Part shown: positions 1 through 37,517 of the stretch, piece after piece
Position numbering within the stretch: the first letter of the stretch is position 1
How the letters are laid out: every line of letters starts with the position of its first letter
Assembly (NCBI GenBank): GCA_016213945.1
Contig: JACQZF010000023.1
Location: forward strand, 1-37,517
DNA length: 37,517 nt
Origin: Nitrospirota bacterium
GTDB lineage: Bacteria; Nitrospirota; Thermodesulfovibrionia; UBA6902
Reading direction: 5' to 3'
The notes under the pieces: generated by a model
Database searches by the model: none
The model's input: only the letters and a program-made list of their open reading frames with translations
What the model was told of the DNA's origin: nothing
Translations under genes and position numbers: made by a program

Positions 1-135
1 TCAAACCTGAGGGGTCTGTTAAGTTTTATGGACACTTACAAAAAGCAGGTCAAACACGGGTATGTTGTTACGGACGGAAGGGTCCCTGAAAAACTATCAG
101 ACAATATCACGGTAATTCCGTGGAGATTTTTGTAG
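1..135 (+). pseudogene. C-terminal end of a DUF4143-type AAA ATPase (partial at window edge)
   Basis: The first frame is open from base 1 to a TAG at 133-135 and gives 44 residues ending in DNITVIPWRFL. A closing run of 'GYVV.DG...E.L.DNIT.IPWR.L' is typical of the C terminus of DUF4143-containing ATP-binding proteins, which are common in prokaryotic genomic islands. Only the tail is inside the window, so it cannot be decided whether the gene is complete upstream. Family assignment rests on the tail pattern alone. Confidence 0.5.
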
Positions 136-497
136 AGAGGCTAATACAAATCCTGCAAATAAATATTGCCAGTTAATAAATTATTTATATTTGCTCTATT
201 TCATAGCCTGTCTTTTCAGGCTCCCGGGCCCAGCCTACATGAGAATGCAATGCATCATGTTCGAATAACTCAAGCGCCCTTTGAAGAGCTTCCTCTTTAG
301 AATTTGCAACAACAATGTAAGGGGCACGATAAGGTTCTTAAGGAATAGCTTTTCGTCAGATTTACGTCAGAATCTCTCAGTTTTTCGTCAGATCAATAAA
401 GATTATTCGTCTCCCTCAGATGAACAGGCAACACTGCATAGTTGCTGAACTTGAAATGAGCAAACTGGTGAAAGGCTTTTTCCTGTAGAATATGTGT
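136..497. other. Stretch without an intact gene, with a decayed ORF and phased short repeats
   Basis: No intact gene is visible here. On the minus strand, 185-340 reads as about 50 residues of plausible protein (ending GYEIEQI) but has no ATG start and meets an in-frame stop just upstream, so it looks like a remnant of an unrecognised small gene. The hexamer CGTCAG occurs at 354, 365 and 386 with a variant TCTCAG near 375, i.e. at 10-11 bp spacing. A short frame opens at 420 and stops at 486, just before the next gene. Confidence 0.35.
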
Positions 498-722
498 ATG
501 AAAAAGCTTATCTGTTACTGTTTCGGTTACTCTGAAGCCGATATCATAAAAGATGCCCAGGAGAATCAGGGAACGTCCCTGATCATGGAGCAAATACTTT
601 CCGAGAAGAAAAAAGGCTCTTGCAACTGCGCCGTAAATAATCCCCTTGGACGCTGATGTTTAAGCGATGTCCGCCGTGTTGTGGACAAGGCAAAAGAGGA
701 TATGAAATTCAAAGACACTTGA
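498..722 (+). CDS. CopZ-like [2Fe-2S]/zinc metallochaperone-type protein with in-frame UGA (candidate selenoprotein)
   Basis: Reading through a TGA at 654-656 gives 74 residues. The N terminus has CYCFGYSEADI, then the helix IMEQILSEKK, then CNC and NPLGR-UGA-CLSDVRRVVD. This matches the C-terminal half of putative iron-sulfur metallochaperones (CopZ N-domain/BFD-like), in which relatives carry Cys-Cys at the UGA-Cys position (recalled from the family, not searched). The UGA is codon 53 and reading continues in the same conserved frame. Twelve bases after it, 668-687 can form a 7-bp stem with loop CGTGTT, whose second base is G, resembling a bacterial SECIS. An in-frame ATG at 492 is an alternative start; no good RBS is seen. 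The alternative is a nonsense mutation in a dying gene. In metal-binding relatives the ligands would be the CxC, CxC and U-C residues. Confidence 0.7.
654..687 (+). promoter_or_regulatory. UGA codon with SECIS-like hairpin
   Basis: After the UGA (654-656) an 11-base spacer leads to TGTCCGC (668-674), loop CGTGTT (675-680) and GTGGACA (681-687). All seven pairs form, one of them a G-U wobble. Bacterial SECIS elements lie inside the coding sequence directly after the UGA, with a small apical loop carrying G in its first two positions; this geometry fits. Folding was done by eye. Confidence 0.5.
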
Positions 723-838
723 GGTGTGCCAGCCGAAGCAACGCGAAGATCACGATACTTCGGTGCTACGCCAGCCCACCACTACGCACATTAAGAAAAA
801 TCTAAACAGTTCAAGTAAGCTGTAACGCTGCCCGCTGA

Positions 839-868
839 TTGACATATTATACGCCCTCCGGTTGGATA
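839..868 (+). promoter_or_regulatory. Possible sigma-70 promoter for the recombinase stub
   Basis: TTGACA lies at 839-844 and TGGATA at 863-868 with an 18-base gap; a better -10 (GATAAT, 865-870) would need a 20-base gap. It precedes the RBS-bearing recombinase stub at 902. Weak prediction. Confidence 0.3.
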
Positions 869-901
869 ATCTATAAAAATCATAACAAGGAGGAATGCAT
901 A

Positions 902-1084
902 ATGGATAATTGCAGACAACGCATGATTAACGACATGCAGCTTTGCGGCTACAGTGAAAGAACACAGGAAGAGGGGATTGATAAGACAAGGCTGAACAAT
1001 GGCTCATTAACAGATGTTCAGCAGTTTAAGGGAGAGTGTTTTTGCTTGTATAGGCGTATCGAAACGAGCTTCGAATATCTATGA
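902..1084 (+). pseudogene. N-terminal stub of a tyrosine recombinase/phage-type integrase
   Basis: A strong RBS (AAGGAGG) precedes ATG 902. The first ~23 residues, including LCGYSERTQE after a run of basic and Met residues, match the N-terminal SAM-like DNA-binding domain of site-specific integrases ('RQRMI.DM.LRG.SERTQ'). Similarity then stops: the remaining ~37 residues are not integrase-like and the frame ends at 1084, with no catalytic domain. It lies about 150 bp from a tRNA-Leu that is itself interrupted, the expected place for an integrase of a tRNA-targeting element. Most likely a deletion remnant. Confidence 0.55.
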
Positions 1085-1234
1085 TTTCACTATAGCAGAA
1101 TTGTAGCAGATTGTAGCAAAAAGGGAAGAATTCCCGGAAAACCAGGGAACAAATGGAAGGCAAAAAAGCATTTTAAAACAGGAAGTTATCTGAAAATCTC
1201 AGGCCAGGGGCCACGTTGCGAAAAATTGAATTTT
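1085..1234. other. Junction between element remnant and truncated tRNA
   Basis: No gene is visible. It contains the short direct repeat ATTGTAGCAGATTGTAGCA near 1098-1117 and lies exactly where the 3' half of the tRNA-Leu would be expected. No T-arm (GTTCGAATCC-like) or acceptor 3' strand can be found here. Confidence 0.4.
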
Positions 1235-1277
1235 AGAATTTTAAGTCCCTTGCGTCTGCCAATTCCGCCACTCCGGC
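1235..1277 (-). pseudogene. Truncated tRNA-Leu(UAA), 5' half only
   Basis: On the minus strand the acceptor 5' strand GCCGGAG is followed by a tRNA-Leu D-arm (GTGGCGGAATTGGCAGACGC), the anticodon 5' stem AGGGA and loop CTTAAAA with anticodon UAA. After the loop the expected CCCT stem strand is replaced by unrelated sequence, and no variable arm, T-arm or 3' acceptor is present. The break at the 3' side of the anticodon loop is a known crossover position for tRNA-targeting tyrosine recombinases, and a recombinase stub is adjacent. The tRNA is probably non-functional as it stands. Confidence 0.7.
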
Positions 1278-1400
1278 ATGCAAGAGCAACAGTGCAGAAG
1301 AATTTCTTTACTTCTGAACTTCTGCGCTCCTGAACTTTTGAACTTTGATATTATACACAATGAGGACAGATTTGTAGCATCCGCTCCGCAGTTATAATTA
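1278..1400 (-). promoter_or_regulatory. Leader upstream of the tRNA-Leu remnant with extended -10 (TGTGTATAAT)
   Basis: On the minus strand TGTGTATAAT occurs with TATAAT at 1355-1350, about 75 bases before the tRNA 5' end, after the aconitase stop at 1401. The -35 region is poor. It may have been the tRNA promoter; no terminator hairpin after aconitase is evident. Confidence 0.3.
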
Positions 1401-3320
1401 CTATTTCCCTTTTTTAATAGAATTAAGCAACCCGCCTGCAAGGATTATTTCCTTCTGTCTTTCCGTCAGCCCGTGTTCTGCCTTGTATGTTTGACCTGAG
1501 CTGACATTTACAAAGGTGACCTCTGAGGATTCTCTCACGTCTTTTGCAAGGCCTGGGAATTCTATTTCTGAATCCTGTGCGATGGAATCATAAACTTCGG
1601 CGGAAACGGTCAGAGGAAGTATGCCGAAATTTATCAGGTTGTCTTTGTGGATACGTGCGAATGATTTTGCGAGCACTACTTTAATGCCGAGGTACATCGG
1701 ACCTAACGCCGCGTGCTCCCTGCTTGACCCCTGGCCGTAGTTGATGCCGCCAAGGACTATCCCGCCGCCTGAGGACTTTGCCCTTGCAGGGAATGCCGGG
1801 TCCACTTTTGAAAATACGAATTCGGATATCGCCGGGATATTCGATCTCAATGGAAGGACCTTTGCTCCCGCAGGCATGATATCGTCGGTCGTTATGTTAT
1901 CTCCAACTTTTAAGATCACCTTTGCTTTCAGTGATTCCTCAAGCGCGCCTCTTACAGGCAGGGGTTTAATGTTAGGGCCTCTCTCAACAGTCACCTTGTC
2001 AGGTTTCTTTGATGGCGGGATGATCATTGAGTCGTCTACGGCAAATGTTTTCGGCAGCGTAAAGCTGAGAGGCTTTTTTATAACCTCACGAGGGTCGGTG
2101 ATCTTTCCCGTGATCGCTGATACCGCCGCTGTCAATGGGCTGCAAAGATGGACCTGATCATTCACGGTGCCGCTTCTTCCGGGGAAATTCCTGTTGAATG
2201 TCCTGAGAGAGACCGCTCCTGTCGCAGGAGACTGTCCCATGCCGATGCAAGGGCCGCAGGCGCACTCAAGTACCCTCGCCCCTGCTGAGACAAGATCTGA
2301 TAACGCGCCGTTGTCTGTGATCATCCTGAGCGCCTGACGCGAGCCAGGGCTTATTGCAAGGCTGACGTCAGGATGCACCTTGTGTTTTTTAAGTATCTTC
2401 GCCGCAAGCACGAGGTCAGCGTATGAAGAATTAACGCAGCTCCCGATGCAGACCTGCCGCACAGGCGTTCCTTTCACATCTCTCACACGCTTAACATTGT
2501 CAGGGCTTGATGGCAATGCGATCATCGGCACAAGTTTATCAAGCTCGATGACAACCTCTTCATCATAAGCCGCATCAGCATCGGGTTTCAGCTCCGTCCA
2601 GTCAGCCCCGCGCTTCTGTGCCTTTAAAAAAGCCTTTGTCTGTTCATCCGAAGGAAATACCGAGGACGTGGCCCCGAGTTCCGCTCCCATGTTTGTTATC
2701 GTCGCCCTTTCAGGGACAGTGAGTTTTTTTAAACCTTCGCCCGCGTATTCAATTACCTTTCCAACGCCGCCTTTTACAGTTAATCTCCTGAGCACCTCAA
2801 GGATGATGTCCTTCGCGGTTACTCCCGCCTTGCACTTCCCTTTCAAATTCACCCTGACAACCCTGGGCATCACCAGATAGAAAGGCTGCCCCGCCATTGC
2901 CAGAGCGACATTAAGTCCCCCTGCCCCGATTGCAAGCATCCCGACTGCGCCTGCATTCGGCGTATGACTGTCCGAACCTAAAAGCGTCTGCCCCGGTTTT
3001 GCGAACCTCTCAAGATGTACCTGGTGACAGATACCGTTGCCGGGTTTTGAAAAGTAGATGCCGTATTTCGCGGCTATCGTCTGAAGAAACCTGTGGTCGT
3101 CAGCGTTTTCAAAACCTGTCTGAAGTGTATTGTGGTCAACATAGCTTACCGATAGCTTCGTCTTTACCTTCGGTATCCCCATCGCCTCGAACTCAAGATA
3201 TGCCATAGTGCCTGTCGCGTCCTGGGTCAGCGTCTGATCAATAGATATAGCGATCTCCTCGCCGGGTTTCATATTGCCGGATACAAGATGTGATGAAATT
3301 AATTTCTGCGCAACGTTCAT
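1401..3320 (-). CDS. Aconitate hydratase, Aquifex type
   Basis: A 639-residue protein that interconverts citrate and isocitrate through cis-aconitate in the TCA cycle, cytoplasmic, with a [4Fe-4S] cluster. Visible motifs are DHNTL (62-66), SDSHTPN (116-122), the cluster cysteines C295 in CIGSC and C355/C358 in CACGPCIGMG, and the swivel-domain substrate motif GQGSSREHAALGP near residue 535. At ~640 residues it matches the short Aquifex-type aconitases rather than the ~900-residue AcnA/AcnB. RBS AAAGGAGA lies before the ATG. It is the last gene of the long minus-strand run, separated from the Nudix gene by 168 bases. A 3-isopropylmalate dehydratase-like role is less likely because large and small domains are fused in aconitase order. 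Confidence 0.93.
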   Translation of the reverse strand: MNVAQKLISSHLVSGNMKPGEEIAISIDQTLTQDATGTMAYLEFEAMGIPKVKTKLSVSYVDHNTLQTGFENADDHRFLQTIAAKYGIYFSKPGNGICHQVHLERFAKPGQTLLGSDSHTPNAGAVGMLAIGAGGLNVALAMAGQPFYLVMPRVVRVNLKGKCKAGVTAKDIILEVLRRLTVKGGVGKVIEYAGEGLKKLTVPERATITNMGAELGATSSVFPSDEQTKAFLKAQKRGADWTELKPDADAAYDEEVVIELDKLVPMIALPSSPDNVKRVRDVKGTPVRQVCIGSCVNSSYADLVLAAKILKKHKVHPDVSLAISPGSRQALRMITDNGALSDLVSAGARVLECACGPCIGMGQSPATGAVSLRTFNRNFPGRSGTVNDQVHLCSPLTAAVSAITGKITDPREVIKKPLSFTLPKTFAVDDSMIIPPSKKPDKVTVERGPNIKPLPVRGALEESLKAKVILKVGDNITTDDIMPAGAKVLPLRSNIPAISEFVFSKVDPAFPARAKSSGGGIVLGGINYGQGSSREHAALGPMYLGIKVVLAKSFARIHKDNLINFGILPLTVSAEVYDSIAQDSEIEFPGLAKDVRESSEVTFVNVSSGQTYKAEHGLTERQKEIILAGGLLNSIKKGK

Positions 3321-3488
3321 TGGATAATCTCCTTTGGAATTCTTATGAATTGTGAATGAAACAAGAATTAATTTACGATTGCAACAGCAATTAAGTCAAG
3401 AAGCGGAGCGAGTTTCTTTCTATCTAAGAAAACCAAAAAATCACCTTGCAAGAAAGCAACCAAAACAAACCTCTAAAAATCCGGAGAG

Positions 3489-3941
3489 CTACTTTTCCCC
3501 CAACCCCTCGATCATCCCTTTTGCCTTTTGCAAAATCTGCTTTTCGCTCTTGTAAGCGAGTATATTTATTGCTTCATCTACCGGGAACCATTTTGACTCT
3601 TCCACTTCATCGTCGTGGTCGCCGGTAATTCCTTTAACATATTTCAAAAGAAAGAAGTGAACGGTCTTGTGCACCTTGACCATTTCTTCCTTGAGAAAAT
3701 ACCAGTAAGAAATGTGCCCTATCTTCTCTAATATTTTCCCTTCCAGTCCTGATTCCTCCCTTACCTCTCTCAAGGCCGCTGCCGGAGGGTCTTCATCTTT
3801 GTCGATTATCCCTTTAGGGATGCACCACGTCTTTCTGTCTTTAATGGATACGAGCGCCACTTCTATGTGTTTATCGATCTCACGGAAGATGACCCCGCCT
3901 GAAGAAATCTGTCTTCTTATCGTAGGAGGTTTTTCTCTCAT
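3489..3941 (-). CDS. Nudix hydrolase
   Basis: A 150-residue protein with a perfect Nudix box at residues 44-66 (G-x5-E-x7-REV-x-EE-x-GL), the Mg2+-binding catalytic helix that hydrolyses nucleoside diphosphate-linked substrates. The N-terminal 'SSGGVIFR...VALV..KDRKTWCIPKG' is typical of the diadenosine polyphosphate/MutT-like branch, but the substrate cannot be deduced. Its start codon overlaps the rseP stop by four bases (ATGA), so it is translationally coupled to rseP. The ~170 bases downstream hold no gene. Confidence 0.9.
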   Translation of the reverse strand: MREKPPTIRRQISSGGVIFREIDKHIEVALVSIKDRKTWCIPKGIIDKDEDPPAAALREVREESGLEGKILEKIGHISYWYFLKEEMVKVHKTVHFFLLKYVKGITGDHDDEVEESKWFPVDEAINILAYKSEKQILQKAKGMIEGLGEK

Positions 3942-5041
3942 TGCAAGCTCTTCTGCACCCAGGGGACCACGATCCTCACAATGTCGTTATAAAAAACAAA
4001 GGCTATCAGCATCATCAGTAAAGCCATGCCGATCTTATTTGCTATGCCCATTATTTTTTCACTCAAAGGTTTGCCTCTTACGGCCTCGATGGTAAAAAAC
4101 ATGATATGGCCGCCGTCAAGGACAGGGACCGGCAGCAGGTTGAGGACCGCAAGGTTGATGCTGATTATGGCGATAAAATTAAAATAAGCAAAGGCCCCGA
4201 CCGCGGCCGCCTTGGATGCGGCGTCTACAATCAATATCGGCCCCCCGACCTGTTTCGACGAGACCGAGCCGGTGAACAACTTGACCACGACCTCAACTGT
4301 GAGGTAACACCAGTGGTAGACAGCTTCAACCGCTTTAAAGGGCGCGCTGAAGATGCTCTCGCTCTGTATCAGATTTACATCAAGTTTTTTTGAAATGCCT
4401 ATCCTGCCGACTGTGACTTCCTTGCCGCTTTCATCTGTTGACTTTGCAATCTCCGGGATTATCTGCACATTGATGAGATCACTGCCTCTTTTAACTTTCA
4501 GGTTTAATTCCTTCCCCGGGTTCTTTGAAAAGATATCGGCCATCTCATTCCAGTCCATTATGGCTGTTCCGTTGATCTCCACGATGGTGTCGTCTTTTTT
4601 CAGCCCGGCTTTCTGGGCCGGTGAATTTTCAGAAACTCCTTCAATCGTGGAAGTCATGCTGTCGAGCTTGGGTATTGCTACCGGGTAATTCAAACTCAGA
4701 AACGTCAGGAAAATAATGTATGCCAGCACAATATTGAAGACCGGCCCGGCAACGACGATCGCCACCCTCTTCCAGACGGGCTGAAAATTAAACGCCCTCG
4801 GCTTGTCTTCTTCCTTCATCTCTTCACCGGGCTCCTCGCCAAGGGGTTTTACATAGCCGCCAAGCGGGATGGCCGAAATCAAATATTCGGTCTCGCCGAT
4901 TTTTCTGCCAATCAGCTTGGGACCGAAACCAAGAGAGAATTTCAGCACCTTCACATTAACAAGCTTTGCAAGAATAAAATGCCCAAGCTCGTGAAAAAAG
5001 ATCAGCAACCCGAAAAAAATAACCGCCCATAACACTGTCAT
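3938..5041 (-). CDS. rseP: RseP-like site-2 intramembrane zinc metalloprotease
   Basis: A 367-residue multi-pass inner-membrane protein. HELGH at residues 17-21 in the first membrane helix gives the zinc-binding HExxH motif, and LDGGH in 'LLPVPVLDGGH' near the C terminus supplies the third ligand. A single PDZ domain lies between (about 125-210, with 'ENSPAQKAGLKKDD'), compared with two in E. coli RseP. The family cleaves membrane-anchored anti-sigma factors and signal-peptide remnants. It sits directly after dxr and cdsA, the usual cdsA-dxr-rseP order of many bacteria. The start is the ATG immediately before the first helix. Confidence 0.93.
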   Translation of the reverse strand: MTVLWAVIFFGLLIFFHELGHFILAKLVNVKVLKFSLGFGPKLIGRKIGETEYLISAIPLGGYVKPLGEEPGEEMKEEDKPRAFNFQPVWKRVAIVVAGPVFNIVLAYIIFLTFLSLNYPVAIPKLDSMTSTIEGVSENSPAQKAGLKKDDTIVEINGTAIMDWNEMADIFSKNPGKELNLKVKRGSDLINVQIIPEIAKSTDESGKEVTVGRIGISKKLDVNLIQSESIFSAPFKAVEAVYHWCYLTVEVVVKLFTGSVSSKQVGGPILIVDAASKAAAVGAFAYFNFIAIISINLAVLNLLPVPVLDGGHIMFFTIEAVRGKPLSEKIMGIANKIGMALLMMLIAFVFYNDIVRIVVPWVQKSLQ

Positions 5042-5097
5042 AATTTTAATTACCTCTTTCTAAAAGGGCGAGGCACCGCCTCGTCCCTGCATAATTC

Positions 5098-6258
5098 CTA
5101 ATTATTAATTCTTAACTCTTCCGCTATCTCAACAGCCTTTACTTTGGCCCATTCAGATGCGTCAAGCACTACTTCAATTGTATCAGAACTTAAAACCTTG
5201 TGTTCCGACATTGTTCTGGAAATCACACGCGGGATCGCGGTAAATGATATTTTCCCTTCAAGGAATATTCCCACCGCTATTTCATTCGCCGCGTTCAATA
5301 CACACGGCATGGTGCCGCCTGTCCTGATCGCGTCATATGCAAGGGAAAGTGATGGAAATCTCCTGAGGTCCGGTTCTTCAAAAGTAAGCTCTCTCACCTC
5401 AGGCAGATTAAGCGCCGGCAGGACATCCTGAAACCTCTGAGGATATGAGAGCGCATAACTTATCGGGCCCTTCATGTCAGGGACCGACATATGCGCGATA
5501 ACGCTGCCATCAATGAATTTGACCATTGAGTGTATTATGCTCTGCGGGTGAAGGACTACATCAACCTTTTCAGGAGGCATATCAAAAAGCCAGCACGCCT
5601 CGATCACCTCAAGTCCCTTGTTCATCAGGGTGGCAGAGTCTATGGTAATCTTCTTGCCCATGGCCCAGGTCGGGTGTTTCAGCGCCTGGGCAGGGGTCAC
5701 CGTCTCAAGCTCAGACGCATCCTTTCTCAGGAACGCGCCTCCCGATGCTGTCAATACGATTTTATGGACCTCATCCATGTCCCTGCCGTTTAAGCACTGA
5801 AAGATCGCGCTGTGCTCGCTGTCCACAGGTATCAGCCTGACGCCGCGCTTCACAGCCTCCGCGATAATTAAGCCGCCTGCCATCACAAGGACCTCCTTGT
5901 TTGCAAGCGCAATGTCCTTCCCGGCCTTTATGGCTTCATGCGTTGGAACGAGGCCGTCAGAGCCAACTATAGCCGAAACAACCACGTCAGCGTCATTAAG
6001 AGTTGCCACCTCAACGAGTCCACTCTCTCCAGTGAGGACTTCAACGCGGAGGTCCTTTTTCTTCAGGATTGCGGCGGCTGACTCGTCATATACAGCAACA
6101 ACCTTTGGTTTAAAAATTTGTATTTGCGACTCAAGCAGCTCAATATTGTTTCTTGCGGCAAGGCCTGTGACCTTAAATTTATCCTGGTGGTTTTTGACCA
6201 CTTCAATTGTGTTCCTGCCGATGGAGCCTGTTGAACCCAGGATGGAAAGCCTTTTCAA
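5098..6258 (-). CDS. dxr: 1-deoxy-D-xylulose 5-phosphate reductoisomerase
   Basis: A 386-residue cytoplasmic enzyme converting DXP to 2-C-methyl-D-erythritol 4-phosphate with NADPH, the committed step of the MEP isoprenoid pathway. It shows the nucleotide-binding GSTGSIG at residues 8-14, the metal/substrate motif 'PVDSEHSAIFQCL', 'TASGGAF' and 'HPTWAMGKKITIDSATLMNK', all diagnostic. Its start overlaps the cdsA stop by four bases. With uppS two genes upstream it feeds isoprenoid units into undecaprenyl phosphate. Confidence 0.95.
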   Translation of the reverse strand: MKRLSILGSTGSIGRNTIEVVKNHQDKFKVTGLAARNNIELLESQIQIFKPKVVAVYDESAAAILKKKDLRVEVLTGESGLVEVATLNDADVVVSAIVGSDGLVPTHEAIKAGKDIALANKEVLVMAGGLIIAEAVKRGVRLIPVDSEHSAIFQCLNGRDMDEVHKIVLTASGGAFLRKDASELETVTPAQALKHPTWAMGKKITIDSATLMNKGLEVIEACWLFDMPPEKVDVVLHPQSIIHSMVKFIDGSVIAHMSVPDMKGPISYALSYPQRFQDVLPALNLPEVRELTFEEPDLRRFPSLSLAYDAIRTGGTMPCVLNAANEIAVGIFLEGKISFTAIPRVISRTMSEHKVLSSDTIEVVLDASEWAKVKAVEIAEELRINN

Positions 6259-7070
6259 AAGTACCTCACAATCAGATAAAGAACAGGCCCGGAAACGAGG
6301 ATGCCGTCAAGCTTGTCAAGCAGACCGCCGTGAGCGGGGATCAGATGGCTTGAGTCCTTGACCCCGGCGTCTCTCTTGAACATGGATTCAATCAGGTCGC
6401 CGACCAGTGACGATATGCCCATGGCCGCGCCAATTGCTATTACCGCAGCAGCCGAAAGCATTGATAAACCAAAAATAGTTTTTATAATTACGATTCCCAA
6501 AATCCCGCCAAGCACGCTTCCGAAGGCGCCTTCAATGGTTTTATTCGGGCTGATCGCTGGGTACAATTTGTTCCGTCCCAAATACGTGCCGATATAGTAA
6601 GCCATGCTGTCTGAGATCCAGACCGACGTATAAAGCAGGAATATATATTCCCGGCCGAATTGCCCAATCCTCAACAGCCATTGAAAGCTCAGGAAGCCGG
6701 CTATATAAAAGATCCCCATCCAGACAGGGCCGACATCCCGCATACAGCCCGCCGGGGTCGACATAAAAAACAGTCTGAAAAAAAGGAGGAGGAACAGAAC
6801 GACAAAAACACCGTTTACAAAATATTCAGGGAACCTGCAAAATAAAAAAAGCAGAATGCCGCCGGAGACTATTCCCGGCACATACATCTTTGCAGGCACT
6901 TTATACATTACAAAAAATTCCCACATCGCAAACATGGCGACTGCAATCAGCAGGGCAATAAAATACGGCATCGGGGGTAAATAATAAAGGTACGCAATTA
7001 TAAACGGCAGGACCAAAGCTGCCATCAGATGTCTTCTGATGAATGAACTTGTATTCTTTTTGTTTTGCAT
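6255..7070 (-). CDS. cdsA: Phosphatidate cytidylyltransferase
   Basis: A 271-residue integral membrane protein with about eight hydrophobic segments that makes CDP-diacylglycerol from phosphatidate and CTP. The CdsA signature is present near the C terminus (SMFKRDAGVKDSSHLIPAHG, then GLLDKLD), with K in place of the usual R in 'D-R-x-D'. 'SVWISDSMAYYIG' precedes it. No Shine-Dalgarno is seen before the ATG; instead the upstream gap holds a perfect 22-bp inverted repeat ending 19 bases before the start codon. Coupled downstream to dxr. Confidence 0.93.
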   Translation of the reverse strand: MQNKKNTSSFIRRHLMAALVLPFIIAYLYYLPPMPYFIALLIAVAMFAMWEFFVMYKVPAKMYVPGIVSGGILLFLFCRFPEYFVNGVFVVLFLLLFFRLFFMSTPAGCMRDVGPVWMGIFYIAGFLSFQWLLRIGQFGREYIFLLYTSVWISDSMAYYIGTYLGRNKLYPAISPNKTIEGAFGSVLGGILGIVIIKTIFGLSMLSAAAVIAIGAAMGISSLVGDLIESMFKRDAGVKDSSHLIPAHGGLLDKLDGILVSGPVLYLIVRYF

Positions 7071-7089
7071 GTGTAAGTATTTCAGTGTC

Positions 7090-7142
7090 AGTGTAAGTGT
7101 TTAGTGTCAGTCTTTTTTTTACTGACACTAAACACTTACACT
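7090..7142. repeat. Perfect 22-bp inverted repeat in the uppS-cdsA gap
   Basis: Arms at 7090-7111 and 7121-7142 are exact reverse complements, separated by nine mostly T bases. Transcribed with the operon it would form a very stable hairpin whose loop is A-rich on the mRNA strand. A partial further copy of the arm (GTGTAAGTATTTCAGTGTCA) lies at 7071-7090 and runs up to the cdsA start. It could act as a processing or attenuation site or be a small mobile palindrome. Confidence 0.75.
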
Positions 7143-7153
7143 TTTTTATCTTT

Positions 7154-7864
7154 CTATGTTTTTACTTTCTTTGCCCTCTCTGACAAGGCCCCGAAACGCC
7201 GCTCTCTGCCCTGATATTCCTGGATGGCGGAAATGAATTCAGCCCTGCTGAAATCAGGCCAGAGTGTCTCGGTAAAATAAAATTCCGCATACGCGGACTG
7301 CCAGAGGAGAAAGTTGCTCAGCCTCATCTCCCCGCTCGTGCGTATGATCAAATCCGGGTCCGGTATTCCCACCGTATAAAGAAAAGATTCAAAATATTTT
7401 TCATCTATATATTCAGGCCGGACGCCTTTTTCAACCAACTTCTTGACCGCGCTAACTATCTCCGTCCTGCCGCCGTAACTGAGCGCAGTTGTGACAATCA
7501 GCCCGGTATTGTTTTTTGTTAATTCTTCAAAATCATGCAGCAGCTTCTGGATTCCCGCTGGAAGCTTATCAATAGTGCCGATCGCCCTGAAAATAATATT
7601 CAGTTTGTGCAGCCTGTGCATTTCGCCCCTGAGGTATTTGTCGAGAAGCCGCATGAGGGCATTCACTTCAGCAGCAGGCCTGTTCCAGTTCTCCATTGAA
7701 AACGTATAAAAAGTGACCGCCTTCAATCCTGCCTCGATAGAGGCGTCGATTATTTCGTTTACCCTCTTTACCCCGTTTCTGTGTCCCTCAATGCGGGGAA
7801 GCCCTCTCATCTCAGCCCAGCGGCCGTTGCCGTCCATAATGATTGCCGCGTGTTTTATATCCAT
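7154..7864 (-). CDS. uppS: Undecaprenyl (polyprenyl) diphosphate synthase, cis-prenyltransferase
   Basis: A 236-residue enzyme that condenses isopentenyl diphosphate onto farnesyl diphosphate to make the C55 carrier of peptidoglycan and O-antigen synthesis. The catalytic Asp is D11 in IIMDGNGRWA; 'GHRNGVKRV', 'YTFSMENWNRP' and the C-terminal 'TSGEMRLSNFLLWQSAYAE' with 'FTETLWPDF' are family signatures. It is the first of the uppS-cdsA-dxr-rseP group, following the FG-GAP gene after a 147-base gap with a palindromic repeat. Confidence 0.95.
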   Translation of the reverse strand: MDIKHAAIIMDGNGRWAEMRGLPRIEGHRNGVKRVNEIIDASIEAGLKAVTFYTFSMENWNRPAAEVNALMRLLDKYLRGEMHRLHKLNIIFRAIGTIDKLPAGIQKLLHDFEELTKNNTGLIVTTALSYGGRTEIVSAVKKLVEKGVRPEYIDEKYFESFLYTVGIPDPDLIIRTSGEMRLSNFLLWQSAYAEFYFTETLWPDFSRAEFISAIQEYQGRERRFGALSERAKKVKT

Positions 7865-7890
7865 TTCAGTTAATTCGCTTTGTCCTCTTT

Positions 7891-7981
7891 GTCATTCCGG
7901 CGGCTCCGTCCGGCCTACTGTTGGCTTGTCCGGAATCTTTCCTTCCACAAACAGGAAGGATTCCCGGCAAGCGGGAATGAC
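7891..7981. repeat. Dispersed palindromic repeat (GTCATTCC...GGAATGAC type), copy A
   Basis: A 91-bp unit starting GTCATTCCGGCGGC and ending GCGGGAATGAC, with internal inverted segments. It is closely related to the unit at 9865-9947 but in the opposite orientation. Repeats of this class are scattered through many environmental genomes and give 'SREGGNP' peptides when read in frame. Confidence 0.8.
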
Positions 7982-8011
7982 CTTATTCGATCTCATTCTC
8001 TATCTTTTTTA

Positions 8012-9778
8012 TCATTGAGAGGTTTCTCCCAAATGATAATAATAAAGTATGCTGCCCTTTGATAATTCTCCTGTAACGGCATTTCTAACGAATGTCATTA
8101 GATTGCCTTTGGCAACAATAAACAATTTTTTGCCTTCTATCCAGTAATCAGTAGCAGTGCCTGAAAGCTCCGACAAGAGCACCTTCTCCTCCATCGCGCT
8201 GCCATTCCACCAGAATGAGCGCGCCTCTCCCCCGCCAGTTCCAAGTCCCGGCACGTTAGGTGCCACAGGGACCCTGTCTACTGTAATAATCTCCTGCCCG
8301 CGTCCTGTTTTTACGGAGATGAGCCTGCCCCGGACAGCCCACTTTTTAGTGGGATTGGCTATTGAGCCTGTCTCGCTTTCAAATGTTAAGTAAGGTGCGC
8401 CGCAAGACTTGTCGCTTTGCCACATCAAATGTCCGTTGTAATCATACATCATTAAATAGCCTTTATCGTCAAATGTCATAATCTGCTTTTGCCCTTTTTC
8501 CTGCCAGTCGATGTAGGTAAAACCATAGACGTTAATACCTGCCGGCAGGTCAAGAGGCCTCTTTGGCTGATAGTCACCGTCTTTCCACTCAGCCTCATAA
8601 ACGGCGCCGTCAAATATTCTGCCTGGAGTAAACTTCTGCATCAGGAGAGTCCTGCCGCTCACCCTCAGAAAATACGGAATATCATCCTTTATTCTTTTGT
8701 AGCCTGATGAGGGATCATATTCCAGTACAAATGACTTTATTCTCATGTCGTCTTTTACCCTGACGTCGTTAGTCTTTATCGCGCTGCCCTCTATCATGGA
8801 TGTAACAAATATTTCAGCCTTGCCGTTATTATTTATATCCATGACATCTATTGACAGATGCCTTTCAGGGATGTTCCCCGATATGCTCCATAATTCCTGC
8901 AGGTCCTCTTTTAAATTATAAATGCTTATATTTTTACCGTCGCTCACGACAAGTTCCGTAATGCCGTTGTTATCAACGTCACCGGCCGCTATAAGCTGGC
9001 CCCCGGCAAGCTTGTAGCTTCCCCAAGGCTCCTTGTTTGATAATGAAGAGGTCAAAAACTCCTCCGCGGGAGCAAGCATATTGACTGCGCCGCCTGCAGC
9101 TTCTTCTATGTCCGCGAACATCTTTGCGTCTTCTGTCCAGTACAATCTCGTAGTTATAAATTTCTTTTCATCTTTAAAAGACGTTGAAAACAGGAGCATC
9201 ACTTCAGCGCCGAGCCCTTTTGCAAGTTTCACTAAATCTTCCGTGCTGCTGGACGGAGCGTATGATTCCAGAATTTCAAAACGTCCTGAATCTTTTATCG
9301 CGCTATAAAAATCCTCGGACAATTTCCAGTCTGATTTCTTATCCTGAAAAAATGCGAGTTTTACCTTTGATGTTGAAATCCTGATGGTGTCTCCGGCTTT
9401 TACGTCGCCCTGAACTATAGAACAGGCATATAATCCTTCACCCTGCTTTTCGTCCTTAACCTCGACTGTCCCCGTAAAGTCTTCCATGTCCGCGATCAAC
9501 TCATTTGTTATGGGATGATAAAAAGGTCTGCCCTTCCTGAAAACTGAAAAACGCATTCCCTTATTAACGCTCACTTCACCGTCCAGCCTTATCCTCACAA
9601 CTCCGTCTGCAACATCCGTAACAACACCGCTGACCGGACTAAAATAAGCAAGGACCGTCTCTTTTAAGCTTTTTACGGGATTGTCCGCTTCTGTGTTTTG
9701 AGGAGCGGCCTCAGACGCCGGCGTACAAAAGCAGGAAAAAACAATCAAGACAATAAATGCAATACAATTTTTTTTCAT
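8012..9778 (-). CDS. Exported FG-GAP/VCBS-like repeat protein, function unknown
   Basis: A 588-residue protein with a cleavable signal peptide (basic MKKN, hydrophobic core, likely cut after ASEA at about residue 24). An N-terminal segment at about 40-130 ('SPVSGVVTDVADGVVRIRL') resembles the small beta domains of FlgT-like secreted proteins. The middle has two calcium-binding FG-GAP-like loops, GDVDNNGITELVV and MDINNNGKAEIFV, followed by beta-rich sequence, so a beta-propeller exposed in the periplasm or on the surface is likely. No catalytic motif is visible. It lies between the MCE/Mla genes and uppS, and inverted copies of the same palindromic repeat flank it. A role in envelope maintenance is only inferred from position. 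Confidence 0.75.
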   Translation of the reverse strand: MKKNCIAFIVLIVFSCFCTPASEAAPQNTEADNPVKSLKETVLAYFSPVSGVVTDVADGVVRIRLDGEVSVNKGMRFSVFRKGRPFYHPITNELIADMEDFTGTVEVKDEKQGEGLYACSIVQGDVKAGDTIRISTSKVKLAFFQDKKSDWKLSEDFYSAIKDSGRFEILESYAPSSSTEDLVKLAKGLGAEVMLLFSTSFKDEKKFITTRLYWTEDAKMFADIEEAAGGAVNMLAPAEEFLTSSLSNKEPWGSYKLAGGQLIAAGDVDNNGITELVVSDGKNISIYNLKEDLQELWSISGNIPERHLSIDVMDINNNGKAEIFVTSMIEGSAIKTNDVRVKDDMRIKSFVLEYDPSSGYKRIKDDIPYFLRVSGRTLLMQKFTPGRIFDGAVYEAEWKDGDYQPKRPLDLPAGINVYGFTYIDWQEKGQKQIMTFDDKGYLMMYDYNGHLMWQSDKSCGAPYLTFESETGSIANPTKKWAVRGRLISVKTGRGQEIITVDRVPVAPNVPGLGTGGGEARSFWWNGSAMEEKVLLSELSGTATDYWIEGKKLFIVAKGNLMTFVRNAVTGELSKGSILYYYHLGETSQ

Positions 9779-9864
9779 AAGTTTTCTTCCGTAACCGGGG
9801 AATATTATAACTTATTCCAGTGTAAATTGAATTATGGTCCTGCAAACAAATATCCTGCAGGTCT

Positions 9865-9947
9865 GTCACTCCCGCTTGTCGGGAGTCCTTCCGTAAGAAA
9901 GATTCCGGACAAGCCAACAGTAGGCCGGACGGAGCCGCCGGAATGAC
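9865..9947. repeat. Dispersed palindromic repeat, copy B (inverted relative to copy A)
   Basis: Its reverse complement begins with the same ~50 bases as the unit at 7891 (GTCATTCCGGCGGCTCCGTC and onward through the TGTTGGCTTGTCCGGAATC segment). It lies upstream of the FG-GAP gene, so the two copies face each other across that gene. Confidence 0.8.
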
Positions 9948-10009
9948 AGGACAAATGTCTGCATTGGACATTAGATTTACAGCTTTCAAAAACTGACAGC
10001 CTTCAATGG

Positions 10010-11479
10010 CTAACGCAGGGCCGGCATTTTCCCCAATAAGTATTTTAAGTCCTCGTCCTCAAACTTCAAACCGCCGCCGAAATAGATTCCTCTACGGCTG
10101 GAATTCAGGAAATTATCAACGCCCGTACTTACGAAAAGAAACCTGAATATCCTGTAATCAACTCCAGCTCTTGCGTGCGCCCGCCTGGCATCCGCTTCCT
10201 TCGCGCTCAAATCCCATAAGTCGAATTTGGCCCTGCCCCTGTCTTCGTTAAAAAAGAAGTCTGCTCCAAAGCCGAAGGTATTTTCCGTCATTCCGATCCT
10301 GAGCGCAAGGTCTTTAAACCGTTGTGCGTATTGTGCTGAAAACTCGATTTTACTTGTCACTTCCTCCTCGGTTGTAGTGACTGCGTTTATCGTTTTATCG
10401 GTTTCTACTACAGAGCCCTTCGGATCTGTTATAACGCCTAAAATATAGTATTTGTCATTTTTGGGCTGTAGCGTGAGGTCAAAGTATCCTTTCCATTCCG
10501 CCTCACCCGTGTTGTATTCGGTATGGAAATCCAGGAAGGTCCTCATCCCGCTTGCGACGTCAAGCGACTTGCCCACCTCATCCGAAACCTTGCTCAGGGA
10601 GGTGTAGAGCTTTTCATCCTTTACAAGCTTGCCGAGGGTCCCCTCTCCGCTCTCTATCTTCCGGGCAATCTCGGTCACCGACTTTGAACCGGTCCTCAGA
10701 TTCTCCATGCTCTCCTTAAATGCGTATCTGTTTTCCTCCACTACTTCTTTTAAATCATTTACAAGCTTGCTCATATCATCTAAAAGCTTCGGCCCCTTGT
10801 CTCCCAGGTTCTTCCCTACCTTGCTCATATCGTCTACGAATCCCGGGCCCTTTTCAGAAAGCGCCTTTGTGAATATTTCAAGCTGGGCGATTATCTTGCG
10901 CAAAGAATCCTTGTTCTCTTTTGAGATTTGCTTTACGTCGCGGGTGATGTCCCTGAGATCATGAATCGTCTCCGTAAGCGACTGCCTCTCTTTTTCTCCA
11001 AAAACATTTTTCAGATTTTCCGCAAGGTCGCTGATATATGACGCAGCGGATGTCATCTTTTTCGCAAGCTCTTCAATATCGGCAGCGTGTGTAATATCCG
11101 TTATCGTATCGCCTGATTTCAGAAGCGGTTGATCAGGGGTGCCTCTTGAGAGGGCAAGATACCGGTCGCCGAGAAGACCTGACATCTTCAAAGACGCCCT
11201 TGTATTTTTGTACAGCTTAACGTCAGGATTTATGATGAGCGTGAGCCTTGCCTTGCCGTCCGTAAGAACAATCTTTTCAATTATCCCGACGTCAACGCCT
11301 GCAAGTTTAACATGAGACCTTTCATCAAGACCGCTTGCGTCATCAAATTCAGTGTAAAGTTTGTATCCCTTCTCCCACATAAAAGGCATTCTCCCGACCT
11401 TGAAAGTCATATACGAGAGAATAATGATTACCATGATTGCAAAAATCCCGACTTTCAGTTCTGCGGATACGTTTTTCAT
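10010..11479 (-). CDS. MCE/MlaD-family lipid transport protein with extra C-terminal domain
   Basis: A 489-residue periplasmic protein anchored by one N-terminal membrane helix (residues 9-25). The MCE domain follows at about 38-120 ('YTEFDDASGLDERSHVKLAGVDVG', 'MSGLLGDRYLALS'), then a long coiled-coil-prone helical stretch (about 130-310, with repeated 'KGPKLLDDMSKL'-like segments). A C-terminal beta-rich part from about 320 ('EWKGYFDLTLQPKNDKYYILG', 'GIYFGGGLKF') resembles an outer-membrane strand domain. MCE proteins form rings that carry phospholipids between the membranes with MlaE/MlaF-type ABC transporters, whose genes precede it. The start follows the family pattern 'ELKVGIF'. The C-terminal addition is the unusual point. 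Confidence 0.88.
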   Translation of the reverse strand: MKNVSAELKVGIFAIMVIIILSYMTFKVGRMPFMWEKGYKLYTEFDDASGLDERSHVKLAGVDVGIIEKIVLTDGKARLTLIINPDVKLYKNTRASLKMSGLLGDRYLALSRGTPDQPLLKSGDTITDITHAADIEELAKKMTSAASYISDLAENLKNVFGEKERQSLTETIHDLRDITRDVKQISKENKDSLRKIIAQLEIFTKALSEKGPGFVDDMSKVGKNLGDKGPKLLDDMSKLVNDLKEVVEENRYAFKESMENLRTGSKSVTEIARKIESGEGTLGKLVKDEKLYTSLSKVSDEVGKSLDVASGMRTFLDFHTEYNTGEAEWKGYFDLTLQPKNDKYYILGVITDPKGSVVETDKTINAVTTTEEEVTSKIEFSAQYAQRFKDLALRIGMTENTFGFGADFFFNEDRGRAKFDLWDLSAKEADARRAHARAGVDYRIFRFLFVSTGVDNFLNSSRRGIYFGGGLKFEDEDLKYLLGKMPALR

Positions 11480-11550
11480 ATTATTTCAATAAAGGAATTT
11501 TTCATTATTGATTATTTAGTGTCTGTCCATAATTGCTATTTATTAATTTT

Positions 11551-11630
11551 GTCATGCCCGAAGTCTTTAATCGGGCATCCAGAACTTATTTAAAAAACTG
11601 GATTCCCGCTCAACAGACTGCGGCAATGAC
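11551..11630. repeat. Dispersed palindromic repeat in the mlaF-mlaD gap
   Basis: Starts GTCATGCCCGAAGTCTTTAA, with CCCGA...TCGGG inverted arms, and ends GGATTCCCGCTCAACAGACTGCGGCAATGAC. The same family occurs at 21903-21979. It lies in the 185-base gap between mlaF and the mlaD-like gene and could act as a transcript end or stabiliser. Confidence 0.8.
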
Positions 11631-11664
11631 GGTAAATGGACACATTCTATTTATTGATAATTGC

Positions 11665-12426
11665 TCATCGCCTTTCAATCCCTTCAAGATGTATTGGCCC
11701 CACGGCCCTGCCTTCAATGAATTGCCTGACAACAGGGTCCGAAGTATTTTTGATCTCCTCTGTCTTTCCCCTGGCGATAATCACACCATTATAAAGCATG
11801 GCAATCGTATCTGCAATCTTGTACGCGCTCTTCATGTCGTGTGTAATCGCAACGGACGTTACATTTAATTTTTCTCTCATCTCTATGATGAGGTCGTTAA
11901 TTGCGTCGGCCATGATCGGGTCCAGTCCCGTGGTGGGTTCATCATAGAGGAGTATCTCCGGTTCCATTGCAATTGCCCTCGCAAGGCCCACCCTTTTGCG
12001 CATGCCTCCGGACAGTTCTGAAGGCATCACGTCCTCAATACCGACAAGGCCCACCATTTTGAGTTTTTGAACGGCGGCCTCTTTTATATCAGTATCGGAC
12101 ATATGCGTATGACGCTTTAAGCCGAACCCTACATTCTCCCACACGCTCATGGAATCAAATAACGCGGCAGCCTGAAACAGCATCCCGAACTTTTTCCTGA
12201 TTTCATTCAGATCATCTGCATTAAGCTGCGACAGGTCGGTCGAGTCAATTATCACGGTCCCCCTGTCCGGTTTCAAAAGTCCGATGATATGCTTAAGCAG
12301 CACGCTCTTGCCTGAGCCGCTGCCGCCGATCACAACAACGCTCTCTCCCTTTTCAACTTTCAGATTCACGCCGCGCAGGACTTCCTTGCCTTCAAAGGAT
12401 TTATATATGTCAACAAGCTCTATCAT
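11665..12426 (-). CDS. mlaF: MlaF-like ABC transporter ATPase
   Basis: A 253-residue cytoplasmic ATPase. Walker A is GGSGSGKS (about residues 34-41), the ABC signature is LSGGMRKRVGLARAI and Walker B is ILLYDEPTTGLDP, with 'ITHD' as the switch region. The LSGGM-R-KR-VGLARA form is typical of Mla/Ttg2A lipid transporters. I chose the ATG at 12426, which overlaps the mlaE stop as TGATG; a GTG start at 12438 would add four residues. It pairs with the permease immediately upstream and the MCE protein downstream. Confidence 0.93.
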   Translation of the reverse strand: MIELVDIYKSFEGKEVLRGVNLKVEKGESVVVIGGSGSGKSVLLKHIIGLLKPDRGTVIIDSTDLSQLNADDLNEIRKKFGMLFQAAALFDSMSVWENVGFGLKRHTHMSDTDIKEAAVQKLKMVGLVGIEDVMPSELSGGMRKRVGLARAIAMEPEILLYDEPTTGLDPIMADAINDLIIEMREKLNVTSVAITHDMKSAYKIADTIAMLYNGVIIARGKTEEIKNTSDPVVRQFIEGRAVGPIHLEGIERR

Positions 12427-13199
12427 CAGAACAGCCACGACGACAGGAAATAGTCGGATATAAGGATGGTCATTGACGACGCAACCACAGCTCCGGTTGT
12501 CGCGCGCCCGACGCCTTCAGCCCCGCCTCTCGTGTAAAAACCCTTGTAACAACTGATAAGCGTAAAGGCCGCGCCGAAAAAACATGCCTTGGTCAGCCCG
12601 TTGTATATATCATGCATTTCAAGGTAATCCCATGTGGCCCTCAAGTAAGCCTTTGAGCTTGCGCCAAGAAGAACAACTGTAACAAAATAACCTCCTATGA
12701 TCCCTACTATATCGGTCACAATAGCAAGTGCGGGGAGCATTATCATGCCGGACAAAAATCTCGGGACGACCAGATATTTCACCGGGTTTGTCGCAAGCGT
12801 CTCAAGGGCGTCAATCTGTTCGGTGACCTTCATTGTGCCCAGCTCTGCCGCCATAGCGGCGCCCGCACGCCCTGTGACAATCAACGCTGAAAGGACCGGG
12901 CCGAGTTCTCTCGTCATTGAAAGCGCGACTACGGAGCCAACAAGCCCCTCTGCTCCGAAACGCTTGAAACCCGTGAAGCTTTGAAGCGCAAGCACCATGC
13001 CGGTAAACACCGCCGTGACCAGGACCACAGGCAGCGAATTAACGCCTATCTCCTGCATCTGCTTTAAAAGGTTTCTTATCTCAAAGGGAGGCTTGAATAT
13101 TTCTTTAAAAACGGAATAAAGGAGAAGCATGCACCTGCCGATGCCTTCAACAGGCTTCTCTATGAGAGCGCCAAAGAGTTCAATAAGTTTTAAAAGCAT
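12426..13199 (-). CDS. mlaE: MlaE-like ABC transporter permease
   Basis: A 257-residue inner-membrane permease with the MlaE core motifs 'TREGP'-like SMTRELGPVLSALIVTGRAG, then AAMAAELGTMKVTEQIDALE, and five to six membrane segments. It works with MlaF and the MCE protein in phospholipid traffic between the membranes. I start at the ATG at 13199 because the protein then begins MLLKLIELFG, as relatives do. A TTG at 13253 would overlap the rodA stop by four bases and add 18 atypical residues, so coupling to rodA by re-initiation is possible. Confidence 0.92.
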   Translation of the reverse strand: MLLKLIELFGALIEKPVEGIGRCMLLLYSVFKEIFKPPFEIRNLLKQMQEIGVNSLPVVLVTAVFTGMVLALQSFTGFKRFGAEGLVGSVVALSMTRELGPVLSALIVTGRAGAAMAAELGTMKVTEQIDALETLATNPVKYLVVPRFLSGMIMLPALAIVTDIVGIIGGYFVTVVLLGASSKAYLRATWDYLEMHDIYNGLTKACFFGAAFTLISCYKGFYTRGGAEGVGRATTGAVVASSMTILISDYFLSSWLF

Positions 13200-13249
13200 T
13201 TTATGGGAATTGATTATACGATATTTTGAAGGTTCTTGAAAGCAGGAAA

Positions 13250-14371
13250 TCAATAATACGACGCGAATCTCCGCATCCTAACATTTTCAATAATACTGAG
13301 CGCAAGGAAATTGGAGAGCAGGGCTGTCCCGCCGTAGCTCATCAGAGGCAAAGGGATGCCGACGACGGGCATTAATCCGAGCGTCATCCCGACATTGACA
13401 ATGAAATAAAAAGAAAACATATACGTCACTCCGAGGGCGAGATAAGTCCCTTCAATGTCCCTTGACTGTTTTGCGGTCTCAAACCCGCGCCATATGATAA
13501 ACAGATAACTCGTGAACAGGACCAGGCTGCCGATAAATCCCCATTCTTCAGCGAATATTGAAAAGATGAAATCCGTATGGTTCTCAGGCAAAAACCTGTA
13601 AGGCCCCTGAGTGCCTCTCAGGTATCCTTTGCCAAGAAAACCGCCTGCCCCGATGGAGACCTTCGATTGAGCTACATGATAACCGATACCCTGAGGGTCC
13701 ACCTGCGGGTCAATGAATGCGATGATCCTGTTTTTCTGGTAATCTTTTAATCCGCCCCAGAGAAATTTACCTGCTACAGGCGTGGCTATCAGGCCGATGA
13801 CAACAACTGTAATGAGTATCTTTTTTTCGATCCCCACGGTCAAGACCATTGCGGTAAAGATGAATATTAAAATCAGCATGGTCCCAAGGTCCGGCTGTTT
13901 CAGTATAAGAATTGCGGGAAAAATGAGAAAGCCGGCCAGCATCCTCAGCAGTTGCTTTGATCCGAGTTTGATTCCCTGTTCCAGGCCGGAAAGATAACGC
14001 GCAAGGGCCCCGACAAAAAAAAGCTTGAAAAACTCCGAAGGCTGAAATGACAAAAACCCGAGGTTGATCCATCTCTGCGCTCCCATGCCTTTTCTCCCGG
14101 CGATAAGAACAAATACGAGAAGGACAACACCCAGTATGTAAAATATATGGGCAAACCTGACAAGCCACCTGTAATCAAAGATCAGCATGAGAGAAAAGCA
14201 GACAAGACTGAGAATGATCCAGTTAAGCTGCTTCAGGTAAAAAGGATGCTGTTCGGCCTCAAGCAAAGGTCTTGTGGCGCTGAAGATCGTCATTAATCCT
14301 ATCAGGGCCAGTATAATAACCATAAGCAGAAAACCCCAGTCAAAATCTTTCAATAACCTGCGGTCTATCAT
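13250..14371 (-). CDS. rodA: RodA, SEDS peptidoglycan glycosyltransferase
   Basis: A 373-residue polytopic inner-membrane protein of the FtsW/RodA/SpoVE family that polymerises glycan strands in the elongasome. It shows 'FQPSEFFKLFFV', the periplasmic loop 'GFLGKGYLRGTQGPYRFLPE' followed by NHTDFIFSIFAEEWGF, and 'PVVGIPLPLMSYGGTALL' near the C terminus, all signatures. It is directly downstream of its cognate transpeptidase gene mrdA. Confidence 0.95.
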   Translation of the reverse strand: MIDRRLLKDFDWGFLLMVIILALIGLMTIFSATRPLLEAEQHPFYLKQLNWIILSLVCFSLMLIFDYRWLVRFAHIFYILGVVLLVFVLIAGRKGMGAQRWINLGFLSFQPSEFFKLFFVGALARYLSGLEQGIKLGSKQLLRMLAGFLIFPAILILKQPDLGTMLILIFIFTAMVLTVGIEKKILITVVVIGLIATPVAGKFLWGGLKDYQKNRIIAFIDPQVDPQGIGYHVAQSKVSIGAGGFLGKGYLRGTQGPYRFLPENHTDFIFSIFAEEWGFIGSLVLFTSYLFIIWRGFETAKQSRDIEGTYLALGVTYMFSFYFIVNVGMTLGLMPVVGIPLPLMSYGGTALLSNFLALSIIENVRMRRFASYY

Positions 14372-14412
14372 TTATTCGCAATTCCTAATTCGCAATTCCT
14401 AATTTTTGAATT

Positions 14413-16254
14413 TTATCCGGCGTTCGGCTTTGCCTGTTCCTGATTTTCCGGGACCTGCTCCTCCTGCTTCTGCTCCCCGGTATTCTGGTTTTCCTGCTCC
14501 ACGTCCTCGCTGTCTTTCTTCGGAGGATTGAAGTATGTCTCTATCACCCTCTTTGCTATGGGCGCGGCAGTGGAGCCGCCGTGGCCGCCGTGCTCAACAA
14601 AGACGGATACGGCTATCTCCGCATTATATTGAGGAGCAAAGGACACAAACCATGCATGGTCCTGAAATTCATCAGGGAGGTATTTCCCTTTTACAGCTCC
14701 TCCGATGACCTGTGCAGTGCCTGTCTTACCGCCGATACTGACAATACCTGAACGCGCAGCCCTGCCGGTGCCTCCGCCTTCATAGACAACGCCGATAAGT
14801 CCCCTTTTGACTAATTCAACGTACTCCGGATTTATATCCGCAACACTCTCAGGCTCCGCTTCAATGTCTTCATCCTTTACAAGATGCGGCTTAAACAGCT
14901 TCCCTCCGTTTACCACCGCAGCCATCATCCTGGCCATCTGTATCGGCGTAACGGAAAGATACCCCTGTCCAATCGCGACACTGAGCGTCTCGCCCTGATA
15001 CCATTTTTCTTTCCTGGCTTTGAGTTTCCATTTAGTGGAGGGAACAAGCCCTGACGCCTCGCCGTCAAGCTCAATCCCCGTGGGCCTGCCGAGCCCTAAT
15101 GCCGAGGCATACTTGGCAATCGTGTCTATGTTTATCCTCTTTCCGATTTCATAAAAATACACGTCGCATGATTCAACAATCGCCCTGTGGAGGCTGACAC
15201 CTCCGTGCCCACCGTCTTTCCAGCATCTGAAGACCCTTCCAAAGGTAGTTGCTCCGCCGCAAAAAAACGGCGTGCTCTCCGTAACGGTCCCCTTTTCAAG
15301 GGCGGCAAGCGCAGTAACTATTTTGAAGGTTGAGCCTGGAGGGAAATGGTTCTGTATCGCCCTGTTCATCAAAGGTTTCCTCGGGTCGTTAAGCAGCTCT
15401 TTCCAGTCCTTTGAATTTATGCCTCCGACAAAGAGATTAGGATTAAATGAAGGGGCGCTGACCAGCGCTAATACCTCGCCGGTATCGGCCTTGACGGCAA
15501 CTACGGCTCCGGACTTGTCTTCAAGCGCTTTCTCGGCTTCTGACTGAACATTGATGTCAAGGGTGAGTTTGATATCATTGCCTCTTACAGGCTTCTGTAT
15601 CCTTACAAATTTAATTACATTACCAAGCGCGTCGACCTCTACAATCTTCTTGCCGGGTGTGCCTCTCAGTGTGCTGTCATATCTTTTCTCAATTCCAAAC
15701 TGCCCTATATAGTCCTGCCTGGGGACATCGCTGTATTCCGGAGTGCTTAATTGTTTCGGGGTGGGATTACCGAGATAACCCAGGACGTGACTCGCTGTTT
15801 GCCCGTAGAGATATTCCCTGGCGCTCGTCACTTCCACCTGCAGCCCCGGAAAATCAATCTTCTTTGCCTCTATCTTTGCGACTTCTTCAAATGAGACATC
15901 CTGCCTTAGTTTAATGGCTTCAAAAGGGTTCTCAGTCGCCCTGGCCCGCTTCTTAATTTCCTCTGCTGTAAGCACTACAAGCTTTCCCAGCTCTGAAAGA
16001 ATTTCATAATCCTTCGGTATGTCCTCTTTGACGATTGACACGTCAAAAGACATGACGTTTTTCACAAGGGGATTATCATTCCTGTCATAGATCACACCTC
16101 TTGGCGCGGGGACATCAACGACCCGCAGCCTGTTGCGCTCATCAAGCTTTTTGTATTCGCTGCCCTTTATTACCTGAAGGTGCCAGAGCCTCAGGACGAA
16201 GATGCAGAATATACAGAGCAGGACATAGAAAGCAGTGTTTATTTTTTTGTCCAT
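14413..16254 (-). CDS. mrdA: Penicillin-binding protein 2 (elongation transpeptidase)
   Basis: A 613-residue protein with one N-terminal membrane anchor (about residues 8-26). A pedestal/dimerisation domain begins at 'PRGVIYDRND' and the transpeptidase domain carries STFK (308-311, active serine), SCD (362-364) and KTGTAQ (510-515). It cross-links peptidoglycan in lateral wall growth with RodA and MreBCD. The C terminus is a Glu/Gln-rich tail of about 35 residues with no recognised function. Start at ATG 16254, two bases after the mreD stop codon. Confidence 0.96.
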   Translation of the reverse strand: MDKKINTAFYVLLCIFCIFVLRLWHLQVIKGSEYKKLDERNRLRVVDVPAPRGVIYDRNDNPLVKNVMSFDVSIVKEDIPKDYEILSELGKLVVLTAEEIKKRARATENPFEAIKLRQDVSFEEVAKIEAKKIDFPGLQVEVTSAREYLYGQTASHVLGYLGNPTPKQLSTPEYSDVPRQDYIGQFGIEKRYDSTLRGTPGKKIVEVDALGNVIKFVRIQKPVRGNDIKLTLDINVQSEAEKALEDKSGAVVAVKADTGEVLALVSAPSFNPNLFVGGINSKDWKELLNDPRKPLMNRAIQNHFPPGSTFKIVTALAALEKGTVTESTPFFCGGATTFGRVFRCWKDGGHGGVSLHRAIVESCDVYFYEIGKRINIDTIAKYASALGLGRPTGIELDGEASGLVPSTKWKLKARKEKWYQGETLSVAIGQGYLSVTPIQMARMMAAVVNGGKLFKPHLVKDEDIEAEPESVADINPEYVELVKRGLIGVVYEGGGTGRAARSGIVSIGGKTGTAQVIGGAVKGKYLPDEFQDHAWFVSFAPQYNAEIAVSVFVEHGGHGGSTAAPIAKRVIETYFNPPKKDSEDVEQENQNTGEQKQEEQVPENQEQAKPNAG

Positions 16255-16255
16255 A

Positions 16256-16726
16256 TCATCTCTTCCACTTTCTTCTCTCCCTGTTAAACACCGGGAACAT
16301 TACCAGCGCGGCCAGAATAGTGTATATAACTTCCATCACTGAAATGCCCCAGGGCCTGTCGGCAAATGACACTTTTGAAAAGGTCTCAAAACATATGTGC
16401 ACCAGAAATATATTGACCACTGAAAATATTGCGATTGTTATAGCGCTGATCGTTGCATTCCATTCAAATAAATTTTCCCTGACCGCGCTTATAAGAAACG
16501 CGGCAATGGACTTGCTGATAATATGAGGACCGAAAATAAACCCGTTTGCGGTATCGATCAGGATGCCTGTCAATGCGCCGTAAGTTACGCCTTTGACCTG
16601 CCCGTACCTCACTGAGTAAAAACATACAAGCACGAGCGCGAGGTCCGGTTTTATGCCGTGGAAGAATATGGACTGTGCTGTTAGCGCAAGATAAGCAAGG
16701 ATGATGTAAATTAACAACGGCTTCAT
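16256..16726 (-). CDS. mreD: Rod shape-determining protein MreD
   Basis: A 156-residue hydrophobic protein with about five membrane segments and the MreD features 'GIKPDLALVLVCFYSVRYG' followed by 'GALTGILIDTANGFIFG'. It belongs to the elongasome core with MreC. The start overlaps the mreC stop by four bases and mrdA follows after one base. Confidence 0.9.
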   Translation of the reverse strand: MKPLLIYIILAYLALTAQSIFFHGIKPDLALVLVCFYSVRYGQVKGVTYGALTGILIDTANGFIFGPHIISKSIAAFLISAVRENLFEWNATISAITIAIFSVVNIFLVHICFETFSKVSFADRPWGISVMEVIYTILAALVMFPVFNRERRKWKR

Positions 16727-17496
16727 CTCTTCAGCACCACGACCTCTTCGACAGTATTTAAATTCTGTGCCGGCATTACTTCGATCATCTGAAATACATC
16801 TCCGCCTTCCCTGTCGACAGAGCTTACCGTCCCCACCAGAAGACCTTCAGGGAATATGCCGTCAAGCCCTGATGTTATCACGTTCTCACCCTCCACAACC
16901 TCAAAATCCTTTGAGACATATTTCAGGTTACATTTATTGTCCCCGCTTCCCTCCAATATGCCCTCCACCCTTGAGGTTTCCATCCTGACGGAAACGGACG
17001 AATTGACGTCGGTTATTTGTATAACGTCGGCCTTCTCATTAAAGACCCTGTGGACCCTTCCTACAAGCCCGAGAGGAGTGACTGCGACCATGTCCTTTGC
17101 AATGCCGCTGCTCAGTCCTTTGTTTATCCATAAAATATGAAACCAGTTGGTCGGGTCTCTTGCAAAAACCTCGGCGGCCGCAACATAATCAGGCCTTTCG
17201 GATTTCAACTGCAGGATGCCCCTGAGCCTCTCATTTTCAGATTCCGCCTCTTTGAATTTTGTCCCTTCTTCTTCACATTTACTCAGTCTGGAGAGAAGTC
17301 TTTTCTCATCATCATCCCCCAAGAAAGGAATATATTTCACCGCTTTTTTCAGGAATGAGCCGGACTGTTCAAGGACTTTCAGAGGATACAGGGTGAAATC
17401 AGTGATGCGTCTTTCACCCTGGATGCCCTGATAAGTGAGCAGGGCAAATATGAGGAGAATAAAGAGGGCGAAGAGAATAAATTTTTTCTTATGCAT
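16723..17496 (-). CDS. mreC: Rod shape-determining protein MreC
   Basis: A 257-residue bitopic membrane protein: short cytoplasmic N terminus, one membrane helix (about residues 8-24), a coiled coil at 60-95 ('KCEEEGTKFKEAESENERLRG') and the periplasmic beta domain with 'EVFARDPTNWFHILWINKG' and 'GLVGRVHRV'. It scaffolds PBP2/RodA in lateral wall synthesis. It follows mreB after a 158-base gap that contains a palindromic repeat. Confidence 0.93.
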   Translation of the reverse strand: MHKKKFILFALFILLIFALLTYQGIQGERRITDFTLYPLKVLEQSGSFLKKAVKYIPFLGDDDEKRLLSRLSKCEEEGTKFKEAESENERLRGILQLKSERPDYVAAAEVFARDPTNWFHILWINKGLSSGIAKDMVAVTPLGLVGRVHRVFNEKADVIQITDVNSSVSVRMETSRVEGILEGSGDNKCNLKYVSKDFEVVEGENVITSGLDGIFPEGLLVGTVSSVDREGGDVFQMIEVMPAQNLNTVEEVVVLKR

Positions 17497-17560
17497 CTTA
17501 ATGTATAAAAGAGAGGCGGCTGTTCTGCCTCAAACAAAACTCTATATCAAACCCGGAGGT

Positions 17561-17624
17561 GTCATTCCCGCGAAAGCGGGAATCCAGATATGAAAGACTG
17601 GATTCCGGGTCAAGCCCGGAATGA
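17561..17624. repeat. Dispersed palindromic repeat between mreB and mreC
   Basis: GTCATTCCCGCGAAAGCGGGAATCC is followed by ACTGGATTCCGGGTCAAGCCCGGAATGAC. The two inverted modules (CCCGCGAAAGCGGG and CCGGGTCAAGCCCGG) are the classic 'SREGGNP' repeat. It would form a double hairpin in the mre transcript and may lower mreCD expression relative to mreB. Confidence 0.85.
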
Positions 17625-17654
17625 CGAATATTCCAACTTCTGAGCTTTCTATTA

Positions 17655-18671
<1,017 letters not shown>

Positions 18672-19160
18672 TTAATCCTCCCGTTTCTCTTCTACAACAT
18701 GTGTCTTTGCAAGTTCGTCGCCGACTCTCATGCCCTTTTCACTTCCCACGAGGACCAGGCTTTCAAAAAGCACAACGACTGCAATAACTATGAAAGAAAA
18801 TATCCAGCCTATCAAAGGAATCACGTTTAAAATCCCGACCAGCATAAATCCGGCGCCGAAGGGGAAATTCCTGATAATTGATTCCTTGAAACTGCAGGCC
18901 CTGACCTTATCGGTATTATGATAAATGATCACCCTGAGTCCTATTAACTTCTTGCCGGCGCTCCTGCCGTCAAAAAGTCCGTCGGCTATCAAAAGATATG
19001 TCAGCCCGGCAAAAAAACCAACCTTCGGTATCGCCACATACAGCGCTGCAACAATGATAAAGTCAATGGTCCTGGCTATTATCCTGTTTAACAGCCCCGC
19101 TTTTCCTGACTCTTTTGGCCCGCTGACTGGTTGATCAAAAAGGGACTCGGAGACGTTCAT
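18672..19160 (-). CDS. RDD family membrane protein
   Basis: A 162-residue protein with three to four membrane segments. 'RIIARTIDFIIVAAL' carries the R-x(2)-ARxxDxxI pattern of the RDD family, and 'DGRSAGKKLIGLRVI' carries the second conserved patch (G-x-S-x-GK). The role of RDD proteins is poorly defined. It is the first gene of the minus-strand run, ending one base before the mreB ATG, so it is likely co-transcribed with the elongasome genes. Confidence 0.85.
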   Translation of the reverse strand: MNVSESLFDQPVSGPKESGKAGLLNRIIARTIDFIIVAALYVAIPKVGFFAGLTYLLIADGLFDGRSAGKKLIGLRVIIYHNTDKVRACSFKESIIRNFPFGAGFMLVGILNVIPLIGWIFSFIVIAVVVLFESLVLVGSEKGMRVGDELAKTHVVEEKRED

Positions 19161-19209
19161 TTTTAAATTCCATAAATAGTAGCAGATAGACTGTTTTATT
19201 TCAAGAAAC

Positions 19210-19239
19210 AGTATAATTTGAAAGCCCTGAAATTAGCAA
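19210..19239 (-). promoter_or_regulatory. Candidate promoter for the RDD-mre run
   Basis: On the minus strand TTGCTA (19239-19234) and TATACT (19215-19210) are separated by 18 bases, about 50 bases before the RDD start codon. It is divergent from the promoter at 19265. Confidence 0.45.
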
Positions 19240-19264
19240 TGAATGAAAAGTTTGATACAAAATA

Positions 19265-19292
19265 TTGACAATGTATTTGGATATGATATTAT
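19265..19292 (+). promoter_or_regulatory. Sigma-70-like promoter for the UGA peptide locus
   Basis: Consensus TTGACA at 19265-19270, a 16-base gap and TATTAT at 19287-19292 place the transcript start near 19299. That is upstream of the RBS AGGAAGGAGGTG at 19310-19321 and the peptide ATG at 19331. Confidence 0.65.
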
Positions 19293-19330
19293 TCATTATG
19301 AATCCTTATCAGGAAGGAGGTGAAGACGGG

Positions 19331-19456
19331 ATGAAGAAACCTTTGAGCAAAAAAGCGCTTTTAAAAGAGGCTGACTTCTGGGACAACCTTAAGAAAGTAG
19401 CAAAAGAAAATCCTGGCAGGTTATGCCACAAGTGAAAGGGCTGAAAAAGCTGATAG
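19331..19456 (+). CDS. Small RiPP-type precursor peptide with three in-frame UGA codons (candidate selenopeptide)
   Basis: An excellent RBS precedes ATG 19331. The leader is charged (KKPLSKKALLKEADFWDNLK...) and runs 34 codons to CHK. The frame then reads UGA-K-G-UGA-K-S-UGA followed by TAG at 19454-19456. The pattern is Cys-x-x-U-x-x-U-x-x-U, an exact nine-base period (UGA at 19433, 19442 and 19451). A hairpin at 19455-19473 has the GGUC apex of the E. coli fdhF SECIS, with the apex 18 bases after the second UGA. A radical SAM/SPASM gene follows. Read conventionally it is a 34-residue peptide ending at 19435. The last UGA may be the true stop, since it is too close to the hairpin. An in-frame ATG at 19298 lies before the RBS and is less likely. 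Described 'selenobiotic' peptides modified by radical SAM enzymes are the nearest known idea; exact family not verified. Confidence 0.75.
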
Positions 19457-19473
19457 TTGCTGGTCCAGCAACT
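19455..19473 (+). promoter_or_regulatory. SECIS-like hairpin downstream of the UGA codons
   Basis: AGTTGCTG (19455-19462), loop GTC and CAGCAACT (19466-19473) form a perfect 8-bp stem. The apex GCTGGTCCAGC resembles the fdhF element apex, where SelB recognises GGUC. Distances from the ends of the three UGAs to loop base G19463 are 27, 18 and 9 bases, so the first two fall in the known bacterial range. No U-run follows, so it is not a typical terminator. Confidence 0.65.
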
Positions 19474-19485
19474 GAAAAAGCAGAT

Positions 19486-19575
19486 ATGGCAGGTACGCTC
19501 GGAGGATTTCTTCGGAAGAGACGTCTGCCATATTTGCTCAAAAATCTCTTCCTGAACAAGACCTATGTCAATTAA
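19486..19575 (+). CDS. Short ORF of 29 residues overlapping the maturase start
   Basis: ATG 19486 opens a frame rich in basic and Leu/Phe residues (FLRKRRLPYLLKNLFLNK...), ending at TAA 19573-19575, ten bases inside the maturase gene in another frame. Many radical SAM proteins have an N-terminal 'LRKLPYLL..LFLN' segment just before the Fe-S motif, so it may be an N-terminal extension lost by a one-base change at about 19573, or a separate coupled peptide. No good RBS is visible. Confidence 0.3.
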   Translation: MAGTLGGFLRKRRLPYLLKNLFLNKTYVN

Positions 19576-20608
19576 CCACGCCTTTGATTTTTTCATACAA
19601 TGGCATCTTACCGAAAAATGTAATCTCCGCTGCAAGCACTGCTATCAGACGGACAGGAACATGGACGAGATGTCATTCTCCGAGATATGCAGCACAATCG
19701 ATGAGGTGTCTGATACCTTAAATGAATGGGAAAAAAACTATGGGGTAGATTTCTCTCCGAGTTTCAACATAACCGGCGGAGAGCCTTTTCTGCGCAAAGA
19801 TTTATTTGAAATCCTCTCAAGACTCAGCTCTCAGGGATTTGGTTTATACCTGCTTACAAACGGGATTCTTATTGATGCCAAAAAGGCAAAAAAATTATTT
19901 GACCTCGGAGTAAAGGGAGTGCAGGTCAGCGTCGAAGGGACTGAAGAGATACATGAATCGATAAGAGGCAAAGGTAGTTATTCCGCTTCCATGAAAGGCG
20001 TCAGGCATCTCCTTGATGCAGGGCTGAAAGTGACACTAAATGCCACACTGTCTTCTTTTAATGCTGACAGCTTTATGGATATGATCGAACTGTCGTCAAA
20101 CCTCGGCGTGCACAAGCTCGGTTTCTCAAGACTCGTTCCCTCAGGCAGGGGAGAATTAATGTTAAAAGAAATGCTGGCGACCGGCACAGTGAAGGCCCTC
20201 TATGAAAAAATATTTTCAACTGACACGGGCCCGCTTGAAATAGTGACAGGCGACCCGGTAGCTTCACAGTTGAGAGACCAATCTGATAACAGCGACCTTG
20301 GGGACATCCCCACTGGAGGCTGCGCCGCTGGAATATCGGGGCTTACCATTCTCCCTGACGGCACACTTGTCCCGTGCAGGAGGCTGCACGTTCCCATAGG
20401 CAATATAAGAAAAGATTCGTTGAGGGAGGTATGGGCTACCTCGGATGTCTTAAACGCCCTGCGTGACAGAAATAGTTATAAAGGGAAATGCGGCACATGC
20501 AAGAGATGGGCTGAGTGCCGGGGATGCAGGGCCATCGCGTACGCCTATCCAACGGCAAATGGAGAACACGATATCCTTGCGGATGACCCGCAATGCTGTA
20601 TTGAGTAA
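19565..20608 (+). CDS. Radical SAM/SPASM peptide maturase
   Basis: A 347-residue enzyme. C19-x3-C23-x2-C26 in EKCNLRCKHCYQ binds the [4Fe-4S] cluster that cleaves S-adenosylmethionine, and 'NITGGEPFLRKDLFEIL' gives the SAM-contacting GGEP. The C terminus has a SPASM-type cysteine cluster: GGCAAGISGLTILPDG, then 'VPCRRL', CGTCKRWAECRGC and a final 'DDPQCC'. Such enzymes install crosslinks or other changes on ribosomal peptides. It lies 109 bases after the UGA peptide and in the same direction, so the peptide is the natural substrate. Alternatives are a PqqE/AlbA-like enzyme for another substrate or a heme-related radical SAM. The start is ATG 19565; a weak purine tract precedes it. Confidence 0.9.
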   Translation: MSINHAFDFFIQWHLTEKCNLRCKHCYQTDRNMDEMSFSEICSTIDEVSDTLNEWEKNYGVDFSPSFNITGGEPFLRKDLFEILSRLSSQGFGLYLLTNGILIDAKKAKKLFDLGVKGVQVSVEGTEEIHESIRGKGSYSASMKGVRHLLDAGLKVTLNATLSSFNADSFMDMIELSSNLGVHKLGFSRLVPSGRGELMLKEMLATGTVKALYEKIFSTDTGPLEIVTGDPVASQLRDQSDNSDLGDIPTGGCAAGISGLTILPDGTLVPCRRLHVPIGNIRKDSLREVWATSDVLNALRDRNSYKGKCGTCKRWAECRGCRAIAYAYPTANGEHDILADDPQCCIE

Positions 20609-20649
20609 CTCGAAAATGTTTTTGCTATGGAAATAACAAATGGAAATTT

Positions 20650-20750
20650 GCCACGAATGCACTCGAATCAACACAAATGAATTAGACAATTCAAATGGTG
20701 AGAAATTTTGATTTATTTTATGTTCGTGTCAATTCGTGATTATTCGTGGC
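20650..20750. repeat. Imperfect inverted repeat, GCCACGAAT ... ATTCGTGGC type
   Basis: The left end GCCACGAATGCACTCGAAT pairs imperfectly with the right end ATTCGTGATTATTCGTGGC, with an AT-rich centre. It is a common type of dispersed short element and fills most of the gap between the maturase and the YceI gene; the YceI RBS follows directly. Confidence 0.7.
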
Positions 20751-20784
20751 TGAAATAATATTTAAACTAAGGAGGAACACAATT

Positions 20785-21312
20785 ATGTCTAAATGGAAGA
20801 TCGATCCGGACCACTCGGTAGCTGCATTTAAAGTGCGTCATATGATGGGCGCTTATGTCCACGGCCAGTGCAATAAACTTTCGGGCGAGGTCAATTTCGA
20901 CCCGGCTGATATAAGCAAAACATCTGTTGCGCTGGAGATTGACGTTGCCGGCATTTACACTGGAATTCAGAAACGCGATGACCATCTCAGGAGTGAGGAG
21001 TTCTTTGACGTTAACAAATATCCCAAGATGACCTTCAAAAGTTCTAAGGCCGAAAGGACAGGTTTTAACGCCTGCAAGGTAACAGGAGATTTGAGTATCC
21101 ACGGAATTACACGTCCGGTAACAATAGAGGTTGATTTTTTCGGCCCTGTGAAAAGCCCGTTCGGAGACACAACCATGGGCCTTACCGGAAAGGTCACGAT
21201 CAACCGTGAAGACTTCGGTTTAACATGGAATGTGCCGATGGACAATGGCGGCCTGATCGCCGGCAAAGAAGTTAAGATCTCAATGAATATAGAGACGGAC
21301 CTGGTTTCGTAA
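20785..21312 (+). CDS. YceI family protein
   Basis: A 175-residue lipocalin-like protein. The start 'MSKWKIDPDHSVAAFKVRHMM' and the motifs 'HGITRPVTIEVDFFG' and 'TGKVTINREDFGLTWN' are diagnostic of YceI, which binds polyprenoid-type lipids in characterised members. There is no signal peptide from this start, so it is probably cytoplasmic, unlike E. coli YceI. I chose ATG 20785 because AAGGAGG precedes it at proper distance. It converges with the cupredoxin gene 23 bases away. Confidence 0.93.
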   Translation: MSKWKIDPDHSVAAFKVRHMMGAYVHGQCNKLSGEVNFDPADISKTSVALEIDVAGIYTGIQKRDDHLRSEEFFDVNKYPKMTFKSSKAERTGFNACKVTGDLSIHGITRPVTIEVDFFGPVKSPFGDTTMGLTGKVTINREDFGLTWNVPMDNGGLIAGKEVKISMNIETDLVS

Positions 21313-21335
21313 AAAGTGGTGTAAACCTGACCGGG

Positions 21336-21794
21336 TCACTTGATGGTTATGCTGCCGACCATGCCTTCTTCCGTATGCCCTTTTACCGTGCATTTAAGGT
21401 CATTCGTTGTGATTGCTTTTACCGGCACGAACCACCATTCGGCTGTTCCCCCGGGGTAGACTTCAATCTCTGAAATAATGCCTTTTATCTCGGCAATAGT
21501 TTTTCCGTCCGGTCCAAGGACCTGCGCCTTTCTCGTAAACACAGCGCGCGCCAGGGTTTCCGAGCTGAAGTAGTGGGCTGACGGGCTTGGATTGTGCAGG
21601 ACAAGCTTATAAAGCTTCCCTGTTTCAAGCTCGATCGTTGCAGGAAAAAAACGGAGCGAGTTGTCTTTGTCTCCAAGCTGGACCTTTACCTCCACCGGCG
21701 TCTGCGCAGTCATGTCACCTGCTGCCGCCGCCGTGCGAATACCTGCAAAACCAATCACCATTACAAACATTAAACCAGGAAATAGCATCTTCAT
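21336..21794 (-). CDS. Exported cupredoxin-like protein
   Basis: A 152-residue protein with an N-terminal signal peptide (MKMLFPGLMFVMVIGFAG..., likely cut near TAAAAG). The C terminus has C135-x4-H140-x4-M145 (CTVKGHTEEGM), the type-1 copper loop of cupredoxins, and an upstream His in 'LVLHNPSPSAHYF' can complete the site. It probably binds copper in the periplasm and may act in electron transfer or copper handling. ATG 21794 has GAGGAGG in front; a longer frame from 21857 lacks an RBS. The CopZ-like protein near the left edge is a second metal-handling gene but is far away. Confidence 0.8.
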   Translation of the reverse strand: MKMLFPGLMFVMVIGFAGIRTAAAAGDMTAQTPVEVKVQLGDKDNSLRFFPATIELETGKLYKLVLHNPSPSAHYFSSETLARAVFTRKAQVLGPDGKTIAEIKGIISEIEVYPGGTAEWWFVPVKAITTNDLKCTVKGHTEEGMVGSITIK

Positions 21795-21877
21795 ATCATC
21801 CTCCTCGTCTGCTTTTGTTCTTATAAAGAATATAGTTGATCCTGAAGACATTGACAAGAGTTACTAATGAGTTCATT

Positions 21878-21997
21878 AGTAAAGCCACGTATAATTTCAT
21901 CCGTCATGCCCGAAGTTCTTAATCGGGCATCCAGTTCCTCTGACTGTCTGGATTCCCGCTTACTGACTGCGGGAATGACAAACAATGTGGCTTTACT
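21878..21997. repeat. MITE-like unit with 11-bp terminal inverted repeats around a palindromic repeat
   Basis: AGTAAAGCCAC (21878-21888) and GTGGCTTTACT (21987-21997) are exact inverted ends. Between them lies a dispersed unit (21903-21979: GTCATGCCCGAAG...CTGCGGGAATGAC) of the family at 11551. No coding capacity. It separates the cupredoxin gene from the toxin-antitoxin region. Confidence 0.7.
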
Positions 21998-22006
21998 TAT
22001 GACCCC

Positions 22007-22336
22007 TTAGTATGTCCCCAGAAGCCGTTGCTGTAAAAGGTCTTCGCAGTTGCGACGTCCATCAAGCACGGCGTGAATGAAAACGGTTTTGCCTCTCATT
22101 TCATAGATGATGCGGTAGGGTTTAAAGAATATTTCTCTGAAATCGGATATCCCCCACCGTTGCAGCTCAGGAGGGAAGCTGCCCCGCGCAGGCATTGTTT
22201 CAAGCGAGGTCATTGCTTTATGTATATTGTCGAGCAACTGCTCTGCCTTTGCAGGGGAATCATTAGTCGCAACATAGCGGTAACTTGCGTAAAGGTCTTC
22301 TGATGCAATATTATCAACGCGGACTTCGTACTTCAT
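22007..22336 (-). CDS. RelE/ParE family toxin
   Basis: A 109-residue small basic protein with the RelE/ParE fold pattern: 'ASEDLYASYRYVATND', then PARGSFPPEL and 'DFREIFFKPYRIIYEMRGKTVFIHAVLDGRR'. RelE-type toxins cut mRNA in the ribosome and ParE-type poison gyrase; the target cannot be told from sequence. Its start overlaps the antitoxin stop by four bases, the usual antitoxin-first arrangement. Confidence 0.9.
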   Translation of the reverse strand: MKYEVRVDNIASEDLYASYRYVATNDSPAKAEQLLDNIHKAMTSLETMPARGSFPPELQRWGISDFREIFFKPYRIIYEMRGKTVFIHAVLDGRRNCEDLLQQRLLGTY

Positions 22337-22617
22337 GGCTTTTCGGCAGAGCGTATCTTCTTTTTTAATTCTGCAAAGGCCTGACGCATCGGCTTATGCC
22401 TGCCTTCAAGCATGTCCTTTCTTCCCATTGCCAGCAGCTTCAGCATAGCCATGCTTTCGCGGTCTTTTTCATATTCTTTTAAGTCCTGGATTATTACCCG
22501 CGCTTCTCCGTTTACGGTTACAATAACAGGGTTGCCGGTTTTGGATATTTCGCTGATTATCTCCGAGGCGTGAGCTTTGATGTGGCTTATAGGTTTGACG
22601 GCTGTGCTAAGTTTCAT
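22333..22617 (-). CDS. Phd/YefM family antitoxin
   Basis: A 94-residue protein with the Phd/YefM N-terminal DNA-binding domain: 'VKPISHIKAHASEIISEISKT', then 'PVIVTVNGEARVIIQDLKEYE'. The C-terminal basic helix would wrap the toxin. RBS AAGGAG precedes the ATG. Upstream, a perfect palindrome overlapping a likely -10 suggests self-repression. Confidence 0.92.
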   Translation of the reverse strand: MKLSTAVKPISHIKAHASEIISEISKTGNPVIVTVNGEARVIIQDLKEYEKDRESMAMLKLLAMGRKDMLEGRHKPMRQAFAELKKKIRSAEKP

Positions 22618-22640
22618 TGTAGTCTCCTTGGAAAGGTCTT

Positions 22641-22670
22641 AATAAAGTCTTTATTCAAGTCTACAGTCAA
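22641..22670 (-). promoter_or_regulatory. Promoter and palindromic operator of the Phd/RelE pair
   Basis: On the minus strand TTGACT (22670-22665) is followed 18 bases later by TTTATT. AATAAAG-T-CTTTATT (22641-22655), a perfect 7-bp inverted repeat, covers that -10, as expected for an operator bound by the antitoxin. Confidence 0.55.
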
Positions 22671-22695
22671 AGCATGTAACTTGCAACTCAAGCAA

Positions 22696-23055
22696 TTATC
22701 GCCTGTTGTACTTCACCGCGTTGTCCTTGGAAAGGTCGATGGGGTATTTCTTTTCATTGAGGGCGATCTTGGCGAGGACTTCTTTTTCGATGTCGATATT
22801 CAATTTATCGGCGAGGCGGACGAGGTAAATAAAGACATCCGCAATTTCCTCTTTCACCTGCGTGATTTCCTTTTCCGAATTGACAATATTCTTTGACTGC
22901 TCTTCTGTCAGCCACTGAAAGATCTCAAGCAGTTCAGCAGCCTCTGCGGCAAGCGCCATCGAGAGGTTCTTCGGGCTGTGGAACTGGTCCCAGTTTCGGT
23001 CTTCGGCGAACTTGCGGAGTTTTTGCTGGATGTCAGAGAAGTTCATTTTTTTCAT
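22696..23055 (-). CDS. MazG-like nucleotide pyrophosphohydrolase
   Basis: A 119-residue all-alpha NTP pyrophosphatase. 'LAAEAAELLEIFQWLTEE' holds the ExxE metal motif and 'VKEEIADVFIYLVRLADKLNID' holds the ExxD motif, as in the dCTPase/RS21-C6 branch that removes non-canonical or excess dNTPs. It overlaps the 3' end of the truncated Bro-N gene by 23 bases; a second ATG at 23046 would shorten it by three residues. Phage-response or housecleaning roles are both possible; the setting favours the island. Confidence 0.9.
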   Translation of the reverse strand: MKKMNFSDIQQKLRKFAEDRNWDQFHSPKNLSMALAAEAAELLEIFQWLTEEQSKNIVNSEKEITQVKEEIADVFIYLVRLADKLNIDIEKEVLAKIALNEKKYPIDLSKDNAVKYNRR

Positions 23056-23281
23056 TTGATTTTATTGCCTCCAGTATTGGCGCAATCAACCCGTGACAAA
23101 ATATCACGACTTCACTTCCTTCTTCTTTGAGTCCTTGTTTCAACTTCCTCCAATATGTTCCCGCATCAGCTCTTTCTGTCAGCGCCCCACATACATCAAC
23201 AACGGAAAAATACCATTCGTCATTGTGCCAGGTCCGCCTGATTTTCCTGCTTCCGAAAACTACGATGTTATTTTGTTCCAT
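23033..23281 (-). pseudogene. Bro-N domain gene with internal deletion
   Basis: An 82-residue product. Residues 1-50 ('VVFGSRKIRRTWHNDEWYFS', 'VVDV') closely match the complete Bro-N protein at 27176-28000. After about residue 62 the central region is missing, and the end ('EAIKSNEK') recalls the nucleotide sequence at the 3' end of the complete gene (AATAAAATCAAATGA). It therefore looks like a derivative with about 190 codons removed, not a random truncation. The same leader (ATAGGGGAAGAAATAATG) precedes both copies. Confidence 0.7.
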
Positions 23282-23296
23282 TATTTCTTCCCCTAT

Positions 23297-23514
23297 TCAT
23301 TCTTTTCCCTCCACAATCTCAATCTCTTCAGGCGTGAGGCCGTAGAGCGCATAGACCATTTCGTCGATCTGTTTTTTGAGGGCGGAGGTGTCAGCGTTCT
23401 TGTCTTCCCCTCTATCAAGTCGGTACGACTCGATTCCGAGAGGGATTGAGGGGTGTGTTGCTTTTTGGCGGCGAGGATTTGGTCGACGAGGGTGATGAAG
23501 GGTTGCTGGAGCAT
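23297..23514 (-). repeat. Methyltransferase-tail repeat, copy 1 (frameshifted)
   Basis: Begins with an ATG (23514) reading LVDQILAAKK like the end of the methyltransferase at 30512-33889, then carries a palindromic insertion with an altered centre (near 23401-23455). The remainder matches the tail coding QIDEMVYALYGL, but one frame off, so the tail peptide is not made from this start. It lies between the MazF gene and the deleted Bro-N gene. Confidence 0.85.
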
Positions 23515-23527
23515 AACGAACCGGCCT

Positions 23528-23878
23528 CTATTTTGTTCTCAAATCTAAAAGTTCTTTCAATACTGTTTCCAATAAGGTTACATCCTGAGGGGAGAGTTTG
23601 CCTATTTTCTTCAAAACAAGGGTTTGCTCTATTGTTGATATAACAGGTTTAATGGCAGACGGTTTTAATAATCCGGCATCCTGCCAATTTTGTATCAAGC
23701 ATTCTGCAACTCCAATAGTCTTTTCTGTCTGGCTTGTTATTGCCATAATAACGATATCTGATGAATATTGATTATATGCAGTAGAACTGATAACAACAGC
23801 AGGGCGTTTCTTCGTTCTGGTTTGATCGCTGAACGGAAACGGAACAAGAACTACATTGCCCTTTTCATAGGCTGTCAT
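23528..23878 (-). CDS. MazF/PemK-type endoribonuclease toxin
   Basis: A 116-residue SH3-like toxin of the PemK/MazF family: 'KGNVVLVPFPFSDQTRTKKRPAVVIS' contains the conserved 'G.V.LVPFPF.D....K.RPAVV' segment. These enzymes cleave mRNA at short motifs. ATG 23878 is preceded by GAGGAGG inside the antitoxin gene and overlaps it by 14 bases. A longer frame from 23950 has no support. Confidence 0.9.
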   Translation of the reverse strand: MTAYEKGNVVLVPFPFSDQTRTKKRPAVVISSTAYNQYSSDIVIMAITSQTEKTIGVAECLIQNWQDAGLLKPSAIKPVISTIEQTLVLKKIGKLSPQDVTLLETVLKELLDLRTK

Positions 23879-24062
23879 AAACCGCATCCTCCTCATTGTC
23901 CCAGATTTTTTGGAACGATGATGCAGATAAAGACTGTGCGGCTTGAGCAAGGACTGACTTCTCTCTCCTGCTCTCTAAGAACATCATAAAATCGTAAACC
24001 TCTGCAGCAAGATGCTCCGGCAGATTGTCAACCTCTTTTTTGATCATATCTTTAACAGTCAT
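23865..24062 (-). CDS. DUF2281/VapB-like antitoxin of the MazF pair
   Basis: A 65-residue protein with 'DMIKKEVDNLPEHLAAEVYDFMMFLESRR', a pattern of short antitoxins of the DUF2281 type. The C terminus is acidic (DNEEDAVYDSL). ATG 24062 has AGGAGGG in front. It is placed antitoxin-first before the MazF gene with overlapping ends. Confidence 0.75.
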   Translation of the reverse strand: MTVKDMIKKEVDNLPEHLAAEVYDFMMFLESRREKSVLAQAAQSLSASSFQKIWDNEEDAVYDSL

Positions 24063-24089
24063 TTTACACCCTCCTGTCAATGAATTATT

Positions 24090-24197
24090 TTACCCCTTCC
24101 CCTCAACAATCGCAATCTCTTCCGGCGTGAGGCCGTAGAGGGCATAGACCATTTCGTCGATCTGTTTTTCGAGGGCGGTGGGGTCTTTCTTTTTCAT
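24090..24197 (-). CDS. Methyltransferase-tail repeat, copy 2: 35-residue micro-ORF
   Basis: ATG 24197 overlaps the stop of the preceding nuclease-like gene by four bases (ATGA). The frame reads MKKKDPTALEKQIDEM..., through VYALYGL to VEGKG and TAA. All of it after residue 6 equals the C terminus of the 1125-residue methyltransferase. It could be a translated micro-protein or simply a scar that kept its frame. A DUF2281-type antitoxin gene follows with its own RBS. Confidence 0.6.
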   Translation of the reverse strand: MKKKDPTALEKQIDEMVYALYGLTPEEIAIVEGKG

Positions 24198-25651
24198 GCC
24201 TTTGATCCTGATGGCTTGTTATCCTTGCGTGCATCCACAAGGATAATATACGGGTCATTGGTCATATTCAAGGCTTTCATGGTTCGCTGCACTTTGTCGA
24301 ACTCCTGTTTTGAAAAATAAAAGATAACCTTGTATCCCTTGTCGGCATCGCTTGCCTTCTTGTAAATCTCAAGCTGCCTTTGTAAATTTCTACTGAGCTG
24401 AGAATTGCCGGCAAGTTTAAACTCAACAAGGGTCTTATCTTTACTGCCGCGTGAGGCTTTGAAATCAACGGGACCTCGGCCATCATTTACTTCGCGGCTA
24501 ACATCAGACGGAGTGGCAAACCACGTCAACCTGAAAAGAATATGAATATCATCTTCTTTTGCAACAGGTTTACCTTTATGGTAGAAAATCTTATACCCGC
24601 CCTTGTTCTCGATTACATCTTTCAGAAACTCTATTCGCTTCAAGGACTCCTCTGCAGTATTGCCAGTGACGGAATAAAATGCCGACTTCTGTGATAGAAG
24701 GTTTACCAATGAGCCAAATTGATCGACATAGACCATTCTTGAATCAATCACATCCAAAGAGCTTTTCTTTGCGGCCTCGTCGCCGTGTTCCTCTTTGTAT
24801 TTGATAAAATAATCAATTACTTCTGGAAACTTCAGGGCAGTCGCAGCGGCTGCTTTATGTTCATCTTTCGTTGTTGGCTTTTTCGGTAAAACAGAGCGGA
24901 AATAATTATTTATCTGCGCGCGCAATTGATCATTCTCTATCGCTTGTGGAATTCTGTCAAACTGTCTGAAGAAGTCCGGCTTATTAATCCATGTCTCATC
25001 CTTGGTGAGGATCTCTTTCGGACTGAGCAAAACATACTTATCCTTAAAGACTGGAAGGTCAAAAACATCGGACTGCCATGATTCCGTTTCATAATTGAAG
25101 CTGACACGCTCAACAGCCATTTCCCTTCTCAAAGATTTATCGATGTACTTCGTTGCAAAGGTCTCGGTATATTTCAGAAGGAACTCTTTGATAAGGTTAG
25201 TAGTGAAATCGCTTATCGTATCTTTACCTACGCCCTCTTTAATGAGGCACAGCTTTTCAAGATGACTACCTTTAGTCACCTTCTCTGATCCGAAGTCTGT
25301 GAACAGATTCCGGAGATTATCATTAAGTGCCCGAGCGAATTCTTTTCCAAGACCACGGCCTGTATTGCCCGAAGCACAGAACCCGAGCCAATTCTCCTTG
25401 ACCTCTGAAAAGTGATACCAGGACTTTAAGAGCCCTGTGCTAACAGGCCCGGCAGTGGATTTATCCTTCAGAAACCGCAAGTAATTGATTATGTCATCAT
25501 GGAGTTGCCGGTATTCTTTCTTTTTGCTGTTAAAGAGAAGAAAGGGGTCTATAAAAAGCGGCAGGTCAGTGACAAGGGAGATATTAAATGCCCCGTATTT
25601 ATCGAGGACTTCGGTGGATACCTCAAAGATGTTGGAGAAATATAAGTGCAT
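24194..25651 (-). CDS. Uncharacterised protein with C-terminal PD-(D/E)XK nuclease-like motif
   Basis: A 485-residue protein. The N-terminal part ('YGAFNISLVTDLPLFIDPFLLFNSKKKEY') belongs to no family I can name but recalls uncharacterised proteins paired with ATPases. Near the C terminus E387, D396 (GRGPVDFKASRG) and E410-x-K412 (TLVEFKLAGN), followed by 'QLEIYKKA', form a good PD-(D/E)XK nuclease signature. It starts 10 bases after the AAA ATPase stop, so the two form one unit. I infer an ATPase-gated nuclease, possibly anti-phage; no known system name fits with certainty. Confidence 0.7.
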   Translation of the reverse strand: MHLYFSNIFEVSTEVLDKYGAFNISLVTDLPLFIDPFLLFNSKKKEYRQLHDDIINYLRFLKDKSTAGPVSTGLLKSWYHFSEVKENWLGFCASGNTGRGLGKEFARALNDNLRNLFTDFGSEKVTKGSHLEKLCLIKEGVGKDTISDFTTNLIKEFLLKYTETFATKYIDKSLRREMAVERVSFNYETESWQSDVFDLPVFKDKYVLLSPKEILTKDETWINKPDFFRQFDRIPQAIENDQLRAQINNYFRSVLPKKPTTKDEHKAAAATALKFPEVIDYFIKYKEEHGDEAAKKSSLDVIDSRMVYVDQFGSLVNLLSQKSAFYSVTGNTAEESLKRIEFLKDVIENKGGYKIFYHKGKPVAKEDDIHILFRLTWFATPSDVSREVNDGRGPVDFKASRGSKDKTLVEFKLAGNSQLSRNLQRQLEIYKKASDADKGYKVIFYFSKQEFDKVQRTMKALNMTNDPYIILVDARKDNKPSGSKA

Positions 25652-25661
25652 TCTTATTCCA

Positions 25662-26882
25662 TTACTTCATAAAGCCATCGATACTTTGCCTTAGTATAAA
25701 CCTGTCCATTAGCGGTACAGCGAACGAGTATTTCCCGTGTCTGTTTTTATAAATAAGCCCCGCGTTCGTTAATGATGACAACATCTGGTTAGCATGACTG
25801 CCGCTGAAAGGGTTTGACAGGCGCCTTTTTGATTCTGCGACAACCTCCTGTACTGTAAACTCCTCCTGACAATTACTTAAGCTTGCAATTACTGCAAGCA
25901 ATTCTCTCTGTCTATCAGTGGCCTTTGCCCATCTGCCGGAGAAAAAGTCTTTATCAAGCTTCATGATTATTTCTTCCATAGGGACCGACGGCTGTTTTCC
26001 TCCGGAAACCTTCTGCAAAAAAACATCATACACCTCTCTGCAGATAAACTGAATAAAATACGGGTATCCGCCCGATTCCTTAACAACAAGCTTGATAGAC
26101 TCCTCGTTAAATTTTATCGGACACTTTGCATCTTCAATCGGCTTAATTATAGCGTCTCTGCTTTCGGGGTCGCTTAACTTGTCGAGGAATACAACTCTGA
26201 ACATCCTTTCGGAAAAAGTCCGCGCCTCCACCAGTTTAGGGAAAAGAGTCGGCAAACCTGTTAATATCAACATGAACGGAATATTTTTTTTCTGGATTGA
26301 TTGAAAAACATCCAACAGAAGAGAAAGAGGATATTGCTCCTTTTCGGCATGGTCGGTCATTGTCTGCGCCTCATCGTAGGCAAAGATTATCCCTCGAATC
26401 TTGTAAGGTGCAAGGCTTTTCCAGACAAGCTCAAAAATCCCCTTCAGCTTATCCGATACCAGGCCGGGAATTGATTTGAAAATATCTATTAAGGTGTTGT
26501 AATTAAGCTTATGGTCGATAAAGGACTTTTCAGAAGCAAAGCCCATAGTCGTTTTTTCTTCCCTCTTGATAGTAATGCTTGAGGTCACAACAGAAAGATC
26601 GGTAAGAAGCCGTAGTGCAATTGTCTCTTCGGTAACACTTGCAGATTCCGATAAATCCGTACCTACCCATAACCACTTCCTTTCTATGGCCAACGGTTTA
26701 AATTTATCCAAAAGAACGGTCTTGCCGACGCCTCTTAGTCCTGTAAGCACCATATTGTCAAGAATAGTCGTCTGTTCCAGAAGCTGAAGAAATTCTTTAG
26801 TCTCTTTCTCGCGGCCTGCGAGATAGGGCGGCATATGCCCCGCGCCAGGTTTAAATGGATTTGTAAAAGGTTGGTTTTGCAT
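25662..26882 (-). CDS. Orc1/Cdc6-like AAA ATPase
   Basis: A 406-residue P-loop ATPase. Walker A is GLRGVGKT (48-55), Walker B is IIFAYDE (D170/E171), a sensor-like 'LILTGLPTL' follows and the C-terminal part (from about 315) resembles a winged-helix domain ('ATDRQRELLAVIASL'). The architecture is that of AAA_16/Orc1-like proteins, often sensors or switches in defence and mobile elements. Its own promoter and paired half-sites lie upstream (26902-26956), with RBS GGAGGG before the ATG. It is followed at once by the nuclease-like gene. Confidence 0.82.
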   Translation of the reverse strand: MQNQPFTNPFKPGAGHMPPYLAGREKETKEFLQLLEQTTILDNMVLTGLRGVGKTVLLDKFKPLAIERKWLWVGTDLSESASVTEETIALRLLTDLSVVTSSITIKREEKTTMGFASEKSFIDHKLNYNTLIDIFKSIPGLVSDKLKGIFELVWKSLAPYKIRGIIFAYDEAQTMTDHAEKEQYPLSLLLDVFQSIQKKNIPFMLILTGLPTLFPKLVEARTFSERMFRVVFLDKLSDPESRDAIIKPIEDAKCPIKFNEESIKLVVKESGGYPYFIQFICREVYDVFLQKVSGGKQPSVPMEEIIMKLDKDFFSGRWAKATDRQRELLAVIASLSNCQEEFTVQEVVAESKRRLSNPFSGSHANQMLSSLTNAGLIYKNRHGKYSFAVPLMDRFILRQSIDGFMK

Positions 26883-26901
26883 ATTTAGCCCTCCAAACGG
26901 T

Positions 26902-26956
26902 AAATGCTAAATTTATTCATTAGTGTAAAGTTAGCATTTCAAGCTAATTTAGTCAA
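26902..26956 (-). promoter_or_regulatory. Promoter and inverted half-sites upstream of the AAA ATPase gene
   Basis: On the minus strand TTGACT (26956-26951), a 17-base gap and TAACTT (26933-26928) form a promoter. AAATGCTAA (26902-26910) and TTAGCATTT (26931-26939) are exact inverted repeats, and a third half-site GCTAA lies at 26943-26947, giving a possible operator around the -10. Confidence 0.5.
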
Positions 26957-26970
26957 GGCCCTTGTCGGCC

Positions 26971-27139
26971 CTAATTCTTCCCTTCCACAATCGCAATCTC
27001 TTCCGGCGTGAGGCCGTAGAGGGCATAGACCATTTCGTCGATCTGCTTTTCGAGGGCGGAGGTGTCGGCGATGGGCAATTCCCCCTTAGAAAAGGGGGAT
27101 GTAGGGGGGGGGGTTCTTTGCAGCGAGGATTTTATCCAT
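26971..27139 (-). repeat. Methyltransferase-tail repeat, copy 3, with a 10-G tract
   Basis: ATG 27139 opens MDKILAAKN, again like the methyltransferase tail. A palindromic insert (AATTCCCCCTTAGAAAAGGGGG) and a run of ten G (27104-27113) follow. With ten bases the frame stops early; with nine it would run unbroken into ADTSALEKQIDEM and on to a TAG at 26971. The promoter of the AAA ATPase lies just after it. Confidence 0.8.
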
Positions 27140-27175
27140 CAGACTTAACCATTATAATCAACATCATATCTTTTC

Positions 27176-28000
27176 TCATTTGATTTTATTTTTTATTGGT
27201 AGATAGTTCTGTTTGCTTACAATGCTTCTGCACAACTCCTTTTCCGTTTCTTTCCGTGCTATGCCTGCCACACTTCCTCCGCGCCTGGCCACCTTTTTAC
27301 TTTTCTTGAAGGTGTCAGGTTTTTCCTTGTATGATATTTCAGTAGTAACTTTTTCGCCAAGCATTGTAAAAATCAATTCCAAATCGGTCATGTGATCACG
27401 AAGGTTTTCATTTTGCTTGATCAACCCTTTTAATTCTTTATATTCAGAAGGCGTTATGCCAAAAGTCGCCTTTGATATTTCGGCAGTTAGAATGGCATAA
27501 TCCGATTCAGTCTCAATCCCTCTCTCCTTCCATTCATCAGTCAGATTTTGGCGGATAGCTATGCCCCGCAACCTCTTGTCTATCCAATCTTTGGGATATC
27601 CTTTTTGTTCATACAATTGCTTCATGCGCTCCTGGGCCAGCTCGGGATTTTCAATTTCCTGGACTCTTTCATAGCCGACCTTTGATAGCCATCTTTTGAA
27701 GGGTTCTGCTTTGGGAGAAGGGATAGACTGGATAATACGGAAAATGCCTTCGGTGTTAGAACAATCAGTCTCTCGCATTTTTCCGTCTGGAGCTTGCAAT
27801 TTGAACTGTCGACAAATTGTCGACAGTTCAAATCCAGCTTCTTCCTTTACTCGTATTTTCATTTTAAACCAATAGTCTCGTGCATTTACGCTATCCGTCA
27901 GCACTGCTACAACATCAACAACGGAAAAATACCATTCGTCATTGTGCCAGATCCGCCTGATTTTTTTGCTCCCGAAAACTACGATTTTATTTTGTTCCAT
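27176..28000 (-). CDS. Bro-N domain protein, phage antirepressor-like
   Basis: A 274-residue protein. The N-terminal Bro-N domain (about 1-105: 'VVFGSKKIRRIWHNDEWYFS' to 'RWLSKVGYERVQEIENPELA') is a DNA-binding module common in phage and baculovirus antirepressors. The C-terminal part contains 'ISKATFGITPSEYKELKGL', seen in the Bro-N proteins of restriction and toxin loci. A paralogue with the same layout lies at 33892-34719 and a deleted copy at 23033-23281. RBS GGGGAAG precedes the ATG. Its role in the island may be regulatory; unproven. Confidence 0.88.
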   Translation of the reverse strand: MEQNKIVVFGSKKIRRIWHNDEWYFSVVDVVAVLTDSVNARDYWFKMKIRVKEEAGFELSTICRQFKLQAPDGKMRETDCSNTEGIFRIIQSIPSPKAEPFKRWLSKVGYERVQEIENPELAQERMKQLYEQKGYPKDWIDKRLRGIAIRQNLTDEWKERGIETESDYAILTAEISKATFGITPSEYKELKGLIKQNENLRDHMTDLELIFTMLGEKVTTEISYKEKPDTFKKSKKVARRGGSVAGIARKETEKELCRSIVSKQNYLPIKNKIK

Positions 28001-28015
28001 TATTTCTTCCCCTAT

Positions 28016-28135
28016 TCATTTATTTTTCCCCTCCACAAGCGCAATCTCTTCCGTCGTGAGGCCGTAGAGGGCATAGACCATTTCGTCGATCTGTTTTTCG
28101 AGCGCGGAGGTGTCTCCTTTGGGGCAACCAATCAT
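28016..28135 (-). CDS. Methyltransferase-tail repeat, copy 4: 39-residue micro-ORF
   Basis: ATG 28135 overlaps the stop of the DUF1016 fragment as ATGA. The frame MIGCPKGDTSALEKQIDEM continues through VYALYGL to VEGKNK and stops at 28016. It is the second tail copy with both its own start and a four-base overlap, and the complete Bro-N gene follows after a short leader. Confidence 0.6.
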   Translation of the reverse strand: MIGCPKGDTSALEKQIDEMVYALYGLTTEEIALVEGKNK

Positions 28136-28500
28136 CCTAATTCCTCAAGTTTTTTTATCATTTCTTCCGGCGCGGGCAGATACTTTTTTAACTCACGGGG
28201 CAGCTTTGAAGTAAGTTTATATGTTGATACTCCGATAGGCTTTTTGCTGTCCTTGAGAGCGTATTCAACAAAGGTCCTGCTCTTTTCTTTGCAGAGAATA
28301 ATTCCGATAGATGGATTCTCTTCGGATAGTCGAACGGTGTCATTTAGTGCGGAAAGGTAGAACTGCATCTTACCGGCATATTCGGGCTTGAAAGCGCCTA
28401 CTTTCAGGTCTATCTCTTTTTCTAATCGGGGGACTTCAGTGCTGTCGTGGTTGGCGTGAATGGTTTGTGCAGGGAAGATGAAGCGTTGAAAAGTTATCAT
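28132..28500 (-). pseudogene. C-terminal fragment of a DUF1016 (YhcG-like) PD-(D/E)XK nuclease protein
   Basis: A 122-residue frame. From about residue 29 it matches the C terminus of DUF1016 proteins: 'IDLKVGAFKPEYAGKMQFYL', then 'NPSIGIILCKEK' and 'VEYALKDSKKPIGVSTYKL'. The catalytic ELK-type core is represented only by its last part and the N-terminal half (usually about 200 residues) is missing. The first 28 residues are not family-like. Its start overlaps the DUF5615 stop by four bases, so it may still be translated. Likely a recombination remnant. Confidence 0.75.
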
Positions 28501-28862
28501 AATCTTATTGATCTTCTTATTCGTACACCTTCAGGAGTAATTATAACCAGATTCCCTTTTATATCTTCCTCCTTTAGAGACTGGTAATATTTTCTGAATA
28601 TCACGAGTGTCTCATCAATGGGTCTTTTATATATTTTGGCTACGATAATCCCTCCGCATTTTTCCGGTGGAAATCTTAACAATCTTGTGAAGTCTTTATC
28701 CATGGTAATAATAACCATGCTTTCCCTGCATGCCTTCTCATACACTTCATCATCAGAAATGCCGGAAAGTCCGCTGTCCCGGATACTCAGCACGTCTGCA
28801 CCGGTAGATTTTAAATAGTCAATAATGGGTTCAAAGAGGTTCTCATTGGCAAAAATCATCAT
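28497..28862 (-). CDS. DUF5615 PIN-like toxin
   Basis: A 121-residue protein with the PIN-like features 'MIFANENLFEPIIDYLKSTGADVLSI', 'GISDDEVYEKACRESMVIITMDKDF' and a C-terminal basic end. Acidic residues in 'DDEV' and 'TMDKDF' would form the metal site of an RNase. DUF5615 genes pair with DUF433 antitoxins, as here; the starts and stops overlap by four bases. Confidence 0.85.
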   Translation of the reverse strand: MMIFANENLFEPIIDYLKSTGADVLSIRDSGLSGISDDEVYEKACRESMVIITMDKDFTRLLRFPPEKCGGIIVAKIYKRPIDETLVIFRKYYQSLKEEDIKGNLVIITPEGVRIRRSIRL

Positions 28863-29086
28863 GCTGTTATTCCTGCTTCTTCATCAGCAAGAATAGAGGC
28901 GTACTGAAGACATGCCTTGATGTCTTCATCGGTAATATTGGGATATGCCTTTTTTATCCCTTCAAAACTTTCTCCTGCTGCAAGAAGATCAAGTATTATA
29001 TGCGCAGGGATTCGGGTCCCCTTTATACATGGTTTGCCGCTGCATATCTTTGGGTCTGATGTTATTCTTTCAATGCTTGTAATCAT
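28859..29086 (-). CDS. DUF433 antitoxin
   Basis: A 75-residue protein with 'ERITSDPKICSGKPCIKGTRIPAHIILDLLAAGES', the hallmark of DUF433, a winged-helix DNA-binding antitoxin. RBS AGGAGGTG precedes the ATG. It forms a pair with the DUF5615 gene downstream. Confidence 0.92.
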   Translation of the reverse strand: MITSIERITSDPKICSGKPCIKGTRIPAHIILDLLAAGESFEGIKKAYPNITDEDIKACLQYASILADEEAGITA

Positions 29087-29113
29087 GTTTTCACCTCCTG
29101 GTATTTTTATAGT

Positions 29114-29313
29114 TTATTCCTTCCCCTCCACAATCGCAATCTCTTCCGGCGTGAGGCCGTAGAGGGCATAGACCATTTCGTCTATCTGTTTTTCGAGGGC
29201 GGAGGTGTCGGTGTTTACTTCCCCTCTATCAGAGCCAACAGTAGGTGCCTTAAGCTGGGATTGAGGGGTGTGTTTCTTTTGGCGGTGAAGATTTGGGCAA
29301 CGAGTTCAGTTAA
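29114..29313 (-). repeat. Methyltransferase-tail repeat, copy 5 (interrupted)
   Basis: Starts with LVAQIFTAKR-like sequence, then carries a palindromic insertion whose centre differs from copies 1 and 7 and brings a stop codon. The tail frame (TDTSALEKQIDEMVYALYGL to VEGKE, TAA at 29114) is intact but disconnected from the upstream part. It lies between a DUF2283 gene and the DUF433/DUF5615 pair. Confidence 0.85.
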
Positions 29314-29314
29314 G

Positions 29315-29524
29315 TTATGCAACCTGGAGTTTCTTTTCCATAGATTTAAGGACGTCCTTAAACATGCAGGATGCCTTAAACAGTTCAACACCTATAAGGT
29401 TGCCTTTGCTGTCAAGCTCCATGTTTACACCCGGTGAAATTTCTACTACCTCTGCCTCTTCACCTTCCTTTGCAAGATAGAGAATGTCCTCTTCTTCATC
29501 ATAAAAGACCTTGAAATCTTCCAT
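29315..29524 (-). CDS. DUF2283 protein (putative antitoxin), copy 1
   Basis: A 69-residue protein: 'MEDFKVFYDEEEDILYLAKEG' and 'EVVEISPGVNMELDSKGNLIGVELFKAS' are the DUF2283 pattern. The ATG overlaps the stop of the DUF4258 gene (TAATG) and GGAGG lies eight bases before it. The pair resembles the module at 30003-30495. Confidence 0.82.
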   Translation of the reverse strand: MEDFKVFYDEEEDILYLAKEGEEAEVVEISPGVNMELDSKGNLIGVELFKASCMFKDVLKSMEKKLQVA

Positions 29525-29805
29525 TATATTTTCCTCCATCTTCCTGATTGAATACGGTTTTCCTTTTGTCCTTCTTTTAAAGGGTGTATTGTTATCAGCA
29601 TAACATCCTCATTATCATGCTTATATGCTACCATTATATCCCTTTCTTTTCCATAAATTCCTGTCTTCATTATTGCTATAATATGCCCTGTTTCTGCATC
29701 TGTGTATCGATCTTCTGCCTTTTCAAATATTCTTTTCGGCAGGTCATAGTCAATTTTTCTCAGGGTAATTCTTGTCTTAATGTGCTTTGAATATTTTATC
29801 TGCAT
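29524..29805 (-). CDS. DUF4258-like protein (putative toxin), copy 1
   Basis: A 93-residue protein starting MQIKYSKHIKTRI, with 'LPKRIFEKAEDRYTDAETGHIIAIMKTG' and 'DVMLITIHPLKEGQKENRIQSGRW', resembling small RelE-like DUF4258 proteins that pair with DUF2283. The ATG lies one base after the stop of tail copy 6, whose purine-rich end (GGAGGGGAAGGGG) is the only Shine-Dalgarno available. Translation of this gene therefore seems to depend on the repeat. Confidence 0.75.
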   Translation of the reverse strand: MQIKYSKHIKTRITLRKIDYDLPKRIFEKAEDRYTDAETGHIIAIMKTGIYGKERDIMVAYKHDNEDVMLITIHPLKEGQKENRIQSGRWRKI

Positions 29806-29806
29806 T

Positions 29807-29995
29807 TCACCCCTTCCCCTCCACAATCGCAATCTCTTCCGGCGTGAGGCCGTAGAGGGCATAGACCATTTCGTCGATCTGTTTTTCGAGGGCGGAGGTG
29901 TCGGTGTTGGGGTCTTTCTTTTTGGCGGCGAGGATTTGGGCGACGCTGGAGATGAAGAACAACTCTGCAAGATGGATGCAATATAAAATCTTCAA
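29807..29995 (-). CDS. Methyltransferase-tail repeat, copy 6: open frame of 62 residues
   Basis: From a TTG at 29995 the frame reads 'LAELFFISSVAQILAAKKKD', then TSALEKQIDEM..., ending VEGKG and TGA at 29807. There is no palindromic insertion in this copy. It is uninterrupted but has only a weak start. The downstream DUF4258 gene begins one base later. Confidence 0.5.
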   Translation of the reverse strand: MKILYCIHLAELFFISSVAQILAAKKKDPNTDTSALEKQIDEMVYALYGLTPEEIAIVEGKG

Positions 29996-30002
29996 GTCTC
30001 AA

Positions 30003-30227
30003 TTAACCTGCTGATGCAAGCAATAGTTTCTTTGCGGGAAAGCTTGTTATTTCTAAATTGGTAAGGTTTAGATTCTTACTTGCATGATCAATATCAATGC
30101 CTACTATGTTATTGCTTTCATCAAAATCAACGATTATACCGGGTGCGACCTCTAATGACTCCGCACTTGTCTTCTCAGAGAGATCAATGTAAAGCGAATC
30201 TGTATCAGCATAATAGTTTATTTTCAT
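30003..30227 (-). CDS. DUF2283 protein (putative antitoxin), copy 2
   Basis: A 74-residue protein: 'MKINYYADTDSLYIDLSEKTS', then 'EVAPGIIVDFDESNNIVGIDIDHAS' is a clear DUF2283. ATG 30227 is chosen because AAGGAGG precedes it; a longer frame to 30275 overlaps the partner gene. Pairs with the upstream 83-residue gene. Confidence 0.9.
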   Translation of the reverse strand: MKINYYADTDSLYIDLSEKTSAESLEVAPGIIVDFDESNNIVGIDIDHASKNLNLTNLEITSFPAKKLLLASAG

Positions 30228-30243
30228 AATCACGTCCTCCTTA

Positions 30244-30495
30244 TTAAGGTTTAAACCCTCTGTCAATGAAAGCATTGTGTATCGTAACGCCGTCCTCCAG
30301 AGTAACTACCCTGAGGTATTTGTTCTCCATTGTTTCTATTTTACCCCAAAACCTTATTCTTCCGTCAGGTTGAGTTTCTTTTTTTATTGGATTACTAATT
30401 ATATTTCTGCAAATCTCAATTTCAAGATATGGTCTTTTCCTTAAAATCTCGTTTCTGAAATAAGGTGTTGTTCTTTCCATGAGAAAGTCTACCAC
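30244..30495 (-). CDS. Small protein, putative toxin partner of DUF2283
   Basis: An 83-residue protein from GTG 30495 (or 78 residues from ATG 30480). 'TTPYFRNEILRKRPYLEIEIC', 'QPDGRIRFWGKI' and 'LRVVTLEDGVTIHNAFIDRGF' recall small proteins found next to DUF2283 genes; the fold is probably RelE/DUF4258-like. It begins 17 bases after the methyltransferase stop codon. Confidence 0.65.
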   Translation of the reverse strand: MVDFLMERTTPYFRNEILRKRPYLEIEICRNIISNPIKKETQPDGRIRFWGKIETMENKYLRVVTLEDGVTIHNAFIDRGFKP

Positions 30496-30511
30496 AGCCT
30501 CTTAAGAGTTT

Positions 30512-33500
30512 TCACTTCTTCCCCTCCACAATCGCAATCTCTTCCGGCATGAGGCCGTAGAGGGCATAGACCATTTCGTCGATCTGTTTTTCGAGGGCGG
30601 AGGTGTCGGCATTCTTTACTTCCCCTCTATCAAGAGGGGATTGAGGGGTGTGTTTCTTTTTGGCGGCGAGGATTTGGTCAACGAGTATTTCAAAAGGGCG
30701 CTGGGCGGCTAAATCGATTTTGGGAATAGGTAGATTTTCAAGAAACACTTTTTTATACCGGAAGGTGTTTCCTCTCAAGTCACCGCCTGCATAGAATGTT
30801 CGAAAGGCATAGGTAAGGAGTTTTGAATTGAGAAGGGCTGTTAGATATTTCAAACGCTCCCCTGTTATAAGGAATGAAGTTGCTTCGGGATAATAACCTT
30901 TCGTATCGTAGTAGAACGCTGAGTCATAAACGATTTCAGCATAAACAATCTTTTCCTTCTCAAACTCGGCATGATATGCAATTGTATCCTGCACTTCGAA
31001 CCATTTATTGCTCGTTTTCTTCCGGCAGCCTGGCTTGCCGGTTTGCTCCAATTGTTTCCCGAATGATTTCAGATAGTCTCGAATGGCAGGATAACTGTCA
31101 ATTTTGATTTGCAGAGCTGGAAACGTAGCGATCATCCACAACTCTGCAAAATCAGCCCGATATTTCTTGATGTCCCGCCCGCGTAAAATCGGCTTGATGA
31201 TCTCGGCACTATTCGGATCTACGGCAATTAACTCGTCCTTCTTCTTGCCATTAATGATGAAGGCCTCATTCATTCCGGTCTTAATACCATAATTGATAGC
31301 AATGTCCCAATCTTTCAGTGGCACACCAACTACCTCGATCTTTTTCCTGATCCTGAACTGATCGTCTTTGGCTATAACAAAAGAATCAAGGCTGAATAAC
31401 GGCGAGCAGGTCCCTTCCCTTACAAGAAGCTCTTCGAGTGAAACATCGGCATCATATGCTTTGCTCAAATCCCAGGCATGTATCTCCTTGCTTATATCGT
31501 CCTTGCGCCATACCAGAATATTCGTATAGGTGGTGGCGTTTTCAAATAGCTGGGAATCACCAAAGTCAATCAATTGGTCAATCCGGCCATGCCCCATGAA
31601 AAACTTTCGCATGGCCTTTCCGTAATTCGCCCGCATCCACTTATTAGAAGTGATAAAAGTCAGAACGCCTTTGGGCGAGAGCAGGCTGAAACCCTGTTCA
31701 TAGAACATGCAATACACATCGCCTGTTTTAACGTATGTCGCATAATTTTGCCGTTTCCATGCATCCTGTTCCGGCCTGCCGCTGAAACTTTGTATCTGGA
31801 TATACGGCGGATTAGCAATCACAACATCAAACCCCTTCTTCTCATGAAACACCTCTGAGAAATAAACCTCAAAATCAAATTCTGTATGTCCGTTGGTGAT
31901 CTTGCTGATTAAATCATCAATCTGATTTTTATACTCCTGCTTTTTCTTCGGGCTGGTTTCATTAAAAAGGAGTGGCTTAATTCGTTCCAGCTCCTTAAAC
32001 TCCGGTTCATTAAAAAGATTCTTCTCTACTCCCAACAGCGAATTGCCGCACACAATTTTATAATCCAGATTCGGCAACGGTTTTATCTGTTTGATGTCTT
32101 CTTCATCTACCATCAGCGACAGCCAAAGACGCAGCTTGGCAATCTCCACCGCTCCGGGATCGATGTCCACGCCGTAGAGGGATTTTTCGATGCACTCGCG
32201 CTTGAAGTTGTAGGTGGACCGGTTTTTACATACTGGATTCCCGCCTTCGCGGGAATGACACAAATATGAATTTAAAACCATGCGAGTCTTAACAATCTCA
32301 CTCATCATGCCGACAGGGAAAGCTCCTGAACCTATTGCCGGGTCGCAGACTTTGATATTGGCAAGCTTCTCGTCAATGAGCGCGGCATTCTGACGGATGC
32401 TCTCCGGCAGTTTATGATAATAAGTACCGGTCTCTCTTCCCTTGGCAATAACGGTTGCTTCATTCTCGCCCACCTGCTCGCCGTATTTGATGAGGGTTTC
32501 GAGGTCTTCTTTTGATGGAACTGGATTCCCGCTCAAAGGACTGCGGGAATGACATTCTGAAAGTAAGGGCGTAGTGCAATGCGCCCCTACCTCTGTTGCC
32601 AGATAATTGATAAGGCTTTGCCGACACATATAATGGACGATCTCGCGCGGTGTGTAGTAGGTGCCCTTTGATTTGCGGTCTTTGACTTCCAGCAGGTTCT
32701 CGAAAACTTTGCCTAACATTTCAGGATCAACAGCGACTTCTTTTTCCAGCGGCTCGTCCTCTTTGACAGTGAAATTGTAACGGTCGAAGATGTCTAAAAT
32801 ACCATTGCCCTTATCGCCTTCTTTGGTCTTAAGCGCATTGGAAAAGAGCTCATTCGGCAGAATGATATCAGTATGCACCCAGTCGTAATTGTTTATAGGA
32901 TCAAAGAGTCCCCCGTTCAAGAAAGGGATTTTGCAGTTGAAGCGGCTGTAATATCCATCATCATGGCCCCGGTCAATACGAAGGGCCTCGTAAAAAAGAG
33001 GCTCTAAAATATCGTTAAAGAAATTGTTGTATGCGCCATGCCGGCCGTCAAACAGTTCTCTTAAGAAATGTTTAGTGCCGGTCCCCCACTCAGCATCCCT
33101 TTTGACGCCGAACCATCCTTTCTTTTGCAGAAAGTAAAGGAAGACTATCTGTCCCAATAGCTTCTTTGCAAAGTCAACTGTGTTGACGTCTTTGGCTTCA
33201 AAATCCGCCTTGATATTTACATCTCCGGCAACAACTTCATCAAGCATTTCTTTTGTCCGCAGGAAAAGGTCGCGGTATTTTTCAAAAAACTCTTTGGTGA
33301 CCCGTTCAATATTGAAGGCCTCTTCAAGTCCTGCAAGCGTGGGATTGTTCTTATCATCCGCGAGAATCGGGACAAGACGGCTCTGGGCAGTATGACTGTT
33401 TTCATTCTTGCCGACGAGAAAAGACCATCTGCGTGCAGGAGTAAATTCTTCTTTGATTTTGACTTTACCGCTTTTCCCTTCTTCAAAGCGGTAGTCCATC

Positions 33501-33889
33501 TTCACCAGCGAGAACCGCCAGTCTTCTTCGTTGGGAGAAACAAACGCTGCCAAGGCGGCATCTTTCAGTACACCACCCCTGCTTCCGTTTAGATACCATG
33601 CGATAAAATTTCTCTGCATGGTACGGGCGCGCTCAAGAGAGGTCTCTTTCTTTAGATGCACTACCAGAAGGTCAATTTTATTCCCATCTCCATCCTGATA
33701 TTTTCCTATCCGGTCAAGTGTGCTGACATATGGCTTATAGGCATCAGGTATAAGGTTTCCTCTGTATACTGTTGAGGGGGTCTCTTCAATGTGGTTAAAC
33801 AGATCTTTAAGAAACAGGCCAAAGCGTCCCTTATCAAAAGGGTTTTCAAAGGTGTTTCTGACAATATCCTGTGCCTGTTGTTTGTCCAA
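30512..33889 (-). CDS. Eco57I-like adenine-specific DNA methyltransferase / restriction-modification protein
   Basis: A 1125-residue protein. SAM-binding motif I is VCDPAIGSGAF (about residue 515) and the catalytic motif IV is ANPPYIQ (about residue 680), followed by a TaqI-like target-recognition region. The N-terminal third ('RFGLFLKDLFNHIEE', 'GNKIDLLVVHLKKETSLERARTMQRNF') belongs to a conserved family found beside PLD-helicases and may carry a PD-(D/E)XK-like core. N6-adenine methylation is inferred from NPPY. TTG start, two bases after the Bro-N stop. Three palindromic repeats are inserted in frame, at about residues 433-456, 543-553 and 1078-1090. Its last ~35 codons are the source or sibling of the tail repeats downstream. 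Confidence 0.88.
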   Translation of the reverse strand: MDKQQAQDIVRNTFENPFDKGRFGLFLKDLFNHIEETPSTVYRGNLIPDAYKPYVSTLDRIGKYQDGDGNKIDLLVVHLKKETSLERARTMQRNFIAWYLNGSRGGVLKDAALAAFVSPNEEDWRFSLVKMDYRFEEGKSGKVKIKEEFTPARRWSFLVGKNENSHTAQSRLVPILADDKNNPTLAGLEEAFNIERVTKEFFEKYRDLFLRTKEMLDEVVAGDVNIKADFEAKDVNTVDFAKKLLGQIVFLYFLQKKGWFGVKRDAEWGTGTKHFLRELFDGRHGAYNNFFNDILEPLFYEALRIDRGHDDGYYSRFNCKIPFLNGGLFDPINNYDWVHTDIILPNELFSNALKTKEGDKGNGILDIFDRYNFTVKEDEPLEKEVAVDPEMLGKVFENLLEVKDRKSKGTYYTPREIVHYMCRQSLINYLATEVGAHCTTPLLSECHSRSPLSGNPVPSKEDLETLIKYGEQVGENEATVIAKGRETGTYYHKLPESIRQNAALIDEKLANIKVCDPAIGSGAFPVGMMSEIVKTRMVLNSYLCHSREGGNPVCKNRSTYNFKRECIEKSLYGVDIDPGAVEIAKLRLWLSLMVDEEDIKQIKPLPNLDYKIVCGNSLLGVEKNLFNEPEFKELERIKPLLFNETSPKKKQEYKNQIDDLISKITNGHTEFDFEVYFSEVFHEKKGFDVVIANPPYIQIQSFSGRPEQDAWKRQNYATYVKTGDVYCMFYEQGFSLLSPKGVLTFITSNKWMRANYGKAMRKFFMGHGRIDQLIDFGDSQLFENATTYTNILVWRKDDISKEIHAWDLSKAYDADVSLEELLVREGTCSPLFSLDSFVIAKDDQFRIRKKIEVVGVPLKDWDIAINYGIKTGMNEAFIINGKKKDELIAVDPNSAEIIKPILRGRDIKKYRADFAELWMIATFPALQIKIDSYPAIRDYLKSFGKQLEQTGKPGCRKKTSNKWFEVQDTIAYHAEFEKEKIVYAEIVYDSAFYYDTKGYYPEATSFLITGERLKYLTALLNSKLLTYAFRTFYAGGDLRGNTFRYKKVFLENLPIPKIDLAAQRPFEILVDQILAAKKKHTPQSPLDRGEVKNADTSALEKQIDEMVYALYGLMPEEIAIVEGKK
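30621..30640. repeat. In-frame palindrome in the methyltransferase tail
   Basis: TCCCCTCT and AGAGGGGA are exact inverted arms around four bases. On the coding strand this and its flank add a TPQSPLDRGEVK-like segment to the protein. Related inserts with altered centres sit at the same place in tail copies 1 and 5 but not in copies 2, 4 or 6. Confidence 0.75.
32231..32259. repeat. Palindromic repeat inserted in frame in the methyltransferase gene (SREGGNP type)
   Basis: TACTGGATTCCCGCCTTCGC followed by GGGAATGAC is the same family as the repeat at 17561. On the minus strand it is read as CHSREGGNPVC, between motif I and the next conserved block, without disturbing the frame. Confidence 0.85.
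32521..32590. repeat. Two adjacent palindromic repeats inserted in frame in the methyltransferase gene
   Basis: 32521-32553 is a GGATTCCCGCT...GCGGGAATGAC unit, read as CHSRSPLSGNP. 32563-32590 is a different palindrome (GTAAGGGCGTAGTGC...GCGCCCCTAC), read as VGAHCTTPLL. Together they add about 23 residues just before motif I of the methyltransferase. Confidence 0.8.
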
Positions 33890-33891
33890 AG

Positions 33892-34719
33892 TTATTTCTC
33901 TGACAATTTCTTTGTTCTTGAGGGTTGTTTAAGAAAATTGTTTTTTGTGACAACGGATCTGCCGAGTCTCTTCTCAAGCTGTTTTCTGGCATTGCCGGCA
34001 ATATCTCCTCCGGCTTTGGCATCTGATTTTAATTTGATTATGCCTTGTGAATCTTCCGTACGGTGAATCTCTGTGGTGGATTTTTCACCAAGCATGTTAA
34101 AGATCAGTTCAAAATCATCCATGTGGTCCCGCAGGTTTTCACGCTTTAAGCCTTTAAGGTTTTTATATTCAACCGGAGTTACTCCGAAAGTAGCTTTGGA
34201 TATCTCAGCAGTCAAAATCTCATAGTCTTTCTCCTCTTTTGCTCCCCGCTCTTTCCATTCGTCAGTCAGCTCTTCCCTTATGGCTATTCCGCGCATCCTC
34301 TTTTCAATCCAGTCGTCAGAGTAGCCCTTGAGTTTGTAAAGCATCCGTGTTCTTTTAGTGGCAAGTTCCGGATTTTCTATTTCCTGAACTCGTTCATAGC
34401 CGACCTTTGCTAACCATCTTTTGAAGGGTTCTGCCTTGGGAGAAGGCATAGACTGGATAATTCGGAAAATGCCCTCGGTATTGGCACAGTTAATTTTCTG
34501 TTGTCCGCCCTCAGTCTTTATCAAAAGGGGGGTGGCAATTTGCCCCCACCCTTTTGAAAGTTCCGGATCGCGTCTCCGCATATCTTTAAGGTATCCATCA
34601 GGCTGTAAAGAGTCAGTTAATGCTGCCACTACATCGACAATTACAAACCACCATTCATTGTTATAAATGGTCTTTCTTATTTTCCTGCCTTTAAACAATG
34701 CTATTTTTGTGTTTTCCAT
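33892..34719 (-). CDS. Bro-N domain protein in the restriction operon
   Basis: A 275-residue paralogue of the protein at 27176-28000, with the same Bro-N domain ('IALFKGRKIRKTIYNNEWWF' to 'RWLAKVGYERVQEIENPELA') and C-terminal block 'ISKATFGVTPVEYKNLKGL'. The ATG follows the helicase stop after two bases with RBS GAGGGGAG inside the helicase gene, and the methyltransferase starts two bases after its stop. It is therefore an integral part of the helicase-methyltransferase operon. Function unknown; DNA binding is inferred from Bro-N. Confidence 0.88.
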   Translation of the reverse strand: MENTKIALFKGRKIRKTIYNNEWWFVIVDVVAALTDSLQPDGYLKDMRRRDPELSKGWGQIATPLLIKTEGGQQKINCANTEGIFRIIQSMPSPKAEPFKRWLAKVGYERVQEIENPELATKRTRMLYKLKGYSDDWIEKRMRGIAIREELTDEWKERGAKEEKDYEILTAEISKATFGVTPVEYKNLKGLKRENLRDHMDDFELIFNMLGEKSTTEIHRTEDSQGIIKLKSDAKAGGDIAGNARKQLEKRLGRSVVTKNNFLKQPSRTKKLSEK

Positions 34720-34721
34720 AT

Positions 34722-37517
34722 TTACTCCCCTCTTAAATATAAAGATAAAATAACTTCTCGCTTTCCAAAGGACTGAGGATGGTGTTCAGCATAGTGTCCT
34801 ACAAGGAGCCGTTCAGGTATCCGCGTTTGAAGGACTGCCAGGACCTTTAACGGATTCATTATTTCTTTTTTGAGTTCGTCCAAAGCCTTGAGCGTCTCTT
34901 TGGCTGTTTGCCTGGGAATACCGCCTTCTTCAAGCTGAGTGAAGACCCTTCTTAGATAAAGCTCCTGCTCATCGGTCAACTGCTTTGTGTTTTTCATGGT
35001 CGCCTTGAGGATTCCGAGTATCCGGGCCGCGCTGTCCCTCCCGGCCCTGCCGTGCGCCTCCGGCATTCCGTCAGTGGTAGCAAAAACAAATGCTTCTTTA
35101 TTCATATCCAGAAGTTCGTAAAACCTCTCCGGCAGTTTCAGTTTTTTGTCATTTAATTTGCTCTCAAGGATTGCGGCGGCGGAGATGAAATCAAGCTCCC
35201 GCGCGTTTTTCGCATCCACTGCCATAAAAAACTTTTGCAATTTCCCACGGCGGAAATAAGTTATAAGAAATTCCTGAATTTCAGGATTTGATTTTGCCGA
35301 CCGGGCCTTTTTCGGAAGTCTCTTGATCTTTTCAAAGGTATTGGGATCTTTGTCCCTCAAGTCCTTTATCACTCTAAGATATTTAAGCTCCGAGGTATCT
35401 TCGTCGTCATCGCCGATGATTGCCTTATTGGATATCAGTCTGTTGAAGAGTTCGTGAGATTCCACAGGCTCCCCTTCTGTCAGGAGCGCCGCATCGCCGC
35501 CAAGCAGGGTAAGAAAGGCGTTTATCTTTGCCTCAGCCGCCTCTCTGAGCTTTATCTGGTCATTGGACTGCTTTGTCGGGAAAAAGTTAAAGGTATGTAT
35601 CCGGTCAAACTGCGTGTCGATCCTATTGATACGTCCGACCCTCTGCATCATGCGCGTCGGGTTCCATGGAATGTCATAATTAATTACCACATTGGACCGA
35701 TGAAGGTTTACGCCTTCCGAGAGGACTTCGGTTGAAATTAGAATGCGGTAATCGTCTTTTGGATGCCGGGCCTTGGCGTCAAAGTTTTCAATTACCCTGT
35801 CGCGGACTGCCTCACCCGACCCGCCCGAAAAACAAAGCGTGCTGCCGGGAAACTTCTCATCTATATTCCTGGTAAGATATTCGGCGGTTTCCCTGGATTC
35901 GGTAAAAATAATCAGTTTGTTTTCTTTCAGGGTTTGTTTTTTTGAGAGTGCATCCAGAAATGTAAGCATCTTCGGGTCCCGGTCGACTTTCTGCCATAAC
36001 GTCTTCACCTGTTTTAGAATTGCATAATCGCTTTGCAGGTCTTTGATAAAACCATCCGTAAATTCCCTGCTGTCATATTTGTCGGCTTTCTTCTCATCAA
36101 TTAATCTCTGTATCGCCTGATCATCGTCATTTTCCAATAACTCAAAAATCTTGTTAGTATGTTTTTTGCTCACATACACATCCCCTTTTTCAAATTCCCT
36201 GATAAACATCTCATAAGAATGAATGAAACGGTCAATTGAATTTTTGAAGGCGAAGAAGCTGCTCTCCAGTCTTTTTACCAGAAGGATCTTCATGAATTTG
36301 CCCATGTTCCTCTGAGATTGCTTTTCAAGTTGATCTATGCCGCCTTTGTAATAAAGCAAAGGGGTGTAACGGGCATATTTGAATTTCAGGGAGATGAGAC
36401 GTATGGTTTCGTTAAAGATTTCATCTTCATCAGCATTGAGCCCGTAAAACAGAGGCTCCGGGTTTTCAACTTCAGGGAATTTAAGATTCTGCCGCTTCAG
36501 ATCATCAGCGAAATACCTTGCTATCTCTGTCCTCGTGCGACGGACCATCAGGTATTTGAGCACCTTGTCCCGGATTTCACGGGCATTTTCCTTTACAACC
36601 CTGATGTATTCGGGATAATCCCGCTGGCGGTCAAGGTTCTTTAACTTTTTATCCAGCCTGCTGAAAAATGCCTCAAGGTCAGGCAGATTGGGGATCGTGC
36701 TCTTTTTGGATTTCTGAAAGAGCTTGATCTGGCTCAGGATGTCTTTAGGAGAGTTGTTGTACGGGGTTGCGGTAACGAGTATTACCCGTTTGCCTCTGCA
36801 TATCTCAGCAAGCATTTCATAGGTGATATTTGTTTCCGTCCTGAAGCGGTGCGCCTCATCAATGATAATGTTGGAGTATTTCTCTGTTCCCTTGTCCAGT
36901 ATGTCCTGAAGCTTGCCTATGGATTCAAAGTCAGCCGGTATCCTGAAATCGGAAAACGCATTGGGCCATGAACCGGGGTTTTCCCTGTCAAGCAGGACCG
37001 GAGGTGCGATAACAAGAGTCCTGCCGTCTATCTGTCCGGCAAGAAGCGAGGCAATATATGTCTTGCCAAGTCCTACCACATCGGAGATGAATACGCCTCC
37101 ATATTCCTCTAAAATCTTTTTGGCGTTAAGTATCGCCTGCTCCTGATACTCCAGTCGTTTGAAATCCTGCGGGAGATATTTTGCAAAGACTTCGTCAGAG
37201 CTGCCAAGCTCATCTTTGAAATATTCATAGAGACATTTCAGGTAAAGCTGATAAGGGGTTATATTCTGATTGAGCCATGTTTTGCCTTCAATGGTGTCAA
37301 TATATTTCTCGCTGACATTAACGGCATCTTTCCAAAGCCGCTCAAATTTGTCTTTTGCAAATTCATAGTCGGAGCGGTTCTTTAGCTCCACATTCAATTC
37401 AAGATTGTCTACTAAACCGGCCTCTGTAAAATTACTTGAGCCTGTTATGACCCTGCCGGTGTCCCTGTCGCCGTCAGCAAAGGTCATAATGTAAAGTTTG
37501 GCATGAATATTTTGTGA
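34722..37517 (-). CDS. SNF2/DEAD-type helicase with N-terminal phospholipase D-like domain (5' end outside window)
   Basis: At least 931 residues; the gene runs off the right edge. The visible N terminus contains HAKLYIMTFADGDRD followed by GRVITGSSNFTEAG, the HxK and GSxN halves of a PLD catalytic motif. Helicase motifs follow: I in 'DVVGLGKTYIASLLAG', II IIIDEAHRF, III VTATPYNN, then a C-lobe with 'IFTESRETAEYL' and motifs V-VI in 'STEVLSEGVNLHRSNVVINYD' and MMQRVGRINRID. PLD-helicases of this kind accompany adenine methyltransferases in restriction-like defence loci, where the PLD part may be the nuclease. The long C-terminal region (about 700 onwards) is helical with no named motif. Operon head for Bro-N and methyltransferase. 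Confidence 0.9.
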   Translation of the reverse strand, partial: SQNIHAKLYIMTFADGDRDTGRVITGSSNFTEAGLVDNLELNVELKNRSDYEFAKDKFERLWKDAVNVSEKYIDTIEGKTWLNQNITPYQLYLKCLYEYFKDELGSSDEVFAKYLPQDFKRLEYQEQAILNAKKILEEYGGVFISDVVGLGKTYIASLLAGQIDGRTLVIAPPVLLDRENPGSWPNAFSDFRIPADFESIGKLQDILDKGTEKYSNIIIDEAHRFRTETNITYEMLAEICRGKRVILVTATPYNNSPKDILSQIKLFQKSKKSTIPNLPDLEAFFSRLDKKLKNLDRQRDYPEYIRVVKENAREIRDKVLKYLMVRRTRTEIARYFADDLKRQNLKFPEVENPEPLFYGLNADEDEIFNETIRLISLKFKYARYTPLLYYKGGIDQLEKQSQRNMGKFMKILLVKRLESSFFAFKNSIDRFIHSYEMFIREFEKGDVYVSKKHTNKIFELLENDDDQAIQRLIDEKKADKYDSREFTDGFIKDLQSDYAILKQVKTLWQKVDRDPKMLTFLDALSKKQTLKENKLIIFTESRETAEYLTRNIDEKFPGSTLCFSGGSGEAVRDRVIENFDAKARHPKDDYRILISTEVLSEGVNLHRSNVVINYDIPWNPTRMMQRVGRINRIDTQFDRIHTFNFFPTKQSNDQIKLREAAEAKINAFLTLLGGDAALLTEGEPVESHELFNRLISNKAIIGDDDEDTSELKYLRVIKDLRDKDPNTFEKIKRLPKKARSAKSNPEIQEFLITYFRRGKLQKFFMAVDAKNARELDFISAAAILESKLNDKKLKLPERFYELLDMNKEAFVFATTDGMPEAHGRAGRDSAARILGILKATMKNTKQLTDEQELYLRRVFTQLEEGGIPRQTAKETLKALDELKKEIMNPLKVLAVLQTRIPERLLVGHYAEHHPQSFGKREVILSLYLRGE

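Follow-up and report, generated by a model that had tools for sequence, protein, structure and literature searches.

Does a short open reading frame (ORF) interrupted by three in-frame UGA codons encode a selenocysteine (Sec)-containing peptide, which of these codons are decoded, and what becomes of the product? The question is raised by a locus in the window, i.e. the whole stretch of 37,517 nucleotides analysed, where 34 sense codons ending in RLCHK are followed by UGA-KG-UGA-KS-UGA-TAG, the three UGAs (UGA1, UGA2 and UGA3) recurring at an exact nine-nucleotide period. The explanation we favour, with a probability of roughly 0.78, is that the locus produces a 40-residue peptide with two Sec residues which would be modified by a radical SAM/SPASM enzyme and have a YceI-family protein as a partner. 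The relevant features, with codon tallies taken over 84 distinct homologous loci, are as follows.

19265–19292, + strand: sigma-70-like promoter TTGACA-16-TATTAT ahead of the peptide gene (11 of 12 positions fit the consensus; a pattern match only)
19314–19323, + strand: ribosome-binding site AAGGAGGTGA, read from the sequence
19331–19453, + strand: putative selenopeptide gene, 40 residues, MKKPLSKKALLKEADFWDNLKKVAKENPGRLCHK-U-KG-U-KS (ATG at 19331, stop UGA at 19451–19453)
19433–19435, + strand: UGA1, probably read as Sec35 (TGA in 82 loci, TGC for Cys in two)
19442–19444, + strand: UGA2, probably read as Sec38 (TGA in 83 loci, TAA in one; conserved Lys follows)
19451–19456, + strand: terminator codons UGA3 (19451–19453) and TAG (19454–19456); the terminal stop switches between TGA, TAA and TAG
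19454–19474, + strand: SECIS-like hairpin UAGUUGCUG-GUC-CAGCAACUG, called from spacing and covariation
19479–19538, + strand: second long hairpin, between the peptide and enzyme genes (predicted fold; z −4.1 for 19433–19560)
19565–20608, + strand: radical SAM/SPASM enzyme, 347 aa, predicted peptide maturase (Pfam PF04055, 82.3 bits; PF13186, 42.5 bits)
20785–21312, + strand: YceI-family protein, 175 aa, recurrent neighbour (PF04264, 163.5 bits)

The ribosome-binding site, the 34-codon leader, the nine-base UGA period after a Cys and the closing TAG, all described in the earlier note, are correct at base level, and a motif like AAGGAGGTGA also precedes most homologous peptide genes. The peptide ORF lies about 110 bp upstream of the enzyme gene. 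In close relatives the second hairpin has a T run at its end, resembling an intrinsic terminator. A further candidate peptide in the same frame downstream of the TAG (VCHICSKISS) was rejected, as it lies within the second hairpin and is unconserved in the homologous loci compared.

Genomic context points to a functional link between the peptide and the enzyme. A contig scan with the enzyme yielded 19 loci in Nitrospirae, Geobacteraceae, Desulfobulbaceae, Syntrophaceae and other deltaproteobacterial MAGs, all but one of which have a short UGA-containing ORF and a hairpin directly upstream. For the peptide itself we built a profile with U written as C; it matches the window gene at 19331–19450 with two TGAs inside the match (E = 1.4e−17). 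In the window's phylum the enzyme is present at strong scores in 60 of 396 genomes, and the peptide with internal TGA likewise in 60, namely in 59 of the enzyme-bearing genomes and in G296, where the match lies at a contig end; a further profile match, the 61st (G202), turned out to be an unrelated ORF. Among 395 genomes of the phylum to which locus L020 belongs, the peptide was found in 18; the enzyme was found in 17, each of which also has the peptide. Over the 791 genomes, therefore, peptide and enzyme co-occur in 76 (59 + 17), as is expected of a short RiPP precursor and its dedicated modifying enzyme, against two genomes with the peptide alone, both cases being contig ends, and one with the enzyme alone (G005; loci L086 and L149). 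The family counts more than 80 related loci, from two phyla at least, and this genome content establishes peptide and enzyme as a near-obligate pair.

Pairing does not require adjacency. In seven genomes of the window's phylum the two genes are both present but unlinked, and both UGAs are kept. Loss of the peptide at the lone-enzyme loci L031, L032, L038, L043, L060, L061 and L077 was accordingly rejected, the peptide being encoded elsewhere in the genome. At three of these loci (L060, L061 and L077), which come from the window's genus and likewise have the selenopeptide gene elsewhere, a conserved small Cys-rich ORF ending in CFN(K/R)DC..RKQK(S/A)C(R/K)GFEGCPGFKGK is located upstream of the enzyme on the opposite strand. 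Five weaker relatives of the enzyme (L088–L092, about 37% identity) have a different neighbour, a protein ending in GGCSGCGGGGD-like repeats, which is a putative different target of this distant enzyme relative. At L020, L022, L024–L027, L067, L072 and L079–L085 the enzyme is encoded in a different frame that runs across the UGAs and the hairpin, with ATGA, GTGA or TTGA overlaps; such an arrangement could couple translation of the enzyme to Sec decoding.

The enzyme scores above the cut-offs of both PF04055 and PF13186 and has the cysteines diagnostic of the radical SAM/SPASM family: in 20 compared sequences the CxxxCxxC motif (C19, C23 and C26) and the SPASM residues C253, C271, C309, C312, C318, C321 and C344 are invariant. 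Its AlphaFold2 model has a mean pLDDT of 84.3, and the nearest folds are those of SuiB, anSME, SkfB, PqqE and ChlB, at 16–22% identity. These enzymes, as the titles of the structure entries also indicate, are modifiers of peptides or proteins. No added N-terminal domain that might serve as an RRE was found in the enzyme, the barrel beginning at residue 6 of the model. The enzyme is probably a dedicated SPASM maturase of the selenopeptide, with the modification presumably falling within radical SAM chemistry.

The only third gene recurring over distant lineages in the clustering of neighbours encodes the YceI-family protein. It is found at 12 loci of the set by clustering and beside several more by direct search, and adjoins the peptide and/or the enzyme in both phyla, at only part of the loci; at L137 and L138 it follows the peptide gene, the enzyme gene being elsewhere. 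No recurrent exporter or protease was detected among the clustered neighbours, and the exporter, protease or RRE that commonly, if not obligatorily, accompanies RiPP precursors was not found here. Since no exporter or protease recurs, an intracellular role of the redox or metal cofactor type is more likely than that of a secreted antibiotic. To our knowledge, the YceI family is widespread and its role poorly known, and a literature search returned no paper treating YceI together with radical SAM enzymes. The YceI-family protein is probably a partner or carrier of the peptide, which, if true, offers a concrete lead on the role of the family. Farther downstream the window contains a defence-like stretch (30512–33889, 34722–37487, 27176–28000 and 24194–25651, all on the minus strand), with a restriction-modification enzyme of type IIG (1348.9 bits in PADLOC), an SNF2/HKD helicase and PDC-S13 and PDC-M36A candidates. 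Scattered amid these defence-like genes are three paralogues whose starts are alike (MEQNKIVVFGSKKIRRIWHNDEWYFSVVDV and variants; 23033–23281, 27176–28000 and 33892–34719, minus strand).

The same context could be accommodated by a peptide that is never modified: a small CxxUxxU selenoprotein, redox carrier or metal chaperone, acting as the electron or metal partner of the enzyme. With U written as C the core becomes CxxCxxC, a typical metal/redox motif, Cys does occur in place of UGA1, and the recurrence of YceI, with no exporter or protease recurring nearby, also fits. We nevertheless consider it unlikely that the peptide goes unmodified, given the near-perfect pairing with a single SPASM enzyme that is closest in fold to peptide-modifying enzymes, the leader-like N-terminus with its invariant E13 and W17, and the small size and high charge that are typical of RiPP precursors. 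Maturation of the peptide by the SPASM enzyme remains the preferred reading, and we now turn to its selenium content.

To determine which UGAs are decoded, we compared the codon tallies with the minimum number of changes on a tree of 74 enzymes. The codon at UGA1 changed twice and that at UGA2 once, whereas the terminal stop (TGA in 41, TAA in 30 and TAG in 13 of the 84 loci) changed at least 22 times. The Lys following UGA2 underwent 13 codon changes but a single residue change, which argues that translation passes UGA2, and for the Ser after UGA2 five of the six Ser codons are used (AGC, AGT, TCG, TCC and TCT). Because UGA1 and UGA2 are stable as UGA and are followed by conserved codons, translation continues past both. 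By contrast, TAA, TAG or a sense codon plus stop can stand in place of the third UGA, which is thus a terminator. The strict three-UGA rhythm is confined to the window and some relatives; the unit conserved across loci is Cys-x-x-UGA-x-x-UGA-K-S-stop. It is preceded by a basic N-terminal part of some 31 residues, in which E13 and W17 are invariant. Comparative evidence of this kind strongly supports a peptide with two Sec residues (CxxUxxUKS) rather than three, the third position being a freely changing stop, and its product presumably contains selenium.

Exchange of Cys and Sec at an aligned position is a classical mark of Sec. In L161 and L164, Cys occupies the position of UGA1, and UGA2 and the hairpin are retained. 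Conversely, in L168 (L019/L168) UGA1 is present and TAA is found at the UGA2 position, giving CLKUKS-stop; L161 and L168 come from the same genome. These cases represent intermediate steps of Sec/Cys exchange. No convincing all-Cys version of the peptide was found: L145 and L146 (AETAFWGNLQGFGKVCHSCEYCSK, E of about 1e−4) were set aside as lacking a start codon, and L147, a longer ORF, is unrelated.

What the earlier note had proposed for this stretch is borne out in part. It had argued that chance stops would not keep such a rhythm, and the pattern, conserved over 84 loci as the unit with two UGAs and K-S-stop, is indeed far beyond chance. It had looked to homologues for Cys in place of UGA, found here at UGA1, and had regarded homologous peptides without conserved codons after the first UGA as fatal to its reading; the downstream codons are conserved. 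Of the multi-Sec RiPP it envisaged, multiple Sec residues stand as two, three Sec residues do not, and the RiPP assignment is well supported by co-occurrence with the SPASM enzyme, from which it is deduced. Its alternative, that the final UGA serves as the stop, agrees with the interchange of terminal stops. The suggestion that the intervening K/G/S residues are crosslinking partners finds no support, as only the Lys after UGA2 is nearly fixed, the other core positions varying (G/S/K/A/E and S/T/G/N).

Bacterial Sec codons usually have each their own SECIS element. At the locus in the window, the GG of the SECIS-like hairpin lies 17 nt after UGA2; from UGA1 the distance is 26 nt. Across the family the hairpin has six pairs and a GGU(C/U/G) loop, with 98.5% of cells paired; double-sided changes were counted in 28 cells versus 7.5 in shuffles, compensatory changes affect four of the six pairs, and slid controls scored far lower, so that covariation of the hairpin is established on the alignment. 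The distance from UGA2 to the GG is mostly 15–19 nt, with a few cases of 22–26 and 38 nt. The selD gene of the same genome, which has its own in-frame TGA, has a hairpin with a GGC loop 17 nt from its Sec UGA, exactly the UGA2 spacing. The loci therefore have the GG/GU-loop hairpin at the distance expected of a selenoprotein gene, except that the UGA1 spacing exceeds that of selD and that L048 (G354) keeps both UGAs with no recognizable hairpin, for which decay, insertion or assembly error are candidate causes; L140 has a mismatch within the hairpin. Since no Rfam family matched at gathering score, covariation and spacing are the basis of the SECIS call. A single hairpin may serve both UGAs; the distance of 26 nt to UGA1 and the usual presence of one element per Sec codon speak against efficient double decoding by it.

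Decoding of Sec further requires the dedicated machinery. The earlier note had proposed searching the genome for selA, selB, selC and selD, treating absence of selB and selC as grounds for abandoning Sec; all four genes are present. selB (360.7 bits), selC (73.9 bits) and selA (625.8 bits) cluster on one contig (C18), and selD (328.7 bits) is on another (C91). In the window's phylum, 57 of the 59 peptide-bearing genomes tested have a selB match at E = 1e−45 or better, and the other two (G142 and G382) have tRNA-Sec, for which reason G142 is not counted as lacking selB, the gap being probably one of assembly. As selB is also common among related genomes without the peptide, its presence is consistent and necessary, but not discriminating. 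No tRNA-Sec above the cut-off was detected in the genomes of L019, L020 and L026, which are MAGs with completeness not given. Five genomes (G354, G142, G404, G406 and G408) have two tRNA-Sec candidates each above the Rfam gathering score. In L143 (G358) the peptide gene lies about 3.4 kb from selB, with an ArsS-like radical SAM/methyltransferase fusion in between, and in L138 (G326) about 5 kb from the selB gene.

Decoding of a single UGA, either with UGA1 as Sec and UGA2 as the stop (giving an end CxxUKG) or with UGA2 alone being of importance, would sit well with the usual one hairpin per UGA and with the L019/L168 case, where TAA at UGA2 leaves UGA1 single. It is hard to reconcile with UGA2 being TGA at all loci but one, with one change against at least 22 for true stops; with Lys and Ser/Thr after UGA2 being kept through synonymous changes and switches of Ser codon family; with L161 and L164, which have Cys at UGA1 and retain UGA2 and the hairpin; and with the selD-like spacing belonging to UGA2 rather than UGA1. 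We regard it as improbable. It is more improbable still that the short ORF and hairpin form a selenium-sensing leader which regulates the enzyme gene by attenuation or translational coupling and yields no functional peptide: the overlap of the deltaproteobacterial enzyme ORFs with the UGAs and hairpin, with possible GTGA/TTGA/ATGA stop-start overlaps, and the terminator-like hairpin between the genes in Nitrospirota would suit a regulatory leader, but the seven genomes with a distant peptide gene keep both UGAs, and leader and core are conserved in amino acid sequence across two phyla. Finally, chance in-frame stops in a non-coding stretch can be dismissed, for however short the ORF and unmatched by curated families, the same codon pattern recurs at 84 distinct loci together with a covarying hairpin.

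Under the two-Sec reading, the ribosome would insert Sec at both UGA1 and UGA2, which are three codons apart, by means of one downstream SelB-dependent hairpin, the putative SECIS, producing a C-terminal core Cys-x-x-Sec-x-x-Sec-Lys-Ser, with UGA3 and TAG stopping translation. The basic N-terminal part, with E13 and W17, would probably be what the radical SAM/SPASM enzyme, encoded adjacently or elsewhere, recognizes. The enzyme most likely alters the Cys/Sec core by a radical reaction, e.g. forming a C–Se or C–S bond or a ring, and the YceI-family protein would probably be the partner or carrier of the product. A more specific proposal, that a single SECIS serves two UGAs nine bases apart and that the SPASM enzyme converts the resulting Cys/Sec/Sec core into a new type of organoselenium cofactor or metal-binding peptide, acting inside the cell with YceI, is tentative, and we would give it slightly less than even odds. 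The arrangement of two such UGAs and a single hairpin makes the service of adjacent Sec codons by SelB directly testable.

How does this system relate to those already known? Radical SAM peptides containing Sec have been described, as the earlier note stated: according to PMC11002830, these are the SbtA/SbtM RiPPs, in which SbtM makes a thio(seleno)oxazole, and the selenobacteriocin TIGR04081 appears in a 2026 inventory of 119 prokaryotic selenoprotein families and subfamilies (PMC13188914). SbtA/SbtM (TIGR04081, TIGR04082) share with our locus a short Sec precursor beside a radical SAM/SPASM maturase and a SECIS after the TGA (PMC11002830, PMC13188914). However, the window enzyme scores only 137.4 bits against TIGR04082 (curated cut-off 350), 42 members of the peptide family gave no match to TIGR04081 up to E = 1, the SbtA motif is SGUG as opposed to the C-terminal CxxUxxUKS, and the recurrent partner here is YceI. 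The best NCBIfam scores of the enzyme, against the AhbD/NirJ2 heme enzymes, ACGX and GeoRSP (181, 173, 172 and 154 bits), are far below the curated cut-offs of 500, 500, 400 and 400, ACGX (TIGR04340) and GeoRSP (TIGR04303) reaching 172.3 and 153.9 bits against 400. Assignment of the enzyme to SbtM, ACGX, GeoRSP, AhbD or NirJ is thus rejected by curated cut-offs, and no curated NCBIfam family claims either the enzyme or the peptide. SuiB, SkfB, PqqE, anSME and ChlB resemble the enzyme in predicted fold and in a Cys pattern expected for two auxiliary Fe–S clusters; it differs from them in having no N-terminal RRE and a substrate that would carry Sec. FmdB-type and metal-binding UxxU selenoproteins likewise have two Sec residues three residues apart and a CxxU redox/metal motif, but in the inventory they appear under protein domain families (PMC13188914), as opposed to a 40-residue peptide with C-terminal CxxUxxU. 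A short CxxUxxU peptide is absent from the table of that inventory (PMC13188914), an absence that is not proof of no earlier description. Taken together, the locus looks like a member of an unlisted selenopeptide family, which the curated cut-offs set apart from SbtA/SbtM. Short selenoproteins of this family escape ordinary gene finders because their core lies behind stop codons, and the family would be a second case, besides SbtA/SbtM, in which selenium is coupled to the peptide chemistry of radical SAM enzymes.
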